Part shown: in pieces, positions 1-64,000 of the stretch | Layout: each line of letters begins with the position of its first letter | Position numbering within the stretch: position 1 is the stretch's first letter | Origin: Methanosarcina barkeri MS | GTDB lineage: Archaea > Halobacteriota > Methanosarcinia > Methanosarcinales > Methanosarcinaceae | DNA length: 64,000 nucleotides | Reading direction: 5' to 3' | NCBI RefSeq assembly: GCF_000970025.1 | Contig: NZ_CP009528.1 | Coordinates: forward strand, 3,831,168 to 3,895,167 | Translations under genes and position numbers: made by a program | Notes under the pieces: model-generated | Seen by the model: only the letters and a program-made list of their open reading frames with translations | Database searches by the model: none | What the model was told of the DNA's origin: nothing

Positions 1-1
1 C

Positions 2-1339
2 GGACCTACAGTTTACAACATGCCGCATATAGGCAACTATCGTACTTTTCTGATGGCAGATAATATTGTGAGAAGTCTTGAGTACCTTGGATATAAAGTA
101 AAACTTGTAATGAACATTACTGATATAGATGACAAAACTATCAGGGATTCGAAAGTAGCCGGAATGTCACTTAAGGATTTTACGGATAAATATACGGCAG
201 AGTTTTTTAAAGGCCTTAGTATGCTGAACATAAAAAGGGCTTCAGCTTACCCTAGGGCTACGGAAAATATTGACAGCATGATTGAACTTGCGCAAAAGCT
301 AATAGACAAAGGGATGGCTTATGAAAAAGGCGGGTCGGTCTATTACAGAATTTCGTCATTTCCGGATTATGGCAAACTTTCAAAGCTTGATTTTGATAAC
401 ATTATAATTGGCGCATCGGTGGACGTGGACGAATATGATAAAGATAATCCCCGCGATTTCGCCCTCCTGAAAGCTTCAACCCCCGAGGAAATTGAAAGGG
501 GGATTTATTATGAGAGCCCATGGGGGAAAATCCGTCCTGGATGGCATATCGAATGCTCAGTGATGGCCATGAACCGCTTTGGGCCCACTCTGGATATGCA
601 TTTAGGAGGAGTGGACCTTATTTTCCCTCACCACGAAAATGAGATTGCACAATCGGAAGGGGCAACAGGAAAACCTTTTGCATGCTACTGGATTCACGGA
701 GAACATCTCATAGTCGAAGGAGAGAAAATGAGCAAATCCAAAGGAAACGTCTTCACCCTGCCGGAGATTGTTGAAAAGTACGGTGGGGAAGTTGTGCGTT
801 TCATGTTTCTCTCAGTCCACTATCGTAAAAAACTGGACTATTCCGATGCCTTTGCCGAAAATGCAAAGAATAATTATTTACGGCTTAAAGAAACGCTTGA
901 GAACCTTGAATTTAGCCTGGAAAGCGCAGAGAATACAGATTATCCTGGGGACGAAGAAGTTCTTAAAACCCTCCCTAAACTGGAGAAACAGTTTAGAGAA
1001 GCTCTTGAGGACGATTTCAACACCCCAAAAGCCTTAACGATTTTTAAGGAGCTTTCCCGTACAGCTAACAAGTACCTTGAATCCGAAAAAAATCGACAGG
1101 TCCTTGAGAAGCTTTATTCCCTTTACAGGCAGTTTTCAGATACCCTGGGCCTCTTTTCTGAATCAGGAAAAAAGAAAATCCCCACAGAAGTAATGAAACT
1201 GGTTGAAGAACGTGAAGCTGCCAGAAAAAAGAAAGATTGGGCAGTTTCAGACGCTATCAGAGAAAAAATAAAATCCATGGGATATATTGTTCAAGATACA
1301 AAAGAAGGGCCAAATGTAAAAGAAAACGAAGAAAGTTAA
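2..1339 (+). CDS. cysS: Cysteinyl-tRNA synthetase, 5' end outside window
   Basis: This enzyme charges tRNA-Cys with cysteine in the cytoplasm. The frame is open from base 2 and reads GPTVYN before the first ATG at 20, which is the usual CysRS sequence just before the HIGH-type motif (PHIGNYR here), so the true start and the first zinc cysteine lie left of the window. The other zinc ligands are visible in GWHIECS and HHENE, and the KMSKS loop is intact near base 730. A DALR-type anticodon-binding tail follows. About 446 residues are visible of a usual 460-470. It ends with TAA and is followed by an AT-rich gap, so it is probably the last gene of its transcript. Identification is secure. Confidence 0.97.
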
Positions 1340-1462
1340 GAAGGTATTTAAGGTCTGAACTTTAACTTAAATTAAAACGTCAATAATTATTTATTTATAT
1401 ATACAAGTTTACTTACGTTAATCTATTCTTACTCAGGGTCACAGTCTCTTTTTCTATGAGAC

Positions 1463-1942
1463 ATGACCATATTACCTAATGGGGGGCAGTTTCTGGATAA
1501 AATCACTGTTGATGAAAAAGTTACTGTTGATGAAAAAGTTACTGTTGATGAAAAAGTTACTGTTGATGAGAAAGTTATTGAAAATTCAGGTAGGGAGGCC
1601 TTAAAAGCAGGGGGTATTTTAGCCGAACTGGGGCATGCTCCAGGTACAGTAAAAAAATTTGCGCTTGTATCTCCGAAAGCCCTGGAAGAAAAATCCACAG
1701 AATCGGTTGATAATGCGATGCTTATGATTAAGGAGATTTCTAAAAAAGTTGTAGACAATCTAGAGGAAACTCCTCCTGAGTTCAGGCCATGTCAGGTGGA
1801 ACTGACTTTTAACTTACTTCTGACTATGAATGGAAAAGCAGTTATCACCAAATCGGAAAATGAGAAAAACCTGAAAGTAATGTTAATGTGGAAGAATAAA
1901 GGAGAGGAGACTGAGAAGGAAATCCCTGAAAAAGAAGGTTGA
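1463..1942 (+). CDS. TCO1-like (CU044_2847 family) protein with VDE repeats
   Basis: This is a 159-residue protein of unknown function. Its C-terminal half (roughly residues 75-147) runs from a helix of the type ESVDNAMLMIKEI to VELTFNLLLTMNGKAVITKS and ends LKVMLMW. That matches my memory of the trypsin-co-occurring domain 1 family, in which a short beta-rich domain follows a helix and ends in a V-x-L-x-W strand. The N-terminal part carries four TVDEKV hexapeptides encoded by perfect 18-bp repeats, so length may vary between strains. ATG 1463 has no strong Shine-Dalgarno. TCO1 proteins are linked to protease-containing conflict systems in bacteria, and here the next gene is a Lon-like protease, but the gap and intervening repeats make a shared operon uncertain. 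Confidence 0.7.
   Translation: MTILPNGGQFLDKITVDEKVTVDEKVTVDEKVTVDEKVIENSGREALKAGGILAELGHAPGTVKKFALVSPKALEEKSTESVDNAMLMIKEISKKVVDNLEETPPEFRPCQVELTFNLLLTMNGKAVITKSENEKNLKVMLMWKNKGEETEKEIPEKEG
1505..1578 (+). repeat. In-gene 18-bp tandem repeat, 4 copies
   Basis: The unit ACTGTTGATGAAAAAGTT is repeated four times nearly perfectly inside the TCO1-like gene and encodes TVDEKV hexapeptides. The last unit has a single AAA-to-GAG type change. The in-frame period suggests slippage that is tolerated by the protein. Confidence 0.9.
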
Positions 1943-2060
1943 AACTCGGTCTATACAGTTATATAAATTTTTAATGTAAGCATATGGGTTAGGATCGAAG
2001 ACTTCCTGAATCCATATATTTACTTCTCGGTAGCCAATTTCATTTCTTGGTAACCAGGAG

Positions 2061-2236
2061 ATTCATTTATTGATATCTTTATTGGTATCAGGATATTCAC
2101 TTTCCGGTAGCTAAGATTTTATTTTCGGTAATCAACATATTCATTTATTGATATCTTTATTGGTATCAGGACATTCACCTTCTGGTAGCTAAGATTTTAT
2201 TTATCGGTAATCAACATATTCATTTATTGGTAACTA
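2061..2236. repeat. 78-bp tandem intergenic repeat, two full copies plus part
   Basis: The AT-rich gap between the TCO1-like gene and the Lon-like gene holds two copies of a 78-79 bp unit starting ATTCATTTATTGATATC (2061 and 2139) and the start of a third at 2218. The copies differ at a few bases. No gene is seen in 1943-2353. Confidence 0.85.
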
Positions 2237-2365
2237 TATTCACCTATTGGGTCTTTACGTTAAATTCTGTGGTTATATGTTATAAATATTTCTTGCAGTT
2301 TTCCTGCATGGTTTCCAGAAAGAAGAATAATGATTTACGAAGCAAGTTAAAAAGTGGTAGGTGGT

Positions 2366-3289
2366 ATGAAATCCAAACTTCTTGTTTTTTTACTGGTTAT
2401 TTCGCTTTTTGCAAACGCTTACTTTGTCCTGTTTGAAGAACAGCCTTCCTTTGAGGGAAAACAGGTCCAGGAAATGCAGACTCAAATAAATTCCCTTGAA
2501 ACGGAAAATAAAAACCTTAAGACGCAGATGAATCAGAGTAATGAGTCGCTTCAGTCTTACGCTTCACAGTTAAAGTCCTATCGAGAAAGGGTATTTGAGC
2601 TTGAAAATGGCTCTCAAGCGTGTCCTGAAGGAATTGAAGGCTTTGCTACCCTTCAGGGGCCCGCGGTTTTCCAGAAAGTCGAACTCGAGAAAGCAGGTCC
2701 CTTTATCCGGAAAAATGTTTCTGAGGAGGGAGCTTTGCTCAATATCTCAGCTGAGGTCCAGCCCGGAAAAGGCCGTGTGCTTGTCCAGACAACCCCTCTG
2801 ATGGGTGTGGTCTTCCAGGATGCTGCAAACACTGCAGTTTTCGTCACTGAAAACAAAACCGGTAAACAAATGTCAAGCAGTGATATTATTTTCAGCATTA
2901 CCGCTTCGAATAAAACTCCGGGAGTCGATGGTCCCAGTGCAGGAGCTCTCATGACCCTGCTTACGATTTCAGCCATTGATAACAATACCAAACTGAACAA
3001 TAGTATAACTCTTACAGGCACGATTGACGATAAAGGCAATATCGGTCAGATAGGTGGAGTTATGGAAAAAGCTAAGGCAGCAAAAGCCGGAGGCAAAACC
3101 CTTTTCCTCATTCCGAGGGAAAACAGCCAGCTTGTGATATATAAATATGTAGAAAGGCAGCTTGGCGGTTTTAATGTCATTGAGCAGAAGCCAGAAATCG
3201 TAGACGCTAAAGAGTACATAGAGAAAGAGGTGGGAATCAACATCGAGTATGTGGATACTATTGATGACGTACTTAAGTATGAGAAGTAA
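2366..3289 (+). CDS. Membrane-anchored Lon-like (S16) serine protease
   Basis: This is a protease of the Lon proteolytic-domain family without the ATPase. Residues about 4-20 form a signal anchor, followed by a coiled coil (about 30-85) and then the S16 domain. The catalytic serine is in DGPSAGALM and the lysine is in the following GGVMEKAKAA segment, the Ser-Lys dyad of Lon. The N-terminal anchor suggests the protease domain faces outside the membrane, where it could trim surface proteins; that is inference. Start: the ATG at 2366 begins right at the hydrophobic segment; an in-frame GTG at 2354 would add four residues. The preceding gene is a TCO1-like protein, which may or may not be a partner. 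Confidence 0.85.
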   Translation: MKSKLLVFLLVISLFANAYFVLFEEQPSFEGKQVQEMQTQINSLETENKNLKTQMNQSNESLQSYASQLKSYRERVFELENGSQACPEGIEGFATLQGPAVFQKVELEKAGPFIRKNVSEEGALLNISAEVQPGKGRVLVQTTPLMGVVFQDAANTAVFVTENKTGKQMSSSDIIFSITASNKTPGVDGPSAGALMTLLTISAIDNNTKLNNSITLTGTIDDKGNIGQIGGVMEKAKAAKAGGKTLFLIPRENSQLVIYKYVERQLGGFNVIEQKPEIVDAKEYIEKEVGINIEYVDTIDDVLKYEK

Positions 3290-3448
3290 AATCTGGATTT
3301 GGATACTTACTGTAATTTGGATTATAGCTTTGATTCTTTTTCCGGGGCTTCTTTTTCTTCCCGGAACTTTATCTTGCTACTGCAAATCGTTTCCTTGAGG
3401 TTTTGAAAAATAGACCTGACTGATAAAGAGCTCTGCCAACAGCAATTT

Positions 3449-3910
3449 TTATTTATCTTCAAGCTTTTTGATCATTTTGTAATACCTTAAGTTTTGCCCA
3501 TTTTTCACAGGAATCACATATTCGGCCTGTGTTTCATAGCCAAGAGCCCTATAAAAAGAGTATGCTACAAGTGAGGCATCCAGATCCATTATCCTGACTC
3601 CATTTTCCATGGCCTTTTCTTCAAGCCCGTGCATAATCTTCTTTCCGAAGCCCATGTTTTGATATGCCGGCTTTACAAAGACTCTTCTAGCGCTTGAACC
3701 AAGAAGAGTGCCCGTTCCTATAAACTCCTTTCCTGAGGTAAGAATCAGGCAATGTCCTTCCAGTATATCGTTTACGATATTCGTCCGATTGTGATAATCC
3801 TTAAAGTAATCAACTGCTTCCTGCGAGTAAATATGGAAATAACAGGTATCAATTGTCTCGTTTACCAATTTTCTCAAATAGTCCGCATCTTGAGGTTTAG
3901 CTATTCTCAT
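3449..3910 (-). CDS. GNAT family N-acetyltransferase
   Basis: This is a single-domain Gcn5-related acetyltransferase of about 153 residues. The acetyl-CoA pyrophosphate loop is the YQNMGFGKKIMHGLEEKA segment (Q/R-x-x-G-x-G/K type), preceded by the beta strand RRVFVKPAY and followed by the C-terminal YRALGYE motif typical of the fold. The substrate cannot be predicted. ATG at 3910 gives the usual family N-terminus (MRIAKPQDAD); an in-frame GTG at 3928 would add six residues. It is convergent with the Lon-like gene and stands alone. Confidence 0.85.
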   Translation of the reverse strand: MRIAKPQDADYLRKLVNETIDTCYFHIYSQEAVDYFKDYHNRTNIVNDILEGHCLILTSGKEFIGTGTLLGSSARRVFVKPAYQNMGFGKKIMHGLEEKAMENGVRIMDLDASLVAYSFYRALGYETQAEYVIPVKNGQNLRYYKMIKKLEDK

Positions 3911-4021
3911 TATTATTTCTTCAGCCACTATATCTTATCCAGCATTTAAATTTTGTAAACGTCGTTTGATTACGTTAAGAGTACTTAAATTTTTGTTGGA
4001 GTGTTCTTATTTTTTAATCTA

Positions 4022-4095
4022 AATAATTGTTGATTGATTCTCAGGCCATTTTTTAGTATGAATAATTATTGATTTTCAGGCCATTTTTTAGTATG
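4022..4095. repeat. Imperfect 35-39 bp duplication
   Basis: Two consecutive units each run from AATAATT(G/A)TTGATT to CAGGCCATTTTTTAGTATG. They lie in the AT-rich gap 3929-4310 between divergent genes, which otherwise shows nothing but T-rich runs. Confidence 0.75.
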
Positions 4096-4310
4096 AGATT
4101 TTCCGGTACTGAGTTTTGGAATATTGAAAGTTCCCTCATGCTTTAAGTTCATTCAGGCAGGTTCAGCCTGTTCTACTATTTTTGTTTTTTATATTTATTA
4201 TTTTTATTTAAATATCATAAAGTATATATCTACATGCGTTAAAATTAAAGCCGTTTCAGGCTGCTGTCTGATATGCACTTTTAAATTCTGAAAAACACCT
4301 CTTATCGACT

Positions 4311-5168
4311 ATGCCCCCCGAAATCACACCTATCATTGAAGAACCTGCGCTTATTGTAACCAATACTGAAAACTCACTGGTAGTTGCCGATATCCATCTC
4401 GGGATCGAATGGGATCTGTACAGGAGTGGGATCAATTTACCCAGCCAGATGAAAGGACGGCTGGACAGGCTTCTTGGCTATATACGGGCAAATTCCCCTG
4501 ATAGAGTAATACTTCTTGGGGACGTGAAACATAATGTCCCTAAGGTCTCCTGGCAGGAAAAAGACGAAATTCCTCGCTTCCTCGAAACGCTTGCAGAACA
4601 TTCACACGTTGATATTATCCCCGGAAACCATGATGGAGGAATCGAACTTCTTTTCAACAGGCAAAAAGACATCAGGATTCATTCCGCACGCGGTGCAGTT
4701 ATTGACGGAGTGGGATACTTCCATGGGCATACCTGGCCTGCCCCTGAACTGCTGGCTGCATCTTATGTAGTCACAGCCCATAATCATCCCACTGTTCGTT
4801 TTACAGATTCGTTTGGTTACTCAGTAGTTGAACCTGCCTGGATCAAGACAAAGTTCAATCTGGAAGTCCTGAAAGCTCATTTCGGAAACCTTGATTTTGA
4901 GAATCCTGCACAATGGACAGATCCTGAACTCTTCATAATACCGGCTTTTAATGAGCTATGTGGAGGCGTGCCTTTTAACGAATCTACTCAGGACGAACTT
5001 CTGGGCCCGGCTTTTTCCTCAGGTGGAATCAAACTTGAGGCTTCGGAAGTATATTTACTTGATGGAACAAGGCTCGGACTGCTCAAGAATATTCGGAAGC
5101 TGAAGCATACAAGAGTTAGAAACAAGAATAGGAATAGAAGATGCAGGAATTCAAAAGGCTCTGTATAA
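4311..5168 (+). CDS. Archaeal metallophosphoesterase (SbcD-related family)
   Basis: This is a calcineurin-like phosphoesterase of 285 residues. The metal-binding motifs appear in order: ADIHLG (about 27-32), GDVKHN (70s), GNHDGG (about 104-109), a GHTW motif and then AHNHP. It matches the archaeal family related to the SbcD/Mre11 nuclease but without the nuclease capping domains. Substrate is unknown; a phosphodiester or nucleotide is likely. The C-terminus ends SEVYLLDGTRLGLLKN followed by a basic tail. A copy of exactly this tail is found as a relic at 10880. No clear ribosome-binding site precedes ATG 4311. Confidence 0.85.
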   Translation: MPPEITPIIEEPALIVTNTENSLVVADIHLGIEWDLYRSGINLPSQMKGRLDRLLGYIRANSPDRVILLGDVKHNVPKVSWQEKDEIPRFLETLAEHSHVDIIPGNHDGGIELLFNRQKDIRIHSARGAVIDGVGYFHGHTWPAPELLAASYVVTAHNHPTVRFTDSFGYSVVEPAWIKTKFNLEVLKAHFGNLDFENPAQWTDPELFIIPAFNELCGGVPFNESTQDELLGPAFSSGGIKLEASEVYLLDGTRLGLLKNIRKLKHTRVRNKNRNRRCRNSKGSV

Positions 5169-5768
5169 TATGAATTCAAAAGACCCTATATAATATGATT
5201 TGGCATGTAGACAAAGAATTTAGCTTTAGTCATAATTCCCAATGTGAGTATTTGAACTTATTTTATAACCACGGAAAACGTGGAAAGCATGGAAAAATTA
5301 TGCCCATATTTATTATTCTGTGCAGTATTAACATTACCATAATATCCAAATCTTTTTAAAATTTGACGCATATAACTATTTTGAATATTTGTATTACTTA
5401 AAGAGTAAGTGAAAACTCATAGAATCGAGGGGTTTTGAAAATATTAATATTAGCTTCTCTATCTACTGACAAATGACAGATACTCATTCTGTACTCATAT
5501 TTTCTTAGTATGTGCAGTGCAGCAGATACTATCGACTTAGTTTTGAACTATCAGTTTTCTTTGGTCAAAAGGGAAGGAAAATAGGAAAGAATCGAAAACT
5601 CCAGGCGGAAAAATAAAACTTAGTGAAAGCAGACTGAGAATGTGCTCAGACTGAGAAAGTGTTGGGCCAGAGTGAGCAGGACATAAGGTAGAAGTTATAG
5701 TCACGCCTGTAATTGTTGCAACAAAAACCTCATTGTATCTCATTTGAACAGTTGCATTATTTAGCCTC
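5169..5768. other. 600-bp intergenic gap
   Basis: The stop codon region of the phosphoesterase is partly duplicated (two units of ATGAATTCAAAAG-C-C-TATATAAT type, 5149-5197). The rest is AT-rich with no convincing gene. A GAAGTG/AGACTGAG duplication lies at about 5628-5660. The 5' leader of the kinase may be long. Confidence 0.6.
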
Positions 5769-8609
5769 GTGACTATAGAAGATATTCTTTCACCTGCTCG
5801 GGAGGTGGATAAACTGGAAATAACTGATATCGTTGACGTCCAGGCGATCCAGTCTATGATGGACAACTTCTACAAGATTACTCACATACCCATGAGCCTG
5901 GGCGATCTAAAAGGCAATATTCTGGTAGGTGTAGGATGGCAGGATATCTGCACGCAATTCCACAGGGTTCACCCCGAAGCCTGTAAGCACTGCGTAGAGA
6001 GTGACACCAGGCTATCTGCAGGCATTTCTTCAGGAGAGTTCAAGCTCTATAAATGCAAAAACAACATGTGGGACATAGCGACTCCCATCATAGTTGGGGG
6101 TCAGCACGTTGCCAATATATTCTCAGGCCAATTCTTTTTTGAAGACGAACCTCTGGACTATGAGATTTTCCGATCCCAGGCTAGAAAATATGGCTTCAAT
6201 GAAGAGGAATATATAAAGGCGCTCGAAAAAGTCCCACGGTTGAGCAGGGAAGCTGTGAATACAGGTATGGCCTTCCTTATAACTTTTGCCAACATTCTCT
6301 CGCAGTTAGGCTACAGCAATTTTAAAATGGCTCATTCGCTGGCTGAACGTGAAGCTCTTCTGAGCGCATTGCAGGAGAGTGAAGAGAGGTTCCGGTCGGT
6401 TCTTGAGAACTCACTTGATGTGGCATACAGACAAAACTTTCAGACCGACAGTTATGATTACATGAGCCCGGTGGTAAAGAAGATTACTGGCTACTCTGCC
6501 CAGGAAATAAGTTCAGGAAATGCCAGTGAGATTCTTGGTCGTATTCATCCCGATGACCTTCCCATAGTTACTTCAGAGAGGGATCGGGCATACGACACTG
6601 GTTCTGGAACTCTGGAGTACCGGTTTAAACATAAGGACGGTAAATATCGCTGGTTCGCTGATAGATTCACGGTAACTAAAGGTTTGAATGGAAAGCTACT
6701 TTTTAGTGGGGGTATTATCCGCGATATTACAGAGCGCAAAAAAGTAGAAGAAGCTTTAAAAAAAGCACATGAAAATCTAGAAGAAAAAGTTAAAGAACGA
6801 ACAATAGAGCTTGAGAAGGCTTACAATTCATTGAAAGAAAGTGAGAAAGGCCTCGCTGAAGCTCAAAAAATGGCTCATATTGGAAACTGGGAGTGGGAGA
6901 TTGAAACTGATAAAGCCTACTGGTCTGAGGAAATGTATCATATTTTTAGACGTGATCCTCAAGAGCCAGCACCTTCTTACAATGAATATTTAGGTTACAT
7001 ACATCCCGATGATCGAGACTACTACCGGAATGCCCTTAAAAAAGCTGCAAAGGAAAATCTTTTTGTTATCGATTACAGGATTGTCTTAGCAAATGAGGAA
7101 GAGCGGATAGTCCATCTAAAATCCGAATTCGTGTATAATGATAAAAATATCCCCACTAAGGTAAAAGGAATAGTTCAGGACATTACTGAAAGCAAAAAAG
7201 CTGAAGAGAAAATACAGACACTGTTGAATGCAATTGAATCATCGGACGATGCCATTATAACTGAGTCTCTTGAATGTATTATTACAAACTGGAATAAGGG
7301 CGCAGAGCAGATTTATAGTTATTCAGCTGAAGAAATTATGGGGAAAAATATCTCAATCCTTGAACCGGATAATCTCAAGGGGGAAATAATACAGTTAATT
7401 GAAAAGATTAAGCAAAAAGAAAAGATCCGGCATTACAAAACTCTGCAGCGGAAAAAAGATGGTACCTTAATAAATGTTTCAATAACTCTTTCTCCGGTTT
7501 TTGACGCATCTGGAAAGCTTGTGGCTATCTCCGGCATTGTAAGAGATATTACTGACCATATCAAGGCGGAAGAAGCATTACATGAGAGCGAAATACGCCT
7601 ACGCGGATTTTACGACTCAGATATGATCGGTGTATGTTTTTACAATCTGAACGGTTCGATAACAGAAGCTAACGATAAGTTCCTGGAAATAGTCGGTTAC
7701 ACTCGCGAGGACTTGCGGGCTGGGCAGATTAAATGGAATAAGATGACTCCACCAGAGTACAGTCAATTTGATGATCATGCCGTGGCTGAACTTAAATCAA
7801 AAGGCATAAGTACGCCTTACGAAAAGAAATACACCCGCAAAGATGGCTCACACGTACCTGTCATTATTGGGATATCTACCTTCAATAAGGTGCTTTGTGA
7901 AGGCGTAGCTTTTGTTCTTGACATTACCGAGAGGAAAAAGGCAGAAGAAGCTCTGGTAAATCTCGAGACTACCCGTAAGAAAGAAATCCACCACAGGATC
8001 AAGAATAACCTGCAAGTTATCGATTCTCTTCTTGATCTTCAAGCTGAGAAGTTCGATAACCCGAAAGTTATTGAGGCTTTCAGGGAAAGCCAGAATCGAG
8101 TTATATCTATGGCTCTCATCCACGAAGAATTATATAAAGGAGAAGGGACCGATACCCTGAACTTTTCTGAATACCTTAAAAAATTAGCTGAAAATCTTTT
8201 CCAGACTTATAGCCTTAGTAGTAAAAATCTCAGCCTATGCACGGACCTGGAAGAGAATACGTTCTTTAATATGGACACTGCTGTTCCTTTAGGAATAATT
8301 GTTAATGAACTGGTCTCTAATTCCCTCAAACATGCATTTACTGAAGGCCAAAAAGGACAAATCCGAATTAAGCTTTACAGAGAAGAAATTAATGACGAAA
8401 CAAGTAAATCTCTTTTCAGCTTGACAGTTTCAGATAATGGAGAAGGAATTCCTGAAAATTTAAAACTAGAGAGGCTAGACTCACTAGGACTTCAGTTAGT
8501 AAATATCCTTGTTGACCAGCTGGACGGGAAAATCGAGCTTAAACGGAATCATGGTACTGAATTTAGGATTACTTTTAGTGTAGTGGAAAATTCGAAGTCT
8601 ATGAATTGA
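5769..8609 (+). CDS. PocR/PAS sensor histidine kinase (HisKA_2 type)
   Basis: This is a soluble 946-residue sensor kinase. Domain order: PocR-type ligand domain (about 20-185, with a conserved HPEACKHC segment), PAS (about 205-330), a charged coiled coil, three more PAS domains (about 363-480, 484-600 and 606-735, each ending in a DITE/DITD-x-K motif), then HisKA_2 with the phospho-acceptor in EIHHRIKNN (His741/742) and an HATPase_c domain (NELVSNSLKHAF and GEGIPENL). No transmembrane helix is seen, so it should sense a cytoplasmic signal. PocR domains in other proteins bind small molecules; the two cysteines here could also hold a cofactor. GTG is the start. No response regulator lies nearby. 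Confidence 0.9.
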   Translation: MTIEDILSPAREVDKLEITDIVDVQAIQSMMDNFYKITHIPMSLGDLKGNILVGVGWQDICTQFHRVHPEACKHCVESDTRLSAGISSGEFKLYKCKNNMWDIATPIIVGGQHVANIFSGQFFFEDEPLDYEIFRSQARKYGFNEEEYIKALEKVPRLSREAVNTGMAFLITFANILSQLGYSNFKMAHSLAEREALLSALQESEERFRSVLENSLDVAYRQNFQTDSYDYMSPVVKKITGYSAQEISSGNASEILGRIHPDDLPIVTSERDRAYDTGSGTLEYRFKHKDGKYRWFADRFTVTKGLNGKLLFSGGIIRDITERKKVEEALKKAHENLEEKVKERTIELEKAYNSLKESEKGLAEAQKMAHIGNWEWEIETDKAYWSEEMYHIFRRDPQEPAPSYNEYLGYIHPDDRDYYRNALKKAAKENLFVIDYRIVLANEEERIVHLKSEFVYNDKNIPTKVKGIVQDITESKKAEEKIQTLLNAIESSDDAIITESLECIITNWNKGAEQIYSYSAEEIMGKNISILEPDNLKGEIIQLIEKIKQKEKIRHYKTLQRKKDGTLINVSITLSPVFDASGKLVAISGIVRDITDHIKAEEALHESEIRLRGFYDSDMIGVCFYNLNGSITEANDKFLEIVGYTREDLRAGQIKWNKMTPPEYSQFDDHAVAELKSKGISTPYEKKYTRKDGSHVPVIIGISTFNKVLCEGVAFVLDITERKKAEEALVNLETTRKKEIHHRIKNNLQVIDSLLDLQAEKFDNPKVIEAFRESQNRVISMALIHEELYKGEGTDTLNFSEYLKKLAENLFQTYSLSSKNLSLCTDLEENTFFNMDTAVPLGIIVNELVSNSLKHAFTEGQKGQIRIKLYREEINDETSKSLFSLTVSDNGEGIPENLKLERLDSLGLQLVNILVDQLDGKIELKRNHGTEFRITFSVVENSKSMN

Positions 8610-8624
8610 TAGACATAGGATACA

Positions 8625-8744
8625 TTTGTAATGGTGCTATGAAAGTTTTGCAGCGAATAATACAGTAGTTATTTTATAAAGTAGTTTGTAATGGTGCTAT
8701 GAAAGTTTTGCAGCGAATAATACAGTAGTTATTTTATAAAGTAA
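8625..8744. repeat. Perfect 60-bp tandem duplication
   Basis: Positions 8625-8684 and 8685-8744 are identical except at the last base. The unit begins TTTGTAATGGTGCTATGAAA. It lies just after the kinase stop codon and does not code for anything recognisable. Confidence 0.95.
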
Positions 8745-9180
8745 TGCTGATTTCACTAATAATTTATTAATATATGGACTCGTTTTCTCAATATTTATAT
8801 AATATGCATGGATGTATTGAAAAAATTAAATGTCAGGACTCAAGCTAATAGACAGCCATTATTCCTGGCATTCAGACTTGCAGCTTTCAGCCATAGAAGT
8901 GTGAATAAAAAATTCACTATCTAGTAACTTACATATCTAAAAATTCACAAATCTCCGTGAGGCCTTCCACGATTCTTTTCTGCTGTGGGCACTCGGGTTG
9001 ATTTCTTAATGGCTGATTCGTTGATATTGATTTATTATTGATTTGTTCATGGTTAACTTATTTACTGACTTATATATGATTACTGATCGATTTAATAATT
9101 TATTATCGGTTTACTAATTGATCACTAATCGATTACTAAGTGGTTTATTCGTATTCACCTGAATAGGATGTACTGATTCG
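8745..9180. other. AT-rich gap upstream of lysS
   Basis: No gene is seen. The 130 bases before lysS are low-complexity runs of GATTTATTA/GATTACTAA type words. A promoter probably lies here but no single TATA box stands out. Confidence 0.5.
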
Positions 9181-10728
9181 ATGAGCATGGAAATTAACAA
9201 CGAAAAAATGTCAGATAGCCTTGTACCGTCTGGCAATGAATCTGACAATAATGATATTTCAGATAGCAGGGTCTTTGATGATTCTAAACTTGCAAAACTA
9301 AACGGCATCAGAAGTCAGGGACTTAATCCATACCCCTATAAGTTTGAAAAGAATGGGGATATCTGTGAAATCCAGAAAAAGTTCGAAGACTTTGAAAAGA
9401 ATGAAGGGCTAACGGTCAGAACCGCAGGAAGGCTCTACAATATTCGCAGGCTTGGAAAAATGATATTTGCTGACCTTGGAGACCAGGGGGGCAGAATTCA
9501 GATAACTTTAAGGAAAGGAAATCTTCCTGATGAGGATTTCAAGACTTTTAAAACCCTGGTCGATTCGGGAGATATTGTAGGCGTTCAGGGCACACTTTTC
9601 AGGACAAAAAGAGGTGAAAATTCCATCAGTGTATCCGAATTTTCTCTTCTCTCAAAATCCCTCTGTGCCCTCCCCGAAAAATTCCACGGCTTAAAAGACG
9701 TTGAAACCAGGTACAGAAAAAGGTATCTTGACCTTATAGTCAATGCTGATAAGCGAGAGATTTTCGTTATGAGGAGCAAACTTATATCCGAGATCAGACG
9801 ATACCTTTCTGACAGGGAATTTCTGGAATTTGAAACTCCAATACTCCAGAATGTGTACGGAGGCGCAAATGCAAGGCCTTTCACAACTTTCCATAACTGT
9901 CTCGGGCAGAAACTCTTCCTTAGAATTGCTCCGGAACTCTACCTTAAGAGGCTTGTTGTTGGTGGATATGAGAAAGTCTTTGAGATCGCCAAGAATTTCA
10001 GGAATGAAGATATTGACACAACCCATAACCCTGAGTTCACCACGATTGAAGTCTATGAAGCTTATAGGGACTACAATGACATGATGGACTTAACTGAAGG
10101 CCTCATTTCAGAGCTTATGTTCAAGCTGACTGGCAGCTATGAAGTCAAAATAGGCGAAAACACGCTCAATCTCAGTACTCCCTGGAAACGTATTTCCATG
10201 GAAGACGCCTTAAAAGAGTATGCCGGGCTTGATGTTTTTGCTCACTCGCTTGAAGAGTTGAAGCAAATCGCAATCGAGAACAAAATCGAGGACTACGAAA
10301 AGGCAAATACTTACGGAGAGTTCCTTGCCCTGCTCTTTGAGGGTCTGGTAGAAGACAAGCTGATAAACCCGACTTTCATATACGATTACCCCGTGGAAAA
10401 TTCTCCACTTGCCAAAAACCACAGGTCAAAAGAAGGCTTTGTTGAGAGATTCGAGCTATTCATGAATGGCTGGGAACTGGCAAACGGTTATTCCGAACTG
10501 AATGATCCTATTGAACAGAAAAAAAGGTTCGAAGAACAGGACAAGAAAAGAAAGTTAGGAGACCTTGAAGCCCAGACCATTGATTACGATTTCGTAAATG
10601 CCCTTGGATACGGAATGCCACCTACGGGTGGCATGGGGCTTGGGATCGACAGGCTTACCATGATACTTGTGGGCCTGGACTCTATCAAAGAAGTAATCCT
10701 TTTCCCGCAGATGAAAAGAGAAGACTGA
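9181..10728 (+). CDS. lysS: Lysyl-tRNA synthetase, class II
   Basis: It attaches lysine to tRNA-Lys. The 515-residue protein has an N-terminal OB-fold anticodon domain (about 80-180) and a class II catalytic core: motif 2 FRNEDIDTTHNPEFTTIE and motif 3 GMGLGIDRLTM. The first 35 residues are an acidic, low-complexity extension not usual in the family. Most archaea use a class I LysRS; Methanosarcina is known to carry both classes, so this gene supports the genus assignment. An ATG at 9187 is an alternative start. A hairpin with a T-rich tail follows. Confidence 0.96.
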   Translation: MSMEINNEKMSDSLVPSGNESDNNDISDSRVFDDSKLAKLNGIRSQGLNPYPYKFEKNGDICEIQKKFEDFEKNEGLTVRTAGRLYNIRRLGKMIFADLGDQGGRIQITLRKGNLPDEDFKTFKTLVDSGDIVGVQGTLFRTKRGENSISVSEFSLLSKSLCALPEKFHGLKDVETRYRKRYLDLIVNADKREIFVMRSKLISEIRRYLSDREFLEFETPILQNVYGGANARPFTTFHNCLGQKLFLRIAPELYLKRLVVGGYEKVFEIAKNFRNEDIDTTHNPEFTTIEVYEAYRDYNDMMDLTEGLISELMFKLTGSYEVKIGENTLNLSTPWKRISMEDALKEYAGLDVFAHSLEELKQIAIENKIEDYEKANTYGEFLALLFEGLVEDKLINPTFIYDYPVENSPLAKNHRSKEGFVERFELFMNGWELANGYSELNDPIEQKKRFEEQDKKRKLGDLEAQTIDYDFVNALGYGMPPTGGMGLGIDRLTMILVGLDSIKEVILFPQMKRED

Positions 10729-10791
10729 AGATTTCAGACTTAATTTTGTTCTGCAGGTCCGAGTTTGTCCTGCTAAGCGGAAGGCCAGTCG

Positions 10792-10820
10792 AGGAGAAAA
10801 TCTCCTTATTTTTTATTTTT
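10792..10820 (+). terminator. Hairpin plus T-rich tract after lysS
   Basis: AGGAGA and TCTCCT pair around an AAA loop (10792-10806) and are followed by TATTTTTTATTTTT. This fits a transcript end for lysS. Confidence 0.65.
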
Positions 10821-10879
10821 GAGAAGTTTATTCCTGAAAAGCCTAAATGACATCTTCCTCGGGCAGCATATAATTTGAT

Positions 10880-10972
10880 TTGGCTGAAGTCTACCTGCTG
10901 GATGGAACAAAATTAGGGTCATTAAAGAACCTCATGAAGCCAGACCAGGCCAAGATACCCTACCGAGGCTGA
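10880..10972 (+). pseudogene. Relic of a metallophosphoesterase C-terminus
   Basis: The frame 10880-10972 reads LAEVYLLDGTKLGSLKNLMK and stops a few residues later. It matches the end of the intact phosphoesterase at 4311-5168 (SEVYLLDGTRLGLLKN) over about 17 residues. A stop codon lies directly upstream in frame, so only the tail remains. It is best read as the remnant of a second phosphoesterase gene or of a segmental duplication. Confidence 0.75.
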
Positions 10973-11095
10973 AAACTTGAGGAGACTTCAAAAAAGCCCA
11001 AATAAAGCTCATGTTTGAATGGGAAGTCGTGAAAACATTTGGCCTGTGTTTAAAGTGGTGTGTGTTTTCTGGTTAAAATTAAGGCGTTCTAGAAA

Positions 11096-11137
11096 GTCGT
11101 GAACTACCCCTAAGCTAAAGACTTAGGAGGTTTACGC
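11096..11137 (+). mobile_element. IS200/IS605-like right-end hairpin, solitary
   Basis: GTGAACTACCCC is followed by TAAGCTAAAGACTTAGGAGG and TTTACGC. A hairpin with CCTAAG/CTTAGG stem and the flanking GAACTACCCC word is the pattern seen at the right ends of IS605-family (tnpB) elements. No TnpB or TnpA frame remains around it, so this is a solitary end or a palindrome-type derivative. The family assignment is from memory of the motif. Confidence 0.45.
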
Positions 11138-11628
11138 TTTTTCCTATAAAATTTATTGAGTTTCTGAAAAAAGAATCTGGGGATTATATCCCGGATGAAG
11201 ACTTATAAAAAATACCTAAATTTTTTTGATGTTCGTTTAGTTTGGTGCTTAACTTAGTCTTTAACTTCTATTTTCCTGCATTTTACGGAAGTTATCAGAT
11301 GCCAGACTTTTCAAAAATACACTGGTTATGGATTTCAAAGAAATAGTTCATCATTCGATCTACATTCTTCCATATTTTTGTATTGTCATTTACCTTATTA
11401 TTCTGCATACTATCTTTAATCATATTTTTCTTCAGACATCATCTTCAACAATAGATCTTTATAATAAAACACAATAAGTATTATACAACACAAGTTTTTT
11501 AGAATTGTTGTTTATAATTTAGTTACTACTCATTAAACGTCTTCAATCCCGGGAAAGTGTCTTTACTGAACCTGAGACAAAAATGAGAAAATAATTTGCT
11601 TTTAAGTAAACTGGCCGAGGACAATCTA
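11138..11628. other. Gap upstream of a kinase relic
   Basis: No gene is recognised. The stretch is AT-rich and probably decayed coding DNA, since it sits between an IS-end relic and a truncated kinase. Confidence 0.4.
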
Positions 11629-12086
11629 ATGGCTAAAGACGAAATATATAGGGCTCTATTTGAGCAGTCCAATGATGCAATTTTCATAACAAAAGGGGAG
11701 CATATTCTTGAAGTTAACCTAAAGGCTGTAACCTTCTCGGATATGGTAGATCTCATCTTGAAAAAATGTCCATTCTCTCTCCATTTACTGAAGAATCTCT
11801 TCCTGGCTTCCAGAATGCACTAAACGTAACTCAGGAAAACAGATCGGCGTTATTTGAAAATTCTGGCATGAACCGCCAGTACGGAGGTACTGGCCTTGGA
11901 CTTGCTCTGGTAAAACAGTTTGTTGATCTGCATAAGGGCAGAGTATGGTTTACAAGTGTTCAAGGAAAAGGGTCATCTTTAATATTTGAGCTGCCCGTAA
12001 ATGGTCTTGATGAAATGGAAAAAACTGATAATGTATTCAAAGATAGTGCCACCAAAGTTGGGGTATCTGCAAACTTTTCAGGATGA
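11629..12086 (+). pseudogene. Gutted PAS histidine kinase
   Basis: The first frame starts MAKDEIYRALFEQSNDAIFI, a typical beginning of a PAS domain, and breaks down after about 33 residues. A second frame (11766-12086) carries the end of a HATPase domain, YGGTGLGLALVKQFVDLHKG (G2 box) followed by the terminal strands. The middle of the PAS domain, the phospho-acceptor helix and the N-box are missing, and the two pieces are in different frames. This is an internal deletion remnant of a histidine kinase, not a working gene. Confidence 0.8.
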
Positions 12087-12159
12087 ATAATTCCAGATTT
12101 TACTGCAGTATAGTTATAGGAAGACTATTTCCAGCTCTGGTGGTGAATAGTGTATCATT

Positions 12160-12603
12160 TCATGGAAGAACAATGCTTAGGTCCAATGGATTACTGGTTA
12201 GCATATCTACATCGACGTATAGTATTGAACTTGTCGAATTTTCTGAAACAGTTTGAGTCTTAGTGATATCGTTATCTAATGTAACCACAATTTCTCCACC
12301 TGGCACCGGTGTAATTGAAAATTTGTCTTTTATAGTTTTTCCAGGAACTGAAGAATATGATTTGCTAAATACAGAAGTGTTTTTTGAGTTAAGTAGTTCT
12401 ACAGTAACCTCATGATTTGCGTTACCCCAATTATTTATGAAAAAAGAATTAGGATCAACGCTTTCACTATTGTTTTCTTCTTCAACGTTGTTCTCTTCTT
12501 TACCAGTAGGAGAGTTATGCTGCATAAAAGGGTTTAGAATAACAATGCCTACTAACAAAATGCATATGCCTGCAAATATAATTAAAGATTTTTTTCCTGA
12601 CAT
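12160..12603 (-). CDS. Membrane-anchored extracytoplasmic protein
   Basis: This is a 147-residue protein of unknown function. Residues about 5-25 form one hydrophobic anchor, followed by an acidic Asn/Glu-rich linker (about 32-50) and a single beta-rich domain of about 95 residues (SFFINNWGNANHEVTVEL onward). Such a layout suits a small cell-surface protein. It is flanked by relics on both sides and has no operon partner. The NNW-N-x-x-HEV strand pattern resembles Ig-like or CARDB-like folds, but this is only a guess. Confidence 0.7.
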   Translation of the reverse strand: MSGKKSLIIFAGICILLVGIVILNPFMQHNSPTGKEENNVEEENNSESVDPNSFFINNWGNANHEVTVELLNSKNTSVFSKSYSSVPGKTIKDKFSITPVPGGEIVVTLDNDITKTQTVSENSTSSILYVDVDMLTSNPLDLSIVLP

Positions 12604-13024
12604 TTGATTCCTTAATTAAGTTTAGTAAATATATACTTGTATTCAAACCTTTATATAGATTACGTAGTTTGAAAATAAATTGTGTAATCTTTACCTTCAA
12701 TTCGGCTCAACATTTAAATTCATATCTTTAATTTTCTATATTAATACGTATTAATTTATATATTTTGACAGAGATTGATTTATAATATATTTAGCAGGTA
12801 AACCTAATTATAAGGTAAACCCATTGGTTATCGGTTAAGGAATTTGCTTGCCTGAAAGCTATCGATTTTGCATTAGAAGCCGTCCTTAAATTTTGGTCTC
12901 TTTAAATGAAATCAATACCCTGTTACAGCCCATAATTTATTAAAATATTTAACAAATGTTGAGAAAATTGACGCAATTTATCACGATTCTCCACTTAACC
13001 GAAGACACATGAAGGTAAACCTAA
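12604..13024. other. Gap with a 17-bp direct repeat
   Basis: AGGTAAACCTAATTATA occurs at 12796-12812 and again at 13013-13029, the second copy overlapping the end of a transposase relic. The rest is AT-rich without a gene. The repeats could be element ends or a target duplication. Confidence 0.5.
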
Positions 13025-13372
13025 TTATAGATAAATATTTTCATATTTCTCCACCATGAGACTCAATATCTTCCAGTGAATCTCTTCCATATTCAGTATT
13101 TTTGACTTTACTTTCCCTTTTTCGGAGTTATAAGTTCTGTAATCCCCTGAAACTTGAAAAATATCCATATCATTGTAGTTCTTTTTGTTGATTCTCCTTT
13201 CTGATCTGGAAACGTTTCATTATCGTCATCTAATTTTGTCCTCAGATTCCATTTTGCAATTAAAAAAATAATCAAGCGGAGAACCATTATCATTGCCAAC
13301 GCTTTAATTCTCGACTTATTCTTAAAGTACACTTCCGATACGCTAAAGGAATAACTTTTCTAAAATCTAAAT
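13025..13372 (-). pseudogene. C-terminal relic of an IS1634-type transposase
   Basis: On the minus strand the frame reads SFSVSEVYFKNKSRIKALA, then NLRTKLDDDNE and MIWIFFKFQGITEL, and after a frameshift KILSLMVEKYENIYL and stop. It aligns along its length with the end of the intact transposase at 40596-42206 (SEVYLKKESRIEALA, LRTRLEE, MKWVFFLFRRITEL, VLRLMGEKYEKYYM). Everything upstream in the transposase is gone. It shows that this IS family has been in the region for some time. Confidence 0.85.
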
Positions 13373-13782
13373 TTATTTTTAGGGTTGATCCTCAGATCAC
13401 GGATTTTTCTAGGAAAATAGGGAATCGATTCTGGAATCGAAGCATCAGTATAAAAATGCACTTAAAAATTTGGAAAAAATCTAATGAAATTATTAAATAA
13501 CTGTAAATATTTATAGTAATCACTTTTTGTGATTTATAGGAAAATGATTAAAAAATTTAAATAAGATGCTTGCGGGAGATAATAGAATCATATTAGGAAT
13601 TGGGGATATAAAAAAAGAAATATAAAAAGAACATTATATGATATCAGTAAATTTAAAAGAAGGCAAGAAGGCCTAACACATTATTAACATAAGAAGGAAC
13701 TAAATAAAAGTATGAAATCATAAGATCATACTTGTAATTCAATAATAGAACATAGGTATAAAAACACGACGGAGAATTCGCT
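13373..13782. other. AT-rich gap
   Basis: No gene or strong hairpin is seen. GGAG at about 13771 is the ribosome-binding site of the next gene. Confidence 0.45.
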
Positions 13783-14358
13783 GTGGAATGTAAAACTGTT
13801 ATTCAGGATGTTATATGCAGGATAAAAGCCATTAAAGGCGTAGAAGATACATATATCTTGAGTGAAGAAGACAAAAAGAAGATTTTTGAGCTTGAGAAAA
13901 AAGCTGAAGGAGCTGTACTTATGGGGCTTGGTGTAGGAGACAATCGGGGAATAAAGGAAGTCTTCAAACGCCAGGTAATCATAGCTTTTACAACTAATAT
14001 GAATTATGTCTGGCCTGAAGGACCCAATGTAGTACTTATGCAGTATGGAGAAAAGGTTGGTGAAGATGTTTACGATCCTGAGAAACTTGAAGAATGTAAA
14101 AAATGTAACGATATGCTGGTTATGGGAAACCTTGTAATCTACAAGAGCTGCGTGCCTAAGCCAAAAGATGCAAAGAAAGAACCCATAACTGTAGTACTTC
14201 CACCCAAGAAATGCCAGGACGTGGAATGCGTAGAAGGTGCGACTAATGCTGTAATTGCATCTCCGTCCACTCCCTCGGATGAGTATATCAGGTCTGTAAT
14301 GGGTCTCAAACCGGCAGCAGGGCTCGGAACCTTTATTATTGGATTTGATCTTTGTTAA
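13783..14358 (+). CDS. Conserved hypothetical protein, 191 residues
   Basis: I do not recognise this protein. It starts with GTG behind a GGAG ribosome-binding site. It begins with a helix and a short hydrophilic region, then a strand-rich middle (RQVIIAFTTNMNYVWPEG), a CKKC motif at about 107-110, two further cysteines (CQDVEC), and a hydrophobic C-terminus ending in cysteine (FIIGFDLC). The cysteine pairs could bind zinc or an iron-sulfur cluster. No signal peptide or membrane helix is evident. The gene stands alone between a transposase relic and a MITE-like repeat. Confidence 0.75.
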   Translation: MECKTVIQDVICRIKAIKGVEDTYILSEEDKKKIFELEKKAEGAVLMGLGVGDNRGIKEVFKRQVIIAFTTNMNYVWPEGPNVVLMQYGEKVGEDVYDPEKLEECKKCNDMLVMGNLVIYKSCVPKPKDAKKEPITVVLPPKKCQDVECVEGATNAVIASPSTPSDEYIRSVMGLKPAAGLGTFIIGFDLC

Positions 14359-14446
14359 ATGATGACCTGTAAAAACTTATGGATTTAAAATGAAGCAGGC
14401 TCTGCACAGCAAATATTGAACTGCCGTCATGCTCGCATTAAGTGGA

Positions 14447-14603
14447 CAGCTCATCCTAAAACCAATTAAATTGCTACATCGGTATGAGTAAATCAATGCG
14501 GGTGTATCAATGTGAGTTTTCAAACACACTTTGTGATCCGAAGCTCTCGACTGATTATCCATAATTTGAGTTGGTAAATCATTTTGAGCTTTGGGATCAG
14601 CTC
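14447..14603. mobile_element. MITE-like element, divergent copy D
   Basis: The left end (AGCTCATCCTAAAACC) and the right end (GCTTTGGGATCAGCTC) form imperfect inverted repeats of the GAGCTCATCCCAAAAC type that also bound copies at 36854, 42674 and 47043. It is 157 bp and codes for nothing. It is less well matched than the others. Confidence 0.45.
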
Positions 14604-14741
14604 AAATACTTTCAATAAGATTAAATTAAGTAGCTTTTTTAAAAATCATAAAACTTTTTGAAGCTCTCAAATTGATTTCTATTTAGAACTGCCATAAGAA
14701 TAAAAATTTGGAACCCAGAAACCGGAAAGACGGAACTTGAG

Positions 14742-16385
14742 ATGAAAGAAGATGATTATAATAAGGCCTGCAGGGAAATCCTTGAAAAAGTACTTGCCGG
14801 CGAGATAGAAAACGAAAACCAGTTAAATAAGGCAAAAAAAGATGTCAGTAAACATTATCATCTAGCCAGCCTCCCCAGAAACGGAGAGATCATAACCCAG
14901 GGATCGGATGAAGAACAGGCAATAATTAAAGACTTTTTGAAACGGAAACCTGTCAGAACGATTTCTGGAGTTGCGGCAATTGCTGTAATGACATCTCCGG
15001 CTCCATGCCCTCATGGAGTTTGCCTTCCCTGCCCAGGAGGACCTAACTCTGCTTTCAAGTCGCCCCAGAGTTATATGGGAAGAGAGCCTGCAGCCATGCG
15101 GGCGATCCAGCATGGATTTGACCCTTATTCCCAGGTTGAATCCAGGCTTTCCCAGCTTAAAGGAATCGGCCATGATGTAGAAAAAGTGGAACTGATAGTG
15201 ATGGGAGGTACGTTTTCTGCACGCAATCTCGATTATCAGGAATGGTTTATTAAACGCTGCCTTGAGGCAATGAACGATTTCACAGGAAAAGAGTGGAGAG
15301 AAAAAGCCTGGAGAATTGGGAAATCTTTACCTTATATTCCTCTTGAAGAGGTGCAGAAAGCAAATGAAAAAGCTGAAATTCGCAACGTAGGAATCACATT
15401 TGAAACGCGTCCTGACTGGGCAAGAGAGAAACACGTGGATGAATTTCTCAAACTTGGAGGAACTAAGGTAGAACTCGGAGTTCAGAGTGTTTATGATTTT
15501 GTGCTCACTCGTATGCAGAGAGGTCACGGAGTTGCAGAAATTGTCAGGGCTAATCAAGTATTAAGGGACAGCGCATTCAAAGTTGGATTCCATATGATGC
15601 CTCATCTGCCTGGCTCGGATTCAGAGCTGGACCTAAAAGGCTTCAAAAAACTCTTCGAAGATTCTCGCTTCAGACCCGATTATCTCAAAATTTATCCTAC
15701 CCTGGTAACTGAAGGAACTCCTCTTTACAAGCTTTGGAAAGCAGGAGATTACGAGGCTCTTTCTGACGAAGAAGCTGCTGAACTAATTGCGGATGTAAAA
15801 GAGATCCTGCCTAAATGGGTAAGACTCCAGCGTATCCAGCGAGATATTCCAGCTTACCAGATCATTGCCGGGGTCCGAAAGAGTAATCTCAGGCAGCTTG
15901 CAGAAGAAAAACTAAGAGAAAGAGGAGGGAAGTGCCACTGTATTCGCTGCAGAGAAGTAGGACATACTGGCCTGAAAGGAAGAAAAATAAATCCAAAAGA
16001 CGTTGAGCTGACTGTAGAGACATATGAAGCCTGCGGAGGCAAAGAACATTTCATCGCTTTTGAAGACCTTGCCGCAGATGTCCTCGTTGGATTTACCCGT
16101 TTGCGCTTCCCCGCTGTTCCTCATCGCCCGGAACTGCAGGATGCCGCCCTGATAAGAGAACTGCACGTTTACGGGTCTATGGTACCTATAGGAAAAGAAG
16201 CAAAGCAAAAGGAGTGGCAGCATAGAGGATATGGAAAGGAACTTCTGGAATATGCAGAGAAGATAGCACGTGAAAATGGATACCGGAAACTTGCCATTAT
16301 TAGTGGGATAGGAGCCAGAGAGTACTATCGAAAATTCGGATATGTCCTTGATAATGTATATATGTCAAAAGTTTTGAAAGATTAA
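14742..16385 (+). CDS. elp3: tRNA uridine-34 modification enzyme Elp3
   Basis: Archaeal Elp3 installs the carboxymethyl group at C5 of wobble uridine in tRNA using a radical SAM domain and an acetyl-CoA-dependent GNAT domain. The 547-residue protein shows the cluster motif CPHGVCLPC (about 90-98), the TFETRPDW and MMPHLPGSD segments of the radical SAM barrel, a zinc-type CHCIRCRE region (about 399), and the GNAT domain at the C-terminus (HRGYGKELLEYAE for acetyl-CoA, EYYRKFGY). Length is normal for the family. It is monocistronic and ends at a hairpin. Confidence 0.96.
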   Translation: MKEDDYNKACREILEKVLAGEIENENQLNKAKKDVSKHYHLASLPRNGEIITQGSDEEQAIIKDFLKRKPVRTISGVAAIAVMTSPAPCPHGVCLPCPGGPNSAFKSPQSYMGREPAAMRAIQHGFDPYSQVESRLSQLKGIGHDVEKVELIVMGGTFSARNLDYQEWFIKRCLEAMNDFTGKEWREKAWRIGKSLPYIPLEEVQKANEKAEIRNVGITFETRPDWAREKHVDEFLKLGGTKVELGVQSVYDFVLTRMQRGHGVAEIVRANQVLRDSAFKVGFHMMPHLPGSDSELDLKGFKKLFEDSRFRPDYLKIYPTLVTEGTPLYKLWKAGDYEALSDEEAAELIADVKEILPKWVRLQRIQRDIPAYQIIAGVRKSNLRQLAEEKLRERGGKCHCIRCREVGHTGLKGRKINPKDVELTVETYEACGGKEHFIAFEDLAADVLVGFTRLRFPAVPHRPELQDAALIRELHVYGSMVPIGKEAKQKEWQHRGYGKELLEYAEKIARENGYRKLAIISGIGAREYYRKFGYVLDNVYMSKVLKD

Positions 16386-16420
16386 GACCTGCAACTCCTG
16401 AGCAGGTCACTAATTTTAAT
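16386..16420 (+). terminator. Hairpin after elp3
   Basis: GACCTGC (16386-16392) pairs with GCAGGTC (16402-16408), and a T-rich stretch follows. It starts at the elp3 stop codon. Confidence 0.6.
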
Positions 16421-16423
16421 TTT

Positions 16424-16692
16424 GTTATTAACTTAATCCTGTCACCAATTTTAATTTTGTTATTAACTTAATCCTGTTATTAACTTAATCCTGTTATTAA
16501 CTTAATCCTGTTATTAACTGAATATTGTCATTAACTGAATATTGTCATTAACTGAATATTGTCATTAACTGAATATTGTCATTAACTGAATATTGTCATT
16601 AACTGAATATTGTCATTAACTGAATATTGTCATTAACTTAATCCTGTTATAACTTAATCCTGTTACTAACTTAATCTTGTTACTAACTTAAC
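16424..16692. repeat. 17-bp minisatellite, about 15 copies
   Basis: Two related versions alternate in blocks: GTTATTAACTTAATCCT at both ends and TTAACTGAATATTGTCA in the middle (about seven copies). The arrangement suggests expansion of a variant unit inside an older array. It follows the elp3 terminator. Confidence 0.9.
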
Positions 16693-17415
16693 TTTAAATA
16701 TATTAACTGTGAATATAGAAAAATATTAAATAGTATGGTATGGTATCGTATAACTGTTTTCTTATATATAAAAAATAATAATGTAAAGTACAAAATAACG
16801 GTAAGAGTAAAGGCTTTATCTTGCTAACTGCTTTTCAAAATTCCAAGAAGAAATTAGCTTTAAAGAACAAAGGCACTTGAATTTGATAGATTATACTAAA
16901 CCAAAAGAGAAGAAAAGTCAGTTTTTCCAGGATCAACTTTATAAAATAAAAGTTAAGAATTAAAAAGAAGATAAAAAACGTTAGTAAAAAATTAAATACT
17001 ATACATTCGTAACATAGGAAAAACCTTAAGTTTAAATGTTAGGTTTTGAAAAACGATTTGTAAACTCTAGAATTTCAAAGAGTTTTTTAAAATAAAACTA
17101 ACTGAAATTTAGAACTGATAAATTCAAAAAATTAAAAAACAAATAATTGAGTAAATCCGATAAACATAAAAATTATAAAAACTTAAAGTAAATTCCAGAA
17201 AATGTAAAAATGTTAAGGAGACCTGAAGATCCTACAAGTTCTGAAAGGACTCCTGAAACCCTGAAATCTAAAGAAACCCTGAAGAGACTCTAAGGAACTC
17301 TAAACAATCCTGAAAAATTCTGACGAGACTCTGAGGGAGAAACCCTAAAATACCCAAAAGAAACCCTAAAAGGCTCTAAAACACCTTAAAATGCCTGAAG
17401 AGAATGGTGATAAAA
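16693..17415. other. Long A-rich leader region
   Basis: No gene is seen in 720 bases. From about 17215 the plus strand is unusually purine-rich with recurring CTGAAA, ACCCTGAA and ACCCTAAAA words up to the next gene. A promoter-like TTATATATAAAAAA lies at about 16763. Confidence 0.5.
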
Positions 17416-17811
17416 ATGAAAATTAGAGTTGTAAGTTCAAAAGAAGAGATAGACACTTTAAAAAATGATGAGGAAATTATCCATCTTGCATTCAGACCAT
17501 CCAACAAGGATATTTTTAAACTCATCCTGAAGTGTCCAGAAGTTAAAGCGATCCACATCCCAAGCTCATACAAGAAAACAATTTCCAGTTCCGCACAGAT
17601 GTATCTTTCCATGCAGAACATTTCTTTACTTGAGGGTGATGTGTGGGGACACAGAAAAGATATTAATGAGTACTCCGAAATCTCCCAACGTGTTTTCGAT
17701 CGCATACAGGAACTAAAGAAAGAAGGGTTTTCCGACGAAGATACTGTTGAGAAACTCGTAAGAGAAACAAGACTCAGCCCAGACTTTGTAAGTTTCATTA
17801 TGTCTAACTGA
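17416..17811 (+). CDS. DUF1699 family protein
   Basis: This is a small protein of 131 residues of the DUF1699 family, known mainly from Methanosarcinales and of unknown function. It is soluble, with alternating strands and helices: an N-terminal strand (MKIRVVSSKEEID), a middle segment AIHIPSSYKKTISSSAQMYL, and a C-terminal helical part that resembles a small helix-turn-helix (SDEDTVEKLVRETRLSPDFV). The ATG at 17416 is preferred because GGTGAT sits five bases upstream; the ATG at 17404 lacks such a site. A good terminator follows. Confidence 0.85.
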   Translation: MKIRVVSSKEEIDTLKNDEEIIHLAFRPSNKDIFKLILKCPEVKAIHIPSSYKKTISSSAQMYLSMQNISLLEGDVWGHRKDINEYSEISQRVFDRIQELKKEGFSDEDTVEKLVRETRLSPDFVSFIMSN

Positions 17812-17838
17812 TCATCTAACTGATAAAAAATAACATAA

Positions 17839-17869
17839 GCCGGTCATCTTGATCGGCATCTGTTTTTTT
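17839..17869 (+). terminator. Hairpin and T7 tract
   Basis: GCCGGTCA and TGATCGGC pair (one G-U) around a TCT loop at 17839-17857 and are followed by TTTTTTT at 17863-17869. Confidence 0.8.
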
Positions 17870-18075
17870 ATAAATCTGTTTTTTTATAAAATTCGTTGCT
17901 CAAATTGAGCGCGCTGATAAAGCAATTATTCTGTTCAAACTTTTTTGACTATTAAATAGACTTCTCTGAAATCTCTCTGAGAGAAATCTTTCGTATTTTC
18001 CTGCCGGACTCCAAAATAATTGGCTCCAGAATTATCTTTTATAGATTCCCGGCTAAAAACCTGGGCATGACCGAT

Positions 18076-18215
18076 GGCAGTTAATTTAGCAGTTAATTTG
18101 GCAGTTAACTTGACAGTTAGTTTGGCAGTTAGTTTGACAGGTAATTTGACAGGTAATTTGATAGGTAATTTGATAGGTAATTTGATAGGTAATTTGACAA
18201 GGTAATTTGACAGTA
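18076..18215. repeat. 12-bp minisatellite, about 12 copies
   Basis: Units drift from GGCAGTTAATTT through GACAGGTAATTT to GATAGGTAATTT, giving a gradient of variants along the array. The rest of 17870-18435 is AT-rich with no gene. Confidence 0.9.
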
Positions 18216-18435
18216 GTTATAGAAAATCAATGTTAGTTTCAGATACATGATATTGGTTTAAGATAATGGGTTTAGCTTTAGGTGATCAATAGAAGTTTCA
18301 GATATAATGAGTACAGTTTCCTGATTCTGAAACTTTATTCAGGATGACGTATCTGCTCCTGTTCACTCAGATAAAAAGAATGGCATCCTGAGTAAAAAGC
18401 TTAAGTAAGATAGCGAAAAGATTTAACAGGATTTC

Positions 18436-18918
18436 ATGACCGAGTTTGAACACATGCTTGTAAACTCATTTAATACATACATTGAAGAAAACGGAATAAG
18501 AGCTATTTCCTATAGACTTAAACAACATAGATTTACTCCGCAGTTTCTTGATGTACTTGTGGACTCTCTTAATCCAGATCTATACCTGGGAATTGAATGC
18601 AAAAGCATCTCAGTGGACAAGGGAGCAAATGCACTTTACTTCTCTCAGCATTTTACCGTAGATAAAAATGGAATTCATCAGATAGAAAGAATTTCAAACT
18701 ACCTAAACAAATCAGGAAGACGTGGCTTTCTTGCAGTGGAGCTTCGCCTGGGAACCGGACACGGTAGAGAAGCATACATGATTCCCTGGAATGAGCTCAA
18801 AAAAAAATACTTTGATAAAGATCTCAAACTTACGCTACAGGAGATTCGGAGTTTCCCAGAAATCAAAAGAGAAGGAAAAAATTATAGGGTTGACCCTATG
18901 GAGTGGGAAAGAAAATAA
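18436..18918 (+). CDS. PD-(D/E)XK nuclease superfamily protein (Hjc-like)
   Basis: This 160-residue protein has the layout of an archaeal Holliday-junction resolvase-type nuclease: an N-terminal helix with an early glutamate (TEFEHMLVNSF), then FLDVLVDS followed by LGIECKSIS, which supplies the D and E-x-K catalytic residues, and a later helix with Q (HQIERISNYL). The short C-terminal half carries a strand FLAVELR and a W-N-E segment. It is not a canonical Hjc by sequence, so the exact substrate is open. The RecJ-like gene starts 63 bp downstream on the same strand, so the two probably share a transcript and act in DNA repair or replication. Confidence 0.75.
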   Translation: MTEFEHMLVNSFNTYIEENGIRAISYRLKQHRFTPQFLDVLVDSLNPDLYLGIECKSISVDKGANALYFSQHFTVDKNGIHQIERISNYLNKSGRRGFLAVELRLGTGHGREAYMIPWNELKKKYFDKDLKLTLQEIRSFPEIKREGKNYRVDPMEWERK

Positions 18919-18981
18919 AGTTTGAAAAAGCGCTTAAAAAGCGCTTAAACTTGAGGCAAGTAGAAAACCGTGGAGAGAATA

Positions 18982-20382
18982 ATGTCTGAGACAATGAAAG
19001 CACTTTATAAAGAGGCGGCAAAGTGTGCCGAAGAGATTAAAAAGTATAAATCAGTCCACGTTGTTTCCCATATTGATGCTGATGGGCTGACTTCTGCAGG
19101 GATTATCTGTACTGCCCTTGAACGCGGAAATTTTGAATATACAACACGCTTTGTCAAGCAGCTTGATGAAAAGGCTCTTGATACCATCGCAGATGAAAAT
19201 CATGATATTGTCATTTTTACGGACCTGGGAAGTGGGATGTGCGAACAAATAGAATCCCGCGGGATTCATGCAGTGATCTCAGACCACCACCAGCCTCAGG
19301 GAAGCTATCAATTTCATCTGAATCCTCACCTTTTCGGAGCAAATGGCTCATATGAACTGAGCGGCTCGGGAAGTACTTACCTGCTGGCTTCAGCCCTTGG
19401 AAAAAATCAGGATCTTTCCTCGCTGGCCATAGTAGGAGCAGTTGGGGACATGCAACATCTGAAAATGGGGCAGCTTGTCGGGATCAACAGGGAAATTCTG
19501 GAAGAAGGAGTTAAAGAAGGCACTCTCCAGTTCAAAAAGGACCTGACCCTATTCGGAAAGCAAACCCGCCCGATTTATAAATTGATACAATATTCCTCTG
19601 ACCCTTATCTTCCCGGACTTACAGGAAATGAAGAAGCTTGCATCGAGTTTCTTCATACTCTCAACATTCGCTTCAACCAGAATGAACGCTGGAGGCGCTG
19701 GATTGACCTTGAAGACCCGGAAAAACAGAAAGTTGTCTCAGGACTCATCCAGTATTGCCTGAAATCAGGTATACCTTCGTATAAAATCGAGCGCCTGGTA
19801 GGTGAGGTATATGTTCTTCTAAGGGAAAAAGAAGGTACGGAAATGAGAGATGCTTCAGAGTTTTCCACCCTTCTTAATGCTACTGCACGTTATGACCATG
19901 CTGAGATAGGACTTGCAGTCTGCATGGGAGATAGAGAGAAAGGCTATGAGGACGCCCGCAAACTGCTTGCCGAACATAGACAGAACCTTGTTAACGGGCT
20001 CATGTATGTTAAAGAAAAAGGAGTCGTTCAGCTTGAAAATATCCAGTACTTCGATGCTGGCTCGGAAATAAAAGAAACTATCGTGGGAATTATTGCAGGC
20101 ATGAGTTCCACACTGGTTAAAAACAGAAATCTTCCCATTATTGCTTTTGCAAAAGCCGAAGGAGGGATTAAAGTATCAGCCAGGGGAACACAGGATCTGA
20201 TTCGCAGAGGAGTTAACCTTTCGGAAGCAATGTCAATGATATCGGCTGAAGTTGGAGGTGCAGGCGGCGGACACGATATTGCAGCAGGAGCAACTATTCC
20301 CAATGGTAAAAAGGAAGAGTTTGCAAGAAAACTGGATCTGTTTATAGGAGAACAAATGCAAAGAAAGGCACATTCAAAGTAA
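18982..20382 (+). CDS. RecJ-like DHH/DHHA1 nuclease
   Basis: This is an archaeal DHH phosphoesterase of the RecJ-like (GAN-type) group, expected to degrade single-stranded nucleic acid 5' to 3' and, in characterised archaea, to associate with the replication complex. Motifs: SHIDADGLTSAG (I), FTDLGSG (II), SDHHQPQG (III, about 100-107), VGAVGDM (IV) and the DHHA1 glycine motif GGAGGGHDIAAGA near the C-terminus. The 466-residue length is usual. ATG 18982 is chosen because TGGAGAG lies just upstream; GTG at 18970 would extend by four residues. It ends at a shared bidirectional terminator. Confidence 0.9.
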   Translation: MSETMKALYKEAAKCAEEIKKYKSVHVVSHIDADGLTSAGIICTALERGNFEYTTRFVKQLDEKALDTIADENHDIVIFTDLGSGMCEQIESRGIHAVISDHHQPQGSYQFHLNPHLFGANGSYELSGSGSTYLLASALGKNQDLSSLAIVGAVGDMQHLKMGQLVGINREILEEGVKEGTLQFKKDLTLFGKQTRPIYKLIQYSSDPYLPGLTGNEEACIEFLHTLNIRFNQNERWRRWIDLEDPEKQKVVSGLIQYCLKSGIPSYKIERLVGEVYVLLREKEGTEMRDASEFSTLLNATARYDHAEIGLAVCMGDREKGYEDARKLLAEHRQNLVNGLMYVKEKGVVQLENIQYFDAGSEIKETIVGIIAGMSSTLVKNRNLPIIAFAKAEGGIKVSARGTQDLIRRGVNLSEAMSMISAEVGGAGGGHDIAAGATIPNGKKEEFARKLDLFIGEQMQRKAHSK

Positions 20383-20433
20383 AGAACTAGCCTTCTGAAA
20401 CACACTCTAAAAAACTGAACTAAGTCGTGGGTA

Positions 20434-20485
20434 AAGGCTCAATAAAAACAAAGAAATTTTATAATAGGATTTGCCATTGAGCCTT
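20434..20485. terminator. Perfect 10-bp inverted repeat between convergent genes
   Basis: AAGGCTCAAT (20434-20443) and ATTGAGCCTT (20476-20485) flank an AT-rich loop between the recJ-like gene and the convergent NrpR-domain gene, overlapping the latter's stop codon. It probably serves both genes. Confidence 0.6.
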
Positions 20486-21242
20486 AAACCAGATCTTCAA
20501 TTCTGCTCATCTCTTTGAATGAGATTAGTCTTGACATTGCACTGGTATCTATGTCAATTCCATATTCCTGTACAACAGCCATAGGATTTGTCCCTCCTAT
20601 AACGACTATTCCGAGATGATCTCTCTCTATGGGAACATCCAGAACCCGTGTGTTTGGCTCCCCAACTTCCAAAATTCCACTAAAGCCTGCATCCAGAAGG
20701 TCAGAAAGGCAGCTTTCAATTTCATCTCTTGCAACCATAGGAGCTTCCCTAAGATTTGCAAGAATCTTACCTGAGCCTGTTCTGAGCATTTCCGATACAG
20801 AAGTAATACCCTGTGACATCAGGATTTCAAGCGGATCTACAGTCGTACTTACATAGGTCAGCACATCAGTGAAACGAACCGGAACTCCGTTTCGGATCTG
20901 AACAACTCCTCCAAGTTTAGGGTTTACAGGAATTCCTGCCTTGAGAAGCACACCGTCAATAGTAATGCTGCATACGGTCCCGATACCTACCTTTCCTTTT
21001 TCGATAGTCAGGTCTCCTATAGATTCTCCCTCGGAGACTATCTTAACATAGGGAGTCACAGAAAGCCCGCTTGAGATTACCATTTTGAAGATCCCAAGCA
21101 CATCGTCCAGATCTTTTTTATCAATAAGTGAAAGATTAAGAATGATATCTCCATCCATTATCTTAGGATCAAATGTAGTCCTGAACATAAGATCTCTTAT
21201 TCTGGATGATGTAAATTGAACACGGTATCCATTTTTTTGCAT
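20484..21242 (-). CDS. NrpR-domain regulator without HTH (NrpRII-like)
   Basis: This 252-residue protein is a single NrpR (DUF128) effector domain: the family's [10 protein letters not shown] and [10 protein letters not shown] segments are clear. NrpR represses nitrogen-fixation genes and senses 2-oxoglutarate. In Methanosarcina the system is known to be split between NrpRI, with a DNA-binding domain, and NrpRII, without one. No winged helix is present here, so this fits the NrpRII role as a partner or bridge to transcription machinery. ATG 21242 has a perfect GGAGGT site five bases upstream. Other DUF128 paralogues cannot be excluded. Confidence 0.8.
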
Positions 21243-21276
21243 TTCGAACCTCCAGTAGTTGAAGGTATTTATACTT

Positions 21277-21496
21277 ATTATAAGTTATGTATTAATTATG
21301 TGCTATAATTATGTACTAATAACCATATAACTATAATATATGTTTTTTATTATAAGTTATGTATTAACTATGTTCTCTAATTATGTACTAATGATCATAA
21401 TATAATTATAATATATGTTTTTTATTAGAAGTTATGTATTAATTATGTGCTCTAATTATGTACTAATGATCATAATATAATTATAATATATGTTTT
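21277..21496. repeat. 73-bp AT-rich tandem repeat, three copies
   Basis: Each unit runs from TATTATAAGTTATGTATTAA to ATAATATATGTTTT, starting at about 21277, 21349 and 21423. It lies between the NrpR-domain gene and pgi in the promoter region of the former, so it might affect regulation. Confidence 0.9.
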
Positions 21497-21650
21497 GAGC
21501 CTTTATCACTTATTTTTTGCGCTCTCACCTACCCATAGAACCGGATTACTATAGGGCGGGAAATAAGAGTAAAAGTTTTCTGAGAGAACGAACTTAAAAA
21601 GGAAAAACTAAAAAAGTCCAGTATGTTTAAGCTGGAAAATAGCCTGTTTC

Positions 21651-22391
21651 TCAGAACACTCCTGTTAAGAATCCTGTAAAATCCTGTGGAGCCGTTAAAA
21701 ATCTCAGTTTTTCAATTCTATGCACAAGCTCATACATACATTCTCCGGAACCGAGCCCTAGATTATCGTATGCAAGGGGTTCAAGATGGCGGATAGGTGG
21801 TGTATTCCTGTAAAGAGGATTTTTGACATAACCATCTTTAAGCAGGAAATAAGAAGCCCCGGAAAGTCTTTTTATAGGTTCATAAACCGAGGAAAAGTCG
21901 CGACAAACCCAGTTTGCCATTTCGAGAGTTTTATCGGAAGCGTTTATAGTCACATGCCCGTATCCAGGAGGAACAAGTACTAAATCTCCTTTTTTTGCTT
22001 TTATGACTACGACATCTAGAACAAAATCTTCCTCTCCACTTTTCACCTTTTGCAGAAGATAAGTAGCAGAACCTTCAAGTACCTGATAAATTTCAGGATA
22101 GTAGGCATTTGTTCCTGGAACACGCGGATGGTAGTGGCCTACAGTTTTAATATATTCAGATCCAAGCATTGCGGGAGGAATTACAGTAATGTCATACCTC
22201 AGGTGATGAGCTTTAATTGCTTCAAGTTCAGAGTCACTTTTCGCAAGGTCCCTGAACATGTAGTACACATCCCGATTTCGTACCTCTGTTTCTTCAAACC
22301 ACTCCTTATCAAACACCACATCTTCCATATCATGGAGTCTTCGGACATCTGCCACAGAGACTTTATCCCCGAACTTCATTGTAACTTCCAT
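21651..22391 (-). CDS. pgi: Cupin-type glucose-6-phosphate isomerase
   Basis: Archaeal (cupin) phosphoglucose isomerase interconverts glucose-6-phosphate and fructose-6-phosphate with a bound metal. The cupin motifs are clear: TVGHYHPRVPGT supplies two histidines, YYPEIYQVLEG the glutamate, and PPGYGHVTIN the third histidine. The 246-residue length is slightly longer than the usual 190-220 because of a C-terminal extension. ATG 22391 follows an AGGGGA site. It is probably used in gluconeogenesis and glycogen turnover. It appears monocistronic. Confidence 0.92.
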   Translation of the reverse strand: MEVTMKFGDKVSVADVRRLHDMEDVVFDKEWFEETEVRNRDVYYMFRDLAKSDSELEAIKAHHLRYDITVIPPAMLGSEYIKTVGHYHPRVPGTNAYYPEIYQVLEGSATYLLQKVKSGEEDFVLDVVVIKAKKGDLVLVPPGYGHVTINASDKTLEMANWVCRDFSSVYEPIKRLSGASYFLLKDGYVKNPLYRNTPPIRHLEPLAYDNLGLGSGECMYELVHRIEKLRFLTAPQDFTGFLTGVF

Positions 22392-22585
22392 CGAGTTCCC
22401 CTTTCCTACCAGAGCATATAGCTAATATTCAGATTACAAACAAGAATTTACTATAAAGGCGCCAATACATTACCAGAGTCGACTATCAGGAACAGCACTA
22501 TAAGTATAATAAAGTAACTGACGGAAATACTACTGCAGCCTGATTTTTTACCTCTTGCTATTTGAAACCTGAAAGATAATACCTC

Positions 22586-23335
22586 TCAGGCATTCAGAGC
22601 ATTTTCAACCATTTTAGGGTAAGTAAGCTCTATAATAGTTTTCAGATTAACTGTATCTTCTCTGTTGTATTTAATAAGTGTATCCAGAGCTTCACGATCT
22701 CCTTTCTCATATTTTTTCCAGAGCCTCACGGCATCAAAACCTGTTATGCCCTCAGTACCGTCGCTTCGGGTGATCCCGAGTAGTTTTTCAATGTTTTTTA
22801 AACCTCCACTGTACCCTATTCGCCTTAAGGGGTACATAAGGTCTATATGGAGCTGATTGAACTCAATTTCGGGAAATTCGGATTTTATGAAAGGTAAATC
22901 AAAACGGGCACCATTGAAGGATACAAGTAGCCTGTATTTTGAGAACTCTTCTACAATGTCATCAAGGTTAATATCTTTTATATACGTTTTTGATTCTTTT
23001 CCGTTGTAGATTCCCACAATAGTTATTTCATCTCGGGACTTAGAAAGTCCCGTTGTTTCGATGTCTACAAATGCAGCAGAATCGGAAAATAAGGAATATG
23101 CCCTCCAGTGCTCGGCAGAAGGAAGGCATTGTGAGAAAAAACAATGATCTTTTGCTGCAAGGTGCTCAGAAGATATCCTCACCCCTTCACAAATTCTGGC
23201 CTTTCGTGATGAAGGTATAGAGATCCGGTCTTCCATTTCAAGAAATTCTTTCCAAGTATGTATACCTTGAGCCCAGATTTTTCGTTCAAGGCCCTTTCCT
23301 ACACCCGGAATATGAATGTATGTATTATTCAGCAT
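22586..23335 (-). CDS. RNase H-like (DEDDy) exonuclease, YprB-type
   Basis: This 250-residue protein has a short N-terminal helix-hairpin-helix-like part (IHIPGVGKGLERKIW) and a 3'-5' exonuclease-type domain. The catalytic acidic residues are seen in FVDIETTG (Exo I), FNGARFDLPF (Exo II) and YNREDTVN (Exo III, DEDDy type). It matches the ribonuclease-H-like family of E. coli-independent YprB proteins. The substrate is not known. The start at 23335 is preferred because AGGGGAAAT precedes it; an earlier ATG at 23422 would add 29 hydrophobic residues with no family match. Confidence 0.8.
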   Translation of the reverse strand: MLNNTYIHIPGVGKGLERKIWAQGIHTWKEFLEMEDRISIPSSRKARICEGVRISSEHLAAKDHCFFSQCLPSAEHWRAYSLFSDSAAFVDIETTGLSKSRDEITIVGIYNGKESKTYIKDINLDDIVEEFSKYRLLVSFNGARFDLPFIKSEFPEIEFNQLHIDLMYPLRRIGYSGGLKNIEKLLGITRSDGTEGITGFDAVRLWKKYEKGDREALDTLIKYNREDTVNLKTIIELTYPKMVENALNA

Positions 23336-23565
23336 ATTTCCCCTGAACCAATTGGGGGTAATATTTAATAAAAATACTGCATGAAACTGGAAGTGTTCTA
23401 AAGAGAAAAACAACAAATTCAAGAACTAGATATAGTATAAAGTGCGAACACAGATATAACAATAGTGGCTGAAAGATGATAAAGAGTCACGTTACAGGAT
23501 AAATTTTTAAAGATGGAAAGTCCAAAACTATTCAAAATAAATTATATAATATAGGTGTGCAGTTA

Positions 23566-24489
23566 ATGGCTAAAATTTCCGTGATTGGTGCAGGAAACGT
23601 AGGGGCAACTACAGTCCAGCGACTAGCTGAACTTGAACTTGGCGAAATTGTCATGACGGATATTGTGGAAGGACTACCGCAAGGAAAAGCCCTCGACCTT
23701 ATGCAAGCAGGGGCAATAAAAGGTTATGATACGTCAATAATTGGGACCAATGATTATGCAGAGATCGTAGACTCTGATCTTGTAATAATTACAGCAGGGA
23801 TTGCAAGAAAACCCGGAATGACTAGGGAAGATCTGATTAAAACAAATTCTAAAATAATAGCAGAGGTTTCCAGAAATATTGCAAAGTATGCTCCGGACTC
23901 CGTAGTAATTAATGTCACAAATCCACTTGACATTATAACGTACATAGCTATGAAATCAACAGGATTTGAGACAAAGAAAGTATTCGGAATGAGCGGAGTT
24001 CTGGATTCGGGACGTTTTGCAAGCTTTATTGCAGAAGAACTGAAGTGCTCGAAAAAAGATGTTCAGGCAATGGTTATAGGTGGTCATGGAGATCTGATGG
24101 TGCCTCTTCCTCAATATACAACAGTGTCAGGAGTTCCACTCACGGACCTGCTTCCAGAGGACAGAATTGCCAAGCTGGTAGAGAGGACAGTAAACGGAGG
24201 AGCAGAGATCGTAGAGCTCCTTAAACAGGGCAGTGCTTTTTACGCACCTTCAGCGGCTATTGTCTCAATGGCGGAAGCCGTTATTAAAAATTCGAGGAGA
24301 ATTTTGCCTGCTTCGTCTTATCTTGAAGGACAGTACGGGCAGGAAGGTATTTACTTCGGTGTACCCGTAAAGCTTGGGGCATCAGGAGTAGAAGAAATCC
24401 TTGAACTCAAGCTAGAAGAAAGCCAGTACGAGATTCTCAGAAAATCCTCAGAAACTATTCGAAACACGATTTCACAGCTAGAAGTATAA
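23566..24489 (+). CDS. mdh: Malate dehydrogenase (LDH-like)
   Basis: It converts malate and oxaloacetate with NAD(P)H in the incomplete TCA cycle of methanogens. The Rossmann start VIGAGNVGATT and the NAD-specificity strand MTDIVEG are visible, then the VTNPLDI loop and the catalytic histidine in VIGGHGDLMVPL. Substrate-binding arginines lie in RKPGMTR, which marks malate rather than lactate specificity. Length is 307 residues. ATG 23566 has AGGTG eight bases upstream, so the in-frame GTG at 23557 is not needed. Confidence 0.94.
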   Translation: MAKISVIGAGNVGATTVQRLAELELGEIVMTDIVEGLPQGKALDLMQAGAIKGYDTSIIGTNDYAEIVDSDLVIITAGIARKPGMTREDLIKTNSKIIAEVSRNIAKYAPDSVVINVTNPLDIITYIAMKSTGFETKKVFGMSGVLDSGRFASFIAEELKCSKKDVQAMVIGGHGDLMVPLPQYTTVSGVPLTDLLPEDRIAKLVERTVNGGAEIVELLKQGSAFYAPSAAIVSMAEAVIKNSRRILPASSYLEGQYGQEGIYFGVPVKLGASGVEEILELKLEESQYEILRKSSETIRNTISQLEV

Positions 24490-24552
24490 AGAAATAAACT
24501 GGAATAAGAGATAAACTGAGATTCAAAGGGGATTAATCAGAATAAAAAGAAA

Positions 24553-24650
24553 GGTTATATAAAAGACTGAAGAGTTCTGATCACAGGTAACCCAAAAATT
24601 TACCTGTGAGCCAGAAAAATTCTCAAAAAGGTATCTTCTCATTCTGGACA
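24553..24650 (+). ncRNA. Candidate small structured RNA
   Basis: A TATA-like GGTTATATAAAAG at 24553-24565 is followed at the archaeal spacing by two inverted repeats: CACAGGTAA/TTACCTGTG (24582-24608, nine perfect pairs) and CCAGAA/TTCTGG (24611-24647). No protein frame covers it. The gap 24490-24957 is otherwise featureless. This may instead be a terminator region for mdh. Confidence 0.35.
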
Positions 24651-24957
24651 GTTGCAGGAAAAAGGTAAGTAAGCTGTAGCCTTTGAGTAAACAAGAGTAA
24701 AAACAGCTTAACACTTTTAGAACTCCCTCTTCTTAGTTCAAACATCGGACAAAGAATTTAACAAAACGAGACCATTTTTATCTCTCGCTAGTTAAAATAA
24801 GGGGATTTATTATAATAATGATTAAGATTCCATTTTACCTGAAAATGTGAGATAAAACTAGAGATGACATAAGTTAGCAAAACTGTAAGATATATAAGTA
24901 TGTTTTTCATATAAGATTAGGATAAAGATTTAAATTAATTTACAAAGCAGGGATATG

Positions 24958-25215
24958 ATGCGCGCAGAACTTACATCACTTTTTGGTTTAAACGTGTACA
25001 CAAACGCTGGTGTTTATGTAGGGAAGTTGCAGGATCTCGTAATTGATATAGAAGATCAGAAAATTACCGGGCTTGCTATTTCGGATATCAATAGGGAACT
25101 TTTTGACCTGACTACCAGGGGCGTAATTATTCCTTACAGATGGGTTATAACGGCAGCAGATATCATAATAGTAAGAGATGTTATCCAGAGATACAAAAAG
25201 CGAAAAGAAGATTAA
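24958..25215 (+). CDS. PRC-barrel domain protein
   Basis: This is a single PRC-barrel domain of 85 residues (LFGLNVYTNAGVYVGKLQDL onward), a small beta barrel found in photosynthetic reaction-centre H subunits and in RNA-processing proteins such as RimM. Stand-alone archaeal copies are common and their role is not settled. A GCAGGGA site favours ATG 24958 over the ATG three bases earlier. The thg1 gene begins 17 bp after its stop, so they are likely co-transcribed, which hints at an RNA-related task. Confidence 0.88.
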   Translation: MRAELTSLFGLNVYTNAGVYVGKLQDLVIDIEDQKITGLAISDINRELFDLTTRGVIIPYRWVITAADIIIVRDVIQRYKKRKED

Positions 25216-25232
25216 GTTAATCTGAAAAGTAC

Positions 25233-25964
25233 ATGAAAGACCGGGAAATTTATGCTGAGATGCGCTGTATCCCTCCGGTGGTTGTGCGCGCGGACGGCAG
25301 GAATTTTAAAAATACACTTAGGGGCCTGGGCTTTGGAAAACCCTATGACCAAACTTTCGCCAGGGTAATGGCGGATACTGCTGAACTTTTTATTAAGAAA
25401 AGTGGTTTAAGCCCTCTCTTTGCTTACACTTTTTCGGATGAAGTTAGTTTTCTCTTTATGGAACTTCCCTTTGAGGGAAGAGTAGAAAAAATTGATTCTG
25501 TCACGGCAAGCTTTCTGGGAAGTGCACTTACGATAAATTTGCAACTTGAAAAACCTGTGGCTTTTGATTCTAGAATAGTAGTTCTTCAAAAAGAGGAGAT
25601 TCCTGCGTATTTTCACTGGAGGCAACTTGAAGCCTGGCGCAATTTTGTGTCAGCCTGGGGATATTATACGTTGAGGGATGAAGGAATAAGTAAGGTTGAG
25701 GCTTCGAAATGTCTCAGAGGAAAAAAAGAATGGGAAATCCATGAAATGCTTTTTGAGAGAGGAATCAATCTTTCAACTCTTCCTGCCTGGCAGAGGAGAG
25801 GAGTTATTATTTCAAAAGAAGAATACGAAATATCTGGCTTTAATCCCATACTTGACAAAGAGACAAAATCTCTGCGTAGAAGGGTCACTCAAAACTGGGA
25901 AATCCCGAATTTTAAATCTGAAGAAGGCATGGCATTTTTACAGAAACTTATTAATAGGAATTAA
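25233..25964 (+). CDS. thg1: Thg1 family tRNA guanylyltransferase / tRNA repair enzyme
   Basis: Thg1-family enzymes add nucleotides in the 3'-5' direction: eukaryotic members add G-1 to tRNA-His and archaeal ones repair 5'-truncated tRNAs. The catalytic core is visible: VVRADGRNFKN with the first carboxylate, KPYDQTFARVM, and AYTFSDEVSFLF with the second. Later EAWRNFVSAWGYYTL and a basic C-terminal part complete the 243-residue protein. In M. acetivorans this gene is reported to contain an in-frame UAG read as pyrrolysine; here the frame has no UAG. It lies between the PRC-barrel gene and tyrS, probably in one operon. Confidence 0.93.
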   Translation: MKDREIYAEMRCIPPVVVRADGRNFKNTLRGLGFGKPYDQTFARVMADTAELFIKKSGLSPLFAYTFSDEVSFLFMELPFEGRVEKIDSVTASFLGSALTINLQLEKPVAFDSRIVVLQKEEIPAYFHWRQLEAWRNFVSAWGYYTLRDEGISKVEASKCLRGKKEWEIHEMLFERGINLSTLPAWQRRGVIISKEEYEISGFNPILDKETKSLRRRVTQNWEIPNFKSEEGMAFLQKLINRN

Positions 25965-26002
25965 GGTTTTGAGAATAAGAAAATAAAAGGAATGTAGAGG
26001 CA

Positions 26003-26956
26003 ATGGACAGACTCGACCTTATAAAAAGAAATGTTCAGGAAATCGTAACTGAAGGAGAACTTGAAGAGCTTCTTAACAAAAAAAAAGCTCCACGTGCCTA
26101 CGTCGGATACGAACCTAGTGGAAAAATCCATATGGGTCATGTTCTTACAGTAAATAAACTAATTGATCTCCAAAAAGCCGGATTCGAAATTACTGTCCTG
26201 CTTGCGGACGTGCATGCTTATCTTAATAGGAAAGGTACGCTTGAAGAAGTCCGAAAGATTGCAGACTATAACAAGCGCTGCTTTATTGCCCTCGGGCTTG
26301 ACAAAGAAAAAACTAATTTTGTTTATGGGTCTGACTATCAGCTTGGAGCAGAGTACATGTTAAATGTTCTCAAACTTTCAAGGTCAGTGACTCTGAATAG
26401 GGCTCGCAGGAGCATGGATGAAGTCGGGCGTGCTATGGATGACCCAACCGTTTCTCAGATGGTATATCCACTGATGCAGGCTATTGATATTGCTCTGCTC
26501 GGAGTTGATATCGCAGTTGGAGGTATTGACCAGAGAAAAATCCATATGCTTGCACGTGAAAACCTAAAGAATCTAGGATTCGAAACCCCAATCTGCATTC
26601 ATACTCCAATTCTTCTGGGATTAGATGGAACCAAGATGGCTTCATCAAAGGAGAATTTTATTTCGGTGGATGACACTGAAGAAGAGATCTATAAAAAGCT
26701 TAAGAAAGCGTACTGTAAGATCGGAGACACGGAAGAAAACCCAATTCTCGCTCTTTTCCGCTACCATATATTTCCTAGATACGAAACTGTTGTCATAGAG
26801 AGACCTGAGAAATTCGGTGGAAATATAACATATGTGAGTTACGAAGAAATGGAAAATGCTTTTGCAGCAGAAAGTGTTCATCCAATGGATCTGAAAAATT
26901 CAGCCGCAAAGTATATAAATGAGATTCTGGACCCTGTCAGGAAAGTTCTGCTTTAA
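26003..26956 (+). CDS. tyrS: Tyrosyl-tRNA synthetase
   Basis: This class I enzyme charges tRNA-Tyr. It has the archaeal/eukaryal short form of 317 residues. The ATP-binding HIGH-type motif is IHMGH and the KMSKS-type loop is KMASSKEN. The tyrosine-binding region includes YVGYEPSGKIH, and QAIDIALLGVDIAVGGIDQRK forms the core. The gene follows thg1 by 38 bp, so the PRC-barrel, thg1 and tyrS genes make a tRNA-centred cluster. A GC-rich hairpin follows the stop codon. Confidence 0.96.
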   Translation: MDRLDLIKRNVQEIVTEGELEELLNKKKAPRAYVGYEPSGKIHMGHVLTVNKLIDLQKAGFEITVLLADVHAYLNRKGTLEEVRKIADYNKRCFIALGLDKEKTNFVYGSDYQLGAEYMLNVLKLSRSVTLNRARRSMDEVGRAMDDPTVSQMVYPLMQAIDIALLGVDIAVGGIDQRKIHMLARENLKNLGFETPICIHTPILLGLDGTKMASSKENFISVDDTEEEIYKKLKKAYCKIGDTEENPILALFRYHIFPRYETVVIERPEKFGGNITYVSYEEMENAFAAESVHPMDLKNSAAKYINEILDPVRKVLL

Positions 26957-26965
26957 ATTATGGGA

Positions 26966-26986
26966 TGGCCGGGCTCTTCTCGGCCA
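26966..26986 (+). terminator. GC-rich hairpin after tyrS
   Basis: TGGCCG and CGGCCA pair around a short loop 10 bases after the tyrS stop. No T tract follows, so it may be an RNA 3'-end stabiliser rather than a classical terminator. Confidence 0.4.
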
Positions 26987-27165
26987 CTTCAGAGAAAAAA
27001 TAAGAATAGAACCTTTATCCAAAGTATAAGATATAGGTTCACGTAAAACTTGTTGCTTAAAATAAGGTACTTATTTTAGAAATGAAAGAAGCTTCTGGAT
27101 AAAATGTTATATAGCTATAGATCATAGAATATTTAAAGGGTCGTCTAGCTATTCAGGGTGCTTTT

Positions 27166-28338
27166 ATGAAATATATTTACCAGGACTCTACGGAACTGCC
27201 TGTACAGCGGGATTTCATTGAGGATCTGAGAACTTTTTTAGATATAACTTCCCGAGTAATCCCTCTGGAAAACTCCATAATAGAAATAAAGTGCAAGCAG
27301 AAAGAAACGCTTCATGAACTGAAGAGTAGAATAGAAGGAATGAATTATTTTGAAGAGAAGCTTGAGACTTTACTCAGAAAATTGGTAAATGAAGTTGATA
27401 TAGAGGACATTATACCCTGCACTAACGCAATCCTGCAAACATGCAGCGAGAATCTCGGGAAAAGAAGAGAAATCCTCAAAGCTGAGTATACAAAAATAGA
27501 AGATGGTACTCCAGAGGATTATAAAAAAGTTGAAGAAGATATACTTGAAGTTCTTAGCAGGTTTTTAATCACAGGAGTTTACGGAGCTGAAAAGAGATTT
27601 GAACTTTCCATCAATACAAATAGCATTTCAGGAGAAATGGAAGGTTGGGTCTCGGGTTTGCAGTATCATTACACACTCACTTTTACAGAAGAGACTCTGA
27701 CAGTAGAAAAACTACTTGGAAGCTTAAGCCTGCCAGGATGGACGCGGGCAGGCATCCTGAGAAAAGAAGAAAAAATAAAAATGCAGAACCTTTCCGAATT
27801 TCTTGTAACTTTTCTAGAGTATGACACTCAGAAAAACATACGTATAGCCCTGGAAAACAAAAAAGCAAACAGGAAATTCAGAATTGAAGGCGGAGATCAC
27901 AGATATTTTGTATATGAAGATGATAAGGAAATCACCTCGGATAAAGAGCTTGGGGATTTCATTGATATGGAAAATCTGGCAAGAATTCCTGAAAAAATTC
28001 AGGCTTATTTCATGGCAAATATCCGCACCTACAACCTTTCAAAAGTCCTCCTTGACGAAGAGGATGCCATTTCTACCAATCAGATCTTCGATTGCCTGAA
28101 AGTTATTGCAGAGCAGTATGGAGTAATCGTACAGGAATGCCTGGCAAAAGGACACAATAAAGAAGAGATAACCATCAAAATGGAAAAAGCTGATGGCACA
28201 CGGACTGAGAAATATATAACAAAGACTGAAATCTACACCCAACTGGCAGAGGTCGGAAGTGAAGGCATTGAGATTGCTGGAATACTTGGTGTTGATAGCA
28301 GAACTCAAATAAAAGATAAAAAATACCTGATTGTCTAA
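27166..28338 (+). CDS. Conserved hypothetical protein, 390 residues
   Basis: I do not recognise this protein. It starts MKYIYQDSTELPVQRDFIEDL, a beginning I associate with uncharacterised archaeal proteins of about this length. The first 130 residues are helical and charged, likely coiled coil; the middle (about 140-260) contains the segment FELSINTNSISGEMEGWVSG and more helices; the C-terminal third is strand and helix mixed. No signal peptide, membrane helix or catalytic motif is evident. It is soluble and stands alone before the MITE and IS at 28.4 kb. Confidence 0.8.
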   Translation: MKYIYQDSTELPVQRDFIEDLRTFLDITSRVIPLENSIIEIKCKQKETLHELKSRIEGMNYFEEKLETLLRKLVNEVDIEDIIPCTNAILQTCSENLGKRREILKAEYTKIEDGTPEDYKKVEEDILEVLSRFLITGVYGAEKRFELSINTNSISGEMEGWVSGLQYHYTLTFTEETLTVEKLLGSLSLPGWTRAGILRKEEKIKMQNLSEFLVTFLEYDTQKNIRIALENKKANRKFRIEGGDHRYFVYEDDKEITSDKELGDFIDMENLARIPEKIQAYFMANIRTYNLSKVLLDEEDAISTNQIFDCLKVIAEQYGVIVQECLAKGHNKEEITIKMEKADGTRTEKYITKTEIYTQLAEVGSEGIEIAGILGVDSRTQIKDKKYLIV

Positions 28339-28366
28339 AACTTTTCTTGCACTTTATTTTTAGAGA

Positions 28367-28485
28367 TAGGACTTACGCACTTGAGGACCAAAATCAATTA
28401 CGTCAAAGATTGTGGATTAAAGTCATGCTTTAGACATTTAACGGTTTAATACTGCTGATTCTTCAGTTCAACTACGTAAGTCCTA
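28367..28485. mobile_element. 119-bp MITE with IS701-like ends
   Basis: The ends TAGGACTTACGCACTTGA and (reverse complement) TAGGACTTACGTAGTTGA form an inverted repeat around a non-coding core. The same word ends the IS at 28631-29773, so this is probably a non-autonomous derivative that the transposase could recognise. Confidence 0.75.
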
Positions 28486-28630
28486 ATCTATTAGACTTCA
28501 AAATGCAAGTAAGTTTGCAGATTCAATAACAGTAGAAGATTGTGAGGTTGACGGCTTTTATCCCCCACCTACCAGATAGGATTTATCCGATATTTCGAGG
28601 AAGGGGACTTCCAGCCTTATTGTTAAATCT

Positions 28631-29773
28631 CTTAGGAGTTACGCAGTTGGCTCCTAGCATATTGTTTTTTCCAAACTTTCAAATATTTGAATTAATTTAA
28701 CGTGTATTGGGGATTCCTTAAGTATTCTGTCACTGCCACTCTTCTAATTTTCATAGCACTTTCAAACCAGGATATTCCACTTTTGATTCTTTGTAATTCC
28801 AGTCTAAGAAAAGCTCTTAATGAGAACATTATATGTGCTCTTTGTGATTCTTCCTTTCTTGCCTGACATTTTTCGACACCACAGAACTGTTTTATTCCCC
28901 TATGATATTCCTCAATTTTCCATGACTTCTTTGCCAAATCTTCACGTTTTGCTTCATCCATCTCTTGCACATCTGTAACCCAGTGTTGCGTGTCTCCATT
29001 TTTTGAAACTATCCTAAACACCTTTACAAATCCATATGCTTTGAGGTGAACCACACGTCCTTTTGGAGGAATATCTACTGTTTCAAGTGGCACATTTCCC
29101 TTGTTGTCAGGATTTACCAAACGATTATTTTTCAATCTTGTAAGGAAATGCCACTCTTTCTGTCTAATGGCTTTAAGGTTTTTCACACTTGCATACCATG
29201 TATCAAATAAAACGAATTTGGGATTAAAACCACGTTCTTCGGCCTTGTCAAGCATATCACGGAAATGGTCATTCTTTGTTTTGTCGTCTACATCGATGTT
29301 ATAAATTCGAAAATCGATAGGTATAAACGGTTGTACCGTCAGTCCAAACTAAGGTAACCAGGCCTATTCCCTTTACAGTACGATGATGTTTTCCACTCCA
29401 CATACGACGAACAAAAGCAATTTCTTCTGCGTATGGTTTATCTAATGTTGAATCATCAACAATTAGGTATCCTCCTTAAGCTTGACATAACTTTTTACTT
29501 CCTCCCATAGTGCTTCCGTGTCTGGAGGTTGCCTTTGAAGGCAACGAGTAAAAGCATCATGAGAAGGAGCATTAGCTATGTCTGGATAACATCTAGCAGC
29601 TTCAGTACAGCTAAAAACGTTAGAAGCCGCAATGAGAAAATTAATGTAGTCAATGTCGGTACACTTAGGTGGATTTATGTCCATAACTCCGTACGTTTTT
29701 AGAGAAACACTAAGCCATAAGTATATTTATAAAGATATCAAGTTTTCGGCATTTTAACTGCGTAAGTCCTAAG
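28631..29773. mobile_element. IS701-like insertion sequence, 1.14 kb
   Basis: The terminal inverted repeats are CTTAGGAGTTACGCAGTT on the left and CTTAGGACTTACGCAGTT (reverse complement of the right end). They enclose a single transposase gene on the minus strand that carries two frameshifts, so the copy is inactive on its own. A target duplication is not clear. Confidence 0.8.
28692..29684 (-). pseudogene. IS701-like DDE transposase, two frameshifts
   Basis: Read from 29684 down, the N-terminus is intact (MDINPPKCTDIDYINFLIAA). A one-base loss in the run near 29474 causes stop after KLKEDT, where family members continue KLKEGGYLIVDDSTL. The next frame carries VDDSTLDKPYAEEIAF and VKGIGLVTLVWTDGT, and a second shift near 29320 leads into the frame 29255-28692. 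That last frame holds LFDTWYASVKNLKAI, and the C-terminal EEYHRGIKQFCGVEKCQAR signature, which I associate with IS701-type transposases. Restoring two single bases would give a full protein of about 330 residues. Confidence 0.8.
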
Positions 29774-29920
29774 AATATTTCCTAGATAGAGTTTTCAATA
29801 TGAAATGATAATATATTTTTCGAGAATATATTTTTTAGAATATAATGAATTTAAGGAACAACAGCAAGCAAAACTGTTGTCAGAATCCTTCCGTTTCTCT
29901 TACTTTGGGGGGTAAGAATA

Positions 29921-30148
29921 ATGGCAGAAATGGAAATCGATGTTAGAGGGCAGACTTGCCCGGTTCCGCTGGTAGAGTGCAGAAAAGCCTTAAAGAAAGC
30001 TGCTCCAGGGGATCTTGTTATTGTGAAGGGGACACATCCGGCGTCAAAAAAGGAAATTCCTATGGCCTGCGAAGCAATGGGGCTCAAAGTGCTGGAGATT
30101 GAAGATAAGGAAGGAGGCAAAGAGTGGGAGATAAAAATCCGGAGATAA
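29921..30148 (+). CDS. TusA-family sulfur carrier
   Basis: TusA/SirA-like proteins accept a persulfide on one cysteine and pass sulfur to tRNA thiolation or other pathways. This 75-residue protein has the signature cysteine in GQTCPVPLVE (residue about 12). Its leader carries GGGGGG followed by eight bases and ATG. The DsrE-like gene begins 18 bp after its stop, and a desulfurase-like gene and an IscU follow, so this is part of a sulfur-relay block. Its acceptor is not known. Confidence 0.92.
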   Translation: MAEMEIDVRGQTCPVPLVECRKALKKAAPGDLVIVKGTHPASKKEIPMACEAMGLKVLEIEDKEGGKEWEIKIRR

Positions 30149-30166
30149 GCCGGAAGAGGAATGAAA

Positions 30167-30586
30167 ATGGGGGAAAAGACTGTCATTATCCTGCATAGCG
30201 GCGATATGGATAAAGTATACAGCGCACTTATAATTGCAAACGGAGCGCTGGCAATGGGTATGGAAGCCTCCATATACTTTACCTTCTGGGGGCTAATGCG
30301 CTTGAAGAAAGGAGAGCTTGATAAGGGGCCACTCTCCAAAATGAATATGCTGGGGCTTGGCAGGCAGATGATTAAACAAAGAATGAATAAAGCCAATGTT
30401 GCTTCACTTGAAAGACTGATGAATGATTTCAAGGAACTTGGCGGAAAAATAATCGCCTGTGAGATGACCATGGAAATTATGGGCTTGAGTAAAGAGGAGC
30501 TTCGAACGGAATGGATAGATGAATGGGGAGCTGTAGGTTCGTATATTCAGGAAGCACGGGACGCAAACGTAACGCTCTTTATTTAA
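30167..30586 (+). CDS. DsrE/DsrF/DrsH-like protein
   Basis: This is a DsrE-fold protein of 139 residues related to a peroxiredoxin-like family. The N-terminal strand KTVIILHSGDMDKVYSAL and the later ACEMTMEIMGLSKEEL, with a cysteine at the position used for persulfide in some DsrE proteins, identify it. It probably shuttles sulfur together with the TusA-like protein. ATG 30167 is spaced correctly from GAGGA; the ATG at 30161 would add two residues. Confidence 0.87.
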   Translation: MGEKTVIILHSGDMDKVYSALIIANGALAMGMEASIYFTFWGLMRLKKGELDKGPLSKMNMLGLGRQMIKQRMNKANVASLERLMNDFKELGGKIIACEMTMEIMGLSKEELRTEWIDEWGAVGSYIQEARDANVTLFI

Positions 30587-30699
30587 AACTCTAATAAGTT
30601 ATAAAATTTGAGTTTAGAGTTTAAATTGCCACGATAATGCGAATTTTTCCATGATTTGACCGATTTAAATGTATTATACTCAGATAACAACTATCTAGG

Positions 30700-30756
30700 A
30701 AAAAAATATCCAGAAAAGAATATCCAGAAAAAAATATCCAGAAAAAAATATTCAGG
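30700..30756. repeat. 15-bp tandem repeat, four copies
   Basis: The unit AATATCCAGAAAAAA is repeated in the leader of the desulfurase-like gene, about 110 bp before its apparent start. Confidence 0.8.
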
Positions 30757-30849
30757 GGATTATTGCCCCGGAAATTTATCGGATTAAAAGCCCAGGGTAC
30801 TGAAAAATCTGAGATTTAACTGTAAAATCCAAAATTTGGTTATTTTAAT

Positions 30850-30862
30850 GGGGGGAGAATAA
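30850..30862 (+). promoter_or_regulatory. Six-G ribosome-binding leader before an AUA start
   Basis: GGGGGG (30850-30855) is followed by seven bases and ATA. The same spacing separates GGGGGG from ATG in the TusA-like gene upstream. An in-frame TAA lies directly before the ATA, so no upstream ATG can be used. Confidence 0.5.
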
Positions 30863-32029
30863 ATATTTGAGAATGTAAAATATCTTGACAATGCCGCATG
30901 CACACGATTGGATGAGCGGGTACTCGAAGTAATGAAACCTTATTTTTTTGACACCTATGCAGTTGCAACATCGGAATTTGGCTATTCTATGGGTATTGAC
31001 GCAAAAGAAGCACTCGAAAGGTCCCGTGAAAGCATAGCTTCAAAGCTCGATGCAAACTCGGAAGAGCTGATCTTTACTTCAGGGTCCACTGAGTCAAGTA
31101 ACACCGCACTTAAAGGTGTTGCCATGACTTTTAAAGAAAAGAAAGGAAAACATGTTGTCGTCTCGAAAATAGAAGATTTTCCTGTGCTGAATACAGCAAA
31201 AGCTCTCGAGAGACAGGGGTTTAGTGTTACTTACCTGGATGTTGATGCTGAAGGTTTTGTAGATCTCGAAGGGCTTAAAAATGCAATTACAAAGGAAACG
31301 GTTCTTGTCTCACTTCAACAGGGGAACCAAGAAATAGGAACAGTGCAGGATTTGAAAGCTATCTCGGAAATATGTGAAGAAAAAGAAGTGATCCTGCACA
31401 CGGATGCTACTCATAGCTTTACTCGGCTACCTCTCAATGTAGAGGAACTACCTGTAGACCTGATCACAATGTCAGCCCATACCATCCATGGCCCAAGAGG
31501 AATAGGTGCGCTTTACATCAGGAAAGATACCCCAATAACCAAACTCATGGATGGAGGTTTCCAGGAGTTTAACCTGAGGGCAGGAGTCGAAAATATCCCA
31601 TCAGCCGTCGGTTTTGCAAAAGCTGTAGAGCTCGTAACCGAAGAGGAAAACAGAAGACTCAAAGCAATGAGAGATCGCGTAATTGATAAAGCCCTCTCCG
31701 AGATTCCGGACGTTACTCTTAATGGAAGCTGGGAAAAACGCCTGCCTCAGAACGCAAACCTGACTTTCCACTACGTAGAAGGTGAATCCGTAACTTTGCA
31801 TATGGATATGAGAGGTTTTGCAGTAAGCACGGGTTCAGCCTGTTTTAGCCGCTCTCTTGAAGCCAGCCATGTAATCCGGGGTATAGGAGGAGATCACGAG
31901 AGAGCGCATGGCTCAGTACGCTTTACCTTTGGGCGCTATAATCAAATTGGGGATGCTGATGCAGCAATCGAAGCAATGAGTGAGATAGTGGCAAGGCTCA
32001 GGGAAATAAGCCCACTTGCAAGGAAATGA
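30863..32029 (+). CDS. Cysteine desulfurase-like protein lacking the PLP lysine
   Basis: This is an IscS/NifS-family protein of about 388 residues. The N-terminal motif YLDNAAC (about 7-13) is needed by the family but lies upstream of every standard start; the only frame start after the in-frame TAA is ATA at 30863, placed behind GGGGGG. A TTG at 30908 would delete the motif. PLP-site residues include HTDATHS and the sulfur-accepting cysteine in STGSACFS. The Schiff-base lysine, normally in a SAHK-x-x-GPKG segment, is replaced by threonine here (SAHTIHGPRG). It may therefore be a non-catalytic scaffold or use another reaction. IscU-DUF59 follows 132 bp downstream. Confidence 0.8.
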   Translation: MFENVKYLDNAACTRLDERVLEVMKPYFFDTYAVATSEFGYSMGIDAKEALERSRESIASKLDANSEELIFTSGSTESSNTALKGVAMTFKEKKGKHVVVSKIEDFPVLNTAKALERQGFSVTYLDVDAEGFVDLEGLKNAITKETVLVSLQQGNQEIGTVQDLKAISEICEEKEVILHTDATHSFTRLPLNVEELPVDLITMSAHTIHGPRGIGALYIRKDTPITKLMDGGFQEFNLRAGVENIPSAVGFAKAVELVTEEENRRLKAMRDRVIDKALSEIPDVTLNGSWEKRLPQNANLTFHYVEGESVTLHMDMRGFAVSTGSACFSRSLEASHVIRGIGGDHERAHGSVRFTFGRYNQIGDADAAIEAMSEIVARLREISPLARK

Positions 32030-32161
32030 ATGGAAAAAGGTAGAAAAAATAGTAAGAGAAAGCAGAATCCAGGCGATCACATAAGTCAATCAGAGAAGAG
32101 GATAAGAGAATACAGGAAGAAAAGAAGATCAGAGAAAGTTACAAAAATATAAGGTGAGACA

Positions 32162-32797
32162 ATGAAGTTTCCTTACAGCCAAAAAGTACTGGAGCATTTC
32201 AAGAACCCTCACAATGTGGGAAAGATCGAGAACCCTGACGGGAAAGGCCTTGAAGGAAGCCCGGCTTGCGGAGACATGGTAGCGGTTTACATTAAGGTCA
32301 ATCCTGATACCAAGATTATTGAAGATATAAAATTCGAATCTTATGGCTGCGCCTCAAACATTGCTACTGGCTCGGTTATTACAGATATTGCGAAAGGAAA
32401 GACCCTTGATGAGGCGAAGAAAATAACATGGAAACAGGCTTCAGAAGAACTTGGAGGGCTCCCTCCGATCAAAGCCCACTGCTCAGTGCTTGCAGTTGAG
32501 GGCCTGCGGGCCGCAATCAAAGACTATGAAGAAAAACACGGGCTTATAACCGAGAAAGAGCCTACCACCGAAAAAGTAATCCAGAGCAGGCTAAAGCACG
32601 TTATGAACCCCCTGACCGGCCTTGACATAATTCGTACAAACCTTATCCTGAAAACGAGCGTGGAAGATGGAGTTGTGAGGGTGGTTGTAGACCTGCCTGC
32701 AAATCATCAGTTTGCTCCAGCAATAAAAGAGGATATTATAGAAAAATTGGGGTCTTTATGGGATGTTGAAAGAGTTGATGTAGTGTTTACGGCCTGA
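32162..32797 (+). CDS. IscU-DUF59 (MIP18-like) iron-sulfur scaffold fusion
   Basis: The N-terminal 130 residues are an IscU scaffold with its three cluster cysteines in SPACGDM, YGCASN and AHCSVLA. The C-terminal part from about residue 140 (MNPLTGLDIIRTNLI and later VVVDLPANHQFAP) matches the DUF59/MIP18 fold used in cluster trafficking. The fusion and the neighbouring desulfurase-like gene indicate an Fe-S assembly unit. Because the neighbour lacks its PLP lysine, sulfur may come from another source, such as sulfide or the TusA/DsrE proteins upstream. ATG 32162 follows AAGGTGAG. Confidence 0.9.
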   Translation: MKFPYSQKVLEHFKNPHNVGKIENPDGKGLEGSPACGDMVAVYIKVNPDTKIIEDIKFESYGCASNIATGSVITDIAKGKTLDEAKKITWKQASEELGGLPPIKAHCSVLAVEGLRAAIKDYEEKHGLITEKEPTTEKVIQSRLKHVMNPLTGLDIIRTNLILKTSVEDGVVRVVVDLPANHQFAPAIKEDIIEKLGSLWDVERVDVVFTA

Positions 32798-32823
32798 CTT
32801 TTAGATGGAATCAAATTCAATAC

Positions 32824-32848
32824 GAAGGGAGGAGAGTATTTTCCCTTC
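32824..32848 (+). terminator. Hairpin after iscU
   Basis: GAAGGG pairs with CCCTTC around a 13-base loop shortly after the iscU stop. The following sequence is T-rich but interrupted. Confidence 0.45.
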
Positions 32849-33029
32849 TCAAATGATTTTAGTTTAAATAAGTCCGTGGAATATGTTCCTTATTTTCGGA
32901 TTCCAATGCTGGCTTTGTATTCTCAGAATTAGTCCAAGATAGTCAATTGTGTGTTGAGATACGAAAAAATATGATAATGAAAGTACAAAAACCAAATGGC
33001 TCATGAATAAATTGAAAAATAGATAAATT

Positions 33030-33923
33030 TCATAAGGTAGACAAAGATGAAGGTACGGACTTTGACCTTTCCTTATAATACATGAAAAGTTCCTCTCCCC
33101 ATTTTAAAGCCTGAGGTTCAAAGGCAATTAAAAATCGGGTTGTCACTCTCCCTTTTTTGTCAAGTAAAGAGAGGAAAAAGATCTTATCAGTTACAATCAA
33201 TGATATGGGGTTTAAGTCACCTTCGTATACCATAAAATCAGAAACTTTGCTGCGAAAGACCTTTTTTATTTCTTTCTTATATTCGATCAGAGCTTTGTTA
33301 ATTATGGGATTGCTTGTTTTTAAAAGTGGAATATCGGAATTATATTCGGTCTGGAAAGCCTCTAGAACTTTCTCTGTAACAATTGTTGTAGCTTCGGTGT
33401 CCTTTTGAAGATACTCAAAAAGAAGTAAAAGAGAAAAAGGATGAACTATCGAAATAAAAGACATTATACTCCTGGAACTCATTAAATTTGTCATAACCTC
33501 TTCTGGAAGCTGGAAAACGTTTGAGAAATCCTGTTCTATAATTTTGACGTGACCCAGTTCTCCGATTTTGTTAAGAATGTAGGAAGGAATAGGGCTTACG
33601 TCGTGGTCAGACCAGAAATCCAGATTTTCTTCATATACTGAAAGCGTATTCAGGAAAAACTCTGCATTCGAGGCAATCACTGCACCCATATCTGAGAGGG
33701 AGTATATTCCATTATCTTCGAGAACAAGGCCCCAATCAGTTAATTTTTTAATTTGGGGAGTGATTGATTTCCAGGGAAAATCAAGCACATCTTTGATATC
33801 CTCGCTGCTTTTTGGGCCTTCTTCTTTAAGGAGTAAAAGAAGAGTCTTTCTCTTTTCAGAAAGGAAAATAGTATCCAGAAGCGAAGATTTGGTTTCTACT
33901 CTGGTATGTGCTTTCGATTTCAT
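33030..33923 (-). CDS. Winged-helix regulator, DUF1724 family
   Basis: This 297-residue protein has an N-terminal winged helix (about 15-85: SEKRKTLLLLLKEEGPKSSEDI onward) and a C-terminal DUF1724 effector domain. Methanogen regulators of this build (Msr type in Methanosarcina) control methyltransferase and related genes; the ligand is usually not known. It is divergent from the cupredoxin-like gene and convergent with iscU. Start is ATG in the MKSKAHTRV context. Confidence 0.85.
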   Translation of the reverse strand: MKSKAHTRVETKSSLLDTIFLSEKRKTLLLLLKEEGPKSSEDIKDVLDFPWKSITPQIKKLTDWGLVLEDNGIYSLSDMGAVIASNAEFFLNTLSVYEENLDFWSDHDVSPIPSYILNKIGELGHVKIIEQDFSNVFQLPEEVMTNLMSSRSIMSFISIVHPFSLLLLFEYLQKDTEATTIVTEKVLEAFQTEYNSDIPLLKTSNPIINKALIEYKKEIKKVFRSKVSDFMVYEGDLNPISLIVTDKIFFLSLLDKKGRVTTRFLIAFEPQALKWGEELFMYYKERSKSVPSSLSTL

Positions 33924-34076
33924 ATTACCTAATAATACTCTTGAAGGGATTATATAAATTCAATGAAAAGTTCTTATATTCAAGAGAAAAAACAGCAGTC
34001 TGGCTATATTCATTTATCTCTTTTAAAAAATAAATAATAATTGAAGTGCCAAAAGACTAGCATTTTTCAATTCATT

Positions 34077-34169
34077 TTAGAATAGCCAGTTTAGAATAGC
34101 CAGTTTAGAATAGCCAGTTTAGAATAGCCAGTTTAGAATAGCCAGTTTAGAATGGCCAGTCTAAAATAA
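34077..34169. repeat. 14-bp tandem repeat, six to seven copies
   Basis: The unit AGCCAGTTTAGAAT repeats with one or two variants near the end (GGCCAGTCTAAAAT). It lies in the divergent promoter region between the DUF1724 regulator and the cupredoxin-like gene (33924-34262). Confidence 0.9.
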
Positions 34170-34262
34170 CCAAGACCTTTTGCTTATCCCAAAATGGTTT
34201 GCCTGACAAAAGCCTCTGGATTATTCATATCACATGAATAAAAATCACACCGTTTTGGCTAT

Positions 34263-35111
34263 ATGAAATGCATAGCAAAGTTTAGAATGGTAATTCCAAA
34301 AAGGAGTTCGATACAAAGCTGGAAAACTGGAGGTTTTAAGACGGAAGACCGTAATAAATCTATAATCTTTGCCCTGCTAATAGTGGCGCTTCTTATTACG
34401 TCGACAGGGTTTGCAGCGGCAAAAGAAGCAACAATAGTTGTAAAAAGTGCTGATACCCCTGATAACAGGGTAGTTATTTTCAGTGCCTTTTCACCCGAGA
34501 AAATTGATATACACTCCGGTGAAAGTGTTACCTGGATTAACTTCAAGAAACCAAAAGCCCCAGTAGTGCTTGTAAGCGCTGACGAGCTTTGGGAAGAGAC
34601 AACATTGAACTATGGAAAAGCCTTTTCCTTTACTTTTGAAAACCCAGGGACCTATTCTTTTACCCTTAAAGATAACCCTGATATAAAAGGAACAGTAACC
34701 GTACTTGCTGGTGAATCACAGAACGCAAGTTCAGAAAACTCTGTGGGAACAACAGTCACCGCAGAAAAAGCGCAGGTTCAGTCAAACCCAAACTCCTCTA
34801 TGAAAAATCTAGAGGTCAAGAATAAAGAAAACGTCGAGAATAAAGAAAACGTCAAGAATAAGGAAAAGATAGCAATATATTCAACGACACTTACTCCAAA
34901 TCTCATAGAAATTGAAAAAGGAAGCACAGTTTCGTGGGTAAACTACAAAAGACCAAAAGGATCTTCAGTGCTTGTGAGTGAGGATGGTTTGTGGGAAAAA
35001 CAAACTATTAACTACGGAAAAGCGTTTTCATATACGTTTGAAGATTCAGGAACTTACACATTCAGTCTGGAAGGAGTTACAGAAGCAAAAGCTACTGTAG
35101 TAGTAAAGTAA
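34263..35111 (+). CDS. Exported double cupredoxin-fold protein without copper ligands
   Basis: The 282-residue protein has a basic N-terminus, a hydrophobic signal or anchor (about 35-55, IIFALLIVALLITSTGFAA) and two plastocyanin-like domains of about 90 residues (60-155 and 190-282) joined by an Asn/Lys-rich linker with NKEN repeats. Both domains keep the fold signature (VTWINF/VSWVNY and LW-E-x-x-x-NYGKAFS-x-TFE-x-GTY) but lack the His, Cys, His and Met ligands of blue copper proteins. It is probably a structural cell-surface protein. The signal sequence starts unusually far from ATG 34263, so a downstream start is possible. Confidence 0.75.
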   Translation: MKCIAKFRMVIPKRSSIQSWKTGGFKTEDRNKSIIFALLIVALLITSTGFAAAKEATIVVKSADTPDNRVVIFSAFSPEKIDIHSGESVTWINFKKPKAPVVLVSADELWEETTLNYGKAFSFTFENPGTYSFTLKDNPDIKGTVTVLAGESQNASSENSVGTTVTAEKAQVQSNPNSSMKNLEVKNKENVENKENVKNKEKIAIYSTTLTPNLIEIEKGSTVSWVNYKRPKGSSVLVSEDGLWEKQTINYGKAFSYTFEDSGTYTFSLEGVTEAKATVVVK

Positions 35112-35149
35112 GAATAATAGATTTAACAAAAAAGTTGGAAAAGTTCAGA

Positions 35150-35880
35150 TTAAACTTTGTAAGGAGGAACCTTCCCCAGAGGGTTCAGTTTCTCCTCCTT
35201 AAAGCGTTCAAGAAGGATTTGATAAGTTGTCCCGTGGACAGTTGAATTTACCCTTTCTAACCATACATGGACCTGGACGTTCAGGTCTTCGAGAGATGTA
35301 GACCTTTCTTCCAAGGAAGAAATCCCTCTTGACGTACCCCACCTTATTTTTAATTTTGCTTTTTGTTTGAGGCCTGTAAGGCCTATATAACCTGGGAATA
35401 AAACCAAAGCATTTGAAGAAATCCTCAAACTGTGAGTTCCATTCAGAATCCGAAACTTTCAAGGTTCTTTTGATAACAACCTGTTTCATGTTATCGTAGA
35501 GGATCTCCTGTGGTAAATCCTCCAAAATACTCAAAAGCATTTAGATGATACTGAATAAGAGTAGGAGTGTCTATGCTCAGTGTAAATTCAACATAGCTCA
35601 TTCCGGAATATCCAAGAATAATGTTGAAGCAATAGAGTTTTTTCATTTTTCCATCAACTTCAATTGTTCCTAAATCTTCCAGTCAACCTGAGCCTGAACA
35701 CCTGGTTTTGTTTCATAACGAAGTACATCAGGGACTCCAGTTTGGGTCGGACTTTTTGTACGAAGCCCTTGACTATGGTTTTTCTTCCATCAAACCCCAT
35801 TTCTTTGATTTCCCTATAAAAACGGGCAGCAGTATAGAGCCCGTCTTTGAGTTTTTTAAGAATATAAGGTTTGAAGGATC
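35150..35880 (-). pseudogene. IS21-type istA relic, frameshifted
   Basis: Minus-strand frames carry the end of an IstA-like transposase: SEWNSQFEDFFKCFGFIPRL and YRPYRPQTKSKIKNKVGYVK in one frame and EDLNVQVHVWLERVNSTVHG in another. Further up, the segment KDGLYTAARFYREIKEMGF near 35800-35860 matches the N-terminal region of IstA. Several frameshifts separate these. No istB gene is seen. The element is dead. Confidence 0.8.
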
Positions 35881-36006
35881 AAAAACACAAAAGCCAAATA
35901 TCAAAAAAGATTGATACGATAACATTTAAACGGTTATAATTTAAAGAGGATCTGCCGACTATTAGGTTGAAACAAAAGTCTCTCATATATTTGAGGAGAT
36001 TCTAAT

Positions 36007-36792
36007 ATGGAACTAAAAAACAAGATTGAGACCATAATAAAGAACACTGTAGCAAATTCAGATACTGAAACAAGATATCGTGAGCCTATTATAGGTTTTG
36101 CTTCTACTACCGATCCTATTTTTATGGAAATTAAACAAATCGTAGGTTTTCATCACTTAAATCCAAAAGAAATCTTTCCTGAAGCAAAGACCGTTGTTGC
36201 TTTCTTCTTGCCATTTGATAAAGAACTTGTGAAACAGAACTTGAAATCAGGTGTGGTAAAGGAATCTATTCAGGCTAGCCTAGATACTTCTCACCTTATC
36301 GGAGAAATCAATGAAAGAATCAAAACTGAACTTGCAAAAGATGGTGTCACAGCAATTGTACCTAAAGCGATTTTCGATTATAAGAATAAGGGTTTTAATG
36401 TTTCATGGTCTCACAAGAGCGCCGCTTATGCTGCCGGAATTGGAACATTCGGAGTTAACCAAATGTTGATTACGAAATCTGGATGTGCAGGTCGAATTGG
36501 CTCTCTTCTGATTTCTGCCGAAATACCCCCTACTCCACGTCCAAAAGAAGAGTTCTGTAGACACAAAAGAGGAGAAAAATGCCTTGTATGTGTGGATAGA
36601 TGTCAATCCGGTGCTCTTAGTTCAAATGGGTTTGATAAAGAAAAATGCTTCATGCAGCTTCAAGAAGATATAAAAGCTTACCCTGAACTTAATCAACATG
36701 GCTGTGGGAAGTGCACCACTGGTCCCTGCACCCTAGATCCTGCTGAGTTAGAAGAGGATTCTGTAAAGTCTTTGACAACTAATATCATATAA
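36007..36792 (+). CDS. QueG-like iron-sulfur protein
   Basis: This 261-residue protein belongs to the epoxyqueuosine reductase-related family. It has the segment AAYAAGIGTFGVNQMLIT that corresponds to the cobalamin-binding part of QueG, and a ferredoxin-like half with CRHKRGEKCLVCVDRC and later CGKCTTGPC, enough cysteines for two clusters. Archaea do not make queuosine by the bacterial route in the same way, so its substrate is likely different. GAGGAG precedes ATG 36007. It stands alone. Confidence 0.8.
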   Translation: MELKNKIETIIKNTVANSDTETRYREPIIGFASTTDPIFMEIKQIVGFHHLNPKEIFPEAKTVVAFFLPFDKELVKQNLKSGVVKESIQASLDTSHLIGEINERIKTELAKDGVTAIVPKAIFDYKNKGFNVSWSHKSAAYAAGIGTFGVNQMLITKSGCAGRIGSLLISAEIPPTPRPKEEFCRHKRGEKCLVCVDRCQSGALSSNGFDKEKCFMQLQEDIKAYPELNQHGCGKCTTGPCTLDPAELEEDSVKSLTTNII

Positions 36793-36853
36793 CTCAAAGG
36801 TGATAGAGTTAAAAAATAATGAGAGTCGCCTATTCAAAGAAAGTTTATTCATT

Positions 36854-36985
36854 GAGCCTATTCCAAAACGCAAAATTGCTTCTCTGAATATCGTATTTTG
36901 GATTATCAATAAGAGCTTCTTATCCTGAAAAATAATTTTGAAACTCTTACTGATGTGAGACTAAAATTGGTTTTGGGATGAGCTC
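36854..36985. mobile_element. MITE-like element, copy A
   Basis: Inverted ends GAGCCTATTCCAAAAC and (reverse complement) GAGCTCATCCCAAAACC enclose 132 bp of non-coding DNA in the gap 36793-37111. Confidence 0.65.
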
Positions 36986-37111
36986 ATTTAGTAGTTGAAG
37001 ACTTTGCAGAAACCTGGAAATTACTTTGCTATTATTTCATTTAGCATGGCATGATACACCAGTGAACCATACTTTTCGATAGGCTCTAAAATATTATTCA
37101 CATTATTAGGC

Positions 37112-37909
37112 TCAAATGTACGCACTGAGAACCTGCAAATGTTCCTGGTTAGTTGCGTACTTCGGCTCCTTGAGCGATGTACATTTATCAAGGGAAGTTT
37201 CTCCGCTCATGAGTTTTATGGCAAAAGTATAACAGCTCTGTTCGCCGCATTTACCGCAATTGGTCTGAGGCAGGTATTTGTAAAGCTCCATGGGTTCGAC
37301 CCTGACCTTTTCCCGAGGAGCCGGAGCAACACCCTTTGCAATAGCCTCATTGATGATACTTCTAAGACTTTCAAGCGCTTCTCTGGCCTCTGACTCATTT
37401 TTAATCATTGTCATGGTAACTTTTCCAGTACCGTAAACCGTTGTAAGCACTTCTCCTTTTTGCATTATCAGGGCGTTAATCTTGTCCGAGTATCTACCTC
37501 TGGGAAAGAGAGGTTCAAGAACTTTGAGGGTTCCACCAAGCGGGGGAGTCATATTTGCAATTACCCTGAATTTTGAGGAGTCTGCTATACAGGGTAAAAG
37601 CTGCCGGATTTCCGCAATTTCCACAGGTTTTGCCTGAGAGAGATCGGTGTTTTTTTGAGTATCTTTTTCTTCCTTGCCCTTCAGAAAATTTCTGCCGTAT
37701 TCACTTAATCTGACTGTTCCATCTCCTAATTCAATCAGGTTTGCCTGTTGCAGAAGCTTGAGATGGAAGTCGAGCATTGTCTTTCCTGCGGCTTCTGCGA
37801 CTTCTTCGGTACTTCTATCGCCATCTACAAGAAAGTTCATAATCTTCCTTCGGGTGGCATTAGACATAGCATTATTTACAAGTTTTATCTCATTCGGATT
37901 TCCAGGCAT
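37112..37909 (-). CDS. HTH regulator fused to a 4Fe-4S (CdhE/AcsC-type) domain
   Basis: The 265-residue protein begins with an ArsR-like winged helix (about 10-75: NATRRKIMNFLVDGDRSTEEV onward). A middle part follows, with a strand-rich domain GEVLTTVYGTGKVTMTMI (about 150-170). Near the C-terminus lies TNCGKCGEQSCYTFAIKL followed by a fourth cysteine (LDKC), the four-cysteine cluster motif found at the start of the corrinoid/Fe-S subunit of CO dehydrogenase/acetyl-CoA synthase. The combination suggests a redox- or metal-sensing transcription regulator. ATG 37909 is the start. It is monocistronic and next to an AT-rich gap. Confidence 0.85.
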   Translation of the reverse strand: MPGNPNEIKLVNNAMSNATRRKIMNFLVDGDRSTEEVAEAAGKTMLDFHLKLLQQANLIELGDGTVRLSEYGRNFLKGKEEKDTQKNTDLSQAKPVEIAEIRQLLPCIADSSKFRVIANMTPPLGGTLKVLEPLFPRGRYSDKINALIMQKGEVLTTVYGTGKVTMTMIKNESEAREALESLRSIINEAIAKGVAPAPREKVRVEPMELYKYLPQTNCGKCGEQSCYTFAIKLMSGETSLDKCTSLKEPKYATNQEHLQVLSAYI

Positions 37910-38262
37910 TTCTACACCCTTGTTATTCTATCGAATATAATTTCTCAAGATGTAACCATTATTTTTCCTGATAGCTACCACTATAAGACCACATTTTTTT
38001 CTCAAAAATGAAGTTAGTTCTTCGGATTATATAGAGTCTTCTAATCAATATGAAACTTACTTCATAAGAACATGGGAGCTGGATATCAAAAAAGATTGAT
38101 ATGAGATTTTAGAAAGATTCCAGAAACCGACATTTTAATATTTATCAACTATACACCTATCAATTATTCTTGATACTCATCATGCATGTTTTTAAAACTT
38201 GAATCTCAATATCGATTTATCATTTTTACAGAATACAATTGATTAAGTAAGGAGACAAGGAA
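37910..38262. other. AT-rich gap
   Basis: No gene is seen in these 350 bases. An AAGGAG word at 38249-38254 precedes the small frame described next. Confidence 0.45.
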
Positions 38263-38409
38263 TTGAAAAAAGAAAAAGATACATTGCCAAAAGAAACTAC
38301 AAAGAATCCAGAAGATGACGAAGAAGACCTGCTGTACACACATAAGCATGAAGATCGGGGAAACACTATGCACTGGAATAATGCTTTTTGCAGGAGACCA
38401 GGTCATTGA
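38263..38409 (+). CDS. Possible small acidic/basic protein, 48 residues
   Basis: A TTG start lies behind GTAAGGAG and opens a frame beginning LKKEKDTLPKETTKNPEDDE and ending with HWNNAFCRRPGH. The N-terminal words AAAGATACATTG and GAAGA-rich run are similar to DNA at 46337-46380, next to a detached poly-cysteine tail. It may be a small gene or a decayed fragment of the same family. There is no other evidence. Confidence 0.3.
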   Translation: MKKEKDTLPKETTKNPEDDEEDLLYTHKHEDRGNTMHWNNAFCRRPGH

Positions 38410-38479
38410 GATTGACACATGAACTGCCAGTAAAAGTGTAAGAAACAGGCTGCTTAATTTTAAAATACAGCTGCTTATA

Positions 38480-38560
38480 AGGCAAATTACCTGTAAGATA
38501 AATTACCTGAAAGTTAAATTGCCTGTAAAGATAAATTGCCTAAAAGGTAAATTGTCTGCA
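38480..38560. repeat. 17-bp imperfect tandem repeat
   Basis: About five units of the type GATAAATTGCCTGTAAA occur between the small frame and the AhpD-like gene. Confidence 0.75.
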
Positions 38561-38665
38561 ACTTTACAGTTTGAAGTAATTAAATTATAGCAGACCTTAT
38601 TTGAAATTTTTAAATTATACTGCAAATCACAAATTTATATAGTTATTAAGTAGGAGAGGATTTCA

Positions 38666-39025
38666 ATGTCATTTTTGGATGAAATGTTACCTGAAACTGC
38701 GGAAGCTTTTGGACAGATGAGAAATTCCATATTCAAAGATGGTTATCTGGATCTTAAAACCAAAGAACTTATAGCCATTGCCTCCTCTGTCCTTATGCGT
38801 TGTCAGTTTTGCGTTGATACACATTCGCAAAGAGCGATTGCTGCAGGAGCCACAAAGGAGGAAATTGCCGAAACGATTTCAGTAGCTATGTTTGTTGCTG
38901 CAGGCACACAGATAGGGTGGACAAACGTATACAAAGAAAATATATACGACAAAATCTTTGAAAAGGATAAGGGAGAAGAAGAGAAAGATAAGGAAGAAGA
39001 CTGTTGTTGCTGCTGTAAGGACTAA
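38666..39025 (+). CDS. AhpD/carboxymuconolactone decarboxylase-like protein with poly-Cys tail
   Basis: This is a 119-residue AhpD-fold protein with the redox motif CQFCVDTH (about 52-59), which in AhpD supports disulfide/peroxide chemistry. The C-terminal 25 residues are Glu/Lys-rich and end DCCCCCKD. A five-cysteine run is unusual and could bind arsenite or a soft metal. ArsM is the next gene. The start ATG 38666 follows AGGAGAGG. The same tail occurs as a detached remnant at about 46375. Confidence 0.88.
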   Translation: MSFLDEMLPETAEAFGQMRNSIFKDGYLDLKTKELIAIASSVLMRCQFCVDTHSQRAIAAGATKEEIAETISVAMFVAAGTQIGWTNVYKENIYDKIFEKDKGEEEKDKEEDCCCCCKD

Positions 39026-39075
39026 AAACCCAGTATTTTGTTTTTTTCAGGTTTCTTTTATTTCAGGTATCTATT

Positions 39076-39160
39076 AGATTTTTTATTTGGACTTTTTATT
39101 TAGATTTTTTATTTGGACTTTTTATTTAGATTTTTTATTTGGACTTTTTATTTGTATTTT
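39076..39160. repeat. 24-bp T-rich tandem repeat, three copies
   Basis: The unit AGATTTTTTATTTGGACTTT repeats with a short spacer just after the AhpD-like gene. The remaining gap up to 39519 is AT-rich with no gene. Confidence 0.8.
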
Positions 39161-39519
39161 TTCTTCTGCAGTTGCGAGATAATGTTAAAAACGTTTCTAA
39201 ACTGGGGGTTTAATTTGTAAAAATGGATTTTGGGATAGGTTCAATGAGTATTTATTGAACGAAATAAACCTTATTGAACGAAATAAACCTGAATTTTCTG
39301 ATAACAACTCAATTTTTTAGCTAGATCCGTCTGTTAATTCCGGTTCACACTTTCGATGTTTTTCTTCATTTGTGTTATCTGGTAAAATATTTATATCATA
39401 TACAATACTTGAATATATCAATATATTTTGATAATTGGAACCTTTTTTATACACACAAAGAAAGACCTGGAACTATATCAAGGACATGAATAACTCGAAT
39501 AAAAGAGAAGGCGATACCT

Positions 39520-40266
39520 GTGGATGCAAGTGAAAAAAAGCAAGTAATTAAAGAGAAATACGGAAAGATAGCAATGGTAGGTGGGTCCTGTTGTTCGAGT
39601 GGATGTTGTGGCGATTCGAGTGCGACAGACCTGTCAAAATCCATTGGTTATTCTGACAATGATATCAACGCTGTTCCAGACGCAAATCTGGGTCTTGGTT
39701 GTGGAAACCCAACAGCTTTTGCAGAATTAAAACCAAGCGATGTTGTACTAGATCTCGGCTCAGGCGCAGGATTTGACTGTTTCCTTGCTGCACAGAAGGT
39801 AGGGAAATCAGGAAAGGTTATTGGAGTTGATATGACTCAGGCTATGGTCGAAAAGGCAAAAGCAAATTCCCAGAAATACGGTTATACCAATGTCGAATTT
39901 CGTCTGGGAGATATAGAAGCTCTTCCGGTTGAGAGCGAATCAGTGGATGTTATTATCAGTAATTGCGTGATCAATCTTGCTCCAGATAAAGAAAAAGTTT
40001 TTAAAGAAGCCTTTAGAGTTTTGAAACCAGAAGGCGCAATGTATATTTCGGATATGGTTCTTCTGGCCGAGCTTCCCGAAAACCTGAAAAATGACAAAGA
40101 CTTGCTCACAGGCTGCCTTGCAGGTGCCTTGCTTAAGGAAGAGTATCTTGGGCTTTTAAAAAGAGCCGGATTTTTAGTTGAAGTTTTGAATGAAGATCTG
40201 GATATAAGCAAAAGACAATATAATGAGTTGCCTGCAGAGAGCTTAAAACTTAAAGCCTGGAAATAA
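39520..40266 (+). CDS. arsM: Arsenite S-adenosylmethionine methyltransferase
   Basis: ArsM methylates arsenite to less retained or volatile forms. The 248-residue protein has the SAM-binding motif [11 protein letters not shown] (about 74-84), and the family's cysteines in the N-terminal [11 protein letters not shown] run, GLGCGN (about 66-71) and SNCVINL. The family is defined by arsenic-binding cysteines at comparable positions. GTG 39520 follows GAAGG. It lies between the poly-Cys AhpD-like gene and the interrupted MtrA paralogue. The context with ArsR, ArsP and Acr3 genes supports an arsenic role. Confidence 0.9.
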
Positions 40267-40510
40267 AAAAATTTCTACTTTTTTTTACTTTATAGATTGT
40301 AACTTTGGAGAAAACCATTTAACATGAAAAATTACTAAAAGGAGCTTTTACATGGCATGGCCTATAACTTCTGGCGATTATGTAGTAGGAGACCCAAAAT
40401 CTCCTGTGGCAGTAGTAACCCTTGCTTCTGACTATCGAAACTTGAATTTAAAAAACTACGCCATCTGCGGAACCTGTTTTACGGAAAATTTTGGAATTGA
40501 GAAGATAATA

Positions 40511-42226
40511 CGCACTTTCCGCAGTAAAATTTCTGGATTTTATATTTTCGAATCATACATTTACTTTTTATAAAATCTCATCCAATTTCACCTTGATGAC
40601 TCTCTCTCCCAGCTCTGAATCCACAACTCATCTTGGCCATTATGGCCTTATTGCTGGCGTATTTGACGAACTTGAAATTTCAGATTTGATTGACACTCTT
40701 CTTCCTAAGAAAAGTGGCCATAACATTTCTCATTCTACTGTTCTTAAGGCAATGTGCATTAACGGTTTAGGATTTACTGAACGTCGTCTTTACCTATTTC
40801 CTGCTTTCTTTGAAAACTTACCTACTGAAAGGTTACTGGGAGAAGGTGTTCTCCCAGAACACCTTAATGATGACGTTTTTGGCAGAACTCTGGACAAAAT
40901 CCATGAATATGGAGCAACTGAACTCTTCAACCATATAATTCTGCAAGCTATGAAACACGTTCCTATTAATCCTCGTTTTTGTCATTCAGATACTACAAAT
41001 TTCAGTGTTTATGGTGACTATGAAAACGATGATAACAGCAAAACTATCAACATTACTTATGGTCATCCTAAAGATAAGAGAGTCGATTTACTTCGTTTTT
41101 CTATTTCTATGGTTACTGATCAGAAAGGAATTCCTCTGTTTGTGAGAGCGTTAGATGGTAACAGTTCCGATAAGAAAGTTCTCATCAAAACCATAAAGGA
41201 AGTAACACAGAACCTGAATCTTGATCAGAGAGTCTATCATGTTGCAGACAGCGCATTTTATACTGAAAGTAATGTCAAAGAAATAGGAACTAGCGCTTTT
41301 TTCATATCGAGAGTACCTGCAACCATCAATGAATCAAAGGAATTATTGATAACAGACTTAATTCTGGAAACATGCTCTGATGAACGTTATTCTTGTTACG
41401 CTGTAAAATCCTGTTATGGTGGAATAGAACAGTTATGGGTTGTATTTTGTTCAGAGGAAATGAAAAAGAAGGAAGAGAAGACATTTGATGAAAAGATTCT
41501 TAAGGAGCTTGAAGCAACAGAAAAATCCCTTAAAAAGCTTTCTACTCTTGAATTTGCCTGTGAAGCTGATGCAAGAATAGCGTCTGAACAATGGTTGAAA
41601 GAGAATGAATTGTATGAATTCACGAAACTTGAGATAAAAACTAAATCACACAGACTTGAAAACAAGAAAGGAAGACCAAGGAAAGGTGAAGATGTACAGA
41701 CTTTTTACCTGATAGAAGCAGAGATAAAACACGATCAGGATAAATTACAGGAAAAAAGAGCAAAGTTAGGAAGGTTCATTCTTGCAACCAATGATCTGGA
41801 GTTGACTCCAGATCAACTCCTAAAGTACTATAAAGAACAGGGAACAGTTGAAAGAGGGTTCAGGTTCCTTAAGGATAAGAGTTTCAGAGTGTCTGAGGTA
41901 TATCTGAAAAAAGAATCCAGAATAGAAGCACTTGCAATGGTAATGGTTCTATGTTTGTTATTGTATTCAATAGCTGAGTGGAAACTGAGAACAAGATTGG
42001 AAGAAGCAAAAGAAGCTATCAGAAATCAGGTTAAGAAAAAAACACAGACTCCAACAATGAAATGGGTATTCTTTCTGTTCAGGAGAATAACAGAGTTAGA
42101 GATCGAAATTGAGGGAAAGAGGATAAAGAAGGTATTAAATCTGGATGAAGAAACAATTAAAGTGCTGAGATTGATGGGAGAAAAATACGAAAAATATTAT
42201 ATGTGAAAAAATAGTGCGGAAAGTAG
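40511..42226 (+). mobile_element. IS1634-family insertion sequence, 1716 bp
   Basis: The element is flanked by GATAATA at 40504-40510 and 42227-42233, a 7-bp target duplication. Its ends are CGCACTTTCCGCAG on the left and (reverse complement) CTACTTTCCGCACT on the right, sharing ACTTTCCGCA. It holds one intact transposase gene and appears complete, so it may still be mobile. Confidence 0.9.
40596..42206 (+). CDS. IS1634-family transposase
   Basis: The intact 536-residue transposase has an N-terminal DUF4277-type domain (LGHYGLIAGVFDELEISDLI) and a DDE core with HSDTTNFSVYGDY (first D), HVADSAFYTESN (second D) and the late GTVERGFRFLKD (E) segments. It ends just before the right terminal repeat. 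No frameshift is seen. The relic at 13025 is a decayed cousin. ATG 40596 is preceded by TTG 40593; no Shine-Dalgarno is visible. Confidence 0.93.
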   Translation: MTLSPSSESTTHLGHYGLIAGVFDELEISDLIDTLLPKKSGHNISHSTVLKAMCINGLGFTERRLYLFPAFFENLPTERLLGEGVLPEHLNDDVFGRTLDKIHEYGATELFNHIILQAMKHVPINPRFCHSDTTNFSVYGDYENDDNSKTINITYGHPKDKRVDLLRFSISMVTDQKGIPLFVRALDGNSSDKKVLIKTIKEVTQNLNLDQRVYHVADSAFYTESNVKEIGTSAFFISRVPATINESKELLITDLILETCSDERYSCYAVKSCYGGIEQLWVVFCSEEMKKKEEKTFDEKILKELEATEKSLKKLSTLEFACEADARIASEQWLKENELYEFTKLEIKTKSHRLENKKGRPRKGEDVQTFYLIEAEIKHDQDKLQEKRAKLGRFILATNDLELTPDQLLKYYKEQGTVERGFRFLKDKSFRVSEVYLKKESRIEALAMVMVLCLLLYSIAEWKLRTRLEEAKEAIRNQVKKKTQTPTMKWVFFLFRRITELEIEIEGKRIKKVLNLDEETIKVLRLMGEKYEKYYM

Positions 42227-42673
42227 GATAATAGTTAATGTGCTTTCAAATCCTCACATCAGTTGCCTGATTGTCTGCGGGAAGGAAAGTGAACATTTTG
42301 CCGGGCAGTCCCTGCTGTCACTTGCCGAAAATGGGGTTTCGACTTTCGGAGGGCCAAAAAAGATTGTCGGGTCCGAAGGAGTAATTCCTTACCTTAACGA
42401 AATTCCAGCGACTGCAATCTCTCGTTTTCTTAGGGAAATTGAAGTCATTGACCTTGTAGGGATAACCGACCCTTCGGTCATCCAACAGGCAATAGATTCC
42501 TGTAGTAGAAAAGAAAGAAACGAAGCTCCGGAGCTTTTCATGCCCGAAATTGATGAAAATAGCTGGAAGAAATATGAATCTCAGGTAAAGCAGAATGTAA
42601 TGTCCAAAATTAAAAGAGAATAAGATTCAAAGTTTTCAGCTTATAATTAAAAAGATCTAAAAAATAATCTCAT

Positions 42674-42800
42674 GAGCCTATCCCGAAACCAATTTCATTT
42701 TGAGATCAATAATGGTTCCAAACAATTATCAGAAGAAGGAAATTAATTACTTTCTTTATTCAATATTTGGCAATATAATTCAAAGTTTTAGGATAAGCTC
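42674..42800. mobile_element. MITE-like element, copy B
   Basis: Ends GAGCCTATCCCGAAACC and (reverse complement) GAGCTTATCCTAAAACT enclose 127 bp of non-coding DNA just after the split MtrA paralogue. Confidence 0.7.
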
Positions 42801-42861
42801 TTCATAACAAGTTTTTCACTTAACCATAAAGGAAAGAATTTCCTTTAAAGGAATTTGCCTC

Positions 42862-43225
42862 TTGAATATTAGATTGAATATTAGATTGAATATTAGATTG
42901 AATATTAGATTGAATATTAGATTGAATATTAGATTGAATATTAGATTGAATATTAGATTGAATATTAGATTGAATATTAGATTGAATATTAGATTGAATA
43001 TTAGATTGAATATTAGATTGAATATTAGATTGAATATTAGATTGAATATTAGATTGAATATTAGATTGAATATTAGATTGAATATTAGATTGAATATTAG
43101 ATTGAATATTAGATTGAATATTAGATTGAATATTAGATTGAATATTAGATTGAATATTAGATTGAATATTAGATTGAATATTAGATTGAATATTAGATTG
43201 AATATTAGATTGAATATTAGATTGA
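42862..43225. repeat. Perfect 12-bp satellite, about 30 copies
   Basis: TTGAATATTAGA repeats without a single change for about 364 bp, then ends in a short variant (TTGAAAATT). The frame would give a NIRL polypeptide, but there is no ribosome-binding site and no family match, so it is not taken as a gene. The perfect copies imply recent expansion or strong homogenisation. Confidence 0.97.
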
Positions 43226-43256
43226 AAATTAAAAAAGGAGAAAAATTTTTCCTCTT

Positions 43257-43577
43257 TTAAACTTCATTGAACTCGATGCTAATACTACCCGCTTTTTTTA
43301 CGAGAGATTTTGCAAGGAAACCACTTTCCAACCTGCAGAGATTGAGCACTGCACAGGGTACAAGACAGTTTGAGGAGCACTGTGCTTCCTGTGCTCTATC
43401 AATCACATAGTTGTTTTTGATATCCATAATTTCCATCATGGGAACTTCCATGTGAGAGAACTTCTTTATCTTTTCACATGGAGTTTCAATGTCAACAATA
43501 ATTTTATTTCCTTTTTTGCTTCCACGTATCTTGTGAACAAAACCACAGATATTAGAATTTACAGTAAATTCAGTCAA
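43257..43577 (-). CDS. DUF6951-type cysteine-rich protein
   Basis: This is a small soluble protein of 106 residues whose start TEFTVNSNICGFVHKIRG and later CEKIKKFSH, CSSNCLVPCAV and a C-terminal LAKSLV segment fit my memory of the DUF6951 family. It has seven cysteines in about 100 residues, suiting metal or arsenite binding. A TTG at 43577 is chosen as start because AAGGGTGA lies four bases upstream; longer starts up to 43637 have no family match. It is the last gene of the operon of ArsP-like permease, thioredoxin and DGC protein. Confidence 0.7.
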   Translation of the reverse strand: MTEFTVNSNICGFVHKIRGSKKGNKIIVDIETPCEKIKKFSHMEVPMMEIMDIKNNYVIDRAQEAQCSSNCLVPCAVLNLCRLESGFLAKSLVKKAGSISIEFNEV

Positions 43578-43662
43578 CTTGTCACCCTTAATTTGGTTAT
43601 TTAAGCTTCTGATTATTAAGATATATGGCCTTAGCAATGCATAATGTTAATTGAAACCGAGA

Positions 43663-44046
43663 TCATTCGGACTGCAGTATCTCAAAAGTTTTTTCTAGAG
43701 CTTCTGAGACTTCATTGTCCTTGAGATCCTTGTCTTTATTCTTTTTAATTCCTAACTCAGAAATTACAATATGTCGATCCACTTTAAAACCTGCAAGTTC
43801 AAGAGTTTTGCTTGCACAGTTCACCGGGCAGCCATCAATTGCAATTATCTTTTCTGAAGCCTCGGCGGATTTCATGAGTCCGGGAGCTCTAGCCCCGATT
43901 CCTACGGTACACATCATATTTCCAAAGTTTTGTTTTTCGAGTTCTATCGCGGCCTTATTTGAAAGTTGTCCCACATTTGAAGCCCCACTACATGGGAAAA
44001 TTGCCACATTTGCCGAACCACATGCACATTTTACCTCTTCTGCCAT
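43663..44046 (-). CDS. DGC-domain putative zinc-binding protein
   Basis: The 127-residue protein has the DGC-domain hallmarks: an N-terminal CACGSANVAIFPCSGASNVG region and the IDGCPVNCASKTLE motif (about 71-84) that names the family. Four to six cysteines could bind zinc or a soft metal. AAGGAG precedes ATG 44046. It lies between the small thioredoxin (67 bp before) and the DUF6951 gene in one operon. Its partner genes suggest a role in metal or arsenic handling. Confidence 0.88.
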   Translation of the reverse strand: MAEEVKCACGSANVAIFPCSGASNVGQLSNKAAIELEKQNFGNMMCTVGIGARAPGLMKSAEASEKIIAIDGCPVNCASKTLELAGFKVDRHIVISELGIKKNKDKDLKDNEVSEALEKTFEILQSE

Positions 44047-44113
44047 AATTTTATACTCCTTATTAGCTTGTTTTTTCTTATTTTAATTAATTGAATAGTG
44101 AACTATTCCTTTT

Positions 44114-44347
44114 TTATTGAGTAATCCATTTTCGAATATCTTTTTCGTCTGGAACCTTACCTGCAACTTTTACTTCTCCATCAATGGCAACTGCAGGAGT
44201 AACCATAACTCCGTAGTTCAGGATTTTTTCAATATCCTCAACTTTAATTACTTCAGCTTCTACGCCAGTCTGCTTCAGTACTTTTTCAATAATTTCTTTT
44301 GTTTTTTTGCATTTTGGACAACCAGTTCCGAGAATTTCGATCTTCAT
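44114..44347 (-). CDS. Small thioredoxin-like redox protein
   Basis: This 77-residue protein is of the MTH895/TM0996 type: active site GCPKCKKT (about 9-16) and the cis-proline segment VMVTPAVAIDG. Such proteins reduce disulfides and are often encoded next to ArsP or CcdA-type membrane proteins. GAGGT sits before ATG 44347. It could recycle the cysteines of the adjacent DGC and DUF6951 proteins or supply reducing power to the permease. Confidence 0.9.
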   Translation of the reverse strand: MKIEILGTGCPKCKKTKEIIEKVLKQTGVEAEVIKVEDIEKILNYGVMVTPAVAIDGEVKVAGKVPDEKDIRKWITQ

Positions 44348-44417
44348 TTGTTTAACCTCGTGTTTTGTTTTATCATTTTGATATTTATTTGTTTTTCAAG
44401 TTGTAGATACATTAATC

Positions 44418-45389
44418 TTAGAGAAGAATGTTAAATAGATATCCAGTAAATATTATCGATATCGTAACAATTAAAACAAAAGCTCCAATCAACTCTTTTT
44501 TAAGTACCTTCTTCAGGATAATCATTTCAGGAAGCGAAAGTGCAGTAACTGCCATAAGGAAAGCTAGAGCAGTGCCTACAGGAAGCCCTTTTCCAATAAG
44601 GCTTTCCACGATAGGGATCATACCCATAACGTTTGAGTATAGGGGCACCCCCATAACGACTGCAATTGGAACAGCAAGCAAATTGTCTTTCCCTGCATAT
44701 TGTGCAAGGATGCCTTCGGGAGCATATCCGTGGAAGATTCCTCCCAAAGTAACTCCAATAATTACGTATATCCAGACCTTTCCCACGATTTCTTTAACAT
44801 TGTCAAAGGCAATAGCAGCTCTTTCTTTTATTTTCAGAGATTCCTGCTCTATATTTTGATCACCGACCTTTATCTTGTAAACAAAATCAGCCACATATTT
44901 TTCCATTTTCAGAAGGCCTATTATGTACCCACCAAAAACTCCGAGCACAACACCTGATACTATATAGATCAAGGTTACTTTAAGGCCAATGGTGGCCCAC
45001 AGTGCAGCAACTGCAGCCTCATTTACCAGAGGTGAGGTAATAAGAAAGGAGAAAGTCACTCCGAGAGGGATTCCAGATTCAACAAAACCAATAAAAAGAG
45101 GTACTGATGAACAGGAACAGAAAGGTGTGACCACTCCTAGCATGGAGGCTAATAGATGATATTGCAATCCTGTTCTGCCTCCAAGGATTTTTCGGGTTTT
45201 TTCTGGAGTTACATAGGTCCTGATGTAGGAAACAACAAAAATCATTACATCCAGAAGAATAAAAATTTTCAGCACATCATAAATGATAAAGTTAACACTG
45301 GATGCAAGATGTGTGTCAGGTGCAATTTTAAACACCTCATATGTCAGTTTATCAGCAATCCATTGAAGAGGATAAAATATATCAACCAT
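44418..45389 (-). CDS. ArsP/DUF318-family permease
   Basis: This membrane protein of 323 residues has about eight hydrophobic segments. The first half contains TPFCSCSSVPLFIGF, the cysteine-rich motif of ArsP-type permeases that export organoarsenicals or other soft-metal species, and the second half the matching GVPLYSNVMGMIPI segment. GGAGGAT precedes ATG 45389. It starts the four-gene operon that runs down to 43257. The substrate may be an arsenical, but other permeases of the family handle copper or zinc. Confidence 0.9.
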   Translation of the reverse strand: MVDIFYPLQWIADKLTYEVFKIAPDTHLASSVNFIIYDVLKIFILLDVMIFVVSYIRTYVTPEKTRKILGGRTGLQYHLLASMLGVVTPFCSCSSVPLFIGFVESGIPLGVTFSFLITSPLVNEAAVAALWATIGLKVTLIYIVSGVVLGVFGGYIIGLLKMEKYVADFVYKIKVGDQNIEQESLKIKERAAIAFDNVKEIVGKVWIYVIIGVTLGGIFHGYAPEGILAQYAGKDNLLAVPIAVVMGVPLYSNVMGMIPIVESLIGKGLPVGTALAFLMAVTALSLPEMIILKKVLKKELIGAFVLIVTISIIFTGYLFNILL

Positions 45390-45883
45390 TTTGGATCCTC
45401 CATTATGTCACTTCTGTACCAATATTTCAATTCACAAATATATCAACATATAATGATATTTTATCGTATTTAAATATTTCCCTAGAGCTCAGAATATTTA
45501 ATTCATTTTGAACTCCATATACTTTTACTGATATCAATAGACTTTCCTGGAATCTTTTTGAGAATAACTCTGAAACTTCGCTGAATAAGAAAACAAATGC
45601 GGAATATAGAAACTTCCATGAAAAACTAGAGATGAAAGTTAGTTCGCTGATTGAAAAAAGAAAAACACCCTTCTTCGAGTAAATAGTTGGTCAGCTAAAA
45701 CAGCAAAGTTAATCAGCTAAAACAGCAAACATTCAGTTGATTGCTGAAGAAAAAGAAAAACAAGAAAACCTCATATAATGCAAAGAGGACACTGCTATTG
45801 TACAAATTCCTGAAAAAACGATTTAATTTACTCATAGCTTCCAAGGAATAGAATTTTTGAGTTTTTTATAATAATACAAAATC
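45390..45883. other. Operon leader and possible coding remnant
   Basis: The part next to the permease is AT-rich and holds a TATA-like run (about 45420-45475). On the plus strand around 45540-45681 a frame without start reads SLNKKTNAEYRNFHEKLEMK and stops, and more Lys/Glu-rich pieces follow to about 45776. This could be a decayed coiled-coil protein; nothing firmer can be said. Confidence 0.35.
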
Positions 45884-46183
45884 TTATTCCTCAAGCACTT
45901 CCAGAATTTTCCTGATTTTATCGTTTTGGATTGAATATAACCTCTTTTTCCCCTCTTTTCTTACCTTAATTATCCCCCAATCCTGTAATTTTGCAAGATG
46001 CATTGAAGTATTGGACTGAGTCCTCCCTATTATTTCCGGGATTTCACAGGCGCATAGCTCTCCTCTGTTACCATATTTATTTTCTCTGCATTTATTTTCA
46101 GATTCGATTAACGCCTTGATAATTCTATACCTGGTGTCTTCACTTAGGGCTTTGAAAAGCTGTATATTTTCTTCATTAATCAT
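45884..46183 (-). CDS. ArsR-family metalloregulator
   Basis: This 99-residue winged-helix repressor has the cysteine pair ELCACEI (about 43-49) at the start of the DNA-binding helices, the position of the arsenite site in classic ArsR, followed by RTQSNTSMHLAKLQDWGI. It is on the same strand as the ArsP-like operon and lies 494 bp upstream, so it is the likely controller. Start is ATG MINEENIQ. Confidence 0.9.
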   Translation of the reverse strand: MINEENIQLFKALSEDTRYRIIKALIESENKCRENKYGNRGELCACEIPEIIGRTQSNTSMHLAKLQDWGIIKVRKEGKKRLYSIQNDKIRKILEVLEE

Positions 46184-46323
46184 ATCAGCAAGTATTGAAT
46201 ATATAAAGCTATATATATTTTTGGGAATTGGGAATTAGACATATTGCTTGTAAATTTGGAGTAAAAGCTATTTTTAACTCACAAAGTTCCCAGGCTGATG
46301 AAATAAAGTAGATTTCATGTTCA

Positions 46324-46404
46324 AATGGAAAAACAAAAGATACATTGACAGAAGAATATAAAAATAAATGAAAAGAAGACTGCTGTTGCTGCTGTAAGGA
46401 CTAA
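46324..46404 (+). pseudogene. Detached poly-cysteine tail remnant
   Basis: The end of this stretch reads EDCCCCCKD and stop, exactly the tail of the AhpD-like gene at 38666, and DNA just downstream is also similar (ACTAAAACCCCAGT against ACTAAAAACCCAGT). The upstream bases resemble the small frame at 38263. There is an in-frame stop a few codons before the cysteines, so it is not a gene. Confidence 0.7.
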
Positions 46405-46499
46405 AACCCCAGTCATTTTCATTTTTAAATTTTGTTCATTTCAGATTTAATTAAGACCTGTTCTGATTTTCTGAGGTTCATTCAGATTTTCATTTAGGT

Positions 46500-46859
46500 T
46501 TATTCGGATTTTTTGTTTTGTAGCTGCTTAATAATATCAAAAATATCTTCAAATTCAGGATTCAACCTGTAAAAATGCCATTTTGAACTGCTGTAGGCTT
46601 CAACGATCCCGCAGTTTTTTAGGATTGACAGGTGATGAGAAACAAGGTTCTGCCTTTCGTTCAATTTAAATATCAATTCGCAAACGCAGTGGTCTCGCTG
46701 TGAGAGAAAATAAGCAATTTTCAGCCTTATAGGATGCCCTAGAGCGCTAAAGATCTCACTAGCTTTTTTTATATCGTTGTCCAGAAAATCGATTTCCTGG
46801 AGCATTTTATCTTCCCATTCCTTCTTTTTCTCAGGGTCAACAGGACAGCAATAGCTCAT
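46500..46859 (-). CDS. ArsR-family metalloregulator, second copy
   Basis: A 119-residue winged-helix regulator that starts MSYCCPVDP and has HCVCELIFKL (about 58-67) at the arsenite-type site and LVSHHLSILKNCGIV as recognition helix. The extra N-terminal cysteine pair could take part in metal binding, as in some As(III) sensors. It is separated from the first ArsR by remnants, so it probably controls another target. Confidence 0.9.
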   Translation of the reverse strand: MSYCCPVDPEKKKEWEDKMLQEIDFLDNDIKKASEIFSALGHPIRLKIAYFLSQRDHCVCELIFKLNERQNLVSHHLSILKNCGIVEAYSSSKWHFYRLNPEFEDIFDIIKQLQNKKSE

Positions 46860-47042
46860 AAATAAAAGAAGTTAAGCCTTCTAAATAAGGGTTTTCATAT
46901 CAGTTTTGTTTGATATATAGAATGCTGTTATTTATACCCAATCTTTTTCTGGAATTTGGGTCTTAAAAACAATATATCAACATTTTTTGTATAGATCTCG
47001 CGGGTTTAATCTGCAGAGTAAATAACTGCATAAATCTACAGG

Positions 47043-47166
47043 GAGCTCATCCCAAAACTTGAAATTTGCTTCTTGGGCCTTGTATTGCGAATAATCAATC
47101 AAGATCATGGGAACAACTTCGAAAATTCCTAACGATTATGAATAAAGTGACTTTTGGGATAAGCTC
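47043..47166. mobile_element. MITE-like element, copy C
   Basis: Ends GAGCTCATCCCAAAACT and (reverse complement) GAGCTTATCCCAAAAGT are nearly perfect and enclose 124 bp of non-coding DNA downstream of the universal stress gene. Confidence 0.75.
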
Positions 47167-47207
47167 AGGCAATATTCAATAATTCCAATAATGAACCTTT
47201 TATATCC

Positions 47208-47681
47208 TTAATTCTGCTTTTGTTTCTTAACAACAAGAACTGGAACCTTTGAGTGCCTTACAACCTTATCTGTTACACTTCCAAGCAAAAATCTTTCTAA
47301 TCCTCCTTTACCAAGGGTTCCCATTATTATAATATCTACCTTGTTTTGCTCTGCAAACTCCAGAATTGCACTAGCAGGATCACCTTCTACAACCACACCT
47401 TCATAGTCTATTTTCTTATCCTTTGCAACCTTCTCAGCATATTGGATAGCATTATCTCCTTCTTTACGCAACATTTCTTCCATGACGTTCCAGTTAGAAC
47501 CCAGATGAATCGGTGTTTCCAGTACAGGCGGTACATATGCATTTTTATTAAACACATAAAGAGCATAGACCTTCGCACCTATAAGTTTTGCAAGTTCCAT
47601 TCCTTGGAGTACGGCATTTTGACTATATTTGGACCCGTCTGTTGCAATCAGGATTTTTTGGAAAGTATTGTTAAGAGTTAT
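47208..47681 (-). CDS. Universal stress protein with apparent AUA start
   Basis: This UspA-fold protein has the N-terminal strand KILIATDGSKYSQNAV and the ATP-binding MGTLGKGGLERFLLGSVT motif, the G-2x-G-9x-G(S/T) signature. The ATG at 47600 is inside the first helix and would lose the first strand and the DGS loop. The full domain begins just after an in-frame TAA, at an ATA (47681-47679) behind GGGGGG, giving about 157 residues. This repeats the pattern of the desulfurase-like gene at 30863. It is a cytoplasmic nucleotide-binding protein of unspecified stress function. Confidence 0.8.
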   Translation of the reverse strand: MTLNNTFQKILIATDGSKYSQNAVLQGMELAKLIGAKVYALYVFNKNAYVPPVLETPIHLGSNWNVMEEMLRKEGDNAIQYAEKVAKDKKIDYEGVVVEGDPASAILEFAEQNKVDIIIMGTLGKGGLERFLLGSVTDKVVRHSKVPVLVVKKQKQN

Positions 47682-47693
47682 TTATTTCCCCCC
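47682..47693 (-). promoter_or_regulatory. Six-G ribosome-binding leader before an AUA start
   Basis: GGGGGG (47693-47688 on the minus strand) is followed by AAATAA and ATA. The TAA is in frame, which excludes a start further upstream. Confidence 0.5.
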
Positions 47694-47876
47694 TTCCCCA
47701 TATTTGCGTTAATGTCAGCTAAAAGCAAACAAAATGTATTACGGTATAATCTAGGATAAAAGCAAATAAAGATATACGTAACTACTTAGACTGGTCAGGG
47801 CAACATTAAAAATCAGTAGTGAAACATGGATTTTAAATGGTATATGAGTATAATTGTATATACTCATGTATAGGCG

Positions 47877-48219
47877 GTGGTGCCCACAGATATTGTTTAT
47901 CTATTTAAGGCGCTAGCTGATGAAAACAGAGTAAGGATACTGAACTTTTAAAAAATGGGGAATTATGTGTATGTGATATTGAAGCAGTTTTAGGCATTAA
48001 GCAATACAACGCTTCCAGACACCTGAACAAATTGAAAATGGCAGGAATTAACCTCTGGAAAAATACCAGTGGGTCTATTATCGACCCAAGAATATCATTT
48101 TTCTGAAATTTCCCTTTATTTCAATGATAATTAGCGACGAGATCGAAAAAATATGCGTTTGTAAAGAATATTTAGCACTATTAGAAAAGTTCAAAGCAAG
48201 CGGTAGATTTCGTGATTAA
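47877..48219 (+). pseudogene. arsR-like gene with two frameshifts
   Basis: The first frame reads [20 protein letters not shown] and stops; the next frame holds [20 protein letters not shown] and [14 protein letters not shown]; a third holds [18 protein letters not shown] and the end ASGRFRD. Joined, this is a standard ArsR repressor with the ELCVCD arsenite site. It sits 85 bp before acr3, the classic arsR-acr3 order. Either it is inactivated, leaving acr3 without its local repressor, or the two shifts are sequencing errors. Confidence 0.8.
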
Positions 48220-48304
48220 TTAAAAAGGTAGATTTTGTGATTGATTATTTTGTGATTGATTAAAAATTAATTTTATAACAAATGGATTTATTAATAAATG
48301 GGGA

Positions 48305-49366
48305 GTGTTTGTTCTGAAATCCGTTGTATCAAAATTATCTTTTTTAAATCGTTATTTAACCCTGTGGATCTTTCTGGCTATGTTTATCGGTGTAGCTTTA
48401 GGCTTCGTTTTCCCTGATTTTGCAGTTTTTTTACAGAGTTTGACAATTGGTGCCACTTCAATCCCTATTGCCATTGGGTTAATAATCATGATGTATCCTC
48501 CGCTTGCACGAGTTAAATATGAAGAGTTAGGCACGGTATTCAGGAATCATAAGGTATTAAGCTTATCTTTACTGCAAAACTGGATCGTTGGCCCGATTTT
48601 AATGTTTATCCTGGCAATTATATTTCTTAGGGCATATCCTGAATATATGGTAGGTGTTATTCTAATCGGTCTGGCCAGATGCATAGCAATGGTGATTGTC
48701 TGGAACAGCCTGGCAGATGGGGATAATGAATATGCAGCTGCACTTGTTGCTTTTAATTCAATCTTTCAGCTGGTTTTCTATTCCATCTTTGCTTATTTCT
48801 TTATAACTATACTGCCAGAATGGATGGGAATTAGTGGTATGGAAATAAATGTGTCCATGGGAGAAGTTGCTCAAAGTGTTGCGATCTATCTGGGAATTCC
48901 TTTTGCAGCTGGCTTTTTAACCCGTTATTTCCTGCGCCCCTCAAAAGGAATCGAATGGTATGATAACAAACTCATTCCAACAATAGGTCCAATTTCACTT
49001 TATGCTCTATTGTTTACGATTATTGTTATGTTCTCGCTAAAAGGCGAATACATTGTTGCACTGCCAATGGACGTTGTAAGGATTGCAATACCTCTCTTAA
49101 TATATTTTGTAACTATGTTTGGGTTCTCTTTCCTTATCTGTAAACAAATGGGAATTAATTACGAGCAGACAACATCTCTTGCTTTTACTGCAGCAAGTAA
49201 CAATTTCGAACTTGCAATTGCCGTAGCAGTAGCAGTTTTTGGCATCAGTTCTGGGCAGGCGTTTGCAGCTGTAGTAGGCCCTCTGATTGAAGTACCCGTA
49301 ATGATCGGACTTGTCAATGTCGCACTCTACTGGAGAAGAAAATACTTTACAAAAAACACAAAATAA
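48305..49366 (+). CDS. acr3: Arsenite efflux transporter Acr3
   Basis: Acr3 pumps arsenite out of the cell. The 353-residue protein has about ten hydrophobic segments and the family's key motif [19 protein letters not shown] with the essential cysteine (about 123). The second-half motif [20 protein letters not shown] is also present. The start is uncertain: GTG 48305 is directly behind GGGGA, and a start further inside is possible. It lies behind the broken arsR. Confidence 0.93.
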
Positions 49367-50286
49367 CTTAGAAGTGACAAAGAAATCTTGTAGTTTATTA
49401 ATTTACAGTCAATCAACTTTTGCATTTGCAGAGAAGTAGTAAATCTTAAATTAGACTGTGGACTCAAGTCCAAAACTTAACTTCGTTATCGCTGCTAAGG
49501 TTAGAAAATAATGTATGAGATTCTTTGATTTCACATCTTTACAAGAGCATTTTGAATAATCATATATAACTGAAAAATTAGTATTATGTTATTCTTTTTG
49601 AAATTGATCCAATATACCTTCATCGGTGTTCTTTTATTTAGTGGGGAGGAATATCTTTCTATGTACAACCTGTCGTAACTACATACAAGATTCCGTTAAT
49701 TAATTTTCGTAAGTCCGCACAAGTTCCTCCTATATTTGATTTATATGGCAGGAAATAATGTTCTACAGATTACCGTAACACATCACCTATTTAGTGAAGA
49801 CATAATGCAAAATTTATAATTTATACATAGTAGTTATTTTGAGACCTATATAGTACTGATTTTAATCAAATCGGCAATCTTTAATATAAAATAAACAATT
49901 AGACTATGTATTATATTTAAATTTAAAATTAACTGAAATTTTTGAGTATTTATTTCAAATAAATATGAAACAGAAAAATATATATTATATTAAAAATCTT
50001 TAAAATAATATTAAGAGGTATACACTTTAGAAGCAGACATAACTACACTTAAATTTGTTGGGGGTAAAAGTAGAACACTAGTTTTCTTGGTAGCTCATGA
50101 TATTGATCTCAGAATATCAAATTAGAAAAATATAAATATTTATGCGCATATGTGTAAAATCGGAATTTGTTTTTCTCTTTTGCAGTTCGAACCAGCCAAT
50201 AAATAGCTAAAAAACTGCTAATCTGGGAGTTACGGATTGACTGAAAAGGAATATAGAAAAGAGCAATATTTAGGAGTCCAAAAAAC
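49367..50286. other. 920-bp gap at the edge of the metal island
   Basis: No gene, tRNA or transposon is recognised. A CGTAAGTCCGCAC word at about 49708 is reminiscent of the IS701-type ends, but it has no partner. The sequence is AT-rich and looks like decayed or regulatory DNA. Confidence 0.45.
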
Positions 50287-50991
50287 ATGTCGAAATCGAA
50301 AAATGTCTGGAAAGATTTTTTCAAAGATAAGAAACATGGAGGGCACAGATATTCATCTGAGGAGTTTCTTTCTATGGAAGCCAGGGAAAAACTGTTCCAC
50401 CTTGACGGGGGTAGAACACTTCTTGATTTTGGATGCGGAGCTGCAGAACTCCTGACGTACTATGCTCCGGAGTATGAACAGCTTGTAGGAGTGGACTTTT
50501 CTGAATCTATGCTAGAAGAAGCAAGGAAAAGGATCGAGAAAAACAAATGTAAAAACATAGATCTAATTCTTGCTGACCATGAAACACTCTGGACAAAACT
50601 TGACTCTTCTTTTGATCGAATAACCGCAGCCGGTGTAATTCAGTACTTGACATTTCAGGAAATTGATAAATTTATCTCTGATGCATCAAAGCATCTGAAT
50701 AAAGATGGCAAAATAGTACTTTTTGACATACTGGACTCCCGCCTATATCCACTATGGAAGATAGGCCTATTCTCACAAGACGCAAACGGCTTGAAAATTT
50801 TATGCAAAACAGGTTTCGAGTTTCGGACTGCAATATTGGCAAGCCTGAAAAGACGCCCAAAAGACATTCTGGGGTTTGCACACAATCCCTACATAATTGA
50901 GAAAATTGCAAATAAGCATGGTTTTAGAATGGTTTGTGTACGCTCAATGTATTACGAGTACAAATATCATACAATAATGTTTCGAACTTAA
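50287..50991 (+). CDS. Class I SAM-dependent methyltransferase
   Basis: The 234-residue protein has the SAM motif LLDFGCGAAELL (about 45-56), the acidic VGVDFSESML strand and a later ILADHETLW region. After FDILDSRLYPLW it has a C-terminal helical part. Its substrate is unknown; the next gene is a deacetylase-like protein, so a sugar or envelope substrate is conceivable. ATG 50287 is preceded by AGGAG. Confidence 0.85.
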   Translation: MSKSKNVWKDFFKDKKHGGHRYSSEEFLSMEAREKLFHLDGGRTLLDFGCGAAELLTYYAPEYEQLVGVDFSESMLEEARKRIEKNKCKNIDLILADHETLWTKLDSSFDRITAAGVIQYLTFQEIDKFISDASKHLNKDGKIVLFDILDSRLYPLWKIGLFSQDANGLKILCKTGFEFRTAILASLKRRPKDILGFAHNPYIIEKIANKHGFRMVCVRSMYYEYKYHTIMFRT

Positions 50992-51070
50992 AAGGCTGTT
51001 CAGATGGGCATTCAATTAGAAGAACTGAAGTCGGATGGGAAATAGAATATAAAATTAATGTGGTGGTTTA

Positions 51071-52861
51071 GTGAACAGCCGTAGTCACCTAAAAATGTTT
51101 TCTCTAATACCGTCTATACTGAGTAGTTTATTTATCGGAGGAACTGAAGCTTTCCCATGTAAGGATACTCCAAAAACTCGTGAGAATATTGATCAAGGCA
51201 TTCTTACCTTATTTTCACAAAACTACTCCAAATCTAACAGCGTTCCAAAAAATGTTTTTATTGCAAAACTTCAGGGTAATAAGATTTATGACAAATTATA
51301 TTCTGCAATTTACGGGATGCTTAAGTCAGAGATTTATTTCAAGACCTCAAAAGCACTACAGTATAAAGTAAGAAGAGACTCCTGTTCATGTCCGTACAGT
51401 TTGCTTCCGGTTGCAGACACTGTTTTAGAATCCGGAATAAATGTATATACGATAGATTTAGTTAAATCTTCAGAAGCTTATCAGTTCTGTGAAGCCGCTT
51501 CCATTCCGCTGATTCACTATATGGAGCAGCCAAGGCAGATTGGATCACTTTACATCTGCAGGCTTATACCAATGGTTAAATGCACTTACCAAATCTCAAT
51601 AGATTTAGAGATGGATGACCCTCAAAGCTTTGTCGAGCTTAATACCCCGGGTTCAAAGTTGATTCTCCAAAAAGTAAATAATAATATCATATTAAAAAGT
51701 TATTTTAAAGATTCTTCAGAAGATATCAGATGTGAATCCATATCCATCGGGAATGCGGCAGAAAAATCTGATTTTGAGATTAGGTTTGATGGATATAACA
51801 AAACAAACACTATTCTTGCAAAAGATGGCAAATGTATCGTGACCCCACTTTATAACACCGAGAGGCAGAGATTGCCGTATGTGGATATTTCAAATGGGTA
51901 CATTAAGTTCACTTCTTTTGTACTTGGAAAAGGAACACACCTTGATTTAAATATATACAGTATAAGCCAGACTTCAGAAAGAAAGTTTATAACTGCGATT
52001 GGAAGTAACAAAATGCTGGCTTTCGGAATCGATGGTCCACATGTTAGAAATACAACCGAGCAGGGGATACGTTACCTTAACAGCAAAAAAAATAGAGGAA
52101 CAATATGGTTTGATATAGAACTCCTTGAGCAGCGCGATGAAGAAGACCTTGAATATTTGCGTGGTCTGGTTATCAATGATTCATGGGACGTAGGTGTACA
52201 TTACTCAAAGGAATTGAACAGCTTTCCACTTGAACAGGCTTTTAAAATAATGGATGAAGGATATTCATATGTGTATGAAAAAATCGGTCGAAAACCAACA
52301 AGCTGGTGCTCCATGAGAAACAGAGATAATATTACGCACGCTCTTTATGCGTATGAAAACTTAGGGATGCTCTGGAGAAATGGGGACTCGGGGATCCATA
52401 CGGAAAAATATATTGGAAGTCTGGAAGATGATACCTGGGAATGGTGGGAAACAGCATCCAGAGCAGGTATGGTACATCCGGTATTTACTCATGAGCTTGA
52501 TAAGGATCCAGCTATAAAATATTCAATTAGCCGCTCAAAATTTCAAAACTGGGTAGATAATTATGAGTCAAACAATATGTCAATAGTGTCTTTTCATGAG
52601 TACAGTCAAATAAGTCGAAATACATACGATGCCACTTTTGAGAACCTGCGACATACTGAAAACTCTGCACTTTTTGATGCACACACAAACGGTGGCATTG
52701 CCCATATAAATGTAAACATAAACGCTGGAAAAGATACTAAGGTTTACGACAACACATCTGGAAAATTCCTTGATTATGACATAGAACCGGATAATTCTAT
52801 TACTTTCTGGGTTGAAAACAACCATAATTATAGTATAGATTTGAATAGCACTGAATATTGA
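51071..52861 (+). CDS. Large protein with a polysaccharide-deacetylase-like half
   Basis: The 596-residue protein has three parts. The N-terminal 160 residues have no recognised fold and carry a possible short hydrophobic start. The middle (about 175-305) is rich in strands (YQISIDLEM to LDLNIYSI) and may be a lectin-like sandwich. The C-terminal part (about 315-520) resembles a polysaccharide-deacetylase barrel: AFGIDGPH, GTIWFDIELL, DVGVHYSKEL and later SIVSFHEYSQ, giving D, H and H residues. It may act on cell-surface glycans. GTG 51071 is the start, 79 bp after the methyltransferase. Confidence 0.65.
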   Translation: MNSRSHLKMFSLIPSILSSLFIGGTEAFPCKDTPKTRENIDQGILTLFSQNYSKSNSVPKNVFIAKLQGNKIYDKLYSAIYGMLKSEIYFKTSKALQYKVRRDSCSCPYSLLPVADTVLESGINVYTIDLVKSSEAYQFCEAASIPLIHYMEQPRQIGSLYICRLIPMVKCTYQISIDLEMDDPQSFVELNTPGSKLILQKVNNNIILKSYFKDSSEDIRCESISIGNAAEKSDFEIRFDGYNKTNTILAKDGKCIVTPLYNTERQRLPYVDISNGYIKFTSFVLGKGTHLDLNIYSISQTSERKFITAIGSNKMLAFGIDGPHVRNTTEQGIRYLNSKKNRGTIWFDIELLEQRDEEDLEYLRGLVINDSWDVGVHYSKELNSFPLEQAFKIMDEGYSYVYEKIGRKPTSWCSMRNRDNITHALYAYENLGMLWRNGDSGIHTEKYIGSLEDDTWEWWETASRAGMVHPVFTHELDKDPAIKYSISRSKFQNWVDNYESNNMSIVSFHEYSQISRNTYDATFENLRHTENSALFDAHTNGGIAHINVNINAGKDTKVYDNTSGKFLDYDIEPDNSITFWVENNHNYSIDLNSTEY

Positions 52862-53057
52862 TGGTGTAACGGTTCTATACAGGACGTTTTCTTGTAATTT
52901 AAACTTTATTTATTTGTAATGTTTATACAACTTATTTATATGACGAAAGATAAAAATAGAAATATAATTAAAGATAAGTTTCTCTTAATGTCCAAAAATA
53001 ATTAGAATTGTCTTTGATAATTTCACCAACAGCATCATTCACCAAGTAAGTGATCTA

Positions 53058-53627
53058 ATGAGCCTCTCAAAAATCTGCATTAAACCATTTGTGTATTTAA
53101 TGTATTTTAAGAGACTGATACGAGATACCGTTGGAGCTTTTCTTATAAGGAATTGGAAACAGACGGAAAAAGAAAACGTTATGCCTATAGAAGATTTTAT
53201 GCTTCCTGAAGTACTTAGAATTCAAGGAGAAGGGTTTGAAAATCAAAGACATGATAAACTTATAAAATATTCCAAAAATTTTAAGAAAATTTTTTATATC
53301 ATAAAGAGTCAGAATCAAGTGGTAGGCTACTCAGTATACTACATACAACTAACACCTACCTTTCAAGGTTTTAAGAAAAAATCAGTAGTTTGTTCAATTT
53401 CGATTGATAGAAACTTTAGAAGAAAGGGTTTTGGTGAAAAATTATTAGAAGAGAGTATCCAGGAAATGAGGTTAAATAAAATAGCTTCTGTATTATTGTA
53501 TGTAAATGTAAACAATACCTCTGCTATAAAATTATATGAAAAACTGGGCTTTCGAATAATAAAAGAAACAAAAAATATTTGTGGTAAGAACGAAAGATGT
53601 TATGAAATGGAATTGAATCTTGTTTAA
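53058..53627 (+). CDS. GNAT acetyltransferase (RimI-like)
   Basis: The 189-residue protein has the acetyl-CoA motif DRNFRRKGFGEKLLEESI (about 118-135) and the closing NNTSAIKLYEKLGF segment of RimI-type enzymes, which often acetylate N-termini of proteins or small amines. A basic N-terminal extension of about 40 residues precedes the domain. Low GC and an unusual extension suggest the gene might have been transferred. The stop codon lies inside a tandem repeat. Confidence 0.85.
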   Translation: MSLSKICIKPFVYLMYFKRLIRDTVGAFLIRNWKQTEKENVMPIEDFMLPEVLRIQGEGFENQRHDKLIKYSKNFKKIFYIIKSQNQVVGYSVYYIQLTPTFQGFKKKSVVCSISIDRNFRRKGFGEKLLEESIQEMRLNKIASVLLYVNVNNTSAIKLYEKLGFRIIKETKNICGKNERCYEMELNLV

Positions 53628-53715
53628 TGGTTATCTGGTTTAATGGTTATCTGGTTTAATGGTTATCTGGTTTAATGGTTATCTGGTTTAATGGTTATCT
53701 GGTTTAATGGTTATT
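53622..53715. repeat. 16-bp tandem repeat overlapping a stop codon
   Basis: TTTAATGGTTATCTGG repeats nearly six times. The first unit contains the TAA stop of the GNAT gene, so the array grew outward from the 3' end of the coding sequence. The rest of 53716-54159 shows no gene. Confidence 0.95.
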
Positions 53716-54159
53716 TATAATATCTATTCTTTTTTTGACCAGTTTTTGAGTTAAATTACTTTCTGGTTAATGTGTATAACTTGTTTTTGTCACCGTACTT
53801 ATGTGTGCATCGTACTTATGTGTGCATTCTAGCTTTTATTTTCATCTATTCACCTGAATAATATATTATTTGTACATAGTTATTCACCAGGTTACAGAAG
53901 ATAATATTACGTTAGTTGGCAGTGTCTCAAATTTGCTGTAAATTTGAAGTCAAGTTTTTGCATAGTATGGAGAAAATTGATTTACCGATTCGGAATTTTC
54001 TACCCAATAATTTATTGAGATTTGTGATTTTACAGAAAAATTGGCACACTGACGATTAGTTCAAAATGATTTGAACTAATCCATAAATATAAAATTATCA
54101 TATTACAAATTACCTTAGCAGCTTGAGTCAAGTCATATTGATAAAAAGGAGCCATAGAA

Positions 54160-54492
54160 ATGAGAATGCTTGAAGAATTTTTCCCGGAGTTTACCCAGAA
54201 ACTGGACGAAATTGATCAGCTTTACGCTGAAAAAAGGATGATTGACGAAAAGACCTATCAGTTCATTTGCTTTGCTCTCTCCATCAAAGCCAGGTCAAAA
54301 CCCTGTGTTCTGAAACATTTTAAAGGTGCCCTCGAAGCAGGGGCTACAGTCAAGGAACTTTCATATATCTTTGCCCTGGTCATGCGAGAAGCCGCAGGCG
54401 CCGACGACTGCTGGACCCATGATGTAATTGGGGACTGGAAAGAAATCCTGAAGGGTAATATTTCCTGCAGTTGCGCAGGAGATGAGAAGTAA
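54160..54492 (+). CDS. AhpD-like protein lacking the first redox cysteine
   Basis: This is a 110-residue AhpD/CMD-fold protein. The motif corresponding to CxxCxxxH reads SKPCVLKH (about 47-54), so the first cysteine is serine and normal thiol redox cycling is not possible there. The C-terminus carries ISCSCAGDEK, two more cysteines. It is a divergent relative of the gene at 38666. AAGGAGCC precedes ATG 54160. It sits upstream of a beta-helix protein with a 106-bp gap. Confidence 0.85.
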   Translation: MRMLEEFFPEFTQKLDEIDQLYAEKRMIDEKTYQFICFALSIKARSKPCVLKHFKGALEAGATVKELSYIFALVMREAAGADDCWTHDVIGDWKEILKGNISCSCAGDEK

Positions 54493-54598
54493 GCTTATAG
54501 TAACAACTAGTTTCAAGTTTATTTTTCAAACCCGGTCCAAGAATTTGCTTTTAAAAATTTTTCAAGACTGAGGTTTATAATTAAGAGTAAGGAATAAA

Positions 54599-56068
54599 AT
54601 GGACGAAAAATATCTGACGTACTTAAGGCAAAACCGGAAAAAAATAGGACTTTCTACTGTAATTCTTATATTCCTGGTTGCATTGGGACTATTCATTTTC
54701 AATACAATGGAGTCCAACATTTTCCTTAAGTCGTCAAACAATACTGTGTACGTAGCTGGCGATGGAAGTGGAAACTTTACCTGCGATGGAATTGATGATC
54801 AGGTAGAGATAAATCAAGCTCTTGAATATGTTGCACAAAATCCACGGTTCTCAACCGTTCATTTGAAAGGTCCAAATACATACGTCATCTCTAACAGTAT
54901 TCTAATTGGAAATAATACAATATTAGAAGGAGACGATACGGCTGTAGTAAAACTCCAGGATAACGCAAACTGGCCAGTGGGCAAACCCCTGATAACACAG
55001 ATGGGCAGCGATGGAGCCTATGGAATCACCATAAAAGGATTTGAAATAAATGGGAATCATGACAAGAACGAAGATAAAAAGAGAGGGCAAGGATATTACA
55101 ACATGATCAAATTCCTTGACGCTACAAACGTAGACGTTCATGATGTGTATATGCACGACGGACATGGAGACGGGTTAAGAGTAGAGAAAGGCTCCAATAT
55201 CACGTTTTATAATAACAGTGTGTATAAATTGGGACATGATGGTCTTTTTGCCATTGATTGCCTGAATGTAGAAGCCTGGAATAATACAATAACTTGCAGG
55301 ACAAACAGCGGCCTTAGAGTCTGGAACTCAAATCACGTAAAGTTCCATGATAACGTAATAGATTCCTTCTACCACTGGAGCGCAGGCGGCTCTGGAGTTT
55401 TGATTGAGAAAACAACAGGTACCGTCAACGATGTTGAGGTATACAATAATACTATCCATAATACTTATGGCCCTGGAATCTGGCTGATAGGTTATGGAGA
55501 GGCTTATCCCAAGGAAGAGGCGCAGAATGTCCACATTTATAAGAATACCTTCTATAACACAGGTACTAATCCAAGTATTGACTGGGTAGGAGGTATAGTG
55601 ACAAGCGGGTTTTATGATACCCTGATTGAGAGGAATGTATTTGACGGAGTATATCATGCAGCCATTATCCAGATGTATCCTCCTTCTACCGAAGACACAG
55701 ACAATTCAGTTGATCTTTCACCTCAGGGTACAGGATACAAAACGATTGTCCGTAATAACATAATCATTGATACCCAGAAGCGTAAAAAAGACCCTAATGG
55801 AACAGGATACGCAGTGATTAATTATCTGCCTGAAACGCATTCCTTTGTGCTGGAAAACAACTGTCTGTACAATAATACAGGTGGAAATTATAAAAATGCA
55901 AGTTCAACAACTGACATATATGTAAATCCTCTCTTTGTAAACCATAATAAGCATGATTATCATCTGAAATCAAACTCCCCTTGTATTGGTGCGGGATACG
56001 TGTCATCAAATTCATCAAAAGAGCTAGATGAGAATGAAAACAAGATAAACATAGGAAGGTATAACTAA
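54599..56068 (+). CDS. Anchored right-handed beta-helix surface protein
   Basis: The 489-residue protein has an N-terminal hydrophobic anchor (about 17-37, VILIFLVALGLFIF) and a parallel beta-helix of the pectate-lyase/NosD type. It starts with VYVAGDGSGNFTCDG, the common start of such domains, and then repeats short coil units like NVDVHDVYMHDG, NITFYNNSVYKLG and NVEAWNNTITC. Many NNT/NNS sequons are present, which suit glycosylation of archaeal surface proteins. It should be attached to the membrane with the helix outside. Its ligand or enzymatic role is unknown. Confidence 0.85.
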   Translation: MDEKYLTYLRQNRKKIGLSTVILIFLVALGLFIFNTMESNIFLKSSNNTVYVAGDGSGNFTCDGIDDQVEINQALEYVAQNPRFSTVHLKGPNTYVISNSILIGNNTILEGDDTAVVKLQDNANWPVGKPLITQMGSDGAYGITIKGFEINGNHDKNEDKKRGQGYYNMIKFLDATNVDVHDVYMHDGHGDGLRVEKGSNITFYNNSVYKLGHDGLFAIDCLNVEAWNNTITCRTNSGLRVWNSNHVKFHDNVIDSFYHWSAGGSGVLIEKTTGTVNDVEVYNNTIHNTYGPGIWLIGYGEAYPKEEAQNVHIYKNTFYNTGTNPSIDWVGGIVTSGFYDTLIERNVFDGVYHAAIIQMYPPSTEDTDNSVDLSPQGTGYKTIVRNNIIIDTQKRKKDPNGTGYAVINYLPETHSFVLENNCLYNNTGGNYKNASSTTDIYVNPLFVNHNKHDYHLKSNSPCIGAGYVSSNSSKELDENENKINIGRYN

Positions 56069-56071
56069 TAC

Positions 56072-56174
56072 ATGTAGGACTTACATTTGTAGGACTTGCA
56101 CTTGTAGGACTTGCACTTGTAGGACTTGCACCTGTAGGACTTGCACTTGTAGGACTTGCACTTGTAGGACTTAC
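56072..56174. repeat. 15-bp tandem repeat, seven copies
   Basis: TTGTAGGACTTGCAC repeats between two convergent genes. The unit differs from the IS701-type inverted-repeat word TAGGACTTACGCACTTG only by a missing AC, so it may derive from that end. Confidence 0.9.
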
Positions 56175-56179
56175 TAAAA

Positions 56180-57160
56180 TCAAGAATCATTTTCTGAGAA
56201 ATCCATTAACGTGAGCTGCTTCGAATGGGAAAGTTTTGACTGCATGGGTTTCATGTAGTCTCCAGACAAATGATATCTTTCCATAAGAGAGCTGAGCATT
56301 CCATAAAGTTTAGCCTTATAGGCTATATCAGCTCCTCCTTTTGCATACAATTTGCGGTAAGGACCCGCAAGTTCTGGAAAGTTAAGTTCAAGGAAACCGA
56401 AGAAATGCTTTCTGGTTTCGCCCCTGAGGTTAAGAACTCCAGGCAGAGCGTAATCCACACCACATTCGGTTGCAAGAGAGATAATTTGCTCGAGATTCTG
56501 ATGGTTGTCGGTAAGAAAAGGAAGAATTGGCATCATATGGATTCCAGTAATAGCAGATGTGTTTTTAAAAGCCTGCAGGACTGAAAACCGCTTTTTAGGT
56601 GAAGAAGCAAGGGGCTCCAGTAGGGCACTTAATTTTTCATCCACCGTCGTAACCGTAACTGCGATATTTACAGGTGTTAGCTCAGCAAGTTCTGAAATAA
56701 GGTCATAGTCTCTGAGGATAAGGTCCGATTTTGTAGATATAGTGACCGGATTTTGGTATTTAATCATCAGCGTCAGAACCTCGCGCATCAACCTGTAATT
56801 TGCTTCTACAGGCTGATAACTATCGCAGACCCCGCCTATATTAATTACTTCCTTTTTCCAGCTTCGTGCTGCAAGCTGCTTTTCAAGAGCTTCTGCAACA
56901 TTCGTTTTTACGTAAATTTTTTGAAAAAAAGCACATTTTTTACCCACTACAGAATAACAGCTCTCTTTCCCGAATCCTGGTTCTGCACAGACAAACTTTT
57001 TCTTTTCTTCCAGATAACTATGAGAATACATTGCATAACAGTAATTACAACCGTGTTCACAGCCCCTATAAATATTCAAATCCCAATGAAATGGGAGATT
57101 AATCCTGCTGGATTTATTTATCCGATTCAGAGCTTTTTTAACCTTGATTTCTTCGAACAT
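56180..57160 (-). CDS. SPL-family radical SAM enzyme
   Basis: The 326-residue protein has the cluster motif [14 protein letters not shown] (about 33-46) after a RGC-type lead, typical of the SPL (spore photoproduct lyase-like) radical SAM family, followed by segments such as [13 protein letters not shown] and [11 protein letters not shown]. Members of the Rv2578c-like branch are uncharacterised. No methyltransferase or peptide partner lies directly next to it on the same strand. It is convergent with the beta-helix gene. Confidence 0.88.
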
Positions 57161-57289
57161 CCCGGAATAAGATAGGGTTGAGAACTATAATAAACTTAAG
57201 AAAAAAGAACATAAAAAGAACTTTGTAGCAGGAAACATATTTCCAAAAAGTAGAAAAGGAGAATTATTCTCAGTAGTTATTCTCTAGAA

Positions 57290-58120
57290 TTATTCTCTGT
57301 AAACTCCATCTCCTGTAATAAGTTTTCCTTCCGCCTTTACCCAGCCTTCCTGAGGGCCTGAAAGTCGGATAGAAATCCTATCACTGTAACCATTAGATTG
57401 CCATCCATAAATCCACCATTCGTTTCGGCCATCCATCTGAACAAAAATCTGAACCTCGGCATCAGGAGACGCATCATAATGTGCATATACCAGGCTCTCA
57501 TAATCAAAATATTCGGGGTTGATATGTTCAGGTAGAGGAATTTCCGAGCCTTCTTCGGATTCTTGAAGATTATATTTAGGCAGGAGCACTGACTCATTAC
57601 CAACAGGGAATCTGGTATTAATCATATGGTCAGCCCTTATATTGGTCCCGAAATCAAATGAAGTCAAAACTGGGGTTTCTTCTGAGTATTCATTGGACTC
57701 CACTATTTGTTCTTCTTCCTGAACTTCATCTTCCATATTCTCGGTCCCAGGTTCAGGTTCGGGTACAGCTACAGGAAAGGAATGATAAACCGGTTTAATT
57801 TCGGCAGCTTCTATTTTGAACATTAGTCCATGCTCAGTATCCTCAAGGCTAAGATTCCAATTTGAAGGCTTATTATAATAATCACCATTCACCATTTCCA
57901 GTCCTACATCGGATTCATTCTCAAAAACAGGAACAGGCAAATATAAGGTTACATTTTGCAGAGTGCTGTTGCTTTCTATAATTATATCGTATTCATAATT
58001 ACTCATAAGACTGTCATTATACATTTTCTCGTTTCTATTTTCCAGATAGATTGAGCCCAGCACAAGCAAAAAAAGAATAAATAATACAACTCCTCCAAAA
58101 ATTGTTACCTTTCTGTTCAT
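57290..58120 (-). CDS. Anchored extracytoplasmic protein, unknown
   Basis: A 276-residue protein with an N-terminal anchor (about 7-26, VTIFGGVVLFILFLLVLGSI) and an outer part. The outer part has a strand-rich region (DIIIESNSTLQNVTLYLPVP), an acidic Glu-rich linker (about 122-150), and a C-terminal domain with NEWWIYGWQSNGYSD. I do not recognise the family. It lies between the SPL enzyme and the radical SAM/EgtD-like cluster, which is transcribed the other way. Confidence 0.75.
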   Translation of the reverse strand: MNRKVTIFGGVVLFILFLLVLGSIYLENRNEKMYNDSLMSNYEYDIIIESNSTLQNVTLYLPVPVFENESDVGLEMVNGDYYNKPSNWNLSLEDTEHGLMFKIEAAEIKPVYHSFPVAVPEPEPGTENMEDEVQEEEQIVESNEYSEETPVLTSFDFGTNIRADHMINTRFPVGNESVLLPKYNLQESEEGSEIPLPEHINPEYFDYESLVYAHYDASPDAEVQIFVQMDGRNEWWIYGWQSNGYSDRISIRLSGPQEGWVKAEGKLITGDGVYRE

Positions 58121-58360
58121 TGTCAGTCATTCTCCCCTAATGATTGAAAATAGATATGTGAGAGTGATAATTAAACCTTACTAAATTTAACAAGAAGAAT
58201 AATCATGAATTTATCACGCATTTGTCGCACTGTATGAATTAACTACAAAAAGAACCGAAGTAACCGGAATACACAAATTACTGACAACAAATTACTTTTT
58301 AAAAATTAGAAGATTAGAATCAAAAAAACACTTAGTTTCTTGTAATTTGATAAGGAACGT

Positions 58361-58372
58361 TAAATATATATT
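58361..58372 (+). promoter_or_regulatory. TATA-like box before the radical SAM cluster
   Basis: TAAATATATATT lies 6 to 17 bases before ATG 58378. At the usual spacing the transcript would start at or just inside the frame, so translation might be leaderless or the box might belong to a later start. There is no Shine-Dalgarno. Confidence 0.35.
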
Positions 58373-58377
58373 TTAAC

Positions 58378-59520
58378 ATGTGGGAGGAAGACCTAAAGAA
58401 TCTTGATACGTTAAGCTTGTTTTCACCACCTCCGCTACTGAAAGGGTACATGTACGGACCACAGGAAGCCCATAAGGCACGGAACTCAAACAGGCTTTTA
58501 GCCATACGCCTTGAAACAAACAAATCCTGCAATCTCCGCTGTCGCTACTGCTATGCACAGAGTGGTGAGGACTCGGCAAAAATAGCCGATTTTAATAATC
58601 TCAAGCGTATTATTTAGGAGGCAAAAGAACTCGGGATCAGGTCTGTGGTTGTAATTGGGGGAGGAGAGCCGACCCTATACCCGAGTTTCAGGGATTTAAT
58701 AGCTTATATTGATTCCCTGGGAATAATCCCGGTGATTTTTTCGAATACGGTTTTGATGACAGAAGAGCTTGCAGGGTTCCTGTACAAACACAACGCCTCA
58801 GTAATGGGAAAGTTAGATTCCCTTAAGCCTGAAGTTCAGGACTACCTCGCAGGAAGAGCAGGAGCCTCCGAAGATATTAGGAATGGGCTTCGGAATCTTC
58901 TCAAAGTAGGCTTTTCAAAACCTGCGGAATCTGGAGAACTCCGTATGGGAGTTTCTTTCGTCAGTAACAAAATGAATCTGGAAGAAATTGAGGAGATCTG
59001 GCATTTCTGCAGGCAAAACAATATTTTTCCCAATATGGAAATTCTAACACCTACAGGCAGGGCAAATGACGAACTTGAGGATAAGCTACTCACGGCTGAC
59101 GAGATAAAGGAATATAAATTAAAACTGCTGGAAATCGACCGGAAATATTATGGTTATGACTGGCTGCCTTACACACCGATTACTGCTAGTGGCTGCCTTC
59201 AGCACCTTTACAGCCTGTATATCAATATAGAAGGAAATATCCGGCCCTGTGCGCCTACAAAGCTGGACGAACATCCTGCGCTTAGAGTTGACGGGGAATA
59301 TCCCTACAATGTAAATAAAATGAGCCTTCGGGAAATTTATGATTCTAATCTTTTCAAATATGTCCGAAACATCGATAAAATGCTCGAGGGAAGGTGCAGG
59401 AACTGTGAACATAATGAAGAGTGCATAGGCTGCCGGGGGTATGCTTACAGCGTAGGAGTAAAACATGGCATCGACCCTCTTAAAGCCCTCAGGATGGAAT
59501 GCCAGCAGTGTTTCAAGTAA
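58378..59520 (+). CDS. Radical SAM/SPASM-like enzyme with in-frame UAG (probable pyrrolysine)
   Basis: The open frame of 380 codons is interrupted once, by TAG at 58615-58617 (codon 80). Before it the protein has the cluster motif CNLRCRYC (Cys51, 55 and 58) and a helix NNLKRII; right after it the same helix goes on as EAKELGIRSVVVIGGGEPT with the GGGEP motif of the barrel. A C-terminal cysteine-rich region (SGCLQHLY, RPCAPTK, GRCRNCEHNEECIGCRG, ECQQCF) resembles a SPASM domain for extra clusters. In Methanosarcina UAG is decoded as pyrrolysine, so the full protein is the best reading; a nonsense mutation is the alternative. The EgtD-like gene follows on the same strand. Confidence 0.8.
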
Positions 59521-59661
59521 ATGGCAGATTGGTAATTGAATAGAAAAAGAATGGCAATTGAATGGTAAAAAAATGGTAAAAGCAAAACTCAGGCAATAAA
59601 TAAATTAAAAGAAATAAATAAAGATATGTACTGTTGAATAATTTGAGGAGAAGGTGAGAAA

Positions 59662-60687
59662 TTGAACAGTACAGAAAGAGTGGAGTTTGGACAGGTTTTG
59701 GGAAATAAGGAAAAGATAGTCATTACCAGCAAGGAGGACATAGAAGGCAGACTTTGTCAATGCCTGAAAAACCATGAACTGCCTGATTACTTTCTATATA
59801 TGGGCACTGGAGGAGCAAAAAACTGGCTGAAACTTGATGGGGCTAAGACGTTTCCTGTAGCCAGGCAACTCAAAATCCTTATGGAAAAAAATCTGGACTC
59901 AATCGTAAGATTTATTCCGACAGGCATGAGTCTCGTAAGCGTGGGTGTGGGAAACGGAGAGAAGGAAAGAATTTTTCTTGAAGCACTAGTAAGAAAGAAT
60001 CTAGCTGAAAACCCTTCCTCAGAAAAAGTGTCGATACGCTATTACCCCATCGATATAAACAGTGAATTTGTAGATATCGCTCTTGAAAAGGTCGATAACC
60101 TGCCTGTTGAAAAGAAGGGAATAGTTGGTTTCATAGAGGATATGGCCACTCTTAAAGAAAACTGGCGTCTCCCGATTCTTTTCTGCATTTTAGGAAATAC
60201 CTTTTGCAATTACGAGCCAGAGTTCATTCTTCAGCTTGTCCATGAAAACCTTGAGCGGGGGGACCTTTTTTTCTTCGATGCCAACCTGCTACCTACTGAA
60301 GGCACAGAGGCACAATCTGTAAGGAAGTCCGTACTGGGCACATATGCCTCAAGAGAGAATGCCCTCTTCAATATGTATCCACTGCTTCAGTACGGAATGG
60401 CTCCTGAAGATTTCGATTTTGAACTCTTGCTTGCGCATGTAAATTCAAGGATAGGGGGAGTATACAGGACAAGGAAGAGTCTGTATATCCTGAAGGATAC
60501 CGAACTCAAAATCGGGACAGAAACCATAGGCTTAAGGGAAGGAGACATCATCCGTATGGGTTTTACATATAAATATACATATGACCAGATTACGGCTCTT
60601 CTGGAAATTTGCGGATTTGAGATCCTCAAGGCTTTCCTGAGTGAAAACCGGACAAATGTCATAATCCTTGCAAAAAACCGTATATGA
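59662..60687 (+). CDS. EgtD-like amino-acid N-methyltransferase family protein
   Basis: This 341-residue protein matches the Methyltransf_33 family, whose known member EgtD trimethylates histidine in ergothioneine synthesis. Visible features are the SAM site SVGVGNGEKERIFLEAL (about 93-109), YYPIDINSEFV (about 129-139), LFCILGNTFCNYEP, and the later FDANLL segment. Substrate specificity cannot be read from sequence. A TTG start at 59662 has AAGGTGAG eight bases upstream. It lies 141 bp after the radical SAM gene and 32 bp before the amidinotransferase-like gene, so the three probably form one transcription unit. Confidence 0.82.
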   Translation: MNSTERVEFGQVLGNKEKIVITSKEDIEGRLCQCLKNHELPDYFLYMGTGGAKNWLKLDGAKTFPVARQLKILMEKNLDSIVRFIPTGMSLVSVGVGNGEKERIFLEALVRKNLAENPSSEKVSIRYYPIDINSEFVDIALEKVDNLPVEKKGIVGFIEDMATLKENWRLPILFCILGNTFCNYEPEFILQLVHENLERGDLFFFDANLLPTEGTEAQSVRKSVLGTYASRENALFNMYPLLQYGMAPEDFDFELLLAHVNSRIGGVYRTRKSLYILKDTELKIGTETIGLREGDIIRMGFTYKYTYDQITALLEICGFEILKAFLSENRTNVIILAKNRI

Positions 60688-60719
60688 AGATGACACGAAT
60701 CAAAAGGTAGGTTCAGGGT

Positions 60720-61697
60720 ATGGGTTGCAGGATAAATGGACTTGGTAAAGGCGAAAAAGCAAGATCAGGCATCGATTACGGGTGTGAAGAATTTGGAAGG
60801 CTGAAAAGCGTATTGATGCATACACCTGGAGAAGAACTTTCTCTACTCAATGAATCGAATTATAAACACTGGCTATATGATAAGGTTCCTGAAATTTCAG
60901 GGTATATTAAAGAGCATAGAGACTATCAGGAGTTGCTGGAATCAAACGGGGTCAGAGTCTATGAACTTGAAGAGTATGTGGACGAAAACACAGGTCTAAT
61001 GAAGAAGATGCCAAATCTAACTTTTTTACATGATACCGCAGTTATCTCCGAAAAAGGGGCTATTCTCTCAAGAATGCGTCCGCCTGCCAGGGAAAAGGAA
61101 GAGGTTGTCGTAAAGGAAGCTCTGAATAATCTGGGAATTCCTATTCTCAGCGAATTCAATGGAGGAAAAGGGTTTTTCGAAGGCTGCCTCCTACTCTCAA
61201 AAGAAACAGTCTTTGTAGCTGATACGGAAAGACACACTTACCCATTTATAAGAGAATTTGTTTCAAACATTCTCAAAGAGTTCAGTGAAGTTATTTACGT
61301 CCGTGTTCCAAAAGCCAGGAGGTACATGCACCCTGATACTGTCTTCAACAGGATAAGGGAAAACCTTGCCCTTGCTTATCTACCTGCATTTGAGGAAAGC
61401 TGCCTGTTTACGGAAGATTCTAGAGAAAAAATTGATTTTAAAGCTTTCATGCGCGAGAAAGGAATGGAAATCATTTCTGTTTCGGACTCCGAGCAAAGTC
61501 GTCTGGCCTGTTCATTTGTTCCTCTAGAGAGTGGAACTATTTTTCACTACGATACCTCATTTGATCAGAAAACCAGGAAAGACCTTGAAAATGAAGGTAT
61601 TGAGATTATTTCTTTTCACCCGGATGCACTGCTTGCAGGAGGAGGGAGCCTGCGCTGCCATACTCTGAGGCTTTGCAGAAAGAAAATTAAGAATTAA
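60720..61697 (+). CDS. Arginine deiminase/amidinotransferase-fold enzyme
   Basis: The 325-residue protein has the pentein fold of arginine deiminases: the start RLKSVLMHTPGEEL, the PNLTFLHDTAVI segment (canonical FTRD), the histidine in YMHPDTVF and the nucleophilic cysteine in GGSLRCHTL (Cys313). The EGGD substrate loop is changed to FFEGCLLL, losing the aspartate that binds the guanidinium group. It may therefore act on a substrate other than arginine. It is the last gene of the radical SAM/EgtD-like cluster, so it could tailor a guanidino or amidino compound. Confidence 0.82.
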   Translation: MGCRINGLGKGEKARSGIDYGCEEFGRLKSVLMHTPGEELSLLNESNYKHWLYDKVPEISGYIKEHRDYQELLESNGVRVYELEEYVDENTGLMKKMPNLTFLHDTAVISEKGAILSRMRPPAREKEEVVVKEALNNLGIPILSEFNGGKGFFEGCLLLSKETVFVADTERHTYPFIREFVSNILKEFSEVIYVRVPKARRYMHPDTVFNRIRENLALAYLPAFEESCLFTEDSREKIDFKAFMREKGMEIISVSDSEQSRLACSFVPLESGTIFHYDTSFDQKTRKDLENEGIEIISFHPDALLAGGGSLRCHTLRLCRKKIKN

Positions 61698-61792
61698 TTA
61701 AAACCCAAAAAGAGCTGGATAAAGGATCAGAGAATAAGCCAAAAAAAGGCAGAAAAGGTAAGAAAGAACCAGAATGAAAAAAAAAGCCCATC

Positions 61793-62686
61793 TCAGTATA
61801 TAAAGTCAAGAATAATTGACACTGCGTAGATTATCAGAACCCCGTGATAAAAAGGCAGTATCTTCATTCCGGCATCCAGATTTTTTTCTTTCCACAGGTA
61901 AATGTTTGCCCCTGCAAGGAGCACAAAACCTGCAAGAAAACCATAAAGGGCTATCTCTCCAAGCTCCCGGAGAAAGAAAATAGCTGCAAGGAAATGCAGG
62001 ACCGTAAAACCTGTAATCCAGTACATTGTCCCTTTTTCACCGTAGAGTACGGCTATTGACTTCATGCCTCTTGCGTGATCGTTTTTCAGGTCTATAAAGT
62101 CATTCAATCCCAGATGAGCCATTGTCCAGGGATAGAAAAAAAACATGTAGAGCAACATGGTCATATCTGGATGCCCGTAGCAGAGATAGCCTGCCGCCGG
62201 AAAAAGCGTAAAATCCGTCCTGCCCAAAAGCTGTGCAATTGGATAGTTCTGAGTTCTCTTTTTTACCTGGTAAAAAGCCTCAATGCTATAAGAGTACAGC
62301 ATAACTGCAAACACGTATAAAGAGTTTGGATAAGGAAGTGTAAAAATCAAGGCTGAAATGACTACTACAAGCAGGATAAACAACGAGAAGGCACTTCTTG
62401 AAGAAATTTTTCCTGATGGGATGGGTCTTTCTTTAAAAGGCCTCCAGTACCTTGTAAGCGTGTTCTCTACATCAAGTCTATCTCTGTTCCTGTCCACATA
62501 ATCATTAAGTATAAAACCGGCTTCAAACCCGAGCAGGCCTATTAGAGCCACCTTAATAGTCAACGCCCAAGAAAAGCCACCATAATTTTCAAAAGCAAGC
62601 ACAAGCCCAGAGCAGGAAACCAGAGGCCAGGCAGGAAGAAAATGAGCACGTATAAGATCAAGATAAGCTTTCAGGGTTTCTGTCAT
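61793..62686 (-). CDS. UbiA-family prenyltransferase
   Basis: The 297-residue membrane protein has eight or nine hydrophobic segments and the two Asp-rich motifs of UbiA enzymes, NDYVDRNRD (about 61-69) and DFIDLKND (about 196-203), which bind Mg-diphosphate of a polyprenyl donor. It attaches an isoprenoid chain to an aromatic or other acceptor in the membrane; in this lineage possible roles include lipid, menaquinone-like or methanophenazine synthesis. It is convergent with the three-gene cluster, so a shared pathway is not shown. Confidence 0.88.
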   Translation of the reverse strand: MTETLKAYLDLIRAHFLPAWPLVSCSGLVLAFENYGGFSWALTIKVALIGLLGFEAGFILNDYVDRNRDRLDVENTLTRYWRPFKERPIPSGKISSRSAFSLFILLVVVISALIFTLPYPNSLYVFAVMLYSYSIEAFYQVKKRTQNYPIAQLLGRTDFTLFPAAGYLCYGHPDMTMLLYMFFFYPWTMAHLGLNDFIDLKNDHARGMKSIAVLYGEKGTMYWITGFTVLHFLAAIFFLRELGEIALYGFLAGFVLLAGANIYLWKEKNLDAGMKILPFYHGVLIIYAVSIILDFIY

Positions 62687-63290
62687 TTTTTAGCCTCAAT
62701 AAAGATAGAGGTAATTAAGAGAACTATTACATAAAAACTATGAAAATAGGGTAATGCTGCTGTTAAGAAACTGCTGTTAAGAAGTTATTATTTTTGAAAA
62801 TGCTTTATTTACGAATATCGTTACTTTTTTTTTTCAGACTGAAGCTTTTTAGAGTTTTACGTGTTCGATCCAAGAAAAGATATAGCATATTAGAGTATCA
62901 ATCAGTTAAAAGTGTTTCTAGAGACTTCCCCGATGTTACAGGTTTCGAGGACTTACTGTGAATCTCCCATAATCAGGATAAAACAAGAAACGAAAGAATC
63001 TTCAGATTAACTTCAGTGAACTTGAAGCTATATTTATAAGATAAGATTGTTAAATATATGTTAATGTAGTCTCTGATAGCAGCAGTAAAAAAATTGCAGA
63101 TTACGGTATTATTGAAGATTACGGTATTATTGAAGATTACGGTATTGAGAAAAATTTCTGGGAAATTTTCGATGTGAAGAGATATAAAATCACAGTCGAT
63201 TTATATCAAACCGTTTTTAAAAAACTAAAATTGTAGCCTATTAGAAAGGCTACTTGGATAATTCCTTTTTACACTACTAAATTAGACGAT
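62687..63290. other. Gap with a short repeat
   Basis: The 600 bases are AT-rich and hold no gene. A 18-bp repeat lies at 63098-63150. Confidence 0.45.
63098..63150. repeat. 18-bp tandem repeat, three copies
   Basis: AGATTACGGTATTATTGA repeats twice in full and once in part downstream of the lipoprotein gene. Confidence 0.85.
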
Positions 63291-63674
63291 TTATGTATTG
63301 TTTTCATCCGCAGAGTCGTTGTCTTCAACTGTAACATTGTCAACTGCAGAGTCATTGTCTTCAACTGTCATATTGTCAGCTGCAGAGTCATTGTCTTCAA
63401 CTGTCATATTGTCAGCTGCAGAGTCGTTGTCTTCAACTGTCATATTGTCAGCTGCAGAGTCGTTGTCTTCAACTGTCATATTGTCAGCTGGAATGTCTGC
63501 AGCTACATCTTCGGTTTGAGTTCCATTTTCGTCTGCTACTGGAGCCTGGTCAGTCACTTCTTCTTGAGATCCATTTTCTGCTGTTGTGTCAGCATTCTTG
63601 TCAGAACAGCCGGCTGCAAAGACAACAGCACTAATGACAAGGAGCATTGCCATAATCTTTAACATTTTTTTCAT
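63291..63674 (-). CDS. Repeat lipoprotein with 12-residue units
   Basis: A 127-residue lipoprotein: signal peptide with the lipobox VFAAGC (Cys23), an acidic linker, then five copies of a 12-residue unit such as ADNMTVEDNDSA encoded by 36-bp DNA repeats. Each unit holds an N-x-T sequon (NMT, once NVT), so the outer part may be densely glycosylated. The acidic, flexible character suits a surface spacer. ATG 63674 opens the signal peptide. It stands alone. Confidence 0.88.
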   Translation of the reverse strand: MKKMLKIMAMLLVISAVVFAAGCSDKNADTTAENGSQEEVTDQAPVADENGTQTEDVAADIPADNMTVEDNDSAADNMTVEDNDSAADNMTVEDNDSAADNMTVEDNDSAVDNVTVEDNDSADENNT

Positions 63675-63933
63675 TAATAATACCTCTAAAGTTCTCTTCC
63701 TTTTTTACACCCAGCTCATATAAAATTATGAGATTTTCATATGAGATATTTATGCATGACCAGTCAATAACATTAAAACTTTTCGATTTGATAAAAGAAT
63801 AATGCCGCAAAATGGTTTATTTGGTTAGAATATATACACCATCTTGAATATTCTTAGTACTATTTAAATTATAAAACTCCTGAAAACATATTAATTTTCA
63901 AACTATATTAAATAAATTTAATAAGGAGAATAA

Positions 63934-64000
63934 ATGTATAAACTGTTAGAAAAAAATAACCATTCAGCGGGAAAAAAGTATTTAAATTGGATGTAGTATT
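63934..64000 (+). CDS. Start of a gene cut by the window end, with UAG at codon 21
   Basis: ATG 63934 has an AAGGAG six bases upstream and opens MYKLLEKNNHSAGKKYLNWM, then TAG at 63994-63996, then TAT before the window ends. Either a 20-residue peptide ends here or UAG is read through into a longer protein. A good ribosome-binding site makes some gene likely, but too little is visible to say what. Confidence 0.4.

Follow-up and report, generated by a model that had tools for sequence, protein, structure and literature searches.

The gene at positions 58378-59520 (+) of the window, the 64,000-nucleotide stretch of DNA analysed here, very probably encodes a functional radical SAM/SPASM enzyme in which codon 80, a UAG, is read as pyrrolysine, the residue being neutral and the codon acting as a bridge between sense codons. 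In the proposed mechanism PylS and tRNA-Pyl of the host would read this UAG to give the full-length protein, with pyrrolysine facing outward on the first radical SAM barrel helix and having no catalytic role at residue 80. A single mutation of the Ser codon TCG would have produced this codon, which would be tolerated since UAG has a sense meaning in the cell; some lineages of the clade would then have gone on to the Gln codon CAG.

The frame comprises 380 codons followed by TAA, and the sole in-frame stop upstream of this terminator is the TAG at codon 80 (58615-58617, +). It is located between the CxxxCxxC codons of the radical SAM 4Fe-4S cluster site (C51, C55 and C58; 58528-58551, +) and the GGGEP codons of the SAM-binding motif (residues 94-98; 58657-58671, +), which lie in phase 3' of the TAG. 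The earlier note had described one frame crossed by a single UAG, with coordinates and motifs that prove exact, and had assigned both sides to the same domain, in agreement with the Pfam Radical_SAM match, which covers residues 49-207 (E 6.6e-20) and runs across the TAG. A second Pfam match defines a SPASM domain at residues 273-344 (59194-59409, +), and the core and SPASM cysteines are kept in 22 of 22 full-length orthologues. The product has the features of the radical SAM superfamily and of SPASM proteins (CxxxCxxC, GGGEP and the SPASM cysteines), and the best score against the NCBIfam radical SAM equivalogs (NirJ2, AhbD, W_rSAM_matur and MoaA) is 100.8 bits compared with a cut-off of 500.

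Matches to the gene occur in 23 of 31 Methanosarcina genomes, comprising the 22 full-length copies and one degraded copy with three TAA codons (G027); the eight genomes lacking a match are in part incomplete. Among the full-length orthologues, five have TAG at codon 80, four have the Gln codon CAG, twelve a Ser codon (TCN) and one the Leu codon TTG. TAG is present in the window genome (G000), G004, UBA5 (G014), UBA293 (G013) and UBA402 (G015), of which three are MAGs and the other two are 2-contig assemblies, with otherwise open frames of 388 codons. CAG is found in G030, G026, M. spelaei (G028) and G003, TTG in G021, and the other twelve copies have TCG, TCC, TCA or TCT. That five genomes share a TAG at this codon is more than chance, and its presence in independent assemblies rules out sequencing error as its source. 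The earlier note proposed that either a sense codon or a conserved UAG in orthologues would decide the matter; both are found and none of the 22 full-length copies ends at codon 80, which supports its reading of the UAG as probably pyrrolysine rather than a nonsense codon. Homologues outside Methanosarcina have Ser, Arg, Asp or His at this position, with no in-frame stops in the family members searched.

The 300 codons 3' of the TAG show dN/dS values of 0.07-0.10 between TAG carriers, equal to those of sense-codon carriers, and 0.10 for each of the close TAG pairs G000/G004 and G013/G015. In G000/G004 13 of 45 changes in this part are nonsynonymous compared with 35 expected without selection (p ~3e-12), and in G013/G015 the corresponding figures are 16 of 54 compared with 42 (p ~3e-14). 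Provided that the TAG dates back to the split of these lineages, it follows that translation of the 3' part has continued, and been required, ever since. There is no further stop or frameshift in the 300 codons downstream in any TAG carrier, and a conserved coding frame under selection flanks the single UAG on both sides, as is expected for pyrrolysine-containing proteins. A recent nonsense mutation, with translation stopping at codon 79 and a dead 3' part, would account for the stop codon, and loss of the gene is evidently tolerated in the genus as seen from the eight genomes lacking a match and the degraded G027 copy. Such a pseudogene is nevertheless very unlikely, as the TAG is common to five species, purifying selection is as strong as in intact copies over a region free of added lesions, and a reconstructed TAG ancestor has yielded intact CAG genes; selection and phylogeny together reject it.

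PylS scores above the family cut-off in 27 of the 31 Methanosarcina genomes, including all five TAG carriers, and a tRNA-Pyl with the anticodon CUA adjoins pylS in every TAG carrier and in both of the CAG carriers tested. In the window genome PylB, PylC and PylD follow the pylS locus, completing the equipment expected of a host of pyrrolysine-containing proteins. Reading of the UAG by a near-cognate elongator tRNA (e.g. Gln or Tyr) in place of tRNA-Pyl would leave an identical sequence signature, and the alternation of CAG and TAG at codon 80 is in keeping with it. This is most unlikely, given the dedicated UAG-reading tRNA and synthetase in every TAG carrier and the experimentally shown pyrrolysine in the thg1 product of the same genus (PMC2933860).

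Stop codon usage was surveyed in ~820 kb of syntenic DNA from 14 genomes, a sample used in place of genome-wide TAG statistics. TAG is rare as a terminator in this sample, ending 10 of 339 conserved ORFs compared with 171 for TAA and 158 for TGA. Counting the interruptions that at least three genomes support, there are 11 TAG, 9 TGA and no TAA. The TGA interruptions lie in frames that, judged by eye, are antisense-looking, of low complexity or upstream of the start, and the same holds for two TAG cases. The other nine TAG cases fall into four families, namely the radical SAM gene (five), the EgtD-like gene of the cassette described below (two), a FilR1-type regulator (one) and thg1 (one). The clear interruptions within real conserved genes are all TAG and never TAA. 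The thg1 case, in which Trp TGG is replaced by TAG in the M. acetivorans-like genome G001, was recovered by the scan as a positive control; G001 is presumably M. acetivorans itself, from this allele among other grounds. Five independent gains of TAG compared with none of TAA or TGA have a chance of ~0.004, assuming the three stops to be equally likely. The thg1 gene of the window (~24500-25300, +) has the sense codon TGG at this documented neutral pyrrolysine site. The FilR1-type regulator of M. spelaei (G028, locus L141) has an in-frame TAG replacing Trp TGG at codon 51, which is TGG in every other sampled genome including that of the window.

The area immediately 3' of the TAG contains a GTG at 58645, 10 codons downstream, and the TAG itself is part of a Shine-Dalgarno-like TAGGAGG, an arrangement that could give a short N-terminal protein and, from this first possible internal start, a separate C-terminal one. 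The GTG, however, also occurs in almost every sense-codon genome, the GGAGG is absent from the TAG carriers UBA293 and UBA402, and the cluster cysteines would be parted from GGGEP leaving neither half a working radical SAM enzyme; a split gene with internal restart is accordingly rejected as extremely improbable. A hairpin is predicted downstream of codon 80 (z -2.0), but its strength does not track the TAG, being the same in CAG carriers and low in UBA5; a PYLIS-like, TAG-linked RNA element is rejected as specific on these grounds. This fits the published view that pyrrolysine insertion requires no mRNA signal (PMC8211752). The lack of a TAG-linked element downstream also counts against the UAG being a regulatory switch tying the enzyme level to pyrrolysine supply during methylamine growth. 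In favor of such a role, pyrrolysine-dependent decoding in Acetohalobium can vary with growth substrate (PMC8211752). Most species have no UAG in the gene and the UAG gives way to CAG, and a switch is highly improbable. That enzyme yield in TAG carriers would be set by pyrrolysine supply, coupling the pathway of the gene cassette described below to methylamine metabolism beyond a neutral bridge, is likewise considered very unlikely.

For a full-length product containing pyrrolysine, the environment of residue 80 is indicated by the AlphaFold model, which is weak overall (pLDDT 57.6) and was used only for the local helix call. Residue 80 lies within a predicted helix of residues 72-84 (local pLDDT ~75), in agreement with the helical position suggested in the earlier note, and is a variable position, probably outward-facing. 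The same note had placed the UAG next to the cluster-binding loop, which does not hold in a functional sense, since the codon is 22 residues beyond the last cluster Cys and on the first barrel helix. In a profile alignment the equivalent residue is Gln in SkfB, Arg in SuiB and Lys in MoaA, long polar residues as expected at a solvent face, and pyrrolysine, a lysine derivative, should fit beside these counterparts. A neutral substitution, raised earlier as a possibility, is favored by the variation of the residue (Ser, Gln and Leu, with Arg, Asp and His in distant homologues), by the reconstructed change of UAG to CAG and by the helix. As expected of a neutral, Thg1-like acquisition, the residue is unconserved and the sense codons TCG, CAG and TTG of relatives are each one step from UAG. 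The Ser, Gln and Leu orthologues, being conserved, are presumably active without pyrrolysine at this site. A functional pyrrolysine in the active site was considered and gains no support from position or conservation.

The history of the codon was examined with a gene tree built with codon 80 masked and a second tree from the pylS loci. The two trees agree, and both place UBA5 (TAG) as sister to a group containing G003, G026 and M. spelaei (CAG) together with G030 (CAG) and G000/G004 (TAG). A simple ancestral codon model, applied to one site in a small clade, gives TAG at the ancestor of this barkeri-type clade (UBA5 and its sister group) with a probability of 0.976-0.996, TAG at the ancestor of G030 and G000/G004 with 0.86-0.93, and TCG at the deep ancestor with 0.95-0.97. 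The best reconstruction has UAG changing to CAG at least once, and the TAG of UBA293/UBA402 probably arose from TCG on a separate occasion. TCG and CAG are two bases apart with TAG and CCG (Pro) as the one-step intermediates, and a route through Pro within the helix is unlikely, so that the UAG probably bridged Ser and Gln at codon 80.

The radical SAM/SPASM gene is the first of a three-gene cassette (58378-61697), followed by an EgtD/EasF-like SAM-dependent amino-acid N-methyltransferase (Methyltransf_33; 59662-60687, +) and an arginine deiminase/DDAH-like guanidino-modifying enzyme (60720-61697, +). The same order occurs in a Planctomycetota MAG (L048, 4822-7953), and an Omnitrophota MAG (L046) has the first two genes, at which the locus ends. 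No described pathway or function was found for this combination, and a literature search gave no paper joining EgtD, radical SAM and Methanosarcina; a plausible guess from the gene content is a pathway to a modified, N-methylated amino acid. The downstream cassette genes have no in-frame stops in the window and in UBA5. The EgtD-like gene has an in-frame TAG near its N terminus at the same place in UBA293 and UBA402 (L035, 7349-8386; L049, 7350-8360) and at another place in UBA289 (L037, 7251-8258). In UBA293 and UBA402 this could be either a further tolerated pyrrolysine or early decay of the cassette. Further along the window a small lipoprotein-like gene (63291-63674, -) contains a tandem repeat (DNMTVEDNDSAA).

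According to a 2010 review (PMC2933860), Thg1 was the sole protein besides the methylamine methyltransferases in which pyrrolysine had been physically seen. The pyrrolysine of M. acetivorans Thg1 is neutral, and the residue is reported to be dispensable for activity (Heinemann et al. 2009, as described in PMC2933860). A term search of the main texts of the pyrrolysine surveys PMC1242214, PMC1914089 and PMC3639795 gave no TAG-bearing radical SAM or Fe-S protein. The radical SAM gene is a second well-supported candidate for pyrrolysine outside the methylamine methyltransferases, and its relatives allow the codon to be followed from TCG to TAG in two lineages and from TAG to CAG. This suggests that evolution can pass through a recoded stop codon on the way between amino acids separated by two mutations, and that some ordinary Methanosarcina genes use UAG as a sense codon; annotation may split such genes or label them as pseudogenes.

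A neutral pyrrolysine in an ordinary gene is already known from Thg1, and the radical SAM gene adds a new and phylogenetically richer case. Both have a single in-frame TAG in a conserved gene outside the methylamine methyltransferases with a sense codon in relatives. The TAG of thg1, which replaces Trp TGG, is reported in M. acetivorans only (PMC2933860) and is seen in 1 of the 14 genomes sampled here, whereas that of the radical SAM gene is present in five species, derives from TCG and has changed onward to CAG. As in MtmB, MtbB and MttB, the UAG of the radical SAM gene would be read as pyrrolysine by PylS and tRNA-Pyl; in those methyltransferases pyrrolysine occupies the active site and has a conserved codon, whereas residue 80 of the radical SAM protein varies and lies on an outer helix. 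The radical SAM core and SPASM cysteines are shared with SkfB, SuiB, MoaA, PqqE, anSME and the NCBIfam NirJ2/AhbD-like proteins, and in a difference with these SPASM enzymes the protein falls below every NCBIfam equivalog cut-off and its gene is accompanied by those of an EgtD-like methyltransferase and an ADI-like enzyme.

Follow-up and report, generated by a model that had tools for sequence, protein, structure and literature searches.

A conserved cassette of radical SAM, EgtD-fold methyltransferase and pentein genes in Methanosarcina that probably tailors an amino-acid-derived molecule

The closest described counterparts of the three proteins considered here are the methyltransferase EgtD and its fungal relative EasF, arginine deiminase (ADI, or ArcA) and related penteins, and radical SAM/SPASM enzymes of the AhbD/NirJ, PqqE and W-oxidoreductase maturase types. 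An ADI is recognized by a catalytic Cys/His/Glu set, two guanidinium-binding Asp residues, an EGGD motif and a full length of ~410 aa, and a radical SAM/SPASM enzyme by a CxxxCxxC motif and the SPASM cysteines. In EgtD, Glu282 is a ligand of the imidazole. Asn166 of EgtD binds the alpha-amino group of the substrate, Tyr206, Ser284 and Tyr56 bind its carboxylate, and Thr213 contacts the imidazole through a water (PMC8593015). An engineered EgtD, M252V,E282A, binds tryptophan, according to the title of PDB entry 4pip.

All three kinds of enzyme are encoded side by side in Methanosarcina barkeri MS, within a stretch of 64,000 nucleotides that was analyzed as a whole and is called the window below (Table 1). 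The coordinates agree with the earlier note on this DNA, which had described three same-strand genes with gaps of 141 bp (between the radical SAM and the methyltransferase, or MT, genes) and 32 bp (between the MT and pentein genes), and the Pfam matches support its assignment of the products to the radical SAM/SPASM, EgtD-type and ADI-fold families. None of the three proteins reaches an NCBIfam equivalog cut-off, an Rfam scan of positions 57900-62000 gave no match, and no description of the trio was found in the full text of the open-licence literature. The trio can be regarded, with high confidence, as a tailoring cassette that has not been described before and whose genes are conserved and functionally coupled; it is compact, widely conserved and genetically accessible in model methanogens.

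Table 1. Positions of the cassette and of nearby or related features (window coordinates unless another locus is named)
Feature	Locus	Coordinates	Strand	Remarks
Conserved element of 25 nt, upstream of trio	window	58329..58353	+	CACTTAGTTTCTT[GA][TC]AA[TC]TTGATAA
Radical SAM/SPASM gene	window	58378..59520	+	Pfam Radical_SAM 6.6e-20 and SPASM 7e-6; 380 aa with the TAG read through
In-frame TAG, codon 80 of radical SAM gene	window	58615..58617	+	probable pyrrolysine
EgtD-fold methyltransferase (MT) gene	window	59662..60687	+	TTG start; Pfam Methyltransf_33 (EgtD) 9e-23
Pentein (arginine-deiminase fold) gene	window	60720..61697	+	Pfam ADI 1.3e-26; Cys313 as predicted nucleophile
Flanking gene	window	57290-58120		syntenic with trio in Methanosarcina
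UbiA prenyltransferase gene	window	61793-62686		convergent to trio; syntenic with it in Methanosarcina
Tandem repeat, 15 bp	window	56073-56172		6.7 copies
Small putative lipoprotein gene	window	63291-63674		five 36-bp tandem repeats (ADNMTVEDNDSA)
Radical SAM gene	L060	5824-7011		head to tail with the next two
MT gene	L060	6990-7952
Pentein gene	L060	7965-8933
Intact MT gene	L097	5998-7029	-	partners deleted or fragmentary
Rhodanese, canonical EgtD, SufS and SufE genes	L099	3697-7500		in a row

The probable role of the cassette is to make or modify a molecule derived from an amino acid, with arginine as the likeliest source. In the best-supported reading, to which a probability of roughly 45% can be given, the enzymes work on an amino acid in its free form, probably on arginine or one of its derivatives. 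Starting from the observed gene content, order, conservation, selection, distribution and retained or lost active-site residues, a substrate, an order of steps, a product and a mode of regulation can be proposed. The three genes would make up one horizontally transferable cassette that tailors L-arginine or an arginine derivative and whose transcription is controlled through the 25-nt element upstream. The MT would act early, on a common amino acid, methylating its alpha-amino group by EgtD chemistry without the EgtD site for the histidine side chain. The radical SAM/SPASM enzyme and the pentein would then elaborate the methylated product, the former by a radical C-H modification and the latter by a deiminase-like attack of Cys313 on a guanidine or amidine carbon, with release of ammonia. 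The end product might be an alpha-N-methylated, radical-modified and deiminated metabolite derived from arginine, which would serve as an osmolyte, cofactor or signal in a methanogen pathway common to planctomycetes, and in some Methanosarcina the MT by itself would yield a less elaborate N-methylated amino acid; this picture of the product is tentative and rather doubtful in its details. Peptide maturation, a variant of the histidine-thiol routes and catabolism are each less likely than action on a free amino acid.

The radical SAM protein is the best conserved member of the trio, with 62% identity between the window and L060, a Phycisphaerae (planctomycete) MAG, as compared to 57% for the pentein and 41% for the MT. 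Its cluster motif, C51xxxC55xxC58, is invariant down to the planctomycete homologue, as are eight C-terminal cysteines (273, 291, 340, 343, 349, 352, 375 and 378), predicted to be enough for two auxiliary [4Fe-4S] clusters. The motif and the eight-Cys SPASM region are shared with the AhbD/NirJ, PqqE and W-oxidoreductase maturase types, but the protein fits no NCBIfam equivalog; its best NCBIfam matches include peptide maturases and small-molecule enzymes, all far below cut-off. The nearest outside relatives are planctomycete proteins of 38-39% identity. The ~38% matches were rejected as cassette homologues, as they belong to unrelated clusters without an MT or a pentein.

The usual substrates of radical SAM/SPASM enzymes are peptides, which speaks against a free amino acid here. 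The target of the radical SAM enzyme and the pentein could instead be a ribosomal peptide or a protein of the host, modified perhaps at an arginine residue, with the MT methylating the N-terminus. The peptide maturases among the best matches of the radical SAM protein favor such a role, and pentein-fold peptidyl-arginine deiminases exist. However, the flanks and gaps of four divergent loci (the window, L057, L058 and L060) have no small ORF in common that could be a RiPP precursor, which would have to lie at a distance, and the gene packing in L060 leaves no space for a precursor ORF between the genes. Also, EgtD-fold enzymes of known function use free amino acids, and the pentein retains the residues with which an ADI holds the alpha-carboxylate. 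Peptide maturation is unlikely on these grounds, yet it fares better than the other alternatives.

The relation of the MT to EgtD was established by structure search. Searching PDB sequences with a profile of the MT yielded no match at E 0.01, but the AlphaFold model (pLDDT 82.8) superimposes on EgtD 4uy6 with a Z of 31.2 over 299 residues (Foldseek 8.7e-19) at 16% identity. The MT shares with EgtD and EasF (Methyltransf_33) the whole fold and the backbone-binding Asn, Tyr and hydroxyl positions: in an alignment with canonical EgtDs of related archaea, N183, Y228 and T302 fall on EgtD N166, Y206 and S284. It differs at the side-chain site, where G300 stands at E282 and N233 at T213, and Tyr56 probably corresponds to F64, a match set by hand where the alignment is off by one. 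Gly300 occurs in the trio MTs of the window, L058, L060, L032 and L055, while the canonical relatives have Glu. Because this glutamate is a glycine while the backbone residues are kept, the MT is probably not a histidine methyltransferase; it probably methylates the alpha-amino group of a different amino acid.

An anaerobic histidine thiol or betaine route, similar to those for ergothioneine or ovothiol and with the radical SAM enzyme in place of the sulfur-inserting one, would explain the EgtD fold along the whole length of the MT. It would not explain the loss of Glu282, which is Gly300 in all trio MTs, or the score of 53 bits against the NCBIfam EgtD equivalog TIGR03438 (cut-off 290.9; the EasF cut-off is missed as well), and it has no role for a pentein. 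Ergothioneine partners are also missing: no sulfoxide synthase, OvoA or rhodanese/desulfurase partner was found among the families encoded at 56180-62686 or among selected L060 neighbors, and the earlier note had already stated the absence of the first two here. What an operon of this kind looks like in a methanogen relative is illustrated by L099, from the Methanosarcinaceae relative G111, in which genes for rhodanese, a canonical EgtD (356.6 bits), SufS and SufE probably form an anaerobic ergothioneine operon. It shares with the trio an anaerobic archaeal host and an EgtD-family methyltransferase gene in a putative operon; unlike the trio, it has a canonical EgtD with rhodanese and cysteine desulfurase partners and lacks a radical SAM enzyme and a pentein. 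Such an arrangement is absent at the trio, and the histidine route is improbable.

The pocket of the pentein was predicted from sequence alignment, since its structure model is poor (pLDDT 56). Residues C313, H204, D206, D105 and E154 align with Cys406, His278, Asp280, Asp166 and Glu224 of ADI, and N99, R124 and R171 with the backbone-binding set Asn160, Arg185 and Arg243; the numbering and roles are those of the P. aeruginosa enzyme. All of these residues are invariant as far as L060. The set resembles that of ArcA, DDAH and related penteins, and the likeliest substrate would be an amino acid in free form that carries a guanidine or amidine group. The difference from ArcA lies in the EGGDxx loop after the catalytic Glu, which is shortened by two residues to EGC, in the length of 325 aa and in the score against NCBIfam arcA (105.9 bits, cut-off 489.1). 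The stretch absent from the pentein corresponds to about residues 114-168 of ADI 4e4j and lies between aligned blocks. The description of the guanidinium site as altered, given in the earlier note, holds for the loop but was overstated, as the Cys/His/Glu and both Asp residues are all present. Sharp predictions follow from the two altered active sites: the EgtD fold of the MT lacks the residue for histidine, and in the ADI core of the pentein the EGGD loop is shorter.

No other ADI-family protein was found in the M. barkeri MS genome. The pentein also has weak DDAH matches. These would suit a role in catabolism or salvage, in which the pentein would act on (methylated) arginines to supply a methylotrophic methanogen with ammonia or methylamines; methylamines are substrates of Methanosarcina. 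Catabolism leaves the radical SAM enzyme and the MT unexplained, however, and the same trio is kept by a planctomycete; this role is about as improbable as the histidine route. A search of viral contigs gave no relatives of the pentein. Plasmid matches from Kozakia and Haladaptatus (27-29%) were rejected as cassette penteins; they are other ADI-family proteins that adjoin amino-acid or polyamine transport genes, with no MT or radical SAM gene annotated nearby.

That the trio acts as one unit is supported by how its genes are distributed. Of 149 genomes sampled from the order, 21 have the radical SAM gene, 21 the pentein gene and 22 an MT ortholog, all within two genera; among 30 Methanosarcina genomes the counts were 21, 21 and 26. 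Every complete set consists of adjacent genes in one order, which is kept in Methanosarcina, a sister genus, the deeper Methanosarcinaceae MAGs L057 and L058, and L060; when GTDB genomes were scanned, additional Methanosarcinaceae MAGs and L060 proved to encode the pentein. In L060 the radical SAM and MT genes overlap and the MT-pentein gap is 12 bp. The flanks there are bacterial (an ECF sigma factor and TAT-signal Gfo/Idh oxidoreductases) and the cassette matches them in GC and GC3, so misbinning of an archaeal contig is not a sufficient explanation for L060. That the trio is merely a set of functionally unrelated neighbors, together by shared ancestry, is very improbable: the Methanosarcina flanks are syntenic too and the three genes can be lost separately, but the planctomycete has the same order without those flanks, and the radical SAM and pentein genes are nearly always both present or both missing.

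This is good evidence that the trio is a transferable functional unit, with a single planctomycete MAG as its bacterial occurrence. The co-occurrence test proposed in the earlier note thus came out in favor of one undescribed pathway, with the same order in ~20 or more Methanosarcinaceae genomes and a planctomycete; the small amino-acid-derived or guanidino compound it had suggested would fit the active-site residues. The note makes no mention of the in-frame TAG, the upstream element or the separate retention of the MT, all described below. Short gaps, the planctomycete gene overlap and the single upstream element speak for the predicted co-transcription. The UbiA gene and the 57290-58120 gene were rejected as parts of the cassette, as both, along with the other Methanosarcina neighbors, are absent from L060. 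UbiA is present as a tandem duplicate, with a second copy of ~58-62% identity, in several Methanosarcina (L025-L028, L031 and L032).

All three genes are under strong purifying selection, with conservation far beyond chance; where it could be computed, dN/dS was 0.04-0.09 for the radical SAM gene, 0.08-0.22 for the MT and 0.08-0.11 for the pentein. Four genomes (G073, G800, G801 and G803, of which G801 and G803 are incomplete) have an intact MT without intact partners. In G800 and G803, radical SAM and pentein fragments adjoin the MT, and in G073 the MT adjoins UbiA at the expected site of the trio and is still constrained (dN/dS ~0.14-0.17). Loci with an intact MT and deleted or fragmentary partners are L097, L104, L105 and L106. 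The MT-only and partly decayed genomes indicate that the MT is valuable alone and that some members of the genus are losing the pathway, which suggests a stand-alone function for the MT where its partners are gone. Since the MT outlasts its partners in several genomes, the product of the MT is probably useful in itself and the MT is probably an early step. The opposite pattern is seen in G114, which keeps the radical SAM gene while the MT and pentein are broken, and this counts against the pathway reading. Natural genomes with the trio, the MT only or decayed genes are a ready comparison set for metabolomics.

The 25-nt element occurs once in the window, with 0 copies expected by chance, and precedes the trio with 0-4 mismatches in nearly every Methanosarcinaceae locus fetched, the deep ones included. 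Over about 40 loci its distance from the start codon varies, and its core columns are invariant within intergenic sequence that is otherwise unalignable. It has no match in Rfam. It was not found in L060 with up to 4 mismatches allowed, or in the MT-only loci L097, L105 and L106; L104 does have it, ahead of its decayed radical SAM gene. The element is probably a regulator-binding site of the cassette or, alternatively, may be a 5'-UTR element.

A single in-frame TAG, at codon 80, interrupts the radical SAM gene, which has a continuous reading frame only with readthrough of this codon. TAG also stands at this position in L023, L024/L042, L048 and L052, and G795 has one in-frame TAG as well; elsewhere the codon is CAG (L022/L025/L026/L045), TCN (most others), TTG (L054) or TTA (the planctomycete). 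The region after the TAG has a dN/dS of ~0.1 (0.019/0.183) between the window and L023, both of which carry it, and is therefore under purifying selection. With an in-frame TAG, a conserved downstream frame and PylS in the M. barkeri MS genome, the codon is probably read as pyrrolysine in these archaea. TAG-bearing lineages do not cluster in a FastTree tree, and the TAG probably arose more than once. A change from Ser TCG to Gln CAG needs two substitutions, for which TAG is one possible intermediate, and it may have served as a sense-codon bridge between the two.

Thg1 of M. acetivorans is a described case of pyrrolysine gained by neutral evolution (PMC2933860). As in that Methanosarcina enzyme, the amber codon here sits at a variable and apparently non-catalytic site, and a neutral, Thg1-like pyrrolysine would be the simplest reading; the difference, besides the enzyme, is that the TAG recurs at one codon in several lineages. 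In some strains this codon may leave the radical SAM gene split, or hidden, in the annotation. The MT genes of relatives have in-frame TAGs of their own, at codon 11 (L027, L029 and L041) or codon 24 (L048 and L052), in the N-terminal part that precedes the conserved domain.

Tandem repeats are found on both sides of the cassette in the window. The 36-bp repeats lie in the small putative lipoprotein, the length of which differs among relatives, and the 15-bp repeat separates a beta-helix protein gene from an Rv2578c-like radical SAM gene, the two genes converging on it.
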